Below, piece after piece: positions 1-64,000 of a DNA stretch of 64,000 nt; within the stretch, counting starts at the first letter, position 1, and every line of letters starts with the position of its first letter. Position numbers and translations under genes: made by a program. This DNA comes from Alloascoidea africana (Eukaryota > Ascomycota > Alloascoideomycetes > Alloascoideales > Alloascoideaceae), in NCBI GenBank assembly GCA_030581615.1, contig JAKTTT010000052.1, positions 79,681 to 143,680 of the forward strand, written 5' to 3'. The notes under the pieces are model-generated. The model was not told the DNA's origin, searched no databases, and worked only from the letters and a program-made list of their open reading frames with translations.

Positions 1-1140
1 TGAAGATGAACGAAACTGAAAGATAGATTAATGGTGAGCAAAGTTCGATTTTGGAGAGCTAAAAATCATCAGCGAAAACTGCCTAATTTATAGAGTTCCT
101 GACACTTTAGGCTTATCAACAAAAAGACAAAAAAATACATAGATATCGGGATCGTTCGGAGATGATAAAGGGAAAGCTCCGCTTGGCGAATGACAAAATC
201 ATCCATTTTGACAGATTTGTTGTTCTCTTGAAGGCAGCTTTGACTTCATCCATTACATATAAGCAGCTTCTACTTTTAGCATCTGGCTTGAGTCTCATCA
301 GAATGCTCTTACACATTTGGCTCCTCCTTATCCTTTCATTATGTCCTTAAACTTCATGAAGTCTTTATCTTATCATAACGGTATTTCATGCACGAGGACA
401 ACCGGATCGTTCATAAGTGGTTGAAAAATAGAAAGTCAGAAGCCAGAAATTAACATCTTCAACTATTTATTAATCAAAATCCTCAATTCTAGTTTGATTA
501 ATCACCTATTCGATTGAATGGTGTCTTTTGTACAGTTAGAGTAATGTTACATGCATCTTTAGGGAGCTTGGAGGTCATCAAGGTTCATGAGTCTACATAT
601 TGTCTCGGACTAAACATTGGTTGTTATATTGTTTCGTTCTGTAGTTAAATGAAGAAAAGGATAATATGGTGAGGCTCTAGAAAATCTCATACTACAGGAC
701 CTCCATTGTCTGTGTCATGTTTTGGCGATTTAACATGAGATCAAGTATAAAGCGCACAATGCAGTTTTATGCTCGCTGATGCCAGCAAATACAGTATAGT
801 CCAAGAATCTAACATTCTCGTACATAGAATTACAGGAACTCTTGGAACCTTATCAGTTTTCTTTGTTATTGTTTGGCAAAACTAAAAACCATTTTGGCAT
901 TTTGATATTGGCAATCGCTTACAAAGTTACAAACCTGCTAGAGATCGGAAGTAGCGGGCAAATTCAAATTACAAACCAAAAAAAAAGGCACTCTCTAAAA
1001 GGTTGAACAAGAAGAGATGGCCAGAATTAAATAATACTGTCCACTAGGTCTTATCTAGTAATACAAATAGAACAAAAAAGAATAAAGCAGCTAGTTGAGT
1101 CAAGCAACAGAAAGTTAGCTCCTAATAGTCTTTGTCAAAA
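1..1140. other. Intergenic, no gene recognised
   Basis: AT-rich sequence with only short open frames that overlap each other on opposite strands. I see no tRNA, transposon or conserved coding signal. The right end is the 3' flank of the secreted-protein gene that ends at 1141. Confidence 0.5.
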
Positions 1141-1701
1141 CTATTTTGATGTTTCACGGAGATACACAGTTTTTGTTTTCGTTTCTGTGGTTGGCTTGGC
1201 CTTGAAAACAGTCTTTGGCTCACAGGCAGTGGACTTGGCCTTGTAAACAGTCTCAGTGGTGGTTTCAACATCCGTTACAGTGTCGGTCTCAGTTTTGATT
1301 ATGGTATTCGTGGCATGCTTACATTTTTTGAAAGGCTTCTCTTTGCATTTAATCAAGACTTCAGTGCTGGTAATTGTTTCTGTTTCAGTGATATCGCCAG
1401 CCTTGGTCTTTGTAACAGTGTCAGTGACAGTAACTTCCTTCAAAATCGTCAAGGCAGGCTTTCTGGATGTAACAGTCACGGTCTCAGTGGTGCTGTCAAA
1501 AATGTAGCTTGTCTTGAAGACTGGAACATGAACAGTTTCAGTCCTTGGAACAATCTTTTTCTTCCAAATGGTAACAGTGGAGCATGGGGTAGGCTTCTCG
1601 TACTTCTTAAAGTCTGCCTCAACCTCGCCAGAAAAATTTTGAGGAAGAGCCAAAGCTGACACGGCAGCTAAAGCAAGAGATAAAACAGAAAGAAGCTTCA
1701 T
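1141..1701 (-). CDS. Thr/Val-rich secreted protein
   Basis: A 186-residue protein. The start was placed at the Met that opens a clean signal peptide (MKLLSVLSLALAAVSALALP); the open frame upstream has no homology-like content. The mature part is dominated by TETVTVT, TVTKTK and TETxT patterns with Cys-containing segments such as PCSTVTIW and CKEKPFKKCKHA. These patterns resemble Thr-rich cell-wall proteins of yeasts. There is no C-terminal hydrophobic GPI signal; the end is charged (YLRETSK), so it is probably secreted or wall-associated without a GPI anchor. A TATAAAAG box lies about 68 nt upstream, and 2 kb without a gene separate it from the next gene. I do not recognise a named orthologue. 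Confidence 0.75.
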   Translation of the reverse strand: MKLLSVLSLALAAVSALALPQNFSGEVEADFKKYEKPTPCSTVTIWKKKIVPRTETVHVPVFKTSYIFDSTTETVTVTSRKPALTILKEVTVTDTVTKTKAGDITETETITSTEVLIKCKEKPFKKCKHATNTIIKTETDTVTDVETTTETVYKAKSTACEPKTVFKAKPTTETKTKTVYLRETSK

Positions 1702-1768
1702 ATTGATCACTATGGAATTGAAATAAATAAAACCTGGTTGTTGACTCAAGTTTTTCGGGGGTATATGG

Positions 1769-1776
1769 CTTTTATA
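1769..1776 (-). promoter_or_regulatory. TATA box of the Thr-rich secreted protein gene
   Basis: On the minus strand the sequence reads TATAAAAG, about 68 nt upstream of the chosen ATG at 1701. This supports the internal Met as the real start, because the longer open frame would begin upstream of the box. Confidence 0.5.
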
Positions 1777-3716
1777 AATGACTGCCCTGTTTGAAAAACT
1801 TTTAATCCAGTCCTTTGTGTCCGGATTAACCCCCACCTTATTTAGCTACAAGGCAATATCTTATTGTTAAACAGACCAAACCTCCTGATTATCTGCTTGC
1901 GAACTATGGGAAGGTAAGAAGGTTTACAACGGCATACATAACGAGAGAAACTCAAAAAACAGAGGCATTGCTTAACTATCATCCTTCACGAGAGGTGCGA
2001 AAGAAAAAATTTGATGACAATTTTTGGAAAAAGTCTAATACTAACGGAGCATTCTATCATCAGAAATGTAAACACTTTTCCTTTTGTGTTTGTGCTCTTA
2101 TTATTGTACTAGAGATGGGACACAATATGTCCAGCGCTAAATTTCAAGTACTGTAGATACCTCTCCAGCAGCCCAAATCATCCACATACATTGAACCAAA
2201 CGATACATCAACAGATTCCCTTTCCATGGAATAAAATAGATAACAACTTTTCATATGCTTATCAAAGTAATATGTTCCTCTTAACCTTATTCTGACAGAC
2301 AAGTTATATTTTTTCGAGACAATGAGATAATGGGCCGATGAGCGCTTCAGCCGCACACTAAACCAAATGGCATTGACAAAGATAAAGAGTGCGTTGTCAT
2401 CAGTTTATCGAAATTTATTTTCGCTGAGAATTTCGACATGTCTGTTGTCGCTTATTCCAGCAGAAAACCTGCCTCTCCTACTATATCGTTGGCTCTGCTC
2501 TCGGGCAAGAATCTTTCAACTTTCATTTCCGGACCATCGAAGAGGTTAAACTGACGTAAATTAAAAGAAAACTTTGCTTTAGCCTTTTCCAGGGGGCCAA
2601 GCCGAGAGTACAATCTTTGGCAAGCTGTTTCTTGTGATCGAGGAAGGGATAATAATTACGCGTACCTCTTTCACGAGAGTTGCCAATGCGTTACCGACTT
2701 GGTCAATTTCATAGCACTCTTTAACTCTTTTCTAAATCTATGAAAAACCCTCAACCCACTAGTGAGATTCCTGATCTCAGTTTTGTACCGTCCTATTTCA
2801 ACATGTCAAACTATGGGTTCTAGACTTATTTCCTGATCTATATAGTATCATCAAAACCATATACTTGAATTCCTACATTAGGAGAAGTTTCCCAGTCTCC
2901 GATAACTTCACAAGCCGGGAAGCAGTATTGCTCCTGCGGCAGATTTTGTTCCGGAGGTTTCCTCACTACTGGCATGTGCTAGGAAGAACGTTCAAGAGAG
3001 CTGTACCAAGCGCTGGAAGGTAAATAGATTCTCCTTTGCGATAGCATTCATCAGGTAAAAATTCATTATTATGGGTGTTTGTAGAACCTTGTGGGATAGA
3101 CAGAAGTTTAAGAAGTGCAAGCAAATGGCAATAAAGCTGTTTTGTTCATTTTTCCGATTTTAAAAGTGAAAAAACAGATGCCGGCTTTGTTATTACTTTG
3201 CATTTCATGATGGCTTTTGCGCAGCCTATATTTTTGTTTTGGTGATGTATACAATCTTCCAGATGGAGTGGATAATTGTGACATTGTAACGATTCGTGGA
3301 CAGGGAAGCACGTACATAAACAGCAGATATATAGCTTGCTCCTTTTCTCACTCCTCTCCCCCCTTCTTTAAACAGACAACAATCTCATCGTGCCCCATAG
3401 AGCATGAGAGACTTCTTATGAACTTGCTAATTATATTAGAAATTATAAGACTCATATCTTGAACAATGACACTAAAAACAAAACAATACAAGAAATGCAA
3501 AAAGAAGCTTTCTGGTGCCTAGTTTTCTCTAGTCCTTGAAATAAAAGGCGGAACGAAAGAAGCTACAAACAAAACGTTTATACAGAGGATGAAGAAATGC
3601 AGACAATCCCAAAAGATCAATGCAATAGCAAAAAAACAAAACAAAAAAGATCATGAAAAAGAAAACCCCCCACTATAGCAAAAATATAATATTATAGCAA
3701 CATCAACAGTGACTGG
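1777..3716. other. Long intergenic region upstream of the secreted-protein gene
   Basis: About 1.9 kb between the promoter of the minus-strand secreted protein and the stop codon of the DLT1-like gene. Only short, overlapping open frames occur. Nothing resembling tRNA, snRNA or a transposable element was seen. It may be an extended promoter, as is common for yeast cell-surface genes (inference). Confidence 0.45.
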
Positions 3717-5558
3717 TTAATGGCTTTCACTTGAGCTTCGGCCATAATCTGCAAAGCGATAAGGTGTGAAAGGAGCAATAGTAATGTTTCTACCTTGACC
3801 TTGATGGTCAGATTTAGGCGTAGGAACAGTCGTCAAAGGAATATACTCAAAATTATCTCTATCGCCTATCTGCTGCTTTGATCCAGATCCCCAGATAAGA
3901 TATGAGTCCATTCTTTTGTTGCTGTCGCTTTGCCGATTCTGCGATTGAGAATTTCTATACTTCAGTTCCGAAAGCGGATTCTCTATGCTTCCTCTTGAAT
4001 TCCGCTCCCTAGATTTAGAAGTTGTCAACAAATTGCTTGCCGTCCTTTGTGGTGACATTTCCAAATCGCTATCATCATAGAAATCAAGATATCTTGAAGT
4101 ATGAGGCGGCAGAAGCGCCCGATTTACTGGTCGTCTTACAACGCTTTCGTTGGAGCCGCTATGTCGCAGTTGGGTCGTTGGCAGAATGTTTGCAGGATTA
4201 TCAATCTGGTCATGATCCCCGGTTGATATGGAGCTTTTGGATCCGCCATTATGAAGAGATTTGTTTGAATTTGCCCCTGCTCGGGGTGTACCGTTGTTGT
4301 TATAGACAGTAAAGGTCTGTGCTGGTCTTTGACTGTTGTTCAATTCGGTAGAGTCCGAGACAGATTCAGATTCAGATTCAGATTCTTGCTCATCGTATTC
4401 AACTTGGTTGTAAGCGTAAAGAATGGGCCTGCTGCGTGCTTTGGACTTTTGAGTTGGACGTCGGAAGCGTGGCCAATAGCTGTTAAAATCATTTCTATGA
4501 CTTTCTTCAAAAACAGACTTTATCCTGTTATTACCATCTTGAGAGTTCTGACTTTTCGGGACTTTTTCAGCCTTTGGATAAGTCACAGAGGCTGTTGAAC
4601 CACGGGCCCCTGTAAATCGGCTGCTCTCATTACTACTTTGCTTTCTAGTGCCATTTTTCTGCTCATAACTGTCGATAACCATTAACGGCAGTCCCTGGTA
4701 GGCGTCTTCGTTGTTGGTACGGAAAGGATTCTTTGCTCTCTGAGTAGCCGGCTTTGGTGGGCTAAATGAGCTGTTATCATCTTCATCTTGATCATCCGGC
4801 TCTCCATCTCTATTTGAATCAATATGATTATACGTCCTAGGTCCCATAGTTCGAATAAAGAAAATCGTAATCTCCATAAATCTGAAAAAGTCTTCTTCTG
4901 TGATTGCATTCCCGCTAAATCTCAGCTTTTCATAAAGCTCAATGTATTCTTCGCCTGTATACCTTTCATCTGCCTTTCTGTCGCCTCTCATGAGTATTAC
5001 ACTGTCTCTAAAGCTTTGTTTTCGTACCCGCTGTTTTGGAGGGAGCATCAACGTCCCACGCCACACAACACGTTCCCCTAAAGACCGCACAACGTCCTCG
5101 TAGGGAAGAGCTCCTGGCAAGACGTCTGATTTTGGATTCGATAGGCCTGGATGTGAAATACGCTCGTTTGGTCTAGCCATCTCGCCAATCTCTTTGCACC
5201 GCTCAAACTCTTCGTGAATATGGTCTGCGCATTGCTTGGGTAAATCATCCGGCCTAGGAATGTATTTCTTGGGTATCTCAGATAAGGATTGTCGAGCCAG
5301 GAATACACGATAAGCGTAGAGTATTAGCGCTGTTATAACAAACAGGGCACACGCTCCAACAATAATGAACAGGTTCAGAACGAGGTTTGTCTTCTTTTTG
5401 GATTGGGTTATAGCATCCACTGGCATGACCACGATCAGCCCTATAGTCAGGACGATGATCACGGCCAGTGACACCCAGTACAGAAACATCCTCACTTTAC
5501 GCCGCATTGGACTGGCGATTGTAGTTTCCAGTTCGGTTGATAAGTTCGCTTGGTTCAA
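3717..5558 (-). CDS. DLT1: DLT1-like two-TM membrane protein
   Basis: A 613-residue protein with two N-terminal membrane segments (about residues 24-45 and 58-82). A conserved cytosolic block follows with IPKKYIPRPDDLP and ARPNERISHPGL, then RVVWRGTLMLPP. This arrangement matches my memory of the fungal 'defect at low temperature protein 1' family. The C-terminal two thirds are low complexity, with an acidic SESESESVSD run, many Ser/Asn/Gln stretches and Arg-Ser patches. The protein is longer than the S. cerevisiae Dlt1 I recall (about 340 residues), and the extra length is this disordered tail. It lies tandem with SAM37, whose stop is 122 nt upstream of this start. The molecular function of the family is unknown to me. 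Assignment rests on remembered motifs. Confidence 0.6.
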   Translation of the reverse strand: MNQANLSTELETTIASPMRRKVRMFLYWVSLAVIIVLTIGLIVVMPVDAITQSKKKTNLVLNLFIIVGACALFVITALILYAYRVFLARQSLSEIPKKYIPRPDDLPKQCADHIHEEFERCKEIGEMARPNERISHPGLSNPKSDVLPGALPYEDVVRSLGERVVWRGTLMLPPKQRVRKQSFRDSVILMRGDRKADERYTGEEYIELYEKLRFSGNAITEEDFFRFMEITIFFIRTMGPRTYNHIDSNRDGEPDDQDEDDNSSFSPPKPATQRAKNPFRTNNEDAYQGLPLMVIDSYEQKNGTRKQSSNESSRFTGARGSTASVTYPKAEKVPKSQNSQDGNNRIKSVFEESHRNDFNSYWPRFRRPTQKSKARSRPILYAYNQVEYDEQESESESESVSDSTELNNSQRPAQTFTVYNNNGTPRAGANSNKSLHNGGSKSSISTGDHDQIDNPANILPTTQLRHSGSNESVVRRPVNRALLPPHTSRYLDFYDDSDLEMSPQRTASNLLTTSKSRERNSRGSIENPLSELKYRNSQSQNRQSDSNKRMDSYLIWGSGSKQQIGDRDNFEYIPLTTVPTPKSDHQGQGRNITIAPFTPYRFADYGRSSSESH

Positions 5559-5680
5559 CTCGATTTCTGCTTCTGGCTGCTTGTGGGAGGAATGAGAAGG
5601 TCACGTGAAACAGAATGGGATGCCGGTCTAGAAATGGTACAAACGCTATTGCATCTTTCTCTTTGAATCTATATACATGA

Positions 5681-6688
5681 CTATGCTCTGATCCAGTTAA
5701 CCCTGGCTACAATAGAATTCCATAGGTTTGGAGCATAATTGGCGGGGACGCTTCCTTCTAGATTGGTGAGGCTCACCGTGCTTTCTGCTTCAATTGCTTC
5801 AGTCAGTTCTAGAAGTTTGGGTTGGTAAACCTTTAGAAACTTTCTCAAGAATTGGTCTGGAAGTCTCTCATCCAGTTGTGCTTGTGTATGAGCAGCCAGG
5901 AGCAAATCGCTGGATGTGAGTCTATTTCCAAACAAAAATTTGGGTTTGGTATTATCTTTGTTGTCTTGTACTATGCCTCCAAGTGCCAAAATCGCCTCAT
6001 AAAACTCGTTTGCCAGATTCATACATCTCAACGTCGCCTTGGTGCTTTTAATGGCCATGAGTTCTGTTACTTTTTTGCTTTGTTGATCTGCATGTAACTG
6101 TGTGAGTGCTGGCATCTCTTTCGTTACATCTTTGACAATGTCCTTTTTGGACTCAACTTTGAGTCCGATTCTTGAGCACTGTTCCTTTGCATGGGACCAG
6201 AGAACAAGTGGTGTGTTGTACTGCATTGGAAACGGCAAAAACTTTGTGAAATGGGCTCTTGTAAATTTTTCATAGTTTTCTGTATTCAGGAAAAGAGTGT
6301 ATAAAGTTATACATTCGATTTTCTCTTTGATGTAAATCAAAAGTCTATAATGTCCGTTTGATATTAGTATGGATCAGATTAGATCGCTTTTGGCAGCATG
6401 GACTTACGCAGTGTTTTGCGCTCTCTGTTTAGGAGAAAGATGTTCATCCAGATCTTTCCCAATGCTCTTAAGATACCTTACAATGTTGTAATAACCGTCA
6501 ATCACGTTCCCTTCATATCTCAACGACGGAAGCTTGCCCGTTGCAGATAGATCTGTGTTAGAACTAGGGATGATAGTGTACTCTTCCGGACTGCAAACAG
6601 AAGCCAAATAATTCGTAGCTGCTACAGATTCGGGTTCAAAAATCGAAACAAATTTTGCTGTTCCCCAAACATGCAATTCAAAAGACAT
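5681..6688 (-). CDS. SAM37: SAM37/TOM37, outer mitochondrial membrane sorting and assembly subunit
   Basis: Two exons, 6408-6688 and 5681-6344, encode 314 residues. The 63-nt intron (6345-6407) has a GTAAGT donor, a TACTAAT branch site and a TATAG acceptor. Splicing joins the frames exactly and restores the conserved block FLNTENYEKFTRAHF followed by FPMQYNTPLVLWSHAKEQC. This corresponds closely to the S. cerevisiae Sam37 segment FLNTKNY...FPMWYNTPLQL. The N-terminus (LHVWG, TDLSATGKLPSLRYEG, VIDGYYNIVRYL) is the metaxin/Tom37 GST-like fold. The protein is a SAM complex subunit that helps insert beta-barrel proteins into the outer membrane. The start is the Met directly before SFELHVWG; the 20 in-frame residues upstream lack family similarity. 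Confidence 0.9.
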
Positions 6689-6892
6689 GTTTGAATTGAT
6701 TGGGTTTTCGACAAAGAAGGAGGAGAACCAAAATGTTCTCCAAACCACGACCTAGGGGTGTGTGGATGTTGTGATTTTTCTGCAATTTGCTTCATTCTGT
6801 AAATGACGATGAAAACTTGACTAGAGAGGACGAGAGGAAGAATCTATTTGTCTTCCAATCAAGCATAGGATTAACATCTTCTTTCATCAAGA

Positions 6893-9256
6893 ATGGCGGA
6901 TTTGGAGACCCAGAAAGTGCCTAAAGAGGTGGAGCAACCTACAGGTAAGAAGCCTGGTGCCAATGAGGAGAGTGATGATGATTATCAACCCGCTGAACCG
7001 TCATCCAAAGAAGAAACAGGAGCAGGAGCAAAGTCACATCTTGCGGCAATTAAAAACGAAGAAGATGGTCGAAATACACCTTCGTTTCTAAGAGGAGATT
7101 CTCCAGCAATACCTGTTGTGGAGCAGGATAAGAGCCCAGGGAGGGAAGAGGTCAAAGTCTCAGTGAGTAAGGCTGTTGATGATACAACAAATTCTATTGC
7201 CACACCTTCAAGTTCAAGCTCTTCTTCAGGTTCAGGTAAACGGAAAAGGCTTCCTAAGGACTTGATTGGGCGACTCGAAGAAAAACTTTCCGAAAACAAA
7301 TATGACCTTGATACCTGGCTTCAACTGATAGCTGAAGTGCAAAAAAAGGACAAGACTGAGGAAGTACGAAGTGTTTTTGATCAGTTCTTGGCTGTTTTCC
7401 CTACAAATGCCAAACATTGGGTGGCTTACATAGAATACGAGCTTTTACAAAACGATTTTCAAAGGGTGGAACAGCTATTTGCGAAATGTTTGCCGAATGT
7501 GAACAATGTGAAGTTGTGGCAGGGATATATCGACTATGTACGACGCGTGAACAACTTGACAACTGGTGGAGAAAAAGCTAGAGGCACGATAATGGAGGCT
7601 TTTGAGTTTGCAATTGAGAGAATTGGGTTGGATGAAGAGAGCGGGTTGATATGGGGTGACTATCTTGAGTTTTTAAGGGCTTGGAAGCCTATATCGACTT
7701 GGGAAGAGCAACAGAAGAATGACCTTCTCCGAAAGACTTATAGGCGTGCTATTGGGATTCCTTTGAACAACCTAGAGCTCCTTTGGCAAGGTTACAACTT
7801 GTTAGAAAACAACATGAACAAGTCGACTGCGCGAAAGTTTCTAGGCGAGAAATCCGGTGCCTATATGATTGCAAGATCCGGTTATAAAGAGCTATCAAAT
7901 TTGTTCAACCGTTTAAAGAGGCATGCCAATCCGAGAATACCCACCTGGACAGCAGCAGAGTTGGAGCAGCATGCTCTTTGGCAAAAATGGATAGATTGGG
8001 AACTCTCCAACCCATTAGAACTGACAAATACAAAAGATGTGGAGAAAAGAGTTATTTATGCATACCAACAAGCAGTAATGAGTTTGCGGTTTGTTCCCGA
8101 GGTGTGGTATAACGCAGCGAAATATGCATTTTCGTTGGAAGATGGGAAAGAACTTGCGGTCAAATTCATTACGAATGGGTTAGAGGCCAATCCAACATCC
8201 TATGTTTTGACTTTCTACATGGCAGAAGTTCATGAACAACAAGGAAACATCGAAGCTGTAAATGTGACATATCGCTCACTTATCAGCAAACTGAAAAAAC
8301 AGTTGGCAAAGTTGGAGACAGACAAGGATCACGAGGATTCTGGAGTGAAAAACGCGATTTCAGCAAAATATTCGGATTTGAGTGTGAATGTTACTCTTGT
8401 TTATGGGTTCTATATGAGAGCAATTAAGCGATCGGAGGGTTTAAAAGCAGCGCGACAGATTTTTTCAGAAGCTCGTAAGAGCAGCTTTATAACCTATCAC
8501 ATATTTGTCCAATCTGCAATAATGGAGTATCATAACGACAAGCAATCCAACATTGCATTCAAGGTGTTTGAAGTCGGGATGAAGAAATTCTTGCACATTG
8601 GTGCCTACATTCAAGAGTACCTAAAATTTCTAATTCTGATCAATGATGATACAAATGCAAGAGCTCTTTTTGAGCAAGGTGTGGGGAAGTTAAATGCACG
8701 AGACTCAATCCCATTATTTGAACAGTTTATTGAATACGAGGCGAATTTTGGAGATTTAGGAGCCGTTTTCCAATTACAGGAACGATACATGAAATTGTTT
8801 GCGGGTGTTGGCGTGAATGGATTCAAGGGAAATTCTGAGGCAAAGCCGGTAAGGAAACCAAGACAAAAGACAACGAAAAACATTGAGCTAAATCTTTTCG
8901 CATTGAGGTATACTGCTTTTGATATTGATTTGATTTACGATTATGATCTTGGACATCGGTTTATTGGGAAAGATCAGGGTATGAATGGAGTCAACAGGAA
9001 TGATGACGTTTACGGATCACCAGAACCAGTGACGAAAAGGATAAGAGAAGATTTTGGAGATTCTAAAACTGTTGCAGATAATAATAATAATAATAGTAAT
9101 GGCAACAGCAGCAATAATGGGCCTGAAGAATTTGTTGAAGATGAGGTCTATGAACTTTTGAGAATTTTGCCTACTGCGGAAAGTATGCCTGGTCCAATGT
9201 TTGATTCTAAAAAACTGGTTGAGTTGTTACGGGAGGTATTCATTCCAACCGATTAA
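6893..9256 (+). CDS. RNA14: RNA14, cleavage factor IA subunit (CstF-77 family)
   Basis: An uninterrupted 787-residue frame. Residues 1-115 are acidic and disordered. HAT repeats follow from about residue 120 to 650 (for example LDTWLQLIAEVQ, NAKHWVAYIEYEL, LWQGYIDYVRR, and IFVQSAIMEYH in the Suf-like part). The last roughly 60 residues (DEVYELLRILPTAESMPGP...LVELLREVFIP) form the 'monkeytail' that binds the Rna15 hinge in the family. The protein scaffolds CF IA in pre-mRNA 3'-end cleavage and polyadenylation. An Asn repeat encoded by (AAT)n lies near 9080-9120. It is divergent from SAM37, with about 200 bp between the two starts. Confidence 0.93.
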   Translation: MADLETQKVPKEVEQPTGKKPGANEESDDDYQPAEPSSKEETGAGAKSHLAAIKNEEDGRNTPSFLRGDSPAIPVVEQDKSPGREEVKVSVSKAVDDTTNSIATPSSSSSSSGSGKRKRLPKDLIGRLEEKLSENKYDLDTWLQLIAEVQKKDKTEEVRSVFDQFLAVFPTNAKHWVAYIEYELLQNDFQRVEQLFAKCLPNVNNVKLWQGYIDYVRRVNNLTTGGEKARGTIMEAFEFAIERIGLDEESGLIWGDYLEFLRAWKPISTWEEQQKNDLLRKTYRRAIGIPLNNLELLWQGYNLLENNMNKSTARKFLGEKSGAYMIARSGYKELSNLFNRLKRHANPRIPTWTAAELEQHALWQKWIDWELSNPLELTNTKDVEKRVIYAYQQAVMSLRFVPEVWYNAAKYAFSLEDGKELAVKFITNGLEANPTSYVLTFYMAEVHEQQGNIEAVNVTYRSLISKLKKQLAKLETDKDHEDSGVKNAISAKYSDLSVNVTLVYGFYMRAIKRSEGLKAARQIFSEARKSSFITYHIFVQSAIMEYHNDKQSNIAFKVFEVGMKKFLHIGAYIQEYLKFLILINDDTNARALFEQGVGKLNARDSIPLFEQFIEYEANFGDLGAVFQLQERYMKLFAGVGVNGFKGNSEAKPVRKPRQKTTKNIELNLFALRYTAFDIDLIYDYDLGHRFIGKDQGMNGVNRNDDVYGSPEPVTKRIREDFGDSKTVADNNNNNSNGNSSNNGPEEFVEDEVYELLRILPTAESMPGPMFDSKKLVELLREVFIPTD

Positions 9257-9890
9257 CAAAAAAAAAATGAAAGTCCAGCCTGATACGTTTCATGACAACA
9301 AAAGAATGAGACTGAAGATGGCGAACAGAAAACCGAGGGCATTAACAAAAACAACGACAAAAAAAAAACAGAAGATAAAAAATGAAGAGCATTTATTTTG
9401 TACCATATGATTCAGAAAGCTTGTACATATAATTAATGAAATATAGATGTAAAAATCACGTAGGAGCACCACCACTTCTATATCATTCTTTCTCTATAGC
9501 CTATAGTTTGTAAGCTTTCGGATATAATAATGGATATAAAGTATATGTTCTTGATTAAACAGAAGAAGACTGAGGAAAAATAAAACTATCTTTGAGTAGT
9601 GATTCACAAATTTTTTTCAACATTTTCTAGATTTCCAAAATCTCCAAAGTTAGAACAAAGAAGGTCGGTTCCATTATTTTATATACTATATATATACTTT
9701 CGTATGACAATTAACACCAATGCTTAAAACACGCAGCAAGAAAGTCGATAACTATTGCCAACATACGTATCAAATCTTCTCACAAACACAAACACAATTG
9801 TTGAGAACGGACGGCTAATTCTTGTTTCTCTTAACGATCCACCCACTGCCTGTCTTTCTTTTTATTATTATTACTATTACTATTCCTTCT
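9257..9890. other. Convergent 3' flanks of RNA14 and GSP1
   Basis: An AT-rich region with poly-A and poly-T tracts and TATATA runs such as 9677-9700, as expected for polyadenylation efficiency and positioning elements of two convergent genes. No gene seen. Confidence 0.5.
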
Positions 9891-10751
9891 TTAAAGGTCG
9901 TCGTCCTCTTCATCAGGCAATGGCATGGCGGTTGCCTGTTCCATCTCCTGTTGATACTTGTTCATCAAGTCAGCATCAACCTGGACCTCTGGAGGAGCCA
10001 AGGCAGGGGAAGCGACGAATTCCAATTGGGGGTTACCAACCAACTTTCTTGCAAGCCATAAGAAGGGTTTCTCAAAGTTGTAGTTGGACTTTGCGGAGAT
10101 ATCATAGTATTGTAGGTTCTTTTTGCGGTGGAAGGTGATCGTCTTGGCCTTGACCTTACGCTCTTTAACGTCGACCTTGTTACCGCAAAGAACGATGGGA
10201 ATGCTCTCACAAACACGGACTAAATCACGATGCCAGTTGGGAACATTCTTGTAGGTGATACGGGAGGTGACATCGAACATGATGATACCACAATTGCCAT
10301 TGATGTAGTAACCATCACGGAGCCCACCGAATTTTTCTTGTCCGGCTGTATCCCAAACATCAAACTTGATCTCGCCAAAGTTGGTGTGGAAGGCGAGAGG
10401 ATGGACTTCAACACCCAAAGTAGCAATGTATTTTTTCTCAAATTCGCCAGTCAAGTGACGTTTCACAAAGGTAGTCTAATAATTGGAATAAATTTGGTTA
10501 GATCTGTTGTTATCGCTTGTTGTGTGTTGTTGGACGGGGAAAAAGAGCAAAAAGTGAAAAACTTGATCCATTCCAATGGCTTGATCAGAACAGACAACAA
10601 GATCAAAAACTGAAAAAAAAAAAAAATACAAAATAATAATAATTATAGGGTGTCCAATTTGGAAACTCTGTGAATCGTCTAAACATACTTTACCAGTACC
10701 GCCATCTCCGACGAGAACCAATTTGAAAGTGGGCACCTGTTGTTCAGCCAT
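9891..10751 (-). CDS. GSP1: GSP1, Ran GTPase
   Basis: Two exons, 10689-10751 (21 codons) and 9891-10475, encode 215 residues. The intron 10476-10688 (213 nt) has a GTATGT donor, a TCTAAC branch about 20 nt before the acceptor and an ATTAG end. It interrupts the P-loop directly after GDGGTGK; exon 2 resumes with [57 protein letters not shown] and the acidic C-terminus PDEEDDDL are all Ran signatures. Ran drives nucleocytoplasmic transport and spindle assembly. There is no CAAX lipidation motif, as expected for Ran. Confidence 0.97.
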
Positions 10752-11290
10752 GTTTCCAGATATTTCGATTAAAATTAAGTCCTGGAAATAAACAAGACTA
10801 ACAAAAAAAAATTGGGAAAAGGAGAGGGAAAAAAAAAAAACTAGCGAGATCTGACCGGGTAACATGTTTGGTAAGAACGCATACTCTTGCAGCCAACCAC
10901 GTTCACGTGATGAAGTCAAAGAAGAATGATCTAAAATGAATAAAACTCATAGGCAAAGATATACTTATTGGTTTTATGATAAAATTCATTTTCGGGTTTA
11001 TGGTGATATTAGAGTTTAACTGAAGGAACATCTTACTTTTTGCAATAGGGTTGGTTGGTATTAGGGGTCATAACCAAATTAACTAGTCAATCTGGACAGA
11101 TTTCTCCAAAAATTCAAACTGAGAGATGACTGGTCTTTTAATTTTGATGTTTGATGGGGTAGATTGAGATGGTTATCACAATCGGTTGAATATTGACGAA
11201 AACAATCATCTCTTTTCCCATAATGTTTGTGTTTTCTCCAGAAAGTAAAGAATGTAGTCTTAAAATGTCTAACCTGTTCCATTATATATA
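10752..11290. other. Intergenic between GSP1 promoter and YHC1 3' end
   Basis: About 540 bp. It contains A-rich tracts upstream of GSP1 (10800-10840) and the 3' flank of YHC1. The short open frames here have no recognisable content. Confidence 0.45.
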
Positions 11291-11955
11291 TTAAACTCTG
11301 GATTGTACCGGTCTACTATATAAAGGAGCAGGAGGCGGTATCATCCCAGATATCGTTGGAGGTGGGGGTAAATATCTAGATTCCATAATTTCATAAGGTG
11401 CTCTTATTGGAGCCTGCTGCTGCTGCTGCTGATGTTGTTGTCTATTCTGTTTCTTGTGAGAAGTTTGATTGAGTCCTGGCATCCCCTCGTTAAGCGATTC
11501 CATAACGTCTCCGCCGGAACCAATTGTACCTTGTCTGTTTATCCCGTAAGCCATTCGAAAATCGCCCATATCTATCGGTATGTTGTTTTCTCGTGCGGCC
11601 TCTATCCAACAACAAAAAAAAATCAAGAAAGTGTTAGGTTATGATATGTTATCTTGGTTCAATGATTGTTGTTTAGAAGTGTACTTACTTTCATAATGAT
11701 CACAAACCAACTTTACATGCTGTCTTCCTGAAGCATGCGATCTCCTCACACTCATAGAGTCATGAGTTAAATAGACTATATTGAAATTGAAATGATTAAT
11801 ACACAATTTGAGAGAAACCAGGTTTTGTTTGTCACTTACCTTCGCAGTAATCGCAGAAATAGTAAACAAAAGAGAAACCAAAAAAAACAATAGATTGTTA
11901 GTACCGTGTACATCCAAAACACATGCAAAAGGTCTTGGATACGTATTTTAGGCAT
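11291..11955 (-). CDS. YHC1: YHC1, U1 snRNP-specific protein C (U1-C)
   Basis: Four exons are inferred: 11947-11955, 11840-11861, 11689-11775 and 11291-11601. They total 429 nt, encoding 142 residues. The product opens MPKYFCDYCEVYLTHDS, then VRRSHASGRQHVKLVCDHYE. This is the U1-C matrin-type zinc finger (CxxC...HxxxxxH). The C-terminal half is Pro/Gln rich with IPIDMGDFRMAYGIN and PPPPTISGMIPPPAPL. Introns 2 (11776-11839, GTAAGT...TATAG) and 3 (11602-11688, GTAAGT...CCTAACA...GATAG) are ordinary. Intron 1 (11862-11946) has a perfect TACTAAC branch but begins ATACGT and ends TTTAC; no AG lies between the branch site and the zinc finger codons. U1-C stabilises U1 pairing to 5' splice sites. 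The gene shares a 226-bp divergent promoter with the ADIP-family gene. Confidence 0.88.
11862..11946 (-). other. Apparent AT-AC intron (intron 1 of YHC1)
   Basis: This 85-nt intron follows a 9-nt first exon (ATG CCT AAA). It starts ATACGTATCC, contains TACTAAC about 35 nt before its end, then a T-rich tract, and ends TTTGTTTAC directly before TAT TTC TGC GAT TAC TGC. These ends are the only ones found that yield the family N-terminus M-P-K-Y-F-C-D-Y-C in frame. It resembles a GTACGT...AG intron with G1 changed to A and the final G changed to C. The placement is inferred from protein homology, not from transcripts. Confidence 0.65.
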
Positions 11956-12181
11956 AATTTGTATCTGATGGATGTGTATTCTTGTATTTTTGTGGTGGTT
12001 GATGGAGGTGGTGAGATATAGTGCTGAGGTTTACGCGCATGCGTGTATATTTGGTGGTGGGGGGCCCCTACACGACACGAACAAAAATGTGTACTTGGAG
12101 AATGGAAATTCAACAAAAACTACAATTCTCATTTGCGTTACTGTTTTTTGGGGTGTTTTGTTTAGGAAATTAAGAAGGGAA
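11956..12181. promoter_or_regulatory. Divergent promoter YHC1 / ADIP-family gene
   Basis: 226 bp separate the two ATGs. The region contains a G-rich stretch (12051-12066) and T-rich and A-rich tracts. No clear TATA box was seen on either strand. Confidence 0.4.
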
Positions 12182-13481
12182 ATGTCGGGATCTACACGGA
12201 ATGTTCAAAGTGCTGCTTCATTATTGAACAACACGCTTGTATCTAAAGGGTTTATCAAAGAGGATGAACAACTGATGTTTTGTTCCATTTCGTCTGATTT
12301 TGAACAGTTGATAGGGGCTCCCAATAACCATGAAAATGAAAATGAAAATGACGAAGGAGAAACAAACATTCGGGATTTTAGTGTCACGGAGACGATGTAT
12401 CGGAATGACAAGACCGTGATTAATCTTATTTATCAGTTGGTTCAAGCGGTGGAAAAGGGCAAGAAGCAAAAGGAGAGTTTGGTGAATAGTCTTAATTCGC
12501 GTCAGAATTTGGAACAGCAATTGAAGCAGGATAAGTTGAGGTTGGCGGAGAAGATTGATTTTTTGGAGAACAAGGTAAACAATCTGGAGAATTCAAAACA
12601 GTAAGTATATGTTTTGTTGTGCACATAGCAAGCACTCTACTAACAGAGGCAGGGTCGCTATTGCATCTATGCAAAGCCTTGAGCTTTCGAACCGGGGGTT
12701 GAAGGAAGAATTGGCGAAATCGAAACAGTTTAGCGGTGCTTTGCGAGACAGATTTTCCAATGAACTACGGAGGAAAGATGCGCAAGTTGCAAAGTTGAAG
12801 GACCGATTACAGGACAACCGAAAGCTCAAGTTGATTTCGGGCATCCAGGCCCAGCACAGTGGGAATGGGCTTGAGCTGGAGCAGTCAGTGGTGGATGCTG
12901 TGCTTGCCCAGAGCAATTCCGCCAGCAGCATCACAAGCAACAGCGAGATTCTGAACAAGGAGACGGAGACGATCATGTCGGACCTCACGACGCTGATTTT
13001 CAACCTGGCCGTGGAGAAGCAGGACATGATCCAGCTGTGCCGCAATGTCCAGAGATGGGTTTCCGCGTGTGCCCAAGGCCTCCAGGCGCCAGCTGCGACG
13101 GCGACGGCGACGGCTACGACTACGACTACGGATACAGCCAGCGACTCCATCCCACGGCCACAGGCCTTTCTGGAGTTCGAGGACGCCGCGGCCGGGGGGC
13201 TCGACCCGGGCAAGCTGGACCTGGCGCAGATGGTGCTGGAGCAGGAGGACTTTGGCACGGTGCGGCACAGCGTCGCGGCGTCGCTGGAGGCGCTGCGGCA
13301 GACGCTCGGACAGGTCGCGGGCTCTCCACGGGCGCCTCCCGCGGAGCTCGAGGCGAAGGAGCGCGAGGCCGCGGCTCTTCGCGAACAGCTGGCGGCGGCC
13401 ACGGCGAACTGGCGCAGTGCGATCGAGACGATGGAGCAGTGGCGGCGGTACCGGGGCGGGCGTGTGGGTGTAGCGGAATGA
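12182..13481 (+). CDS. ADIP (SSX2IP/Msd1)-family coiled-coil protein
   Basis: Two exons, 12182-12600 and 12653-13481, give 415 residues. The 52-nt intron has GTAAGT, TACTAAC and a GGCAG acceptor, and splicing preserves frame (CA|G GTC GCT). The N-terminal half carries the afadin/alpha-actinin-binding (ADIP) pattern: VQSAASLLNNTLVSKGF, then KTVINLIYQLVQAVEKGKKQ, followed by a long coiled coil to about residue 230. Known family members (vertebrate SSX2IP, fission yeast Msd1) anchor microtubule minus ends at centrosomes or spindle pole bodies; that role is inferred here. The C-terminal third is rich in Ala, Thr and Gly and the DNA becomes markedly GC-rich from about 13,030. The start MSGSTRNVQ was chosen because the family domain begins there; the upstream frame is promoter sequence. 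Confidence 0.72.
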
Positions 13482-13510
13482 GGCCGGTTTGTGTCGGGGC
13501 ATCTCGCTAC

Positions 13511-13599
13511 TTCTCTCTCTCTCTCTTGCTCTCTTGCTCTCACTCGCAACCTCGCTATCTCTCGTTATCGCTCTCGTTATCGCTCTGTTCTCGCTCTGT
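13511..13599 (+). repeat. CT-rich microsatellite upstream of the low-complexity gene
   Basis: An almost pure pyrimidine tract of TCTC, CTTGCTCT and CGTTATCGCTCT units in the 149-bp gap between the ADIP-family stop codon and the next ATG. It could be the promoter or 5' UTR of the downstream gene. Similar CT tracts precede start codons of other yeast genes. Confidence 0.6.
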
Positions 13600-13630
13600 G
13601 TTGTGCTCTGGCGCCGGCTCGTATCTATAC

Positions 13631-14445
13631 ATGACGTTCTACTACCAAGACTCGGATTCCTTTCGATCCCACCCGAATGTTGGCCTGCCCAACAACAATA
13701 ACAACATTAACAGCATGATCAACAGTGTGCACCAGGGCAAGACGCCCTACCTCATGAATGTGTCCTCTCCCGGAGTAGGGGTTGGAGTTGGCACGGGTCC
13801 AGGCGCTGTAGCTGTAACCGGAGCTGGAGCTGGAGCTGGAGGAATCGCAGGCTATGGCACAAATGGATCCATCATGATGATGAACACCTCGTACCCGATG
13901 AGTGCCTCTAGCCCTCCAGTCCACACACCTCTAAAAGCTATGCTTTCTCCAGGTGTCGCCTCTTCTTCCTCCTTGACCTCCTGTACAACTTATTCTCCCC
14001 CTCGGTCCAGACACTATGCTGGGAAAGGGTTTGATCTCGAGGATGATCTCGAGTTTTGCCCCAAGTTGGACTATAACAGTGTAAGTGTTTCAAGCTTGCT
14101 TCAAAAAATTTACCTCCCTCCTTTTTCAACTGGTAAGACTAACCTCCTCCTCTTGCTCCACAGCCCTCGCAGTATCAAGCCATAAAGTCTAATAATCCCT
14201 ACCACGTGTACGGGTATCAGGATTATACCCATCGTTCACCTCTCGCTTCTCCCATCCCCAATAACCCGGTGCTATACCAACAATCATCTTTACAGTCTCC
14301 TGGAGCACGACCTGTTTCAGATTCAGTCTTATCTTCATCTTCATCATCATCATCATCCATCTCAAAGAAGATTATGAAGCGTCCTATTGAGATTATAGAT
14401 CCTCATACAAGGATGAAGGTGGTTTCACCTCTATCTCGAAAATGA
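13631..14445 (+). CDS. Low-complexity protein with IEIIDPHT motif, function unknown
   Basis: Two exons, 13631-14080 and 14164-14445, encode 243 residues. The 83-nt intron (14081-14163) has a GTAAGT donor, a GACTAAC branch at 14137-14143 and a CCACAG acceptor, in phase 0. The N-terminal part has an Asn run, a Gly/Val/Ala-rich tract (GVGVGVGTGPGAVAVTGAG) and Ser/Pro-rich stretches. A short acidic block FDLEDDLEFCPKLDYN sits before the intron. The end, KRPIEIIDPHTRMKVVSPLSRK, recalls an IxIxDPxTxxxV motif I associate with fungal translation or RNA-binding scaffolds such as eIF4G, but that is not diagnostic. The start is the first ATG after the CT-rich tract. Confidence 0.65.
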
Positions 14446-15037
14446 TAGTCCAGTCCAGTGATCTGTATAGATCCTCCTTTTTAACGACCACTTTTTTTTC
14501 TTTCTTTCTATTGTTTTGTTTTGTTTGTTGTGCCTGTTGATTGCATGGTATAATTCATTTCTTGCCCCTATCTTTTCTAATCTTGACTCTTTCCACAATT
14601 TTAACAATATATATTGTATACTGTTGTATTTTATTGATCATGATGGTGGCCGATTTGTTTCTTTTTTTATATCTATTTTTTTACAAAAAAAGAAAGAGTG
14701 GAATGGGAATCCGATAAAAAGCTCTGGTTTTTCTTTTGGTTCTAGATGCGTTTAGTATTGTCAAATTAGTAGACATACATACTATATATATAGATTTGAA
14801 TAAATGTCGATATTCTTATACTTGACATGGAAACAGTTGGTATATTCCAAATGGTTTGTTCTCATCTATTATTATAGGCTTCAATACTATGATATTTGAT
14901 AAAGAGCCCATCTTAACTACCACCACTTGCTACAAAATACGGACGCAGTATATATCTGCTTCGGCATAACGAAACGAAACGAAACGAAACGAACGAACAA
15001 GAGATTAAAACAAAAATAAAATAAAACCAGAAATCAA
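14446..15037. other. Convergent 3' flanks, no gene
   Basis: AT-rich sequence with long T runs (14485-14520, 14660-14690) between the low-complexity gene and epsin, which converge. It contains the GAAAC repeat at 14971-14998. Confidence 0.5.
14971..14998 (+). repeat. Short tandem repeat (GAAAC)n
   Basis: Four consecutive GAAAC units followed by two GAAC units, in the 3' flank of the epsin gene. Confidence 0.8.
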
Positions 15038-16612
15038 TCACATATCAATAAGGTTGTTCCTACTGCCTGATCGTCCAAGTCCCGGATGTCCACTTCCTGT
15101 GAAAGTATTTGTGTTCAAATTGCCAAATCCGTACCCTGTGGGCTGGGTCGTAAATGGATTCGCACCCATGGTGGCACTATTAGCACTCGTCGGGGGATTA
15201 GAAGGAATTCCTGTACCAGCAGAGTTTACAAAGCCGCCGGTGCTTCCGTGTTGAGCAGGAACACGAAGCTCACCCGTGTTGCCAAAAGTGTCGATTCCAC
15301 CGTCCTCGGCACCCGTTGCCAGAAGCGTGTTGAGTTCGCTATAGTGCTCGTTCGAGCCTGTCGTCGTGGCAGGTGCAGGTCCTGGGACAGGTCCTGGGGC
15401 AGCAGGTCCTGAAGCTGTTGTAGCTGCTGGTGGATATCCCTGAGAGCTCATGTTGGGACTGGTGCCCCCAAACGCAGAGGCCGATATTGGAGCAGCCATC
15501 GAGGGCGAGACCGGCGCAGACTTGGCAAAAGGATTGTTGGAGCCCGTTCTCAACGGCAGAGCCGTCGGACTCTGGCCCTGAGGCTGGCCCTGAGGCTGGC
15601 CCTGAGGCTGGCCCTGAGGCTGGCCCTGGGTGTCGTAGAAGCTGTTGAGAAAGCCCGTTTGCAGCGGCTGCTGGATCTGCTGCTGGGGCGGGCGCGAGTA
15701 GCTGAAACCGCCCGAGGGCTCCATATCGATCAGCGACACCTCGGGCACCGGGATCGAGGCCTGGGACGACTGCGATTGCGATTGCCTCAGAGCCATCTGG
15801 TACGCAGAGTCCTCCTGGTCCTTCATCCGCTCGCGGGTCATCTCTTCCTCCTTGCTGAGCAAAATGGCCCTGCGCAGATCCTCGTCCTCCACCGACTCCA
15901 GCTGCCGTCGCTGCTCTTCAGCCTGTGCGGTCCGCCTGCTCTCTTCCAGCGCCTTTGCCAGCTCCTCGTTCGGGTCCGCTGCCTGGGGCCGGGGAGCCTC
16001 TTCCTGGACCGTCGCCACGTTGAACGAGTTGCTTCGTCTGGGAGGTGGCGGATACTCTGGCGGGCCGAACGTGCCCAGGGTCATACTTCTCGTGGCTGTC
16101 CCCATGGGCATGGGTGAGGCCATCGAGTAGCCGTTGCCGTTGCTATTGCTATTGCTATTGCCATTGCCAACTCCCAAGGACGCCCGCTCTGCCATCAGAC
16201 GCTCCTTGTTCATCAGCAGGCCGTAGAGAATGTTCGCCCTGTCGCGGATTGCAATGCCTTGGTCCAAACCGTGTTCATCCAGATATCGAAACTCTCTCAG
16301 GGTCTTGATTTCGTAGAGTCGCTGGTCGCACCAAGCAATCATGCTCTCGTCGCCGTGACGGACCAGATAATCCAGAACCACCAGAGATTTACAAACGTGT
16401 CGCCAGTTCTTGCCCTTGTCGTTCAGCCGCCTCTCCAGAATGTCGATGATTTCCAACCGCTCCACCACAAAGTACGACAACTGGGCCAGGTCCTGCATCT
16501 CCGCGGTCGTGGGGCCCAGCGGCTCGTTGCTGGTCGCGTTGCGGGCTCGCACCTGGGTCGGAGTGTAGCCCACGGCCCTGTTCTTGATCGATCGCACGAT
16601 GGCCTTGGACAT
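15038..16612 (-). CDS. ENT1: Epsin (ENT1/ENT2 family)
   Basis: 524 residues from MSKAIVRSIKNRAVGYTPTQ. This is the canonical start of the ENTH domain, which continues through VRARNATSNEPLGPTTAEM, ERRLNDKGKNWRHVCKSLVVLDYL and DRANILYGLL (about residues 1-150). Ubiquitin-interacting motifs follow around residues 210-280: NEELAKALEESRRTAQ, DEDLRRAILLSKEEE and DSAYQMALRQSQSQ. Two NPF motifs (SNNPFAKS, GANPFTT) would bind EH-domain proteins, and the C-terminus NLIDM is a clathrin-box-like motif. The protein links PI(4,5)P2 membranes, ubiquitinated cargo and clathrin in endocytosis; CHC1 is 24 kb away in this window. A QPQG tandem repeat is encoded near 15,572-15,628. ENT1 versus ENT2 cannot be distinguished. 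Confidence 0.92.
   Translation of the reverse strand: MSKAIVRSIKNRAVGYTPTQVRARNATSNEPLGPTTAEMQDLAQLSYFVVERLEIIDILERRLNDKGKNWRHVCKSLVVLDYLVRHGDESMIAWCDQRLYEIKTLREFRYLDEHGLDQGIAIRDRANILYGLLMNKERLMAERASLGVGNGNSNSNSNGNGYSMASPMPMGTATRSMTLGTFGPPEYPPPPRRSNSFNVATVQEEAPRPQAADPNEELAKALEESRRTAQAEEQRRQLESVEDEDLRRAILLSKEEEMTRERMKDQEDSAYQMALRQSQSQSSQASIPVPEVSLIDMEPSGGFSYSRPPQQQIQQPLQTGFLNSFYDTQGQPQGQPQGQPQGQPQGQSPTALPLRTGSNNPFAKSAPVSPSMAAPISASAFGGTSPNMSSQGYPPAATTASGPAAPGPVPGPAPATTTGSNEHYSELNTLLATGAEDGGIDTFGNTGELRVPAQHGSTGGFVNSAGTGIPSNPPTSANSATMGANPFTTQPTGYGFGNLNTNTFTGSGHPGLGRSGSRNNLIDM
15572..15628 (+). repeat. 12-bp tandem repeat within epsin
   Basis: Nearly five copies of CTGGCCCTGAGG, encoding a QPQG repeat on the minus strand. 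It lies in the disordered region between the UIMs and the NPF motifs, so copy number can vary without breaking frame. Confidence 0.85.
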
Positions 16613-16840
16613 GTCTTGAATGTGCTGGTTTTGTTGGAGCAAGTGTGAATGTTGAGAGAGATGGAGAGAGGCAGCAGCATCCACCCTTTTCATATCAAAA
16701 AAATACATGACGATTGCACAGCCCGCACGATTTTCTACACTTTCTCTACTCCGTGAAATTTGTACTTGCAACTGTATTTGCTACATCTAAAAACTAGAGC
16801 CGGAGCTAAACGAGAGCTCAAGAGCTCAAGAGCTCCACGT

Positions 16841-17470
16841 CTACGCCGAGAGGCCAATGACACCACAGGCCGGTCTGCCTCCCGCGTTGCCCGTCTTGAG
16901 CGAGTCTGGGTGTCCGCCCTTGCCCAGGTCGTCCACGCCGCTGTGCACAACGACGGTACGCCCAATGATGCTGTTGGGCCCGAACAGCTGCACCAGCTTG
17001 TCCGTCTTGGAGCCCTTGGCCACGCCCTCAGCGTCCGTCGCAATGTTGCCGAGGTCGCCAACGTGGCGCTCGTCGTCCACAGGCGCCCCGTGGGTCTTCT
17101 TGAAAGGGTTGAAATGGGGGCCTGCGGATGTGCACCCGTTCGTGTTGTCGCCAAACTCGTGGATATGGAATCCACGCTCAGCGTTGGCGTCGTTTCCCGA
17201 AATCTCGTAGGAAATCGTGGTTGGCGCATCCTCAGATTCCTGGGTAAACGTAACAATGCCCGAAACGGACGAATCTCCGCGGAGAACAGCAACTGAATGG
17301 CACATTTATGGTTAGCTTTGCTCTGCTCAAAAATCAGAAAACAGTTGCAAAGCGCAAAGCGCAAAGCGCAAAGCGGAATGGGTGGATCTATCCGGATCGA
17401 CACCCCACAATGCTATAGCATGATTGCCAATTCTAGAGCCCAATCCAATCTACATACCAGCCTTGACCAT
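16841..17470 (-). CDS. SOD1: SOD1, Cu/Zn superoxide dismutase
   Basis: Exon 1 is only 13 nt (17458-17470, ATG GTC AAG GCT G); exon 2 is 16841-17292. Together they encode 154 residues beginning [16 protein letters not shown]. The intron 17293-17457 has GTATGT, a GCTAACC branch and a TTCAG acceptor. Copper and zinc ligands are visible in [30 protein letters not shown] and [10 protein letters not shown]. The conserved disulfide cysteines lie in NGCTSAG and PACGVIG. The enzyme dismutates superoxide in the cytosol and the mitochondrial intermembrane space. A TATATA-like sequence lies about 100 nt upstream of the ATG. The intron carries a 7-bp repeat (17347-17374). Confidence 0.97.
17347..17374 (+). 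repeat. 7-bp tandem repeat inside the SOD1 intron
   Basis: Four perfect copies of GCAAAGC. It sits between the donor and the branch site, so it could alter intron length without disturbing splice signals. Confidence 0.85.
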
Positions 17471-18194
17471 GGTTATAGTTCAAAAAAGAGATATGGGAGA
17501 TGCAATTGCAATGGCAAGAGAAAAGAGAAAAGAGAAGAGAAAGAAAGAACAGCAATTGCGGGCCGTTATATATCCGCTACGCAGCTCCGTTGCTGACTGA
17601 GCGCAATGGCGGACGTGCTCAGATTTACGCGCGGCCCCCGCAGAACAGCAGAGTGCTCGGCGGGTAACGGCCGGTCTAGAACGGTGCAAGTGGAAACGGG
17701 CGTGATGAGCGGCGATTAGAGGACAAAGCCATGGTCAGAGAGGCTGGGCTGGGGCTGGGGTCGGGGGTCGGGAGCCAATGGCACGGCGGAGCGTATCATT
17801 CTCGATAGCAGAGGAGCAAGCAGACACGAGCAGGCACTCGGGGCGAGGGGCGAGGGGTGGCCGGGGCTGGAGAGGACTGGAGAGGGCTTGAAAGAGCTTG
17901 AAAGAGCCCGGGTGGTCCTCTGGGGACATCTCATGTGGAAAGCAGCATGTCGAGATCTGAAACCAGGTTTGGAGGAAATGGAAGAGGAAAAAAGGAGAGC
18001 AGCGGATCGTGGGCTTTTATACCGTGCGAGACGACCGCCAAGGTGAGCAACGAGCAAATTCGCATGTTGTGCATGTTGTGAATATAGATGTTGTATGTTG
18101 TTCCCACGTGCGCATGTTGTTAGTCAGCACCGGTGCTCTCCTCCAAAACATCCAGCAAAGCATCATCGCAAGTATACACAAAACCTACCGCACC
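17471..18194. promoter_or_regulatory. GC-rich divergent promoter SOD1 / ERD2
   Basis: 724 bp between two divergent starts. The middle (17,590-18,010) is GC-rich. It contains a G-tract cluster at 17746-17772 and GAG/GGGG-rich repeats around 17840-17890. The open frames here are low-complexity shadows. No tRNA or other gene was seen. Confidence 0.5.
17746..17772 (+). promoter_or_regulatory. Potential G-quadruplex in the SOD1/ERD2 divergent promoter
   Basis: Five G tracts of 3, 4, 4, 5 and 3 bases separated by two-base loops (CT, CT, TC, TC). This satisfies the usual G3+N1-7 pattern with one spare tract. Confidence 0.6.
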
Positions 18195-18845
18195 ATGAAC
18201 ATCTTCCGGTTTGTGGCAGACATGTCACATCTCGCGAGCTTCTTCATCCTGCTGTACAAGATCCAGACCTCCAAGTCCTCCGCGGGACTATCCTTCCGCA
18301 CACAGCTGCTCTACACAATAGTCTTTTGCACTCGCTACCTGGATTTGGTCCTGCTGCCCGGTTCCAGCTGGCTCTCTGCCTATCTCGTCTTCATGAAGTT
18401 GCTCTATATATTTTCATCCGCATACATTCTATATCTCATTAGTTACAAGTACAAGCCCACGAGAAGCACAATCGACACGCTGGACATTCGTTATCTTCTC
18501 GGTGGATCTGCCATCATGGCTCTCCTGTTCAACGAGGGCTACAATTTACTCGAACTCTGCTGGGCCTACAGTATATGGCTCGAATCCGTCGCAATCTTGC
18601 CCCAGTTGTTTATGCTTCAAAGAACAGGAGAAGCAGAGACAATCACAACCCATTACATCTTTGCCCTGGGCATATATCGTGCCCTCTACATCCCTAATTG
18701 GATATACCGTTACTTTACCGAATCCAGAAGTATTGGTTGGATAAGCGTTGTTGCTGGAATTATCCAAACTGCAATTTATTCAGATTTCTTTTACATTTAT
18801 TATACAAAGGTCATGCAAGGTGAAAAGTTTGAATTGCCCGTTTAA
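18195..18845 (+). CDS. ERD2: ERD2, HDEL/KDEL receptor
   Basis: 216 residues beginning MNIFRFVADMSHLASFFILL, the normal family start; the upstream in-frame Met extensions are promoter sequence. Family signatures include KSSAGLSFRTQLLY, FCTRYLDLVLLPG, ESVAILPQLFMLQ, TGEAETITTHYIFALG and YRALYIPNWIYRY. Seven membrane segments span the whole length. The receptor retrieves HDEL-tagged ER proteins from the Golgi. The 3' UTR starts with a CAG/CTG repeat able to fold back. Confidence 0.96.
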   Translation: MNIFRFVADMSHLASFFILLYKIQTSKSSAGLSFRTQLLYTIVFCTRYLDLVLLPGSSWLSAYLVFMKLLYIFSSAYILYLISYKYKPTRSTIDTLDIRYLLGGSAIMALLFNEGYNLLELCWAYSIWLESVAILPQLFMLQRTGEAETITTHYIFALGIYRALYIPNWIYRYFTESRSIGWISVVAGIIQTAIYSDFFYIYYTKVMQGEKFELPV

Positions 18846-18860
18846 AAATCACAAACACTA

Positions 18861-18918
18861 GCAGCAGCAACAGCAGCAGCAGCAGCAAACAGAAGAAGCA
18901 ACTACTGCTGCTGTTGTT
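18861..18918 (+). repeat. CAG repeat with facing CTG repeat in the ERD2 3' flank
   Basis: AGC/AAC units at 18861-18887 are followed by CTGCTGCTGTTGTT at 18905-18918, so the transcript could form a short hairpin with a loop of about 20 nt, starting about 15 nt after the stop codon. Confidence 0.7.
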
Positions 18919-19056
18919 CTCGTTGTACACTAGTTCATAGTAACATATCATTATCCTTCAAAAAATGACCAAATTATACACCATCAAAAGGTGTTCAGTG
19001 TGCGTTTCGTCCTTAGTAGTATACCGCTCATAGTAATAAATAAAAATAAAAGTCAG

Positions 19057-19102
19057 GTTTCAAGTTTCAAGTTTCAAACTTCAAGTTTCAAGCTTCAACT
19101 TG
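19057..19102 (+). repeat. GTTTCAA tandem repeat between ERD2 and the MARVEL-like gene
   Basis: Imperfect 7-bp units (GTTTCAA, with ACTTCAA and GCTTCAA variants), about six copies, in the convergent 3' region. It ends 17 bp before the stop codon of the minus-strand gene. Confidence 0.75.
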
Positions 19103-19118
19103 GATTGTCAATTAAACC

Positions 19119-20087
19119 TCACGATCGAAAACTCCGGCTTATGCTCTGTCCCAGTCCATGTGGGAAATGTCTCCCGCTTCGACCTCGACTCCGGCTTCGA
19201 CTCCAACTCGTCCGTGTTCGACTGCTCCAGCTCCCACTCCCCGTACCACTTCTCGTCCTGCTTCTGCTGTGCCTAGGCATATCACCAAAATGATGTGGTT
19301 GTGGACGGGGGCCAAGCCCGTTTGTATGAACGCTGAAAAAGCTTCGTTTTTCATCATCGGTGGTATGGCTCCGCGTATACGGGATTATGGGGATCCCTGG
19401 TTCAGGCCCATGTCCATGTCCGTGTCCGTGGTGTCCGAGGTGGTGTCGTGGTGAGCCCATATGGGCCGGCGGCTGGTACATTGGCAGCGGCAGATGCTCC
19501 AGGTGGCCTGTTCCTCTCGAGTTGGCCGTGTGGTAGCTTTTGGTGCCCGCGGACGCTGGTCTTGTCTCTGGTTCTGGTTTCGATTCGCTTGGAGCCACAG
19601 CCGCAGGTTTCTTATGGTATGCTCTCCATACACAGATCGCCCCGATCAAGCCTGTTAGAAGCCAAAGAACCGCAAGCACCACGTCGAATATCAACAGGGC
19701 CTGATCTCTCTGACACTTGTTGCCCGAAAAAGGATTCGCATTTCGTCTTTTACAATCAAGAGGAGACAGTACATCCCAATACCAAAAGTACGCAAGCAAC
19801 CAAGCGACAAAAAAACAAATATCAAGCCAAAATAACCATAGTAATCGACGTGCAGAGTTGAAGCAGTAAAGAAGTAGTGTAAGCATTGAAAAAATCGCCA
19901 ATACGAGACCAAATACAAGTCCGTAAAAAACTCGACTGTGATCAACAGTTCGTGCTAGTCGAACATTGTAGCAACATATTCCCAAGATCAATCCCGCAAA
20001 GAAAAATTGAACAAATCGAAGAAATAAAACGTAGAGGTTTATAGTCGTGTGGCTGTTGACGTTGAAAGTAAGCACAAGTCCAGCCAT
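19119..20087 (-). CDS. Four-TM MARVEL-like membrane protein
   Basis: 322 residues. Four hydrophobic segments lie at about residues 20-42, 52-75, 82-105 and 125-150, a MARVEL-type topology. The third loop contains CKRRNANPFSGNKCQRD. The C-terminal half is cytosolic and low complexity: Pro/Ala-rich, then a His/Gly run (HHGHGHGHG), then Arg/Ser repeats (SRSRTRSGTGSGS). Fungal MARVEL proteins often sit in plasma-membrane eisosome or MCC domains (Nce102/Fhn1 type), but this one is not close enough to name. It is convergent with ERD2 and tandem with the SUN gene upstream. Confidence 0.75.
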   Translation of the reverse strand: MAGLVLTFNVNSHTTINLYVLFLRFVQFFFAGLILGICCYNVRLARTVDHSRVFYGLVFGLVLAIFSMLTLLLYCFNSARRLLWLFWLDICFFVAWLLAYFWYWDVLSPLDCKRRNANPFSGNKCQRDQALLIFDVVLAVLWLLTGLIGAICVWRAYHKKPAAVAPSESKPEPETRPASAGTKSYHTANSRGTGHLEHLPLPMYQPPAHMGSPRHHLGHHGHGHGHGPEPGIPIIPYTRSHTTDDEKRSFFSVHTNGLGPRPQPHHFGDMPRHSRSRTRSGTGSGSWSSRTRTSWSRSRSRGRSGRHFPHGLGQSISRSFRS

Positions 20088-20577
20088 CTAAGAAATTTTG
20101 TTCCTGTTCCTATTCCTATTCCTAATCTTTTTTTTTTTGTTTGTGGAGGTGGGTAATTTCAAAGTTATCAACTTTTATCAGAAAGTTGTAGCAGAGCATT
20201 TCGTTATATAGATGTGATTTTGAAATGAAGGTGGTTGGCACAGATGAAGGATTCAAATATGTGAGTCCCGAAAATGGAACATTGCATCTGTTTTTATCGA
20301 TCATTACCACTAACTATGCACATGTTTCGTACCGCCGATAATTATGTCTGCGATGAGCCAGCCCTCTTGTACCTCTCATCATCACTATCTTTGGGGGGAA
20401 GGGGAATAATATAAACTGGCAAGTGCCCAATAATTACGATGAAAAACCCGATTTGATTTGGACCAGCCACTTTGCTTCCCATCCATACACACAGAACAAT
20501 CCAGGTATATCCCAAAACGACAAAAATTCAATTCAATTTCCACATAGAAACTACATTTAAAGGTACTAAATACTAAC
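20088..20577. other. Intergenic between MARVEL-like and SUN genes
   Basis: 490 bp covering the promoter of the MARVEL-like gene and the 3' flank of the SUN gene. The short open frames here are continuations of shadows. No gene seen. Confidence 0.45.
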
Positions 20578-21954
20578 CTAGTTGTAAAGAACAAACTTGG
20601 CCTTGCCCGAGGTGACACCCACGGTGCAACCATCAGTACCATCCCCGTTATATTTACCGTTCTCGTAAACGCACTGGCCACTGACAACAGAGTTATCATC
20701 ATAGGCCACAATCTTGACTTTGTAATCGAGAGAATCACGGTTGTTGGGGTTCGGGATCAAAGAGAGGTACGAAACATTGTCGGCCCATCCGGCCCCAAAG
20801 TTGAGAGGTGCCCAGTTGCCGTAATCCGTGGTCTCGTTACCCCATTGACATCCTTTTTGCCAATCGTAACCTGCGTAGTTGACATAGTATTGTGCGGATG
20901 TGGGCAACCCTCGCCATTTGTAATAGGTGTCCTGGTTGATAACCGTCAGAGGAAGTTTACCGCCCGCGGTAACAAAAGTTGGAATTACCATATTCTCCGT
21001 GCCTGGGTAGTCGGTTCGGCAGACTGCGACGGATTCATCCAGCTCCGAAACAACATAGGCTGAATCAACCCCCCATTCGCAGAGATGCTTGGTGTTGGTG
21101 TTGGACCGGTACAACTTGCCGTCCTGGCAATAGAGCCCACCAATAGACACACCGTTCTCAGGCTGCGATGATGGCCATTGGGTCTTGGACATACCCGGTT
21201 GGCAGGCGTAGGAACAGTATGCTCCTTCTTTGCAATTGCCGCCTGTGGATGTGTCCGGGTTTTCAACCCCAGACCAGCCTCCAAACCCAAGATGGTCCAG
21301 AGCAATAACGCCGTTGCCGAGAGGGAACTCATCGCACCCTAGAACCCCGTCTTCAAATTCGCCTGTTGGGTCTTGATACCATTCCAAATCTCCAAAAATT
21401 CCAGATGAGGAGGAACCGGAAGTGGAGGTGGCTTTTGGTGATGATGTTGTTGTTGTTGAGGAGGAAGATGATGGCGCCTCTTGAGAGCTTGTGCTTGATT
21501 CAGCCTCGCTTGAAAAAGTAGAGGATCCGGCTCCACTTGTAGCAGTTGTGGTCAATTCTTCAAATGATGATGATGATGTTGATGATGATGATGTATAAAC
21601 GTTTGATTCTGAAACAACAGTAGAAGTAGCTTCACTTTCCGATTCCAACTCTGTAACCGATTCCACTTCTGATTCTTGTGTTGTTGTTACAGAAGCAGAA
21701 TCGGAAACGCCTGCGAGATCTTTGAAAACAGCAACAGAAACGGGCTCTAGCGAGGCGGTTGAAGGAGGAGCAACAGTGTTGCCATTCTCATCCACTGTGA
21801 TTGTAACGTGGACGTATTCCACGGCAACTGCGCGCTTATCATGATGATGTTTATGATGTTGATGGTATAAATTGTTCGATCCAGATTCAAGAGCAGCAGG
21901 TGCGGCCAGCGCAAGAGAGGTCAGATGTAAAAGAATGATTGTGTGAAGCTTCAT
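20578..21954 (-). CDS. SUN-family secreted cell-wall protein (SUN4/SIM1/UTH1 type)
   Basis: 458 residues, starting at the Met of the signal peptide [21 protein letters not shown] His-rich, probably KR-processed segment follows ([18 protein letters not shown]), then a Ser/Thr-rich linker to about residue 190. The C-terminal SUN domain shows [32 protein letters not shown], the Cys motif [21 protein letters not shown] and [14 protein letters not shown] proteins are beta-glucosidase-like wall proteins needed for septation and wall remodelling. TATATATA lies just upstream (21998-22013). The upstream region is unusually long, about 2.6 kb. I cannot say which paralogue this is. Confidence 0.93.
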
Positions 21955-24594
21955 TTTGATCTTTTCCAAAATAACAAAAACAATCCCAAAATTCTAAAAA
22001 AATATATATATATGGTGTTCTTCCGCGATAGATCTAGAGTTATAAAATGTTAAAACTGGCACTCACAATCGGTTGATTATGTACCGGTTCGGAAAAAAAA
22101 TCAATACTCACATGTAGTAAAAGGCGTTATTGGAACACTAGATAAAGAAGTATAAAACTCTCAATGAAAAAGAAAGACGAGATTGGGTCCTGTTTTTTGA
22201 AAAAGGAGCGTAGAAGTGAATAAATGTGTCAAAGAGAAAGAGAAGGAAGAGGAAACAGGGATTGCAAAAAGCGAGTAAAGGGAAAATGTAAAGCAAAGGA
22301 CAGAAACCTCAGATTATATGAAAAACTGTTTGGAATTAGAATGCCCTAGACCCTCTCCATCTTCTTCGATGCAGATGTCGCAGCTCCAGCCGCAGCCTGG
22401 ACTAGCTAGTTGGTATCGAACCGCCCATGCAAAAAGCATCATTTTTTTTTCTTGACAAACACGCAACAGGACTAAAAATTTAAAGATACGCAAGAGGTTC
22501 CAGAGGACCTGCATGGCGCATTGGGGATTTTCCCAAAACGGCAGTAATTCGATGCAACTGACACAAACGGAAAGCGAAAAAGGTTTGTTCCCTCCTCAGC
22601 GAATTTGTGGTACAAAAAACTCTCCAGGATCCAGGAATGAGGCAACGTTGGATACGATTTTTTTTTGTGCCTCGAAACTATAACCGACCAGGTTTCCATT
22701 CATTCATTCGTTCGTTGTCGCCACATTATCCTTTATCCTTATTTTTTTGTTGGCAATTTTTCAAAGAAGCTTGTAACTGTACACCTGGAGAAAATGGTCA
22801 TTGAAACACAGCCAAGCCAAGCCGCTTGTTAAAAAAACTGAAACCCCAACATCCCTTCCGAGTGCGTTTCAGGAATAAACAAGGCCTCCTTTCTTCCACG
22901 TCACGGATCAGATGCTAGTCATTATCATCTTCGTCATCTCCTATTGTCCTGAACTTTATTCACCACAAAGCTAGAGAAATCTAGGAGATGATAAGCGCTG
23001 GATGACCAGCCGTGAGACGCCAAAGAAACTGCTGGGTTTGTATGCACGACACTCCACCAAGACCTAATCCAATGTCCTGAGCGGTTTCGGAATGCGCGTA
23101 GCTCTCGCTCTCGATCTCGCCCCCCTGGGAAAAAAGTCTATTTCATGCTTATTTTGCCAAGTCTGAAAAGGAGAAGGGGGAACAAAAGGAGAAAGAGGTT
23201 TCGATCATCCGAGTCAGTCAGGATTGAGTTTAATTTTTGACTTTGCCCTGAACCGTTATTGGCCTTATTTCTTCATGATGGTGATGTCATGTAATGTACG
23301 CCTTGTCAACCAGCTCTTTTTCCTGTGTAGATAAGGCCCTCAAAAGAAGTGCACACAATAGACCGCTCGCTCGAGACCCCTGGTGATGCGTTTGATTTTC
23401 TAATCCTGCATACGCCAAACTCTAATCCATCTCTTTTTACCAGTATTTGAATTTCAAGCGTATAAGTGGTTACTCGGGGTACCTTTCTTCCATTTTTTTG
23501 GCTCCTCGGAGACGATTCCATACTTCTCTCTTGTACCTACTGGATGAGATGCAGGCACCGAATTAAGTTCAATTTCCGAATCAGTTCAAATTGGATTTGT
23601 CAAAGAAAACAGAAACATCCTTAGAGTTCCTATTTGAGGTTTCAGGTACAAGTGCTTAAAACTATAGTATGACGCACAAAATAAAAATTTTCTATACTCC
23701 TATTCTTTTTTAATTCTTCTAGATTCTGATCACATCTTCGACATTTGGCAGGAGTTGTAATAAGGAATAAATGTTTGAGTTATTTTGCAGGTAAAAAAGA
23801 GTTCTTTCAAAAAGATGATAAGAGATGTGGCATCCAGGATTGAACACCGCTGGATCACAACTGAAATTGAAACATGTCAAAGGAACAGGAAGCAACATAC
23901 CCCAAACAGTTCAGATTGGTCCCAAATAGAATAAACCTGAAGTATACGTTGCATGGTCAACAAAACAGTCTGTGGAGGCAAGCCTCATCGATAGAGACCC
24001 TAAAAGGTTCTTGTTTGTGTTTCTCTTGTCTTCTCCCATGTCTGCCTTTCTGGCATGTTTGCAATGTATCCAGAAACCGTCCGAAACGTATGTGTATAAG
24101 TCAGTAGGAGTGTGTTTCGGAATCTTTGTTTTAAGAACTCAATCTAGCTCTAAAGCAATATTTCAAATGCTAAGAGTTTTACACATAACAAGAGCATGGC
24201 CATTTGACTTGATCTTCTTATTACTGGACTACTTCAAACCAGGATCTTCAAGTCCACACACACAAATTGAAAGATTGTGAGAATCTCCAGGTTGCTCGGT
24301 ACACGCTACTATAAATCTAAGCTTCAAATCTCAAACAGGAATCATGCCATGTCGGAAGAATAGCAGCATCTAACCTATTGAGTCCTAACGTTACACTTTC
24401 CATTCATCTATACCGTATTAGTACTAGTATCGGAAGACGAAAAGTCGACATCACAAAACACCCGACGGGCTGTTAGCGTTTCCGAAATCACTAAAAAGTT
24501 TTGCTAATCTGCCCATTACCATCGTTCAAGTTTTGATGTACTTGTTTAGTCGGTTGACACAATATGCATTACACCACACCTGGAGCTATTCGTT
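21955..24594. other. 2.6 kb intergenic region, probable extended promoter of the SUN gene
   Basis: No open frame longer than about 100 codons, and none with recognisable content. The VPS25 stop codon lies at the right edge, so the whole stretch is 5' of the SUN gene. It includes a TATA run at 21998-22013. No tRNA, snRNA or transposon was recognised. Confidence 0.45.
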
Positions 24595-25304
24595 TCATAC
24601 AATCTTCACTCCAGCAAACTGGCCCTCATCATCCTTCATTATTTGCGCTTTGCCCCTTTTAGCCAAGACTTCCAAAGCACGTAGTAGAACTTTCGGATGT
24701 ATACCGTGAAACTCTTTGGACTGTGCCAGATCACCATTTCTCAACTCGTATAATGTTAATATTGATCCACTTTGACCTGTAGATTCAACCTACAAAAAAA
24801 AGTATTAGCACTCTCCAATATCCCAATCTCAAACTAGCCACCACTTACCCAATCAAAAATTATTGTGGCCCACTCTTCAGGCTTTCTCCAAAATAAAATC
24901 AAATTGCTCTTTGGACCTTTCTTCCTCTTGCTCGAGTCGTTTCCTGCTTGCGATTCCCACTGTGCATGTCCCAACTTGACCAACTCTTCCAACAGCTCAT
25001 GCGCAAACTCTGCATTCACCTTCCTATCAATCTCTTTGTTCTCAAATATGCTTGTCTGAGCCACATCCTCCTGGTCCTGGGCAGCTGTCTCTTGTGGCAG
25101 CTCTGGCGGCTCGTCGCCAATCTTCCCGAACGAGACAGGGTAACCCTCGGCGTTCAGAATCCAGATTCGGTGATAACGGGCGTATGCGAGGATTATCGAT
25201 ATCCAGTTTGATACTTGCGCATGTCGGGTCTGTTCGTTCGGCTGCCTTGTGAAAAAGGGTGGGAACTGGTATATCTTTGGAAATGGGAACGGCTTCTCAT
25301 ACAT
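24595..25304 (-). CDS. VPS25: VPS25, ESCRT-II subunit
   Basis: Two exons, 24849-25304 and 24595-24789, encode 216 residues. The 59-nt intron has GTAAGT, a GCTAATA branch and a T-rich TTGTAG acceptor; joining is in phase 0 (W|VESTGQSGSILTLYEL). The N-terminus FPFPKIYQFPPFFTRQPN is the family hallmark (PPxY-like contact to Vps22/Vps36), followed by two winged-helix domains ending in QIMKDDEGQFAGVKIV. An acidic linker (DEPPELPQETAAQDQEDVAQ) is inserted after the first strand region. ESCRT-II acts in sorting ubiquitinated cargo into multivesicular endosomes. Exon 2 is too short to appear as an obvious frame. Confidence 0.93.
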
Positions 25305-25391
25305 GTCGGGCCAGGGCAGCTGCTGAAGAGAAAAGAGAAACGAAAGGTGGGTAGGACAAAGAGAGGTGTTGGGATGTCTACATCTATCTCT

Positions 25392-26405
25392 TTAACTTGG
25401 AAAATCTATATCTTTCTGCTCATACACAAGCGAGATAACTTTGCCTGTGGTGAGACAGCTTTTCACGTTCTCAATTACAAATGCCTCCATTTGGTAGAGC
25501 GCGTAGGAGGTGAGAACTCCTACATGTGGTGTCATTACGACCCTATTGTTGTGGATCAGACCAGGGTGGATTTCTGGCTCTTTTTCAAACACATCGAGAC
25601 CAGCTGAAAAGACTTTGCCCGAGTCGAGAGCGTCTACCAAGGCCTGTTCGTCGATTATTGCGCCTCTTGCTGTGTTCACAATGACGACCCCGTCCTTCAT
25701 TTTTGCAATTGAGGATTTGTTGATGAGATGCCGGGTATCTGCATTCAGAGGAAGACTCAGAGATATAACATCAGCGGTGGAAATGAGTTCCTCGAAACTT
25801 GTATACTCTGCTCCTTTCTCAAGCTCCGGAGAAAGCTTTGACCGGTTATGGTAGATAATCTTTTTGAATCCGAACGGCAGAGCTCGGTCTCTAATCGCTC
25901 TTCCAATACCACCCATCCCCACAATTCCAAGCACTTTTGTCGCTGGATCCTGTCCCATACCAACACCTTTAGTCCATAATCCCTTCCTTAGTTGTTTTTC
26001 TGCCTGTCCAAAGTTACGGAGGGACCCCAGTAAAAGATAGATATGGGTATCCGCAGTAGCTGCGTAAACGGGCTCAGTAACGTTTGAAATTTGGATTCCC
26101 TGTTGCGAAAAGGCCTCAACATCAATCTGATCATAGCCCGCGCCCCTGTGTGAAACAGACTTTAGGCTCTTGGGCATGTTCCTCGCAATCTCTTTATCGA
26201 AACGACCGATTACTTCGGTCGATTCGTAGGTCCGATATATCGCAACAACTTCCCCATATTTGCCATGCAAGTCCGATATGAATTCGGCTCGGTTCCGAGA
26301 CTCCATCTGTTGAACATCGGCTATTTCACGAAGCTCTTCCAGTTCATCTACTGCCCGGTCCACTTTGCCCACAATTAGCACAAGAGGCTTCTTATTGATT
26401 GTCAT
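25392..26405 (-). CDS. GOR1: D-isomer 2-hydroxyacid dehydrogenase, GOR1-like glyoxylate reductase
   Basis: 337 residues. The NAD(P)-binding motif is VLGIVGMGGIGRAIRDRA, with VIVNTARGAIIDEQALVDAL and SAGLDVFEKEP typical of the family. Catalytic Arg is in VNTARG, Glu in EKEP and His in TPHVG. VSHRGAGYDQIDV fits the hydroxyacid-binding domain. The family reduces glyoxylate or hydroxypyruvate; GOR1 is the nearest S. cerevisiae relative I can name, but substrate preference cannot be read from sequence. It ends 87 bp before the VPS25 start. Confidence 0.85.
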   Translation of the reverse strand: MTINKKPLVLIVGKVDRAVDELEELREIADVQQMESRNRAEFISDLHGKYGEVVAIYRTYESTEVIGRFDKEIARNMPKSLKSVSHRGAGYDQIDVEAFSQQGIQISNVTEPVYAATADTHIYLLLGSLRNFGQAEKQLRKGLWTKGVGMGQDPATKVLGIVGMGGIGRAIRDRALPFGFKKIIYHNRSKLSPELEKGAEYTSFEELISTADVISLSLPLNADTRHLINKSSIAKMKDGVVIVNTARGAIIDEQALVDALDSGKVFSAGLDVFEKEPEIHPGLIHNNRVVMTPHVGVLTSYALYQMEAFVIENVKSCLTTGKVISLVYEQKDIDFPS

Positions 26406-26766
26406 TGTTGATGGGTTTGTTCAGGGCGAAAGGAGTGGTGGGAAAGAAGGTGTCGAGTTAGCGTATATTCTTCGGCCGACTCTACCGAGAAATTCAAGAT
26501 AGAGAGATAGCGCAATCACTACGACATGCAGATCTGTCCATGACGGTTATGATCATACTTACTTTTTAAAAGAAACCGGAACTGGCTCTTTGCATTATAT
26601 ATCAAACAAAACAAAAATATAGGTAGTTTTTTATTTCGTTTTACAATTTTCCTGAGATATAAAGTAATGATATATGAACCACACCTCTTTCGAATCCTCA
26701 TACATTCCCAAATACTTGTCAACAAAAACAAAAATTAAACAATACTAGTATCTCGCTCGTCCCTTT
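26406..26766. other. Intergenic between GOR1-like and PEP4
   Basis: 361 bp covering the GOR1 promoter and the PEP4 3' flank. Nothing else seen. Confidence 0.45.
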
Positions 26767-28598
<1,832 letters not shown>

Positions 28599-29240
28599 AT
28601 GAAAACCTATGCATTCAATACAGCCAAGATGGAAACGCTGGATTCGTTAAGTTACATCGATGGCGACATATCAGATGAACAGAGATCTGTTGTAGAAAAA
28701 CTCATAGAATCAGAGCTAAAGACAACAAAAACTGCAAAACTTCACAAGCGAGTCACAGAGCTGTTTCCATCCGACCAACACAATACGCACTCACTTTTTG
28801 AACAAGAGATAGAAAAAATAGCAAGCATTGCAGAATCAAACGGATCATTTAAAGAAAATGAATACAGTATGGGAGGGGTAAATCTATCAAAGTATTCAGA
28901 CCTATATGACGAAAGTAAAGGAGGAGAGTTTGACTTCAGAAAAGCCTATACTGCTCTTTCGCTCACACTTTTAAGAGAACGATCCAACGCATTACTAGCA
29001 GAGCATGGCAAAAACCACTGGCTAAGGACACTTGAGTGCACGTCAAATAGTGTGGAAATTGTAGAAAGAGAAGTGAACGAAAAGAGAAAAGCTGTGGAAG
29101 ATATAAATAGTGAAAGAAAGCGACGGCAACTCGAGGCAAAGCCCAAGCTAGACTACTTGACACAAACATGGAAAGAAGAAATCAAGGGATCTATTAATGT
29201 GGGAATAGCTATAGCAGAACTGCAGGCTCAGACGAGATGA
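28599..29240 (+). CDS. SNT309: SNT309 / SPF27 (BCAS2 family) splicing factor
   Basis: 213 residues. The N-terminus METLDSLSYIDGDISDEQR matches the (V)DSLPYID start of the BCAS2/Cwf7 family. HWLRTLECTSNSVEIVEREVNEKRKAVEDIN and the coiled-coil C-terminus fit it as well. It is a Prp19-complex (NTC) subunit needed for spliceosome activation. Two in-frame ATGs are possible (28599 and 28629); human BCAS2 also has residues before this motif, so the first is given. It fits the intron-rich genome, but the protein is required in intron-poor yeasts too. Confidence 0.82.
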   Translation: MKTYAFNTAKMETLDSLSYIDGDISDEQRSVVEKLIESELKTTKTAKLHKRVTELFPSDQHNTHSLFEQEIEKIASIAESNGSFKENEYSMGGVNLSKYSDLYDESKGGEFDFRKAYTALSLTLLRERSNALLAEHGKNHWLRTLECTSNSVEIVEREVNEKRKAVEDINSERKRRQLEAKPKLDYLTQTWKEEIKGSINVGIAIAELQAQTR

Positions 29241-29495
29241 TATAAACGATTAGTACTCTTTTTTTACTACAATCTTTTGGATTGGTATTCTAGACAAAAT
29301 TAAGCACTGCATTGCTCCTAGACATAAATAAGTTACAATGTTTAAACAATCTCTTATTTTATCATCGCGTATTGTATTATATTGTACAGTACTGCATTGT
29401 AATCTTTACATCGGAAAAATGTATTTTGAGCTTGGGGTTGGTGAAAGATTTTTTAATCTCGTTGCGAATATACCATACATCAAAGATAATTAAGA

Positions 29496-30243
29496 CTATT
29501 TGTTCAAGACATCAGCATCGTACTTCTGCTTAAACCAGTTGATTGAGTCTTCCTTTGTGACTTTGTGGGCACCGCCAATCTTGGCCCGGGTTCTCTTTCT
29601 GCGGGCAATACGGGCACCTGGACGTCCCATAACAACGTAAAAGTCCATACCGTAGATACCAATCGAAGGGTCGTACTTGATTCCCAAGTCGATGTGTTCT
29701 GAGATGCCAAATCCAAAGTTTCCGGTCTCTGAAAAGTTCTTGTTGCGGAGCTGGTATTCCTTGACCTTCAATCCTCTCTCCAAAATCTCCTCGGCCTTTG
29801 GTCCACGGACAGTAACATGAACAGCAATCTTTTCGTTTCTCCTGATGCCAAAGGTTCTGACGGTGTATCGGGCCTTTGAGTAAACAGGGGTTTGACCAGA
29901 CAGTTGTTCCAGCACCTTAGCGGCACGGGTCAATCTGTCACCGGATTCACCAACACAAATGTTCAAAGTCAGCTTCTCAATGCGAAGCTCACGCATGGGG
30001 TTTGAACTGGTGCCACTCTAATAAAAGCAAAAGATTTAGTTGTTAGTTGTTGTGATGAAAATCGCTGGCGGTGTCGCAGTTGAAAGCGGATATCAAAGCT
30101 TCGCCTTCACAGGCACCCAGTTGCTTGATATTTGCATGTCTCTCTCATCCAAAACAAATACAAAATAGACTAGAGAACTCTGCCATTGATATCTCTAATG
30201 CGCTGCCAACATGCCAGCCTTAGTTTTGTTATTCACATACCAT
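29496..30243 (-). CDS. RPL11: RPL11, ribosomal protein uL5
   Basis: Exon 1 is just the ATG (30241-30243); exon 2 is 29496-30017. Together they give 174 residues, the exact family length: M + [19 protein letters not shown]. The 223-nt intron 30018-30240 has GTATGT, AACTAAC (30042-30048) and TTATTAG. The body contains [54 protein letters not shown] and [11 protein letters not shown]. The in-frame Met at position 9 would start a 166-residue form lacking the conserved NPM upstream residues, so the spliced start is preferred. The protein binds 5S rRNA in the 60S central protuberance. Confidence 0.93.
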
Positions 30244-30603
30244 TTCGATGTTTTGATGCTTGTTGATGTACTGGCTCGAAACTGACAAAAGCTGTTGTTA
30301 GTCTGGGAGCAGGCACCAAAAGTGCGCGTGCTGAAAGATACGCTTGAGATGCTTGTGTTTCCTGTTGCGGCAAGTCGTGCTTTCTCTGCCCTAGCCTTAT
30401 CACGTGCACTCAACCCTAATACAAGGATAACAAAGGAGGCTCGATATGGCGTCAGGAGCAAGCCCGTTTCGGAAGAGGAGGGAGCAATTAGAGAATGCCA
30501 GCTTAAAATGTCTGATATCTACTCCGAATTGCGTTTTCCCTCTGATCTCCCGGAGTTATAAATTCGGACAAAATCTCGGTGTAATAAATTCTACAATATC
30601 ATC
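30244..30603. promoter_or_regulatory. Divergent promoter RPL11 / aldo-keto reductase
   Basis: 360 bp. TTATAAATT at 30555-30563 lies about 40 bp before the reductase ATG and is a plausible TATA element. The short open frames here show no family content. Confidence 0.45.
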
Positions 30604-31485
30604 ATGTCTACTTCTACTTTTACTCTAAACTCAGGCGCTAAGATCCCTGCGGTCGGTTACGGGATTGGAACTGCTTGGTACAAGTCTGAACCCGGCGAGA
30701 TCTCGAGGGAATTGGTTGACAGCCTTAAGGACGCAATTGAACAAGGCTACACTCATTTTGATGCTGCTGAGGTATATAACACTACACGAGAGTTTGGAAT
30801 TGCTCTAGCAGAATCCAAAGTCGATAGATCAAAGCTCTGGATCACCGATAAGGTGATCAAGCGAATAGCAGATCCCGAAGCTCAACTGGATAAAAGCTTG
30901 AAGGAGTTGGGCACAGACTATGTGGACTTGTATTTGATTCACTCTCCATTCGTGACCGAGGAGAAGAGCGGAATCTCTTTGGAGAATGCCTGGAAAGCGC
31001 TTGAGAAGTTGCACAAGGAGGGAAAGGCCAAGAACATTGGCGTTTCCAACTTTGCAATTGCAGATTTGGAGCGAATTCTCAAAATTGCCAAAGTCAAGCC
31101 TGCTGTTAACCAGATTGAATTCAGCGCCTATTTGCAGAACCAAACTCCAGGAATTGTAAAGTTTGCTCAAGACAATGGAATTTTGGTTGAGGCTTATAGT
31201 CCTCTTGGGCCCATTACTAAGGGATCACCAGGCCCATTGGATCCAGTTTTGGAGGAATTGGCGGCTAAATACAACAAGCTCAACACGCAAGTGTTATTGA
31301 GATGGGTCTATCAGGAAGGAATCTTGCCATTGACCACCAGTAGCAAGGTAGAGAGAATCAAGCAAACGTTGGATATCTTTGACTTTGAGCTGGATGAAGC
31401 CGACGTTCAGAAGATTTCTGAAGCCGGGAAAAAGAAGATCTTGAGACAATACTGGAGGGATGAATATGCTCATTTTGACGAGTAA
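30604..31485 (+). CDS. Aldo-keto reductase, YDL124W-like
   Basis: 293 residues. The catalytic tetrad is visible: Asp and Tyr in FDAAEVYNT, Lys in WITDKV, His in YLIHSPF. The NADPH-binding region includes IGVSNFAIADL, VNQIEFSAYLQNQTPGI and VEAYSPLGP, and the end is LPLTTSSKVERIKQTL. The closest named relative I recall is S. cerevisiae YDL124W, an NADPH-dependent alpha-keto amide / alpha-keto ester reductase, which shares the QNQTPGI and SPFV(T/S) segments. Cytosolic; the physiological substrate is unknown. Confidence 0.88.
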   Translation: MSTSTFTLNSGAKIPAVGYGIGTAWYKSEPGEISRELVDSLKDAIEQGYTHFDAAEVYNTTREFGIALAESKVDRSKLWITDKVIKRIADPEAQLDKSLKELGTDYVDLYLIHSPFVTEEKSGISLENAWKALEKLHKEGKAKNIGVSNFAIADLERILKIAKVKPAVNQIEFSAYLQNQTPGIVKFAQDNGILVEAYSPLGPITKGSPGPLDPVLEELAAKYNKLNTQVLLRWVYQEGILPLTTSSKVERIKQTLDIFDFELDEADVQKISEAGKKKILRQYWRDEYAHFDE

Positions 31486-31558
31486 TTATGTGCTTGATCA
31501 TGAGTTTATCTATGTTTTCATTTGTTCTTGGCTATATATGGTGACGTAGCTGATGACC

Positions 31559-33213
31559 CTATGGCTCTTTAGCAACAATTTTGTTAGTTTGCTTCTCTAC
31601 TCGTTCCAGAATTAACCGGAGTTTTTTCTCATTAGCAAATAAATCTTGAATTATTTCCAATTTTTTATCGCTTTCAGATATCCCATCATCGAATTGCAAA
31701 TAGAATGGATATACAGCGTCATGAGAAGCGCTCCGCTCTACCAGCAGATAGTCCAAAGTGTCATCTCTCCAAGTTGCTTCCCTAATGAGACTTTCCAAAT
31801 CCTCGTTCTTGCAATCAACATAATGCTCCACGTCTTTTAGTAATGCTTTGGAGTAAATATAACCCAAATCTTCCGGAATAGTCAGCCTGTACTTGCCTCT
31901 TATTCTTTGCAAAATGTCCCAATAAGAAAACTCTGTAGTGTTTTGGATATCTGTTTTGCCTTCATGGGTTTCTATAATTAGCGTTTTGTTACGTGAGAGA
32001 AACGAATCGATTTCCTCCAGAGTGCCTGAGAGAACTGTTTTGATGAATTTTGCGTAGATTTTGGGCTCTTCCATTGCCAGCAAGGTTGAGACTACTTCAT
32101 TATATGTATTGTCCTCTTTTAGAGACTTGAAAGGCTTTGCGAGTAAAGCATTGAGAGCGTACTTTGAAAGGAACCATTTCCACTCGCCAATTTCAAACGA
32201 CGATTCGGGTATACGTAATAGCTGAACAAAACCTTAGTAAATCGTGCCAATGTGGGAACTAATACAAACCATACTTACCAAAGTAAACAGAATATCAGCA
32301 TCACGATACTTTTCAAGGTACATTAAGATGGCGCCTGCATCATAAAAGTAAGAGAGATTGTTGCTGAGACCAGATTTGATAACCTAATCAATCACAATCA
32401 GTAAACATTCACATTTGGAAAATTCAACAGATAAATATCCTCACAGTGATGTTGTCGATACTAAGGACCGGAAGTGCCAAACTATACAATTCTGCCTGCA
32501 AACATAGATGAACAAAACTGGCTGTGAGGGATGATAAAGTATTATGTGTCGTGAACGACACGATAGAGGCTGGTCGCAGGGCATAGGCAACAAGCTTCAT
32601 TTCATAGTTTAAAGAAACGGTTAGATTGTTTCTATCCGACAATTCAGTTTAATAAAGCAATGGCACATACTTCGCGCCTGTTGGAAGACGAAGCAACAGC
32701 AGCCGCCCATGTTGACAGTTTGATAACTTTTCTCTGTTAGCAAGGCATGCTCAGTCACATCTCGCAAGACCGTCATACCAGACTTCCATAGAGCATTTTT
32801 CGGCCCTATGTTTTCCCAGTTTACTTCGTAAAAGTAGTCCACCACTGCGCTGAAAACGTTGTCGTTCAGTTCAGTGTCTCCTGTCTTTTTTGCCTGTACT
32901 ATCCAGGCGTTTCTGTCAACCACCATTAGCATCCTCAAGATACACATTTCAGTCTGAAATCCACATGTCCATACAATGATGCCCCCCAAAACATGGTGTA
33001 TTCGGAAATCGGGAGCGTTCGCAGCGCAGCGATGGCGTCGGTTAGCGGGCTCGTCCCTGTGCTGCTACCGTGGCTCGCGGCGTAATACACCTTCAGGTTG
33101 GGCCCCAGAGCAGCGCCCAGGCTGTACGCGGTCTCGATGATCTGGTCCGGCAAAGCAGCCTCGTCCTTCAGGGCCGTGGCGACGATTGTCTCTTTCAACT
33201 CGCCCATGTTCAT
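31559..33213 (-). CDS. COP9 signalosome subunit 3 (CSN3)-like, with an apparent frame break
   Basis: Reconstructed exons: 32671-33213, 32445-32569, 32279-32383 and 31559-32221. Introns 2 and 3 (32384-32444, GTGAGG...GATTAG; 32222-32278, GTAAGT...TTCAG) are in frame. Intron 1 (32570-32670, GTATGT) has an uncertain acceptor; ACCAG at 32570 keeps frame. The clearest family-like parts are LTASFVHLCLQAELYSLALPVL and the helical repeat LSYFYDAGAILMYLEKYRDADILF, which parallel CSN3 (LCLLAKCFKPALPYL; YYYGGMIYTGLKNFERAL). Within exon 1 the coding frame shifts at a run of six G (minus strand) at 32982-32987: TSPLTDAIAALRTLPISEYTMFWG continues as GIIVWTCGFQTEM only in the next frame. CSN removes NEDD8 from cullins. 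The identity is tentative; another PCI-type protein is possible. Confidence 0.5.
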
Positions 33214-33359
33214 TGGTGGTGACTACTGAAGGGGTTTCCGGTGGTGTAGATTTACGTAATTATTTGGAGTGTTGAGTCAGTCTTTCTCTCTCTTCTTCTT
33301 TTCTCTTCTATAGCACATTATTGAGCCTGACAGAAAATTCTACTTTTGATCAATTGATA

Positions 33360-34757
33360 ATGGCCGAACAAATTGCAAAAGAAGCACACATTTCCTCCAC
33401 AGTTCTTAGAACTCTTTCGAACGAAGCGAGGACCGATGCACTGTCTTTGATTTACGATGCCCTGGTGGAGAGCAAAGAGGAGATCTTGAAAGCCAACAAA
33501 CTGGACATGGAACTTGCAATTCAGAATAATTTGAAGCAGTCATTAGTCAAGAGATTGGATCTGTCTAATGGCGATAAATATGACACCATGGTCCAAGGTG
33601 TCAAGGATGTTGCTGCTCTTGAAGATCCAGTGGGGAAGGTTACATTGGCAACAAAGTTAGATCAAGGACTTGATCTTTACAGACTTACCTGCCCAGTGGG
33701 AGTGCTCTTGATCATCTTTGAGTCGAGACCAGAGGTAATTGCAAATATTACTGCTCTGGCAATAAAATCAGGTACGCCTTTTGGTTGGAAAAAAAAGTCG
33801 CTTATTGACTAACGTTGGAATTACTATATAGGAAACGCAGCCATCTTAAAGGGAGGAAAAGAGTCACATCACTCTTTCGTTGCCATTGCAAAAGCAGTAA
33901 ATGGAGCGCTTTCCAAATCGCAGGTTCCTCCAGGGGCAATTCAGCTAATTTCCACCAGAGAGCAAGTCAGCTCTTTGCTTGACCAGGACCGTTATATTGA
34001 CCTGGTTATTCCAAGGGGTAGCAATGAGCTTGTTCGAAACATCAAGAGCAACACCAAGATTCCTGTTTTGGGACATGCGGACGGTATTTGTTCAATCTAT
34101 GTGGACGACAAAGCTGAACTGGACATGGCCAAAAGAATTGTCGTGGATGCAAAGACCAATTATCCGGCCGGTTGTAATGCAGTCGAAACGTTGTTGATCA
34201 ACAGAGCAGGTTTTGAAACTCTTCTTCCAGGCGTGGCAGAGGCCTTGTTTGAGGCAGGAGTGACTCTTCACGTAACCGATGAGATTGCTACTGTTCTCTC
34301 CAAGACCCCTTTGCTGCCAAAATATCAGGAGAAGGTCGTTCCTGTTGCCGAGGAAGACTTTAGCAAGGAGTTTCTCTCTTTTGATATTGCCGTCAAGGCC
34401 GTCGACTCTGTTGAGGAGGCAATTACACATATAAATACTCATTCTTCAAAGCACACAGATTCTATTGTTACGGAGAACGAGGAGGCTGCTTCCAAGTTCT
34501 TGAAAGGCATTGATTCAGCCGGTGTCTACTGGAATGCAAGCACAAGATTCGCCGATGGCTTCAGGTACGGGTTTGGAACCGAGGTTGGCATTAGCACCAA
34601 CAAGATACATGCTAGGGGCCCTGTCGGTTTGGAGGGTCTAGTGGGATACCAGTATCAGCTTCGAGGACATGGTCAAGTTGCATCTGATTATGTTGGCGCT
34701 GGCGGCAGCAAGCATTTTGTCCATCTCAAGTTGGATCCTAAAAATGTTGTTTTGTAG
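33360..34757 (+). CDS. PRO2: PRO2, gamma-glutamyl phosphate reductase
   Basis: Two exons, 33360-33771 and 33832-34757, encode 445 residues. The 60-nt intron has an unusual GTACGC donor, a GACTAAC branch and a TATATAG acceptor; it joins KSG|NAAILKGGKESHHS in frame. The start is the first ATG, MAEQIAKEAHISS. CPVGVLLIIFESRPEVIANI, LVIPRGSNELVRNIK, IPVLGHADGICSIYVD and the catalytic Cys in NYPAGCNAVETLL identify the second enzyme of proline biosynthesis. FGTEVGISTNKIHARGPVGLEGL is the C-terminal signature. Start-to-start distance to the divergent CSN3-like gene is about 150 bp. Confidence 0.96.
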
Positions 34758-35283
34758 CCCCTGGGAGAGTAAAGAATAATTTTCTTTTTTTTTTTCATTG
34801 GTACTGGTATTGAACTTGGTGGATATTTTCAATTACATCGACGACGAGATTTTGAACATTCATGGATGTAAATAAATCTATGACAAAAATAAACAGAACG
34901 TGGATACACTTTTCGAAGAGTAAAACTTTCCGCTTTCATAGGGATGGGGGTGTTTTTACACTAAGCCACAATAGTTAACTGTAGGTTACTGTTTGATTGA
35001 CCGAGGCATGGTAAGAGAAACCTTAACCCTGTATTAAGTTGTGACGAAGCTTTTCACACACACAAAAAGGGGAACTTCAACCTCGTGCAAGTTTGTAGTA
35101 TAGGATTGCTAGTACGAAGGCCCGATTCCAAGAAAAAGAATCTGCATAGAGTTTCGTTTCATGAAATTGTGGTATCGTCTACTTTCATTTTTCCCCATTG
35201 TGTAAGTCCAGCAAACATAACCTTATAAATATTGTATCTTCCCCATTTCCTCCCCATCAAGTCTCAGCTTCAAGATTCCTTGA
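34758..35283. other. Intergenic PRO2-TOM20
   Basis: 526 bp containing the PRO2 terminator region (T-rich at 34780-34795) and the TOM20 promoter. No other gene seen. Confidence 0.45.
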
Positions 35284-35900
35284 ATGCCCTCAAAATCAGC
35301 ACTCATTCTCGGTACAGTCACAGTAACATCTCGTAAGTAAGCTATTCCGAGCCATTCGCCTACAGTTTGGCAAATTTTTGGAGTTTATCTTTGTGATTAC
35401 AATAATCTAGTAACTAATTTATGCCGGCATTAGTAGTAGCGACTTTGTCCTACATTTGCTACTTTGACTATCGACGACGTCATGATCCGCATTTCCGTAG
35501 ACAACTTCGCCAAAGGGCTAAGGAATTTAAAGCCCAACAGAACTATTTGGGGAAAAGGGGATCTAGATTCAGATATGATAAGTTGATGAGCATCCTAACC
35601 TCATCGCTGAAAAATGACTCTTTGCCAACAACGGTCGAGGGTAAAAACGAGCTTTTCCATGATACAGTCGAAAGGGGAGAGACATTGACAGCTTATGGAG
35701 AGACCCTTGATGCTGCTCTGTGCTTTTACCGTGCCCTATCAGTGTATCCTCAACCGGGGGAACTCTTATTCACTTATCAGAAGGTCATTGGGTTTACCGT
35801 TTTTGCACTGTTTATGGAGATGGTTTCAGTGAGACCACCCGACAACCTGCTTCCTGTGCTTGATGAGTCGCTAAGGATGCATATAAAAATGTCCTATTAA
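35284..35900 (+). CDS. TOM20: TOM20, mitochondrial import receptor
   Basis: Two exons, 35284-35332 and 35434-35900, encode 171 residues. The 101-nt intron has GTAAGT, AACTAAT and GCATTAG. Splicing creates the N-terminal anchor (about residues 6-24: ALILGTVTVTSLVATLSYIC) followed by YFDYRRRHDPHFRRQLRQRAKE, matching Tom20's anchor and basic segment. The cytosolic TPR-like receptor domain includes ERGETL, AALCFYRALSVYPQPGELLFTYQK and VSVRPPDNLLPV. It recognises presequences at the outer membrane. Without exon 1 the protein would lack its anchor, which supports the intron. The acidic C-terminal tail of Saccharomyces Tom20 is missing. Confidence 0.93.
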
Positions 35901-35951
35901 AATGCTCCAATTTATTTACAAAACACAAAAGTACCGTCATTCTGTGGCCAG

Positions 35952-36750
35952 TTATATATTGGGAGGAAGCATGACAGCAGCGACTTGATGAGGACGTTCT
36001 GTAGCAAGTAGATCAAAGTTCTTTGCCGCGTTCAGCTATAATATTACCAGACGATGTTAGATTTGCTCACAAGAATAGATTAAACAGGAGGTCACTTACA
36101 GTGTTGGAAACCTCAACTCTTAGTCCAAGTTCACCCACGAACTTCCTCGTTTTGGGCCCCAGTATCCGCGATTTCTTGCCAAGGCCAAATACCACAAGAT
36201 CTGGTTTTGGATGGACGACAGTAAATAGACCCAGAGCATCTGCGTCGATCTCCACGAGGCCTGTGTCGAGCCCGCTAATAGCCAATTGGCTCTTATCATT
36301 TGCATCAGATAGATTCCATTCAAAACTTTCTCCCGCTATTAAAACGACACCAACAACAGAGTTTTCTATATTTGGACTTGTGACTTTAATACCTGAAGAA
36401 AGAAGAAAGCCGTTTGGAAGCACGCTCTCAACGTTGTTTCGTGGTGTTGCCATGCCTCCCAGCATGTCTAGATTGCTTAACGAATTTGAGTCTGATTCAT
36501 AATCAGCGTCACTCGCAACCTCCCTTCCAGATCCTATAGTCGGAGAATATGCCCTTGTTGTAGCTTGTGCTCCACTCCCATCTCCCACATTACTGCCGTA
36601 CCTTAAGCTTCCTATTGAGAAAGGAGCTGTAGAATTTATGGCTTTTATTTGTGACTTGTAACAGTGTGAATTCAGCCCAATCTTCTGGACAACTCTCAAA
36701 GAACCAGACACTCTTCTCAGTAGCTGCCGATTCACTACTGTGAATGACAT
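35952..36750 (-). CDS. NDUFAF3-like (Mth938 domain) complex I assembly factor
   Basis: Two exons, 36100-36750 and 35952-36035, encode 244 residues. The 64-nt intron has GTAAGT, TCTAACA and TTATAG. Exon 2 supplies the family C-terminus LNAAKNFDLLATERPHQVAAVMLPP. The N-terminus is a basic mitochondrial presequence (MSFTVVNRQLLRRVSGSLRVV). The Mth938/NDUFAF3 core includes VLPNGFLLSSGIKVTSP, ALGLFTVVHPKPDLVVFGLGKKSR and RVEVSNT. Family members help assemble respiratory complex I in mitochondria, so this yeast probably has complex I (inference). TOM20 converges on it with 51 bp between stops. Confidence 0.87.
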
Positions 36751-36978
36751 TTTTTATGGTTGATGATGATTCTGTGGAGGAACACTTTTCGAGAATTAGA
36801 GGTAGTGATGAAGGTTTACCCGGATTAGGATTAATGTTCTTATTTTATTATCGCTTCAGTAACTACTTAATGATGAGAAAACAAATGCAAGTTATTGTAC
36901 AAATTGAATAGAAAAACTGGATCAAGAGAATGTTTAATAGAGTTCGATGCATAATTTAATGGCCAAAGGAAACAAAGA

Positions 36979-39900
36979 TTAGATGAGGTAGAAGAATAAA
37001 GAAGCCAAGCCAAGTACAATTCCAGAAACTTGCTGCTTTGAAGCACCACCTTCATAAGAACTGGCGCTGACAGTATAGTTTGGAATTTCGACGGTTGGAG
37101 AAGAGGAAGAAATGATTGATATAACTGTGGAGGATTGTGGCAATGTTGTAGAAGTTGAACTAGGAGACTCGACTGAAGAGGTCTCGACTGTAGGTTCTTC
37201 TTTAGGAGTGGATGTGGGAACAGAGACGACGGAATAAAAGCTGATCACAGAGCTCGTTTCAATTGTCGTGGGGATCGTACAAGTTGACAGACAGCTAATG
37301 GTTACAGATGAAGGGCCGGTTACGCTATATTCCGTGCTGTCGATAGTAAATGTTGTAGGCGTTGGATAGAATGTCGTAAACTTGGTGACTTTCGTTTGAG
37401 AAGCACTCGTTATCTTGATAGTCGAAGAAAATAGAGAAGTGGAACTGACTTGAATCTCTCGGTCAGTTGTTTTGGTTATCACAACGGAAGAGCTGCTTGT
37501 GCTTGGAACTATTGTCACAGAAGACTCGATGACGGTGGAAGGCGAACTGGTACTTTTGGTAACGGTTACAATGTCTTCTGAAACAGGAGCAGTTGTGGTA
37601 CTTTCAACTGTAGAACAGACAGAGTTTTCGCAAGTAGTAGTGGTAACACTCTCGATAGAACTCGAACTCTTGACAATGATAATTGTGCTAGTGCTCTCCG
37701 AAACCGGTACAGATGAGGTCTTGATTGTACTCTCAAGAATAGCTGAGCTCACAGAGGTTTCAACAGTTGAACAAGTAGAGCTTTCGCAAGTAACGGTAGT
37801 GACATTCTCGACTGGTGTTGACAAAGATTCGGTTGTAGAAAAGCTCTCAAGCGTACTCTCAGAGCTTGAACTCTTGGTAATGATAATGGTGCTAGTGCTC
37901 TCTGAAACTGCTACGGATGAAGTCTCGATCGTGCTTTCGACAGGGGTAGAGCTCACAGAAACTTCAACAGTTGTACAAGTAGACCTTTCGCAGGTAATCT
38001 CGGTCGTGGTGATTTCTCTAGGAACAGTGGAAGAGCTGGTCTGTGATGAAGACTCGCTGGTAGTTTCTTCTGTAGAAATGACACTTGTGGTTAAGGCTGT
38101 GCTACTGCTCTCTGATACGGTCAGGTAAATAGTAGTCGTTGAAGTGCCTTCAGAAGATGATACTGATGGAATATCTCGCGATAAAATTTCAGTAGTGGTT
38201 TCTTCCTCGGAAGATGTCACTGTCGTTGTACTTTCTGAAACTTCTGATGTCAGTACTGTACTCGACTTTGAGATAATTCTTGTGGAAACCGTGGTATCGA
38301 TTGGAGGAACACTGGAGCTGGAAACGCTAGAAACAAATGTGACTGGAACAGTGCATGTAGTTTCGCAAGGGAAGGTAATAGTTGAGGGCTCAGTAACTAT
38401 AATCGTCGAGTTTTTGAAACTGATAGTGGTAGGAGTAGAGCAATATGTAATGTACTCTGTTACCCCAGTCGAAGAAACCACGGTGATTGAACTAACGGAA
38501 TACTTGGAGACGGTTGTTGATGGAATCACAGTAGAGGTTATGACAGATGTCTCCAATGTAGTAGATAAGTTTGGAACAGGTACGGTTTTCTCAGAAGAAA
38601 AAGCAGTAGAGTTTTCATACTTTGTTTTACTGGAAGTGAGAGTGATCAACGTAGTTGTAGTTTCTTCTTCTGTTGATAAGGTAGTAGTCTTGGTAGTCTC
38701 CACAGAACTGGTTAAATTAGACCAAGCAGTGGTGGTAGTTGGGGTAGTTGAAACTGTGATCTCTCTTGGAGTAGTACTGCTCTCAACTGAACATTGTGAA
38801 ATACAACTGGTGATAGTTAAAGTAGTAGCTTCCGTAACAGTATAAGTCTTGCTATCGATAGTCAAAGTTGTAGGAGTAGGACAATAGGTGGTAAACGACG
38901 TGATCACAGCAGTTTCTGTCACCGAAGTGGTTGCTTCTGTCGAGATAGTATAGAACTCGGTTTCTGTTACTGTTGGATTCACATAGCTGGTTTTGGATAT
39001 TTCTCTTGGAGTAGTAGTGCTCTCAACTGGACACTGTGAGATACAGCTGGTGATAGTTAGAGTAGTGGCCTCGGTAACAGTGTAAGTCTTGCTATCAATA
39101 GTCAAAGTTGTAGGAGTAGGACAATAGGTGGTAAAAGAAGTAATTATCGCTGTTTCAGTTACAGAGGTTGTCGCTTCAGTAGAAACAGTGTAAAATTCAG
39201 TAGTAGTCACAGTTGAGTTGATAAAACTACTCTTTGAAAGCGAAGTTTCCTTTGAAGTTGTGCTGCTCTCCACAGGACATTGCGAAATGCAACTAGTGAT
39301 AGTTAAAGTAGTGGCCTCGGTAACCGTGTAAGTCTTGCTATCAATAGTCAAGGTGGTCGGGGTAGGACAATAGGTGGTAAACGAAGTTATTATCGCTGTT
39401 TCGGTCACAGAGGTTGTCGCTTGAGTTGAAATAGTATAAAACTCGGTTTCTGTTACTGTTGAATTGACGAAACTGCTTTGCGATATTTCCCTGGGGGCAG
39501 TAGTAGTCTCCACTGGGCATCTTGAAATACAACTGGTTATAGTCAGAGTGGTAGCTTCCGTAACAGTATAGGTCTTGCTATCAATAGTCAAAGTTGTAGG
39601 AGTAGGGCAGTACGTAGTAAACGATGTAATTACAGCAGTTTCTGTTACCGACGTGGTTGCCTCGGTTGAGATAGTATAAAACTCGGTTTCTGTTACTGTT
39701 GAGTTTGAGAGAGTACTTTCCGTCACAGTTCTAGCACTTTCTGTAGCAGAGGACGATGGAGATGGAGACACATTGACATATACTGTTGACTGCGATAACG
39801 ATGAAACATCAGAATCCGAGCTTGGTCCATTAATATAGCTTGTGAGCTGAGAAAGAGAGGAGCTGAGGGGGACAGAGCTGCTGGAAGGCTCGCTAATGTA

Positions 39901-40155
39901 AACAGTTGACTGGGACAAAGATGGGACAGCCGTAACCGGAATGGTGCAAGGGCAGTCAGTAATGGTCAGGGTTGTTGGTTCAGTTACAGTATAAGTCACT
40001 CCATTCTGAGTAAATATCGTTGGGGAAGGACAATAGGTGGTGTAGGAAGTAACAGTAGTAGTTTCTGTTGAAGTAGCATTTGCGTATCCCGCGAATCTGC
40101 TTGCGGTGGTATATCCAATTGCACAGGCAAAAGTAGCCAGAAAAGAAAACTTCAT
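36979..40155 (-). CDS. Large repeat-rich GPI cell-wall protein / putative adhesin
   Basis: 1058 residues. A signal peptide (MKFSFLATFACAIGYTTAS) is followed by TTTVTSYTTYCPSPTIFTQN and VTEPTTLTITDCPCTIP, a motif shared with yeast wall proteins. Four tandem copies of an 80-82 residue unit (YTIST, TTYCPTPTTLTIDSKTYTVTE, TTLTITSC) follow, then long Ser/Thr tracts with degenerate copies. The C-terminus ends in a GPI signal: ASSYEGGASKQQ then VSGIVLGLASLFFYLI. It is predicted to be GPI-anchored and wall cross-linked, and heavily O-mannosylated. No lectin domain (PA14, Flo11) is visible, so adhesion is only inferred. A TATATAAG box sits about 78 nt upstream. Confidence 0.9.
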   Translation of the reverse strand: MKFSFLATFACAIGYTTASRFAGYANATSTETTTVTSYTTYCPSPTIFTQNGVTYTVTEPTTLTITDCPCTIPVTAVPSLSQSTVYISEPSSSSVPLSSSLSQLTSYINGPSSDSDVSSLSQSTVYVNVSPSPSSSATESARTVTESTLSNSTVTETEFYTISTEATTSVTETAVITSFTTYCPTPTTLTIDSKTYTVTEATTLTITSCISRCPVETTTAPREISQSSFVNSTVTETEFYTISTQATTSVTETAIITSFTTYCPTPTTLTIDSKTYTVTEATTLTITSCISQCPVESSTTSKETSLSKSSFINSTVTTTEFYTVSTEATTSVTETAIITSFTTYCPTPTTLTIDSKTYTVTEATTLTITSCISQCPVESTTTPREISKTSYVNPTVTETEFYTISTEATTSVTETAVITSFTTYCPTPTTLTIDSKTYTVTEATTLTITSCISQCSVESSTTPREITVSTTPTTTTAWSNLTSSVETTKTTTLSTEEETTTTLITLTSSKTKYENSTAFSSEKTVPVPNLSTTLETSVITSTVIPSTTVSKYSVSSITVVSSTGVTEYITYCSTPTTISFKNSTIIVTEPSTITFPCETTCTVPVTFVSSVSSSSVPPIDTTVSTRIISKSSTVLTSEVSESTTTVTSSEEETTTEILSRDIPSVSSSEGTSTTTIYLTVSESSSTALTTSVISTEETTSESSSQTSSSTVPREITTTEITCERSTCTTVEVSVSSTPVESTIETSSVAVSESTSTIIITKSSSSESTLESFSTTESLSTPVENVTTVTCESSTCSTVETSVSSAILESTIKTSSVPVSESTSTIIIVKSSSSIESVTTTTCENSVCSTVESTTTAPVSEDIVTVTKSTSSPSTVIESSVTIVPSTSSSSVVITKTTDREIQVSSTSLFSSTIKITSASQTKVTKFTTFYPTPTTFTIDSTEYSVTGPSSVTISCLSTCTIPTTIETSSVISFYSVVSVPTSTPKEEPTVETSSVESPSSTSTTLPQSSTVISIISSSSPTVEIPNYTVSASSYEGGASKQQVSGIVLGLASLFFYLI
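38770..39710 (-). repeat. Four tandem copies of a 240-246 bp repeat in the cell-wall protein
   Basis: The same segment recurs at 38855, 39095, 39341 and 39581 (spacing 240, 246 and 240 bp). Nucleotide identity is high within the TTYCPTPTTLTIDSKTYTVTE block, and the linkers (ISQSSFVN, LSKSSFIN, ISKTSYVN) vary. More diverged copies of the YCPTPTT unit lie outside the array near 37,350, 38,440 and 40,030. Confidence 0.88.
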
Positions 40156-40881
40156 TGTTGGGAGTTTGCTTACTAGTCTGAAAGCGTGAATAATGGTGAA
40201 AAAAAAAAGATTTTTGGCTTCCTCGTCTTGATCTTATATAATTGAAACCAAAATGAGAAGGTTGGTTTCTTGTGAAGACTGCGCACAATTCAGGAAACAG
40301 AAGATTCCTAATTCGGCATCTTACAGGTTCACGATAGAGGTGGGTTGTCATCGGATTATTGCTGCCATCTTCGGAAAAAACTCAGGACCTCTATAATACC
40401 CTATAATAATGTCCACATGAATAAAAAATGTAAACAGATTTGAGAGTACGATATTTAAGTGGTGGGTTTGTATTCGTGGCGCAAACAGAAAGCGCTGCAG
40501 AGTTCAAGAGAGAGCGTAAAAATAATCTGGCATCCCTAACCCGCCTCTTTGAATTCATTGCAAGAGACCTAAAAAAAGACTGCAAAGGCGCTTTTTCACA
40601 AATGACCGCGGCTGTTTTCTCGGGTATTTGTCCCTGAACCTTACTCACCATGGAAAATTGAATGGCTTGCAAATAAGAGATTTGGAGTTATCACATACTA
40701 GCGAAGCAGTTCCCACGACGAGCTTCTGCCATTAATTTTGCAAATCTTGAAAATACAAGTTCCTCCTCATGAAATCAATTACTGTAATTATTATCACTTA
40801 CATTTTTATTTTTATTACAAACTAAGCTGACAAACTAAGCTGACAAAAATTCTAGAGACTAATCAATCTGGAACGTAGTTC
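40156..40881. promoter_or_regulatory. Promoter of the cell-wall gene and CHC1 3' flank
   Basis: 726 bp. TATATAAG (minus strand) lies at 40233-40240, about 78 nt before the cell-wall gene ATG. The remaining sequence is AT-rich with no gene. Confidence 0.5.
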
Positions 40882-43800
40882 TTAGAATGCTCTAGCAAAC
40901 CCCGTTCCTTGTGGGAAAATAGGCTGCTGTTGGCCTCCTAGCCCATTAGCATATCCCGTTCCAACTGGTTGAAGAGGAGCGGGACCTTGAGTAAGCAAAA
41001 GCTGGTTGCCCATGATAGGACCGGATTCTTCTTCCTGTGCAGGCTTCTCCTTCTTCTTTCTTTCCTCATTGTCGCGCTCGAGAAGAGCCAAGCGGGCTGT
41101 TCTCTCGCGCAATATCGAGATGTTGTAAGGCATCGTATAGTCTTTCAAGCTATGGATCCAGCTCAGCTCCTCAACAACGTCCTCTGGAATTAGGTCATAA
41201 CAGGTAAATAGTGTGGCAACATAACTTTCCTTGTTTCCAGTGTCAACAAAATATCGGAGTAGATCTTCTGCAACAGTTGGCTTCTTTGAAACGGCTGCAG
41301 TCTCAATGGCATCCTTCCACAACTTGTCTTCCTTTGACAAGCTGATTGACTTGGTCCACTTCTTATTTTTTCTATACAAGTAGGCCGCAATTTGACGGAA
41401 AAAGATCAGGTTATGTTTCTCCAGCCTCTGCGCCAAATCTATGGGGTCGAATCTGTCAAAAGCGTCAATTGAGTCCCTCAATGCCTTGTAGTCTTCTTCT
41501 TCAATAAGAAGATCGTGATATGCTGAGTTGACCGCAGCGACATTCTGAGACTGAACAGCAACCAAGAAAGGTTTGATCATTGGTAGATTGTCTGACTTTT
41601 GGAACATACGCACAACACGCGAAACATCGATTCTCTGTGTCAAAGCTGCGAGAAGATCGGTTAGCAAAGATGGCTGTTCCTCAAGGTAAAAGTTGATGGC
41701 TTTGTAGTAAATCTCCAAGTTTGCGACCTTGACTATAACTTCTTTGAAACTCGAGTGATCAAAAGCATCAGCAGATCTTTCCATCATGGCTAATGCAGCG
41801 TTATCCCATTCATCATAATGACAGTACAAAAACACCAGTTCGGGCCACAGATGGGCATCTTCGCAAGCCAAAATAGCTTTGGGAATGTTGATTCTTGACC
41901 AAAATAGTTTCAAGTGCTCCATCATCTTCTCTGGACTATACTTTGAGTAAAGAATAGCAAGCTCCGTAAACATGCCCATGTGTGCTCTCTCTAGACCAAG
42001 CCCTGCCTCGAACAAGGAGATTACTTCGTTGAAATAGCCATTGTCCTCATACTTGTCCACCAACTCATGAAGCTCTTCAGCGTGAACAATCAGGTTCAAA
42101 CCGCAAATCTGTGCAAGACGGAATTCCCTGTTCTCAACACATGCGTCATTAACCTGCTTCCACACCTTCACATTGCTGGCCTTTCTAGCACAGTCCACTG
42201 CACTCTGGTAGTCGCCCAAGAAAACAAGCGTAGAGGCCAACTTAGCCCAGTTAGAAATACTGGAGTACAGAATCTTTGCAGCCTGGTAGTTCTGCTGCTC
42301 GTACAACTTATCCCCAACAGACTCGACATCTGCCACATTTGGAGACTTGAGCAAGTCTTCCATTTCATGAAGTTTATCAGTGGCAGCATAGCTGAACAAC
42401 AGCTGACCATCAATGGCGGCTTCTCTCAACGTCTCACGAGCCATAAGCAAAAAGGGAATAAGTTCTTCATCCTTTCCAGCATGAGTGGAGATTTCAATAA
42501 CTTCTTCAAAGTTACTTGGGTCTTTAGCCTTGATGTATGACTCAATCGCATCTGCCACACGGAGACCATTTAGCTGAGCCTTACCTAGCTGGCTCCAAAC
42601 CGAAGGAATGTCGACATTCTCAGCATATGTTTCGGCTCTATCCAAGGACATGATTTCATCGACCAAGACTCCCAAAGCCTCGTTATGCTTTTCGTACTTT
42701 TTGTAAATTTCAAGAGCCTCTTCGTGTAAGCTATTCTCAATAGCGATTTGGGCAATGTCATCAGCATCATAATTATCTAAACGATGGATGTAGGACATAA
42801 CCTTAGATTTGTCTGACTTGATGGCAGTCAGAATCAACAATCCCTGTAAGTTGGCATTTTCACTGAAGGGAGAGGGCTCCAAAATAATCTTTTCCAGAAG
42901 CTCGATCAATTCCACAGGTAGATCTGCTGTCATGAAAGACTTGACTGCAACAGAAACGTCTTCAGGGCTATTGCTTTCAGGAACAGCAACGCCAACAACC
43001 TGATCGATCAGTGCTCGTCGGTGAATGTTATCGTCCGAAAGAACCGCAGACCATAGGTCATTATCAGCGCGCTTCAAAAGATATCTCGCCTGGTACTTGT
43101 ACATTGAGTTTTCATTCGTAATATGTATAAGCTCAAAGTCGTTGTGTCCCTTGTCATAGGCAATGTATGCAAGATAAGGATCACGCTTCTCACAGTATTT
43201 ACCAACAACAAGAGTATTGTACTGATCATTCTCCTTCAAAAACTTTTCTGGATTGTTGTTGCTATCAATGTATATCTTGGCGATGGCATCGTAAACAGCA
43301 GGCTCTTGGGATCCATTATTTATAGAGTTTTCCAAAAATGGCAGCAAGATCTTGAGTCTATTTCTCTTTTCTACTTCAGCCACCAAAGGCTCAACTGGTA
43401 CCTGGCCGATAACAGACTGCAATAAAGCTTTAATGACATTTTCGTCGCAGTCAACGTCCAACAGACCAGCAACAACCTGTGGAGTGCGAGAAGGATTCAC
43501 CTGTTGAACATAAACTTCGATAAACTTGAACTGTTGATTGTGGTAGAGATACAAAACCAAATCATGAATAAAATCAAACCGATCACAAACGATAATCAAA
43601 GGCAATTGATCAGCAAGCTTTGCCTCCTTGAGAAAGTTCTTGACCTTTTCAGCATTGTAAAAGTTGTTATCACGAACAACGCGCTCTACTTCCTTCAACT
43701 GGCCAAGGTTGCATGCGGCCTCGATGTACTTGAACACAATGTCTGCATCATGGGACAGGTTAACAATACTGGCAAGATAGTAGTACAATCCTTCGTAAGT

Positions 43801-46121
43801 CTTGAACTCTTCAAAAATTTTGATCAAAGTAAGCGGTCCAATAAGATCAGAGTACTTTGTGGCAACTTGAATTGAAATCTGAAGGTTCTGACGAATGTTT
43901 GCCTTTAGCATTTGCTTCAAACATGTTACTGTTTGTTCCACATTCAGCTTTCCAAAGTAATTGACAAGCCACTCTGCATTGAAAACATTTGTGTGCACGA
44001 TGACACGTTTGATATCTTCAATGCCATCGTAGTGTTCCAAAGCTCTCTGGAAGAGACCAGCCTTTTCACACAACTTGGCAATCGTGGGGCGGTCATAGTG
44101 AGTAAACATTTCATTTCCAAGAATAGCATCCGCGACCTGGGGAGCATTCAGAAGGTTAACCTCAAGTAACCTGGTCTGAAGATGACCTTGTTCCGGTTTG
44201 TTGTCCTTTAGAGCATCAAGGAGAAAGGCTGTTCCCTGTTGAATCAAATTTTGAGACAAAAACACATCGGCCATTCTCTCAATGTTGACTTTTGAAGGAT
44301 CCTCTTCAGCAATGAGCTGGGAAGCAAACTCAGTAGCCTTGTCAGGATTAGTTCGTACAATGCTTTGCAACAAAATCGTATAATCTGGATTGTAACCAAC
44401 TTTCTTGCAATATGGCAAAATTTTCTCAAAATGACCAAGCTCTGCCAAACTTCCAACCACTTTAATAGATGCATTCGCTCGAAGATAAACACTGAGGGCA
44501 AGAGAAAGATCATAAGATCTGACAATATCTCCAAGCTCCTCAGAAGCTTCCAGCTTGTCCTCTTTCAGCCATTTTTCAAACAATGGTTTTCTATCCTGCT
44601 GCAAAACTGGTCGAGCGAGCTCAATAGACTCAAACTTGTTCAACGATCCCTTGTCCAACAGAGTACTGAAATACTGAAGAATGGGAGAAATCTGGCCTGG
44701 AGGTGCTTGTACATTTTTCAAACGGTTAATGGTTTCAGGAGTTCTAAGGCTTGGTGAAGAAGCCGCAACCTTAGCAGCATCCAGATATTGACCAGTATTT
44801 AATAATTGGTTGAATTGTTGCGCAAAAAGCTGATCGGCTCCTGGAAGTCCATCGCCTCTTGATGCAAGAGACAAAGCTAATGTCACATTAGACAATTTTG
44901 AGAGGACATAGGGGACAATCTTTTCGCGAGCAATTGCTACAGAAAGAATCTGCCCTTTTCTATTGATGGCAATTATGCCGGTGTTATTGTCATAAGGCGC
45001 AGCAGTAAAGACCGACTCCGAAGAAATTCTGTTTACAAAAATGTTGACGCCAGATTCCAAATCAAAAATATGGATGAAGCCATACTTGGTAAGCAGGTAG
45101 ATAATGCCATACTTGTTTGAAACTTGCAAAGAAACGGGAAAGTCATTGGCTGCATCGGCAGGGAAGAAGACGTCTACTGTTTTCTTGTGGAATACTGGGT
45201 TACCTTCTTGATGGTCAATTTCAATAATGTGCAACTGTCCACCAGTAGCGGCTCGGTTAGCACAGACAAATAGCCTTGTTTCTGTTGATGCACCGTCCAA
45301 TTTCAACTGGGCAAAAGTGGCCACATGGCCTTCAATTGCTTGTGAAATATTTCTATCCTTGGAGTACAATTGGGTATGGCCAACAATCCTTCCCCCTTCT
45401 TGAGCAATGCCAGTTAGAGCAGACCATTTGAGATCTTGGTTAATAACGTAATTGATGATCTGGCTACTTGACAGGGTGGGGTGTCGGTTTGTAACCTTCA
45501 CGGGTCCAGCGGGAGTGCCGTCAAACACTTCCCAGTGGAAAATAGAAGTCCCCGTTACAAGGCCTAACATTGTGGGAGTGATCCATTTCCAAAATATCAC
45601 AGGTTCGCTCATGGAATGTGACTTGAGCCTGGATTTTGTATCTAAATTGAATATCTGGAAGGAAAAGTGTTAGAACAAAGGGTTCATTAATGGAGATACC
45701 ACACGCACACTTTTGCAAATAAACAGATCTCAAAGAAGTTCGTACCTGAATAGTTGTGCCCTGAGCACGGAGCGCTATAACATTCTGGTCCGGATTCATG
45801 ATAGCCGAATCCGCTGACATGTTCTTTCTAACATGGTTATTGTTATTGTGGAGGTCGACAATGACGACCGAATTGCCACTGGGGGTCTGCTCTCGAACAC
45901 TGTGCCATAAAACGTTAGAACTACCCTCGCACCACTTTACCAGACGTTTCGATTGCAAATGCATTTACAAAGCAAAAGGTGTCTTTTGTTTGGGGTTACA
46001 CATACCAGACATAGTGGTCAGATTCAAGGGTCGTAGAGCGAAACTCAATAGAAGAATCGTCCACACCTACAGACGACAGCTGTAGATGTTCCTCAAAATC
46101 GATTGGCAGTTCAGCGTCCAT
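40882..46121 (-). CDS. CHC1: CHC1, clathrin heavy chain
   Basis: Three exons, 46006-46121, 45746-45899 and 40882-45654, encode 1680 residues. Intron 1 (45900-46005) has GTATGT, TTCTAACG and GCACAG. Intron 2 (45655-45745) has GTACGA and CTTCCAG. Splicing yields LPIDFEEHLQLSSVGV, then CVREQTPSGNSVVIVDLHN, ADSAIMNPDQNVIAL and IFNLDTKSRLKSH, matching the clathrin terminal beta-propeller. The legs contain CHCR repeats, with landmarks TAFLLDALK, NPEKFLKENDQYN, KAFMTADLP and RAHMGMFTELAILYSKYSPEKM. Near the C-terminus, GNQLLLTQGPAP corresponds to the Hsc70 uncoating motif. The triskelion leg coats Golgi and endocytic vesicles; epsin in this window is a partner. Confidence 0.97.
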
Positions 46122-46297
46122 ACTGATGTATATAACCTGTCGGATGGACACAGAGTAGGGAGAGTCGTGAAGTGGAATTTGGGGGGTGTGAAGTTGCTGA
46201 CTTGTCGAGAGCGGCCCTGCCCGGGTGTACGGGTGTAATATAGCGACTCAGGTTACGAGCGCTGGTCCATTTCTATCTAACTAATACTAGCACTATT

Positions 46298-46802
46298 CTA
46301 CAGTTTGCTGCTCTTGACGAAGCCGTTCTGGTCGAGCCTTCCGGACTGGAACAGCTCCTGGAGATCGGAGTTCCCACCAACAAACTTGCCGTTGATGAAA
46401 ACATAGGGAACGGTTTTCTGGGACGTTTGGGCAGTAAGCTCCGTCTGGATTTTGTTTCCTTCCACTATGCACGCGAGCACGATTAGAACAAACTGTCAAA
46501 AGTAGACCGGAAAACTGCTTAACATACACGTCTCGTCCAGCTCTATGGCCTTGTAATCCATTCCTAGTGTGTCTAAAGTGGCTTTTGTTCGCTTACAGAA
46601 ACTAGTCCCTCACGTGTTAATCAACAAACTCAATCACAAAAATGCCAGTTTTCGGAGATTGCATACGGGCAATATCTTGAAAGTGAGTGGTTAGAAAAAA
46701 TAGACTATGGCAAAGCTTATGTGTGGTTCTGGCTCACGTTTTGCTTGCCACAAATGCTGTGTTTTCAGCTATGGTCTTCAAGAGATTGGCTCTCGGCGAC
46801 AT
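46298..46802 (-). CDS. Dithiol glutaredoxin (GRX1/GRX2 type)
   Basis: Four exons, 46738-46802, 46667-46675 (9 nt), 46528-46601 and 46298-46464, total 315 nt and 104 residues. The three introns are 62, 65 and 63 nt. Their donors are GTGAGC, GTATGC and GTATGT, and each can be paired with a CTAAC, TTAAC or CTAAT branch and an AG acceptor. The product begins MSPRANLLKTIAENTAFVAS and continues KTYCPFCKRTKATLDTLG, then QKTVPYVFINGKFVGGNSDL. CPFC is the dithiol active site; TVP and GGNSDL bind glutathione. It reduces disulfides and glutathione mixed disulfides. The length equals the family norm. There is no organelle presequence. Confidence 0.88.
46667..46675 (-). other. 9-nt microexon encoding the glutaredoxin active-site start
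   Basis: The exon reads A TAT TGC CC. It completes Thr, supplies Tyr and the nucleophilic Cys, and begins the Pro codon of TYCPFC. It lies between a TTTCAAG acceptor and a GTATGC donor. Without it the active-site cysteine is lost. Confidence 0.7.
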
Positions 46803-46992
46803 TTGGCAATAGATTTATAAGCAATGCGGGAGAAGAGAAGAGATAGAAGAGTGGAGGATTTTCATAAGCTTTACAAAACATCCATCATCCCCGGATGAGC
46901 TTACAACAAATCTACAAGTTCTAGAGCAAACCACTCTCCACAAAACTCATGACAATACACAGTGACTGCCAAAGGTAACAGTATTATAACTA

Positions 46993-47342
46993 CTAAAACT
47001 TTATCGTGATATCATTAGCTTTCTTCGATTTCTTGTCCCCTCCGTGCCAAAGAACAGGGTTCTTGTTGTACCTGGGCCAAGGTGGAACAATCAGGACAAA
47101 TGCAAACATCAAGAAGAATGCAAACGCCATAACGGTATTAAAGATGTCCTGTGTTATTAAACCGTAGGCAAATGAAACGATTGTAGAGACCACGAAAACA
47201 ACTTTGGTGTATTTGTCAGCCAGCGCCTGCCCCGTAAAGTCCTAAATTCCCCGGTTAAATATAGGATATACACAACTTGATGCTTCACACTTACAATTGG
47301 GCCCTCGGCCAGCGCCTGTAATTTTTCCTGAAGCTCTTCCAT
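46993..47342 (-). CDS. SPC1: SPC1, signal peptidase complex subunit
   Basis: Two exons, 47295-47342 and 46993-47241, encode 98 residues. The 53-nt intron has GTAAGT and TTTAG with a TTTAACC branch. The sequence begins MEELQEKLQALAEGPIDFTG, and two membrane segments follow (about residues 28-48 and 52-72) separated by a short lumenal turn (TQDI). VPPWPRYNKNPVLW is the conserved segment after the second helix (compare YPWYNK in Saccharomyces Spc1). It is a small non-catalytic subunit of ER signal peptidase. It is divergent from NMD3, with about 190 bp between starts. Confidence 0.9.
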
Positions 47343-47531
47343 GTTGTCTTTTGGAGTTGGAGAACACGTACTTCTCCCACATCACAACCCCAAAGGGTGT
47401 ATGGGTGTTATTATACACGTGATATGCATAATAGATTTTTTTTTATTGTTAGTAATGTGAAAAAAACTTTGTCCCACAATCTCTTTCAACTCCAATTCCC
47501 TTTGCTCATTTATATACTAGGACAGTGGCAA

Positions 47532-49148
47532 ATGTCGTTCAATAATTTTGGAAATCAAGGCCATGCAGGTCTCGATGTTCATGAGCATTTTAACCAAGCA
47601 GATTACCAACAGCAATATCAGCAGCAGACTCAGCAGCATCAGCTTACTGCGACTGTTCTATGTTACAACTGTGGTGTTCCAATGGATGGGTCTTCAGGCC
47701 TGACTATATGTGCAGATTGTATCAGTCTGACTGTTGATATTACAGATGGCATTCCTAGAGAAAGCAGTGTTACCTGGTGTAAAGGTTGTGAAAGATATCT
47801 GCTTCCTCCACAGAAATGGGTCAGAGCCGAACTGGAGTCTCGTGAATTGCTTGCAATATGTCTGAAAAGATTAAAGGGACTGAATAAGCTTCGACTCATA
47901 GATGCAAACTTCATTTGGACAGAACCTCATTCTCGAAGAATAAAACTGAAGCTAACTGTCCAAGGAGAAGCTATGACAAATGCAATCATTGAGCAGGCCC
48001 TAGAAGTAATCTATGTCGTGAATACTGTACAGTGCCCTGACTGTGCAAAGAGTTACACCACAAACACATGGAGGGCAAATGTCCAAATCCGACAGAAAGT
48101 CCCTCATAAGCGAACATTTCTGTATATTGAACAGCTCATTCTCAAACACAATGCACACATTGACACTGTTTCTATCCAAGAATCAAAGGATGGCCTGGAC
48201 TTCTTCTACGCACAGAAAAACCATGCTGTGAAAATGCTTGATTTCTTGGGAGAAATAGCACCAATAAAGTGGCAGAAATCCCAGGAGCTGATCTCGATGG
48301 ATTCCCACACTGCAACCAACCTCTACAAGTTTTCTTACTCTGTTGACATTGTTCCAATCTGTAAAGATGACTTGGTCGTTCTTCCTGCAAGACTGGCGAG
48401 GCAATTAGGGAACATCTCAAGACTAGTACTATGTTCAAGAGTCACCAATACGCTCCAGATGCTGGATCCTTTCTCCCTTCAAACATGTGATATATCTGCT
48501 CCATTATACTACAGAAATTCATTCGCTTCTTTGGCTGACGTTTCTCAGTTGGTTGAATTTATCATTCTAGATGTTGAGCCAACCGGTGTAACAAGGGGAA
48601 AATGGGCACTTGCTGAAATTACATGTGCCAGAGCCTCTGATATGGGCCAAAATGACCGAACGTTTTACATTCGAAGCCATCTTGGTGGTATTCTACATCC
48701 TGGAGATTCTGCACTTGGATATTTCATGGCCAACTCCAATTTCAACTCTGACCTATGGGACTCATTAGACGTTGATAATCTTGCAGAAGTGGTGCTGGTG
48801 AAGAAATACTATGCTTACAAGAGTAAGAAGTCCAAGAACAGAAGCTGGAAGCTCAAGAGAATGGCTGTTGAGCATGCTGATATTGTGGCTGGAGGTAAAG
48901 AGACAAGACAAGTGAAACAGGAACGAGACAATGCTGAACGCGATTTGGAATTATTCTTACAGGAATTACAAGAGGATGAAGAACTGCGACAGAATGTCAA
49001 CTTGTTCAAAAATAAGGAAACTTTACCCCAGAATACAAACATTGAGGATGAAGAAGAGGACGATGACGCCCCTGAAATCAACATTGATGAGTTGTTGGAC
49101 GATTTGGACGATATGACATTAAATGATCATGATGAGGAAATGGCATAG
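47532..49148 (+). CDS. NMD3: NMD3, 60S ribosomal subunit nuclear export adaptor
   Basis: 538 residues from MSFNNFGNQGHAGLDVHEHF; the upstream in-frame extension is promoter sequence. Four zinc-binding CxxC pairs are visible (LCYNCGVP, CADC, WCKGCERYLLPP, CPDCAKSY). WVRAELESRELLAICLKRLKGL, IWTEPHSRRIKLKLTVQGEA, RQKVPHKRTFLYIEQLILKHNAH and FSYSVDIVPICKDDLVVLP are diagnostic. The acidic C-terminus contains a leucine-rich export signal (INIDELLDDLDDMTL). The protein binds late pre-60S particles and recruits Crm1. A Gln-rich insert lies near residues 23-40. Confidence 0.96.
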   Translation: MSFNNFGNQGHAGLDVHEHFNQADYQQQYQQQTQQHQLTATVLCYNCGVPMDGSSGLTICADCISLTVDITDGIPRESSVTWCKGCERYLLPPQKWVRAELESRELLAICLKRLKGLNKLRLIDANFIWTEPHSRRIKLKLTVQGEAMTNAIIEQALEVIYVVNTVQCPDCAKSYTTNTWRANVQIRQKVPHKRTFLYIEQLILKHNAHIDTVSIQESKDGLDFFYAQKNHAVKMLDFLGEIAPIKWQKSQELISMDSHTATNLYKFSYSVDIVPICKDDLVVLPARLARQLGNISRLVLCSRVTNTLQMLDPFSLQTCDISAPLYYRNSFASLADVSQLVEFIILDVEPTGVTRGKWALAEITCARASDMGQNDRTFYIRSHLGGILHPGDSALGYFMANSNFNSDLWDSLDVDNLAEVVLVKKYYAYKSKKSKNRSWKLKRMAVEHADIVAGGKETRQVKQERDNAERDLELFLQELQEDEELRQNVNLFKNKETLPQNTNIEDEEEDDDAPEINIDELLDDLDDMTLNDHDEEMA

Positions 49149-49452
49149 TTTAAGAAAGAAGAAAATAGCACTTTTTTTACATCGTTTTAAAGCGTTCTTG
49201 TTATACTATTTGCTAGAACTCATATAGCAATTTAAGTGGCGGCTCCGATATTCACAAGCTCATTTCTATTTTCAGGGTAACAATGCTATAATGTTTGGTG
49301 TGTATCGATATGCTTGCAAAAAATGTTTCTCAACCTAATGCTCCCCCATATACTGAGAGATTACAAGACTTTCTGTTTTGATAGTTTAATTGTTTGTTTT
49401 TTTTCGTAAAATCTCAGCTTAAACTTATGCTTTCGTCATTCAATATACCTTC
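49149..49452. other. Convergent 3' flanks NMD3/PTC1
   Basis: 304 bp of AT-rich sequence with T runs (49390-49402). No gene seen. Confidence 0.45.
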
Positions 49453-51069
49453 TTAGTCGGTTAAAAATACTGACCTATCCAGCCTAACCACCATTACGGT
49501 CAGATTGTCAGTAGAATTCCTCTCCAATGCAAAATCAATCAGAGCTCTGCTTGCAGTGGAAGGATCTCTAACTTTCCTTATTAAGTCGACTGCTTCCTGA
49601 TCTGTAGAAACGTCCCACAGGCCATCACAGGCAATAATTAAAAACTCATCGAGAGAATTTAATTCTGTTGAGGTGGTGTATGGCTCGCTTGTGATCAAAT
49701 TTTTCATGTAATGGTCACCAAGTGACCTGCTAACTGCCAGAATCCCGTTAACTCTGTTAGCAATAATAACGCCTCCGAGACCAGTTATTCGCATCTGCTC
49801 TTTATTATCTGTGGCTTTATGGTCATAAGAGAGACGAATTGCCTTTCCTGCTCTGCAAAGTACGATTCTGGCATCCCCAACGTTTGCCGTATAGAGCATT
49901 CGGTGCTGAGGAATTGCTTTTGTCCTCTCTTCTTCTTCTTCTTTTTCCGCAGTTCCGTGCTCATTAGCAATTGCTGTATCTGATTGCGATAGATCCCTCG
50001 TGTTTACTGTTCCGTTCCCGTTCACCGGAAGGCCGTTGCTCTCCGTTGGCGTATAGATAGGCTCCCACCGTATAATGGCGACGGCGGCAGTGCACCCACT
50101 GACGTTCTTCGTCTCTTTCCCTATAATCCCATCCGCTTCAACAAACCCGTTGGTCAGGGCCACTGAAAGATTTTCTCCCTTGTCTAACAAACTCACATGT
50201 TTGGCAATAACCTCGTGTAGCTTTAATCCGCACCACCTAGCCACTTGCTTTCCTGCATGCCCATCAAAGATACCAAAATAGCCTGCATCCGACTGGGAGC
50301 GAAAGTTTGTAATATATGTGTGGTAATCCTCCATCGTTGCCCTAAATCTGCGGTTTGGATCCTCTGACACTCCGACTTTGAACGAGAGGTTTGCAGGGAA
50401 AAACGACTTGCTTTTGTTCTTTTTGTGCTTGCTCTTCGTAGAGGACTTGGACTTTATACTGGACTTGGACTTTGAGTGCTTCACGTTCTTTGTGTCTGTA
50501 GAAGGAGGCCCAAGCTCGGGCTCCGATGTTGAAGTTATTCCATTTATTGGCTTCTCAGGGCCATTTGCGGTGGAAGTTCCAGGTTCAGTCCCAATTAAAT
50601 CTTTATGGTTGTCTGCTTTATCGTCAAGCACTGTGACTGGGTCCTCTTCGCTGTGCTCCTCCGACTTTGTTTTGTCCTTAGAGGACCAGTTGGACCAGGG
50701 CTTCGACAGAACGCTTGAAAGGCTGCCAGTTGAGGATTTTCTTCTGAATATTCGATCGCTGCTCAGCCGTCGTTTGATGCTTGACCTTCGAGAACCCACC
50801 TCCCCTTTTTTAGGTTTGGGTTCCCCTGAAGCCAAATCATCAGCACCGTCTGGCTTCTTGCGAGAGCCATTTCTTCCAATGCTGAACGGTTTTCCAAAAA
50901 TTTTCGAACCGAGAGATAGGGCTCGACGTGGTCGTGAATTCTCCGTTGATATTGGAGGTGGCTGGAAAGAGCGCTCTTTCTGCTGGTGCTGGTGCTGCTG
51001 CTGCTGCAAGAGGATGGCTCCCATACCGTCTGGATGTTCTGTATGCCTCATTTTAATAGCTACACACAC
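49453..51069 (-). CDS. PTC1: PTC1-like PP2C protein phosphatase with long N-terminal extension
   Basis: 538 residues. Residues 1-230 are basic and Ser-rich (SRRSSIKRRLSSDRIFRRKSS, then a Lys/Ser array KSKSSIKSKSSTKSKHKKNK) with no domain. The PP2C domain starts at LSFKVGVSEDPNRRFRATME. The metal-binding acids are in ATMEDYHTYI, GYFGIFDGHAGKQ, NVGDARIVL, VSRSLGDHY, IIACDGLWDV and STDNLTVMVV. Saccharomyces Ptc1 shares FKVGVSE, TMEDVHTY and CDGLWD but lacks the long extension, as I recall. Ptc1 dampens HOG and cell-wall integrity MAP kinases. A second possible start (MRHTEHPDGM) lies six residues in. Confidence 0.88.
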   Translation of the reverse strand: MCVAIKMRHTEHPDGMGAILLQQQQHQHQQKERSFQPPPISTENSRPRRALSLGSKIFGKPFSIGRNGSRKKPDGADDLASGEPKPKKGEVGSRRSSIKRRLSSDRIFRRKSSTGSLSSVLSKPWSNWSSKDKTKSEEHSEEDPVTVLDDKADNHKDLIGTEPGTSTANGPEKPINGITSTSEPELGPPSTDTKNVKHSKSKSSIKSKSSTKSKHKKNKSKSFFPANLSFKVGVSEDPNRRFRATMEDYHTYITNFRSQSDAGYFGIFDGHAGKQVARWCGLKLHEVIAKHVSLLDKGENLSVALTNGFVEADGIIGKETKNVSGCTAAVAIIRWEPIYTPTESNGLPVNGNGTVNTRDLSQSDTAIANEHGTAEKEEEEERTKAIPQHRMLYTANVGDARIVLCRAGKAIRLSYDHKATDNKEQMRITGLGGVIIANRVNGILAVSRSLGDHYMKNLITSEPYTTSTELNSLDEFLIIACDGLWDVSTDQEAVDLIRKVRDPSTASRALIDFALERNSTDNLTVMVVRLDRSVFLTD

Positions 51070-51280
51070 TAAGTACAGAGTATTGGAAAAAGAGAAAAAG
51101 AGAAAAGAGTGTTTCCATAGCCTTTGAGATAGTGACCCAAAGTAGAAGGAAAAGAGATGGGAGGTATTGAATATTAAGTAGAACTGGCAAGGACCGCAGA
51201 AACTGATTATAAAATGTGTAAATTTCGACGCTGGAAGCTAAAATATACTATATTAATCTAAAATATATCTCGTCTGGCCG

Positions 51281-52771
51281 CTACAAGTACAGCCCTTCCA
51301 GGTTTTCCTCTATCTTGTTCTTCATGACACGCTCCTTTGCGCTCCTAAAGTCTTCCGCTGTCACCCTCATTCGTCGCTCTCTCAGGGCCAGGAGACCAGC
51401 TTCTGTGCAGATTGCCTTAATATCTGCTCCAGACAAATCGTCCTTTGAACTTACAAATTCCTCCAAATCAACATCATCGCTTAGAGTCATCTTGCTTGTA
51501 TGAATCTGCAAAATTTTGCGTTTTGTTGCAGGATCCGGGTTCTCAAACAAAATTTTACGATCAATACGACCCGGACGAATCAAGGCTGGATCCAGGGACT
51601 CGATCTTGTTGGTGGCCATTATCACTTTGACGTCGCCTCTATCATCAAAACCATCCAGCTGATTAAGGAGCTCGAGCATTGTTCGCTGAACCTCTCTTTC
51701 TCCGCCAGAACTCGACTCGTATCGTTTTGTACCAATTGCATCAATCTCATCAATGAACACAATGGAAGGTGCATGTTCGGCTGCAATCTTGAAAATTTGT
51801 CTACATAGTCTGGGGCCGTCACCCAAATATTTTTGGATCAGCTCACTACCAACAATTCTTAAAAATGTCGCACTGGTTTGATTTGCGACAGCTTTTGCAA
51901 GTAGCGTTTTACCTGTCCCTGGTGCGCCGTACAAAATGACGCCCTTTGGAGGTTGAATTCCCATCTCTTCGTATAATTCAGGATGTGTCAAAGGAAGTTC
52001 CACAGCTTCCTTAATTTCCTGTATTTGTGATTCTAATCCTCCTATATCGGAATAGGACTCTGTTGGCGACTTGTCCATCTTCATAACGGAAACCATTGGG
52101 TCAGTTTCATCTTGTAGCACGCCCACAATTGACACGGTCTTGTGATGCAACAGAACAGAGCAATTTGGTTCCAACAACTCCTTATCCACAAAGCTCATAA
52201 TTGAAACGTAGTACTCGGGACCAGAGGACGACGAAACTATAGCATGGTCATCATCAATGATTTCCTCTAAAGTGCCAACGCTCATTGGTGAGCTTCGAAT
52301 CTCGTCGATTTTATCACGTTCCTCAGCAACTTTGTCGTCAATGGGCTTCAAGCGTTCCTGATTTTGGATAAACTCTTCCTCCAACAATAAATGGTCTTTT
52401 ATCCGTTCCATTTTTAATAGCCTTAGCTTACAGCGGGTAGTTGGGTATACACTTGGTAGCTTTGCTGCTGCATCTGGACCTTTCTTCTTTTTCTTCCCAA
52501 TCCTGGTAGACACTGGAGGCTCGTACTTGGGTTCTATACAGAAATGATAACATTAGAATCAAATACAAAAGCAATATCAGTAGACAAGGGTAATGATAAT
52601 GGACTTACTTTCTTTTTTCTTATCGTCTTTCTTGTTGGCGTTTCCGCCACCAGGCATACCAGATGGTGCTTGTCCCTTTATTCCCCCCAATTGTTAGAAT
52701 ATCATATAGATAAGGTTGAGAAAAGAAGATCTAGATTTTAATAATAGGTTAAATTTCTGCTTTCTTACCAT
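51281..52771 (-). CDS. RPT2: RPT2, 26S proteasome regulatory ATPase
   Basis: Three exons: 52769-52771 (the ATG alone), 52609-52675 and 51281-52533, giving 440 residues. Intron 1 (52676-52768) has GTAAGA, TTCTAACA and AATAAAG. Intron 2 (52534-52608) has GTAAGT and TGTATAG. The spliced start is [17 protein letters not shown]; Gly2, the N-myristoylation residue known in Rpt2, is the first codon of exon 2. [34 protein letters not shown] and [13 protein letters not shown] identify Rpt2. Walker A is GAPGTGKT, Walker [12 protein letters not shown]. The C-terminal LYL is the gate-opening HbYX-type tail. CTG encodes Leu in NQLDGF here, which sets the genetic code. Confidence 0.96.
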
Positions 52772-55700
52772 TTCGAAGTAGTATAGAAGTTGGATGAGAA
52801 GATGAAAGCTCCAAGAGAACCACAGTGGCGAGTAGCTGGTTGTTTCCAGATTCGTGTCACGTGATTTGGAAAATCAGATTTGTTAGCATTTTGTCCCCAA
52901 GCTTTGCCATAGTGGAACTTTAATGTAATCAAAATCAATATTTCAGTTGATGCGATTAGATGGATGATTTGAATGATCTGATGTTGAGAGTGAATAACAG
53001 GATATATACAGCTTCTTCTTGAGGAATGTGTTTTTACAGTACTATCTCTTTTTGTCAACTTTCTTGTCGCCAGGATTTATCGTCAGGTCGATGCCGCTCT
53101 TAGTTGCCACTTGGGGGAGTGAAAACAGCAAAAAGGAAACTGGGTCTATAGGTGATTGGGTCATTTTGTGGGTAGCAGGGCTAGATTAGTGGCATTTGAA
53201 TGACAAATTATAAGGCATGTGTAGAATTGGGAGCCGTTGGGACTCTGGTTTTCTTTTCATCTTCTTGTAGAGGATTGTTAGCGGAAGTGCTTTTATTAAG
53301 AAGAAAATATATGATCAATGGATTTACTAGATAGGAAAGAATAGTGATTGATATCAAAGAAGTGAAAGATCCCAAAAAACGTCTTTGAAATAGCAAAGAT
53401 ATTGAAAATGATGATTTAGAAATCAGACGGCATGACTAATGGAATTGACTTCAATAATGCCAAAAATAAAACAGAGAACGATGAAGATATATTTTTATGC
53501 TAAAGATTCGAGAGTGTAGACAAGAAGAATTGCTACTTTGTCAAATGAATGGATGGACGAACACAAAGTAAAATAGTTGGATTGTTTTAGCGAGCTTTTA
53601 CAGAGAACAATTTCATACAACTTTGTGATTTAATCGTCCACGTCTGTTCCCATTTTCTTATTGTCAAAATAGATACTCGATTATGTACTCACTGTTTGAT
53701 GTTTAGATAAGTTTTTTGCCCCCTTCGTCAATCAGTGTTCCAAACCTTTCTGACTAGGGATAGGAACCTATTTTCAATTGTTCAAAAATGAAACTTAACA
53801 TAAAACACTTACAAGATGAAAAGCTTCTAAAATCGTTTGTTAATGACTTATGACATCCCTTTTGCATGATGATAACATAAATTTACTTGTAACTCGGCTC
53901 TTCGCAAGGTTGGTTGTCGATCTTCTCAGGTATTTTACTTTTTTTGTGCTCATGAATACCCATAGAATGAGATGACAATCAGAATGACATAAATCTCTCC
54001 ACCTAAGGTGACAAGGTAACCACAGATGTCTATGGAGATTTTTTTTTTCATAATATAGAGTTGCCATAGTTAAGTCGAAGAAATTTAGTTATAGGATACT
54101 CTTTAGACTTCCAAGTTTTCGAAGCCTAATCACGATTGGGATTTACTGCTACTTTCATCGGTTAAGATAACTCTATCAGATATTGAGTCCCATGATACCA
54201 AACTTCAGAATGCATTTGGCCGTAGTTGCATTCAATTGACGAACACCTCTATAAAGTCTATAATCCATTCTCTGATTCCAGACCGGACCCAATTTAGCAT
54301 CCGCGCGGAGTATTCGTACCGACTCAAACCTATCAAGCCATAGGCTTCAATGGTTTGATGCTCAGAAAAAAACCCAGCATAGGCCAGCAACAATTGTCTC
54401 TACACCTTTCATTTGCAACTTGGCTAAGGCACTCGAACATACGCGTTTCAGATGTTCAGTTGCAAACACACGTTCATACTACGCTTGTTGAGTTCGCGTT
54501 TGGATGCTACCCATGCGGTTCGAAAGCACATTCTCTAAGGAGCAAGAGAATAATAGAAGCATACACAGCTCATTCGCAAGTATATGGATCTCACTTACGG
54601 AATGCATTTTTGCCTCCCTGATATCTGGATGCATTTCCTACGTAACTTCTACCATTTGTAAGTCCATGTCTTACATGTCCCATAATAAAAAGCTAGTAAT
54701 ATGAAGTTTTCAACAAATCCTGATCCATTGTTTCAAAAAAATAAAGATACTAGAGGTAATAAAAAAGTAAATTAGAGAAAGATGAATATTGGCCAAAGAG
54801 TGTTTTTAAAGAAAAACAGGAAACTAGACTGTCATCGCGTATCATATTATCATTTTTTAGGTTCGGTTAACATGTACCAGTACAAGTAACCAGCATTATT
54901 TTGCTTGGCTTTCGCATTAGATGGATCATTTTGCATCTGAGCAGTTCAATTAGACCAAACTGCTATGTTTAGAATAGCATCCAAAGAACAATTCCAACAT
55001 AACTGATATTAGTTATGTCTTTCATTGAGCGTCGTTTTCAACGGGAGTATAAATGGTACCGTAAGACTCATGACCATATATGAAAGCATTAGATATCGGC
55101 CAGGAGGGTTTGTGCTTGAATTTCCCAGTCGCGTAGGCAACTTTGTTGTGAAGGATCTCATGAAGGTTCGGGGCACATGTCTGTATATCTGGTAGCTTGA
55201 TTGGAACATGTCGGCAGTTTCTATAGTATTCTTTTTACTTGATCGAAATGGAGCGAGACTGTGAATCAGAGATCAAAGATCAACGATGGGATATCAAAAG
55301 GAGATGTTTGGGAAAAGAAGGAGAAGGCCAGTTTTATATCGACTTGACACTTTGTCGCTCTCGTTTAGTCGTTTAACGATGGCATGATCATGTATTCCTC
55401 ATCGAGCCTGCACTTGTCGTAATAGGGTTTTTGGTTGGGTTGATGGGCACAGCCATCACACTCTCTTCAGGAATACAAAACCTATCAAAAAATGGTAAAA
55501 ACGCGTCTAGGACACACTAGACACTCATAGTAATACTCCAGACTTTTTAAAATGATTGCCTTTATAGCAGCGACAAAGCAATGTCTGAGGGAAAGTGGTT
55601 GGGCAACCTTCGAGGCAGATGTGCTGATCTAGGAGAGACATCAATTCTAAAATGCAAACTCTGCTCAAATCCCGAAGCAGCTTATCTCTCGGATCTAACA

Positions 55701-58015
55701 CCAGAAATCGGATCACTCGCATTCGACTTGAATAATAGTCGCTGGAAGCTGCTGTCTCCTGTGGCATTCGATTTATCATGCCATGCCACATCGTCGTTTC
55801 GGTCGGCCCTATGTTGGCCCACCACCGCTTGTTGTCTCAATCATCTCCAGAAAGGTGATTCACGACGCGTGGATTATACGACTAAAAAACAGACTAACTG
55901 CCCACCAAGATTTCGTACTGCAGTAGACTTGATCAAGCGCAGACATTCTAGATGTGTATAGAGAACAAATTTATATCCACTACTTGACTAGTTTGTGGCG
56001 TGTTTATTAATTAATGTGAATTCACTTTCTAAACTCGCTTTCTTCTATGAACGTCACACACAGGCCGGTGCCGGGCAAGTCTTTCTACTGAGCGTTCTTA
56101 GAAGACTGTGGGTATTCGTGTTAGCAACGTGAACTCTTATCTGTCAAAAGATGAAGAGAAGAGAGCTGAACTGGAAACCCAGGGCCTGTGGCTAACTATA
56201 TATAATGGCAATGTCATCTACTATCGCATCCTAATGAGCCGTCCTCAAGGGATCAGTCTCGACTTTCCCTTGAGAGACTGTCTTGAAACCAGCTTGCTTG
56301 CCTAACATGGTTGAGACTAGCTGGTTGTCATGCTTGGTCGAAACCAAGTGTCTTGTCATTGAAGACCATCATTCGTCTCAGAGGTTCCGTAAGGGGATCT
56401 TGGCTAGCGAAGGTGGGGTTTTCAAATGGGGATAAAAACGATTGATTCAGCTTGGTTTTGAGCAACGAAGAGTGTTGGTTTCTGTGGAACATCGACACCG
56501 GAAAGTAAAGATCGGAAACCCAAATATTATCAGCTCTTTTCTATTTCTATTTTTCTTTTTTCTTTTGGGATTGTCAGGGGCTGTTATGTATGGAGATTCT
56601 CACACCCAACGATTTGGAAAATGGGCTTGTTTTGCAAGCATTTCTCAGATCTCAAACTTTAACCTAATGGAGAGAAACCGACACGTAAAAAGGGGCTTTT
56701 ATAGTAACATCGGTTTAACCAGATCCTAAACCGATGCCAGTTGTATAAATTATCCTCAGGATGTGGTTATTCGGTTACTACAGGGATCCTCACAACGAGT
56801 GTCAAGACCTGAGACATAGACGGTGGTGTATGATTTCAACAAAATAGAGATCCAGGCTTTCATCTTGCTACTTTAGCCAGTTTAATTCAGTTTTGTTCTA
56901 TTTTTTGGCGTAAAAACCTGGTAATCCTACTGTGCTGAAAAGATATGCAATTCTTTCAGCAACAATCAATAGAACCAAGACTGGGTAATAGACTGCAATC
57001 GACATCCAGGACAATGACTGAGTCCGCAAAATACTGCACCACACATGAGTTCTAACGTGTCATTTTGAGCTTGGTTCCAAAAGGAAATTAAAAGAAGATC
57101 TAGTGCTTGATGGCCAAATATCTCAGTAAATGTATGTGGGTGTCAATTCCAATTCCCAATGGAGATCTCGGTGGACGATAAGGCGATCTTTTCTTATCAG
57201 ACTTGCAACAATCTATCTTCAATACAAGAGCTGAATTAACACCAAGTCGATTGCATTGTTATTCCTCCAGTTCCGCAGAAGACGACCCAATACATGGTTC
57301 AGCTCTAGATTAATGGGTCGTGACCCAACATCTAGCACTAACACCCCTGTGGATATAGATTAGGATCCTTAGTGAAATGACGGATCACTCAAGATGTGCA
57401 CCTTGTGGGTGGGTTAACCAAACACTGAAAACAAGCATGGTAAAAGAGAGGCTTCGTACCTATAATATCTCTCAAACAAGTAGGCCAAATTTGCTCAAGA
57501 AGCCTTTTTCGAACGGGCTTCCTTTCTGTTACCTTTTGACAACCGTTTCAACTTTTTAATTTTTTCTTCAATCAGTAATGATTCTCCGATGGATACAGAA
57601 GGAGGATCGTTTTTCTTTATTGGTGGATATCATAGTTTAAACCATCAAACCCGGGCCTCTTCACTGAAAGCGAGCAGAGTGGAAGATGCCTTATGCTTCA
57701 TTTCAAGTGGCTGAGTGGCTGGTGCCTGGGGTCAAGCCACAGATGGAGCCTAGGCTGTCTCCGATCGACCCCACCCTCCCGATAACCCCGGAATCAGGAC
57801 TTTCCAGACAGAAGCGAGGATAGAAACAGCTCTATTCATTTATTTATTCCACAATAATCTATTACTCCATGTATAGTGCATATGTGTCCGTGTGCCATGT
57901 GGCAATTGCCCGAAGAGTCAGCACTTGGTAACTGAAAAGTACTTAAGGTCCACCACCCCACTCTTCTTCAATCAATCCACTCTCCACCCATCTTTCTACC
58001 TTAACACAGATCGCC
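52772..58015. other. 5.2 kb region without a recognisable gene
   Basis: The longest frames are 60-126 codons, overlap on opposite strands, and show no family motifs. Short palindromes occur (around 54996-55018, arms ACATAACT/AGTTATGT; 56709-56737, arms CATCGGTTTA/TAAACCGATG). I found no tRNA A/B boxes, no U1/U2/U5/U6 signatures, no 5S rRNA and no transposon coding sequence. The left edge is the RPT2 promoter and the right edge the methyltransferase promoter. Confidence 0.45.
56709..56737 (+). repeat. Short palindrome in the gene-poor region
   Basis: Ten-base arms CATCGGTTTA and TAAACCGATG separated by a 9-bp spacer. It could be a protein-binding site or a small hairpin. No neighbouring gene clarifies its role. 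Confidence 0.5.
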
Positions 58016-58951
58016 ATGACTGAAATTCCAACAGATGTCAAAGAGGCTAACAAAGCTACATTCTCCGAGGACAAAGTCAAGACATATAACGAGAACCCCA
58101 ATGTTAGGGCCCTAAATATCGCCATCTCTAGGGCAATTCTGTCTTTTGATCCTACAAACCCTGATAACGCCAGTGTTTTCCAAGATTTGGTCTACGGGAA
58201 ACCTGAAGTGCCAGGATACAACGACATCCAACCAGACTTGGTCTCCACCGACAATTTATCATCTTCCTTGTTCAATGAAAACTCGCTTGTTCTAGACTTT
58301 GCCTGTGGATCTGCAGGAATCACAAAGTATCTTGCACCCAGAGTTAAGAAAGCAGTTGGTGTTGACATTTCTATCAATATGATCAACTCTTTCAAACAGG
58401 TTGCTGAAGATTTGAAACTGGAGGACAAAATGCAAGCCTACAACGTTGATATAACCGATCCTAGCTCCGAGGCGGATATTCCAGATGTGGTAAAAGCAAA
58501 GGCTTTTGATGTTGCAGTGGTCTCAATGGCCTACCACCATCTTGAGGACATTGACACCACAACAAAGAGCCTTGCGGATCACCTCAAGCCCGATAACAAT
58601 TCCTACGCTATCATAGTTGACTTTTTGAACTTGTACCCTGGAAAGATTTTGAGTTTCAACGACTCAGAGTTCAAACACCACGATAAAAACCATGGCCATG
58701 CCGTTCCACACAAAGGCGGTATGACACTGGACCAGATTAAGGGCACGTTGCAAAATGCCGGGCTTACAGATATCCAGGTTTACAAATGTATGAGCGGATA
58801 CCTCTGGGTCCCGATGAAATTCTTTGCTATCCATGGCTCACATCGCTCGGAAAAGGAAATCCGCGAACTGCCATCTATGGTTGGCAAAGACGGAGAAACT
58901 TTGTACCAGGAAAAAGTAAGCTTCGTACTAGGTGCTGGAAGAAAGCCATAG
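58016..58951 (+). CDS. Class I SAM-dependent methyltransferase
   Basis: 311 residues. Motif I is SLVLDFACGSAGITKYLAPR, followed by the acidic end of strand beta2 in AVGVDISINMINSF. Motif II/III appears as AYNVDITDP and FDVAVVSMAYHHLEDID. This fits a small-molecule or UbiE/Coq5-like Rossmann methyltransferase. The C-terminal part (DFLNLYPGKILSFND, HDKNHGHAVPHKGGM, LDQIKGTLQNAGLTDI) has a His-rich loop that could contribute to substrate binding. No obvious mitochondrial presequence. The substrate is unknown. It stands alone beyond a 5.2 kb non-coding upstream region. Confidence 0.82.
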   Translation: MTEIPTDVKEANKATFSEDKVKTYNENPNVRALNIAISRAILSFDPTNPDNASVFQDLVYGKPEVPGYNDIQPDLVSTDNLSSSLFNENSLVLDFACGSAGITKYLAPRVKKAVGVDISINMINSFKQVAEDLKLEDKMQAYNVDITDPSSEADIPDVVKAKAFDVAVVSMAYHHLEDIDTTTKSLADHLKPDNNSYAIIVDFLNLYPGKILSFNDSEFKHHDKNHGHAVPHKGGMTLDQIKGTLQNAGLTDIQVYKCMSGYLWVPMKFFAIHGSHRSEKEIRELPSMVGKDGETLYQEKVSFVLGAGRKP

Positions 58952-59345
58952 ATAAATACACGCACTCGGGATTAATGTGCAGCACACAATCAATATATAT
59001 TACTTGCCTTCATTTTTTAGAAGAATGATTAAAAAAAAAATGCAGCCTCCTCTTGAAGTGTTGAGTGTAACTTTAGGGATCATCTCGTTCTGTAAAACGA
59101 ACAGACAGTTTACAGATTGAGTTTTGTAAGACCTATACCTGAATAGGAGAGGATATGTTAGAATAAATTGGATAATGGGGTATATCAAGGGAATTAATCC
59201 AGTGCAAAGGTAGAGGAATAACTCCTCGTCTTTTAGAACAAGCCTCCATACAGTATATATTATTGCTATTTGTATAAGTCAGGCAGGCTAGATGGCCAGC
59301 TCAGTTATACATGTTGTGCCATACCTGACCTGGTTTTTCTGGTCT
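58952..59345. other. Convergent 3' flanks methyltransferase/SEC61
   Basis: 394 bp, with A-rich and TATATA stretches (59261-59272). No gene seen. Confidence 0.45.
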
Positions 59346-60983
59346 TTAAAATGAAACTAGATCACTAGTCTTTCCAAATTGTCCCTCCTTGACTGCAGTC
59401 TCATAGTATCCATAAATTGTCGTTGCAGCCAAGAGAATACCAGTACCACTACCCAAAGTTCCAGCAAGATCGCAAACGACCGAGAGGCCGCCAATGACAG
59501 CACCACCAAAGGCAGCAGCTGTAGGGATGATCCGGTTCAATTCTCGGTATACGGAAGTCTCACGATATCCTGCAATAACGAGTCCCTGGCTCTTGAATTG
59601 TTTGGCAACATCTCTTGGAGAAGAGCCAGAGATTTCAATCCAAGTCTTTGAGAAAACAGCACAAGCGCTGAGGACAAACAGGACGTAAACAACAGTTTTG
59701 ATAGGATCTAACAGTGCCTCAGTGAGGTTAGATGGCGGTTGAATGTAGTAAGCAATACCGTTGACTGCTGAAAGCTGACTAGAACCTGGCTTCGTTTCCC
59801 AAACACCAAGTAACTTGATGATTGGATTCGAGGGAAACTTGGAAAAGAGCATTTGAGAGATGATGAAAACATTTGAAGTCAAGGCCGACTGGAGCATGAT
59901 GGGCATATTGCTGGTGTAGAAAAGACGAATTGGGTACAAGCCATATGGTCCTCTCTGTCTGGTAGATTTCACTGGAAGTTCAACTCTGAAGCCTTGAAGG
60001 TAAACAACAACGAAAAACACTAGAACAGTGACAAAAACCTGGAAAAGATTGGGGAGGTTTTGTCTGTAGAAAGCCTCGACCAACGCTCTCTTCTTATCCC
60101 TCTTGGTTGCCAATAGGTGGACAGCAGCGACGATCGCACCTTCAAATTCGTATCCCTTTCCGGTATTGACAGTCGTAGGAGCAAATGCCTTCCAGAAGAG
60201 CTGTTCGCAGATGTTTGTAGCTGTGAAAAGAGAGATTCCAGAGCCCAAACCATAACCTTTCTGTAACAGCTCGTCCAGCAAGATGACAATAAGAGACGCA
60301 AAAACCAGTTGAAGAATCAAGAGCAAGCAGAGACCAATTCCAAGATCGCTTGTGGGTCCATACATGCCTGTCATCACATAGACAGTTGCCTGCCCCAGTG
60401 ACAGGATAACGGCAAACAGCTTCTGGGCTGTTTGAAATAATTCTCGGTCAGCCTTGAGTTCCATATTAACAGAGATGATTTGCGTTCCGCTGAGCAGTTG
60501 GAAAACCATCCCGGATGAGATAATTGGCGTCACGCCCAATTCCATCAGGGTGCCTCTATTACTTGCCAGCATCATACGTAACCAGAATAAAGGATCCGAG
60601 CTATCTGATGAGGCAATGCCATATAGAGGGATCTCGCTCATGACGAGAAATATGAGTAAAGTGACACCAGTCCACATCAGCCTTTGGTTAAAAGCGACCT
60701 TGCGTTCAGGCGCAATCACTTCCGGCAGATAAGAAGTGAAAGGCTTTACAAGATCCAAGACTTGAACTGTACAAGAAACAGTGGTTAGAACTACATGGCT
60801 TTGTTTGCTGAAGTTGTTGAGACATAAAACTTCCAAAGCTCTCAACTGACGTGGCTTTCAGGTTTCAAGTAGTAGCCTTCAGCGCCAACCGAACAGCGCA
60901 CTGAAAACTCCAGGCAAACCCTTGAAGCAATAGCCTCTCACAACCCCGGAGTAATACAAGAACATATACATACTTCCGCTCAT
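59346..60983 (-). CDS. SEC61: SEC61, ER protein translocon alpha subunit
   Basis: Exon 1 is 10 nt (60974-60983, ATG AGC GGA A); exon 2 is 59346-60766; total 476 residues. The 207-nt intron has GTATGT, TTCTAACC and TTGTACAG. The spliced N-terminus [20 protein letters not shown] lines up residue for residue with the Saccharomyces start. [70 protein letters not shown] and [19 protein letters not shown] are diagnostic. Ten membrane spans form the channel. The unspliced upstream frame (MRALEVLC...) is intron sequence and was rejected as N-terminus. Confidence 0.97.
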
Positions 60984-61208
60984 GGCTGATCTTAAAGGAG
61001 AGGAATTTGGTAAAGATTGAAGGAAAAGTAAGTTGTTTTGCGAAGTTTAGTACGAGAAAAGCAACACCTATTACAGATAGTTACCCGGAATTTGCAGTGG
61101 ATGTTGACGTGGTCAAAGTTGTCCTGTGTATATTACAGCACGCTGCGTAATCGTAGCACAAATACTAACACAAAGCATTGTAGATTGAATACTAAGTTAG
61201 CGAAATAA

Positions 61209-61783
61209 TCACAGAGATCTGTTGATTTCCCCCAAAACATCAAACTTGACGTCCACCCCAGAGTTGGTGCCTCCTCCGCTTTTGCTGCTCAACCCGCCGC
61301 TTTGCTTTCTTTTGCCGTGGTAGCCTCCAGAAGAGGCGCTGCTCCATCCACCAGAGTGGTTCTTGTAAACGTAGACCTCTGTGTTGGGCTGTTTCGACTG
61401 TTGAACATAGTGGTTGTAGGACTCGTTCAAATAGTGCATTACCTCATCTCGATTAAAGTTGTTTACTGCCGAGTACGTTTTGATTGTTGGATGGGATGTG
61501 CTAGAGTAGGCTGCAGAGTTTGTACGAGAATGAGATGTTCCGGAAGGTGTGATTGTCGAAACCGCTGAAGTAGAAGATGCAGCCGCGGATGTCGATGAGG
61601 AGGTAGTTACTGTCCTATTGGATTGGCTCCCTTGGGTCTTTGTATTGGCGTTTATGTTATTATCGGGTTTGCTTCCTTGCCTTCTACGTCTATAGTAACC
61701 ATTAGAAAACCAAAAATGTTAGTATTCGTTTCACACATCAAGCCGCTCTGTAGGAGAGACACATACCTGTCGTCTTGTGCCAT
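61209..61783 (-). CDS. Uncharacterised Ser/Thr-rich protein
   Basis: Two exons, 61767-61783 (17 nt) and 61209-61689, give 165 residues. The 77-nt intron has GTATGT, TTCTAATG and CTATAG. The product starts MAQDDRRRRQGSKPDNNINA and continues with a Ser/Thr/Ala-rich tract. A more structured block follows (FNRDEVMHYLNESYNHYVQQ, TEVYVYKNHSGGW), then a Gly/Ser/Lys tail ending KFDVLGEINRSL. It is basic and probably disordered apart from the DEVMHYLNESYNHY helix. I do not recognise the family. It is upstream of and tandem with SEC61 (225 bp between its stop and the SEC61 ATG). Confidence 0.72.
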
Positions 61784-62855
61784 TTTTTGTCTTTTTTTTG
61801 GAATTAGTAAATTATATGCAAACCAAAGAGAAAATGTAAGAATGAAATAATAAAAATATATATATAAACAGAAAAGGAGAGAAAACGGTGATATATGGGT
61901 ATACAGCAGACTGCTAATCTCAACAGTCCAAGCACCTTGTAGAGTCAGTGGGGAGTGGAGAGTAGAGAGTCAAATGAATACACCCACACACCCAGAGAGT
62001 CACGTTCTGTGGACATTTGACATTCTGCCAGTTGGTCCTAGTAATGGAGAAAATCTATCGCAGACATTAAAAACAGAGCTAAAATGTTATCCAGAACAAC
62101 TATTTAGAAAACCGTTATAGCTTCAAAGAAAAAGTAGCAAAGATGTTTTTTCCATTATCATTTTTATTCTGTTTTAGACATCAAGAGGTGTGTTCTTGAA
62201 GCCATAAATATCTTCTCAGGTTCTACAGCCTTAGTGTTAACTATTGATTACAATATTACAACTTGTTAGTTGTTCCTATTACACGTTTCCTAGTCCTAGA
62301 TAGTTTTGCCAGACCTAAACTAGATGGCCATTTATGCAATGACAATGTTTCAAACATTTAAACTAGATCAAGAAACGATTCATTTCTTGAAGGGTTTTCT
62401 TGGATTATCAACTAGGAGAGCCGAATCGTTAGCAGAAGAAACGGAGTATAATATCTCTAGAAAGTGCTGAAAGATGCAGAACGCTTAAATTCATTGCTGT
62501 TCCAATGGTACTCAATGATACTTTTGAGCTACGAATTGGTGTTGTACTTATTGAAATCTGGGATTCTCTCTCCTCTCTTCTGTTTAACCAACAAAATGAC
62601 CAAGCTGTCACATTATTCGGGAAAGGCACTTAAAAAGCTGTTTCATTGTCTCCATCTGCCATGCTCATAGCATTTGCGTCGGGTCAAATATATATGAATC
62701 ATTGTCTCCGTTTGGACTAAACTCGTGGGTTACTCATACCTTGTTGCTCAGAAAAAGAATAATCTAAAACTGAGAAAAGAGTAAACTGGTTTTCTGAATT
62801 CTAGAGATTTGTCACTGGAGTTCTCGGGCAGTCTAAGGATTTATCCGAATCGGCA

Positions 62856-63069
62856 ACTCCGCTCTCGTCACACAGAACATTCAGAAACACTTGCTTAACA
62901 GCTCTCAAGAGCTGATAAGGTTGTGCTTAAATTCATTTTTGATAGACTTTTCAGCTTTTGAGAGGTGTTAAGCAAGTGTCTATCAAGAATGAATTTAAGC
63001 ACAACCTTATCAGCTCTTGAGAGCTGTTAAGCAAGTGCTTCTGAACGTTCTGTGTGACGAGAGCGGAGT
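62856..63069. repeat. Inverted repeat 1, 92-bp arms
   Basis: Left arm 62856-62947 and right arm 62978-63069 are reverse complements with about three mismatches; the spacer is 30 bp. The spacer (62953-62980) also holds a direct, diverged copy of part of the right arm (63012-63039), around TTGAGAGxTGTTAAGCAAGTG. RNA from either strand would fold into a stem of about 92 bp. Confidence 0.93.
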
Positions 63070-63124
63070 ACACTCGGCATATTTGTTTTTTCACAAACTG
63101 ATCTTTAGCCAACGGGACAGACCT

Positions 63125-63198
63125 TAAATTCTTTCCTTCACCACTTATGCCTCTGAAAGAGTATCTACAGTGGCATAAGTGGTAAAGGAAAGAATTTA
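63125..63198. repeat. Inverted repeat 2, 27-bp arms
   Basis: Arms 63125-63151 and 63172-63198 with one mismatch and a 20-bp spacer. Arm landmark: CCACTTATGCC / GGCATAAGTGG. Confidence 0.92.
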
Positions 63199-63369
63199 GA
63201 TTAGTTTTGGGTCTTATATTACCGAGGCAAAAGATTTTAATAAAATGAAGAACCATCAAGTCTCCTTGTTTCTTACCATTCCTTCTGAAACAATCAAAAT
63301 TTGGATGGATACTAGATTATCAGGATAATGCTAGGCTTAGCCTCAGTCAGAATATGAATTAAAGCTCAG

Positions 63370-63572
63370 AAATTTGATATTCAAATCAATAATCTTTGCA
63401 AGTTGATCAGGAAAAACGTTGTGCTTTCAAGCTCATGTTTCATGACTTGCGTTGTGGTTCCAATTTCTAAGAGAGATGAAAGAACCATAGCGCAAGCCAT
63501 GAAACGTGAGCTTGAACGGTCATGTTTCTTCTTGATCAACTGTCAAAGATTATTGATTTGAATATCTAATTT
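63370..63572. repeat. Inverted repeat 3, 91-bp arms
   Basis: Arms 63370-63460 and 63482-63572 with a 21-bp spacer, roughly 85% complementary. The outer part (GATATTCAAATCAATAATCT) is nearly perfect and the inner part has scattered substitutions. It is more diverged than repeat 1. Confidence 0.9.
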
Positions 63573-64000
63573 CCGAAAAGTATTTCAATGAACAAAGAAA
63601 GAGTGGTAAAAGAAAATCTTTGTAACTCCAGACTTTTATATGCATTGCTTGACGGTGTTTCTAGAACAGAGGCAATAACCAAACTACACTTCCCTAAAGT
63701 TTCCCGTGATGGAAGGCAAATTTTCTACCTCTAGAGCATTAGTTCGAGCTTCTCCTGGGAATTATCAATAGATATTAGGAACAGTAGCGCTAAATGGAAG
63801 CTTGAAGGTTTGGCTTATGTGGTGACAATTTGTTTTTCGGGAAAACATGAAAAAAAGACACGTCAAGAGAAAGCAACATACACCATGAATTACAGTAAAA
63901 CACTGAAGCTTTGTTAAATTAATTCAGATAAACTAATAGTTAAGACAATAGCAGTAATTACTATTCCCATACATCAAAGAAAGAAGTTGTGAAATACAAA

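Follow-up and report, generated by a model that had tools for sequence, protein, structure and literature searches.

The locus raises the question of which ends a spliceosome could use to remove an intron that offers no AG before the codons it must release. In the 64-kb stretch of Alloascoidea africana DNA analysed here (the window; positions 79,681 to 143,680 of contig JAKTTT010000052.1, assembly GCA_030581615.1, numbered below from 1), the minus strand carries YHC1, the gene for U1-C, and this situation arises in its first intron. Our best reading, already proposed in a first-pass annotation of the same letters, is that YHC1 intron 1 is very likely a U2-type AT-AC intron that would be removed by the major spliceosome. 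This reading is well supported by sequence together with homology, as are the identity of the gene as U1-C and its exon junctions, while splicing itself, the class of the spliceosome and the efficiency of the reaction are what we infer from them. 

Gene model of YHC1 and identity of its product

YHC1 runs on the minus strand from 11955 to 11291 in four exons that sum to 429 nt, a total divisible by three as the first-pass annotation had counted, and re-reading of the frame gave 142 codons and only one stop, at the end. The coding part of exon 1 (11947-11955) consists of ATG CCT AAA and encodes Met-Pro-Lys, MPK being the N-terminus of human U1-C (PDB 2vrd) as well. Intron 1 (11862-11946, 85 nt, phase 0) reads ATACGT ... 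TTTGTTTAC and is followed by exon 2 (TATTTCTGCGATTACTGCGAAG, 11840-11861), TAT TTC TGC GAT TAC TGC GAA G, which encodes YFCDYCE, contributes a single base to a split codon and holds the zinc ligands Cys6 and Cys9. Downstream lie intron 2 (11776-11839, 64 nt, GTAAGT...TATAG), exon 3 (11689-11775, VYLTHDSMSVRRSHASGRQHVKLVCDHYE), whose first and last codons are split with the neighbouring exons, intron 3 (11602-11688, 87 nt, GTAAGT...GATAG) and exon 4 (11291-11601), which extends through the stop codon. The earlier placement of ATG CCT AAA 85 nt upstream of the zinc-finger exon, with TACTAAC between them, was recovered on re-reading (11955-11947, 11946-11862 and 11903-11897, respectively).

The Pfam search matched the product to zf-U1 (PF06220) over the full model (1-38 of 38, E 2.6e-17). 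Without gaps and from residue 1, it also aligned with human U1-C (2vrd, E 5.1e-14) and with a 231-residue chain of 5zwn (E 1.6e-10), which we take, judging by its length (PMC3985668), to be S. cerevisiae Yhc1. In the three-way alignment 17 columns were identical, including Met1, Cys6, Cys9, His24 and His30, so that the product has the N-terminal U1 zinc finger of U1-C/Yhc1, starting at residue 1 with C6, C9, H24 and H30. Searches of viral and prokaryote contigs, with the single sequence and with the three-sequence alignment, returned no relatives. Cys6 is encoded by the third codon past the intron 1 junction, and in S. cerevisiae Yhc1 it is not replaceable by alanine, the Cys6Ala change being lethal (PMC3985668), so an mRNA without these codons should be non-functional.

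The ATG taken as the start of a divergently oriented neighbour is only 226 bp from the YHC1 ATG, which leaves little space for a remote exon 1; the frame of the neighbour has further in-frame ATGs upstream of this assumed start. By eye, the plus strand shows GTAAAC...TTTTAG over nearly the same interval as intron 1 (11862-11951), and unstranded RNA-seq could therefore mix up both strands. If intron 1 is spliced as read, U1-C of Alloascoidea africana would be overlooked or given a wrong start by gene finders restricted to GT-AG.

Intron ends that the protein allows

We enumerated all combinations of ATG, donor and acceptor, taking ATGs below 12700 and a first exon-2 base from 11892 to 11853 (n=133,680), and ranked the ends by protein similarity only, blind to splice motifs. 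The frame was open into the zinc finger in 9,490 combinations, of which 115 kept Cys at position 6, and an AG acceptor occurred in none of the 9,490. Read upstream from the YFCDYC codons, the zinc-finger frame meets a stop at the TAA within TACTAAC (TAC-TAA-C), and downstream of the branch motif no AG is completed before 11840, the end of exon 2, as expected from the earlier statement that AG is absent between the branch site and the zinc-finger codons. Because of the in-frame stop and the lack of an AG ahead of these codons, no AG acceptor yields U1-C from the present sequence.

Among the 115 models that kept Cys6, AT-AC was the single best (BLOSUM62 score of 23 over five residues, runner-up 20), and when 16 residues were scored from the ATG at 11955 it was the sole best of 1,307 open models (86, runner-up 83). 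The ends selected by protein similarity alone prove to be AT and AC. The claim that these are the only ends keeping frame and family length was too strong when taken literally, given the 115 models, and stands as a statement of best fit. Under like scoring of control introns, the GT-AG ends were joint best in GSP1 (a three-way tie, of 1,223 models) and in CHC1 (a two-way tie, of 1,488), and the tied models differ by shifts that leave the protein unchanged; the yardstick for GSP1 starts with the window's own N-terminus, which makes it the weaker control because it is not independent.

As an alternative, a U2-type intron could combine a GT donor, GTATCC at 11942, with an acceptor other than AG, a TTG ending at 11867. 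This leaves the frame open and gives the product MPKILYYFCDYC, and acceptors of the BG type, assisted by poly-U, are used in S. cerevisiae, chiefly without Prp18 (PMC10711555). This model is nevertheless very unlikely in our estimate, since three additional residues would precede the first zinc cysteine, whose position in both aligned relatives is 6, and the GTATCC donor is without G5.

Other ways of bridging the gap would be a nested intron (stwintron), a non-spliceosomal intron or a decayed copy of YHC1. HAC1-type introns carry hairpins, and intron 1 with its flanks folded no better than shuffled sequences (z 0.54; 139 of 200 shuffles were equally good), giving no sign of such structures. 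Stwintrons are known in ascomycetes, including Lipomyces (PMC7138796), but one placed here would still need a final AG acceptor, and none is present from the in-frame stop up to the codons of the zinc finger. With the 142-codon frame intact, which speaks against decay, we judge this whole group of explanations extremely unlikely.

Splicing signals of intron 1

On the minus strand, the AT-AC intron would begin with the 5' splice site ATACGT (11941-11946), in which position +1 is A and after which the next AT could lengthen the pairing with U1. A perfect TACTAAC branch site follows at 11897-11903, with the presumed branch A at 11898, 36 nt from the last intron base, and a T-rich tract (11865-11896) leads from there to the 3' splice site TAC (11862-11864). 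The latter provides the first AC past the branch motif, ending at 11862; the next ends at 11847. The composition of the window predicts 0.007 occurrences of TACTAAC in 79 positions, and the whole 64 kb holds seven, counting both strands; by plain arithmetic, a random pair of dinucleotides would match AT and AC with a chance of 1/16 x 1/16 = 1/256. The pattern ATANGT, TACTAAC and YAG or YAC had three combinations in the window, among which only YHC1 intron 1 has an AC end, and a looser search for AT-AC candidates with CTAAC gave 17 combinations, so that the window may hold further AT-AC introns.

These features are those of a major-class intron, namely AT and AC ends set by the coding flanks, a 5' site (ATACGTAT) that is not RTATCCTT, and TACTAAC with a T-rich tract. 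A U12-type AT-AC intron would have in its favour the AT-AC ends only, and its probability is practically negligible. By hand count, ATACGTAT agrees with RTATCCTT (PMC2846911) at 4 of 8 positions, a figure that rises to 5 if the T permitted at +6 is included. The branch site is a U2-type TACTAAC at 36 nt from the intron end, and Ascomycota yielded no convincing minor introns in a survey that covered more than 3,000 genomes (PMC10639083). In an Rfam search of the window all families stayed below their gathering scores, which weighs little against a U12-type intron as the snRNA genes are expected elsewhere; a tRNA scan of the window with bacterial settings likewise returned none.

Intron 1 is two substitutions away from a perfect canonical GTACGT...TTTAG intron, and its end bases are known from a single assembly, so that base errors at both ends are formally possible. 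Real ends of GTACGT and TTTAG, hidden by a sequencing or assembly error, are however highly improbable, as they would require two independent errors, 84 nt apart, that gave exactly the pair best able to replace GT-AG, in a gene whose remainder is intact.

If the AT-AC reading is right, intron 1 would amount to a canonical GTACGT-TACTAAC-TTTAG intron carrying a compensated G1A plus G-1C change. U1, and then U6, would pair with AUACGU, the pairing with U1 being possible at +2, +3, +5, +6, +7 and +8, and the consensus UACUAAC with its U-rich tract would be used by BBP/Mud2 and then by U2. Step 1 would take place at a weak donor, aided by the consensus branch site, after which the first downstream AC would be docked through a non-Watson-Crick A1/C-1 contact in place of G1/G-1 and the exons ligated through that contact. 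Removal of intron 1 would be required for making U1-C.

Other introns and features of the window

A scan for GT donors and AG acceptors combined with reading by eye gave 15 candidate introns, YHC1 intron 2 being added by hand, of which 12 were kept on reading-frame support and three were dropped (61028-61175 on the plus strand, 33688-33618 and 32670-32595 on the minus strand). The 12 are GT-AG by construction and are thus uninformative on the frequency of AT-AC in the window; their donors are GTAAGT or GTATGT. The duplex of the donor with the 5' arm of U1 had an energy of -1.4 kcal/mol for YHC1 intron 1, against -4.2 to -10.8 kcal/mol for the 12 GT-AG introns, so that U1 pairing was weakest at YHC1 intron 1 among the 13 introns compared. 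For the comparison introns, branch positions were assigned with a permissive pattern, and some of them, for example that of YHC1 intron 3, may be incorrect. By search, the intron-holding genes belong to the Ras-like (GSP1), SecY (SEC61), clathrin (CHC1) and DUF498 families, with a sub-threshold ADIP match in addition; others are presumably RPL11, SOD1, VPS25 and an NDUFAF3-like gene. In a 52-nt intron with reading-frame support only (12601-12652, plus strand), the branch A of TACTAAC is 9 nt from the accepted 3' end and an AG comes right after the branch motif.

YHC1 contains no CTG codons and RPT2 contains eight, of which the four inspected by eye (134, 238, 418 and 421) align with leucine in the best-matching solved Rpt2, which we take to be the yeast protein; codes in which CTG is read as serine or alanine are therefore unlikely. 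The GC content is 0.70 at 13000-13499, compared with 0.34-0.44 in seven 500-base stretches from 9000 to 12499, and is likewise high (0.65) at 15500-15999. An open frame of 1,084 residues on the minus strand (36979-40233) had no Pfam match at E 0.001.

Comparison with known AT-AC introns

U2-type AT-AC introns occur in animals, for example in sodium-channel genes. They were described by Wu and Krainer in 1997 (cited in PMC6726248), and about 42 AT-AC introns are credible in C. elegans, an animal that seemingly lacks U12-type snRNAs (PMC3033335). Common to these and the YHC1 intron are AT-AC ends with otherwise major-class signals, whereas the YHC1 intron has the strict yeast TACTAAC and sits in the U1-C gene. 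In S. cerevisiae, AT-AC was the most efficient combination of ends after GT-AG (Parker and Siliciano 1993, as cited in PMC6726248), in agreement with the link to first- and last-base compensation drawn in the first-pass annotation, and it is normally used by no standard yeast intron (PMC6726248). Their double mutant has the same first and last bases in a yeast intron, but it was engineered, whereas YHC1 intron 1 is apparently natural and obligatory. AT-AC junctions have also been cloned from the SUT635 protointron of S. cerevisiae, and RPL30 shows alternative AT-AC use (PMC6726248). Both share with YHC1 the natural use of AT-AC by the yeast major spliceosome; SUT635 is however non-coding and the RPL30 junction an alternative one, while in YHC1 AT-AC is the best-fitting and apparently the only good way to encode the protein.

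In Aspergillus telomerase RNA, the 3'-end intron carries the 5' site AUA(A/C)GU (PMC4299874), one variant of which is the YHC1 hexamer, read by a fungal major spliceosome. Placed in fission yeast, the A. niger sequence underwent step 1 cleavage with hardly any ligation, which the authors attributed to the lost contact between the first and last bases (PMC4299874). A+1 blocks exon ligation there, whereas in YHC1 the terminal C should restore it. Compatible with the AT-AC reading, A+1 might also slow or stall the spliceosome after step 1, so that intron 1 would mainly lower or regulate YHC1 output; the block to ligation caused by the AU 5' site in A. niger is a precedent (PMC4299874), and we consider this quite unlikely because the last base of intron 1 is C, which is known to partner A1, and because exon ligation is needed for an essential protein.

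Major-spliceosome AT-AC introns in animals and AT-AC junctions in fungal RNA-seq are already known. An RNA-seq survey of fungal pathogens found AT-AC at 0.09-5.19% of junctions across species, with raised values for C. albicans and C. glabrata (PMC6176087); some of these junctions may not be real introns. Furthermore, 0.019% of annotated fungal introns are AT-AC (PMC7072748). Among the matches listed by a literature search with subscription journals mostly outside its reach, no title or abstract opening described an AT-AC intron in YHC1/U1-C, and those matches held no precedent for a natural, obligatory AT-AC intron in an essential gene of a budding yeast. In the available main text of two papers on yeast or fungal introns (PMC4202332 and PMC8476143) neither 'AT-AC' nor 'YHC1' appears, and the available text of PMC6461851 has matches in reference entries only. 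If intron 1 is spliced as read, the double change by which the interaction of first and last bases was established in yeast would have arisen in nature and persisted there, in a gene where splicing failure should be lethal. The intron would then serve to test in a natural setting how A+1/C-1 is dealt with by a spliceosome of the TACTAAC type, and whether the U1-C gene can rely on a 5' site that is poorly bound by U1.

Possible consequences for YHC1 expression

With all introns retained, translation from the YHC1 ATG would give 39 residues before a stop, and U1-C is therefore not encoded by the unspliced mRNA. YHC1 expression is probably held back somewhat by intron 1, while regulation of the gene through its splicing is a guess. 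Purified S. cerevisiae U1 could still bind when position +1 formed an A/C mismatch, but hardly any of this binding was long-lived, and Yhc1 and Luc7 sit at the U1 duplex near +1 (PMC9436412). Human U1-C contacts only the backbone near the junction and helps several mismatched sites (+1C, -1C, +3U, +4U and +5C), A+1 not being among the mismatches named in the available text (PMC4383343). Should both findings also apply to YHC1 intron 1, with its A+1 site binding U1 weakly and U1-C aiding it, more U1-C would be expected to bring more splicing of its own mRNA. The autoregulation suggested in the first-pass annotation, if present, would on this analysis probably take the form of a positive loop in its simplest version, not a homeostatic one, and its sign is doubtful.

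A further proposal, which we regard as unlikely, is that the AT-AC ends are kept as a sensor of U1 quality. A+1 would break the U1 base pair adjoining Yhc1 and Luc7, making U1-C output steeply dependent on functional U1-C, and the result would be a self-reinforcing switch, or a homeostatic one if U1-C rejects +1 mismatches here. If this were true, relatives should retain the intron as AT-AC.

YHC1 shares the window with a BCAS2-family gene on the plus strand (28572-29240), which we take to encode a Prp19-complex spliceosome protein, SNT309-like.
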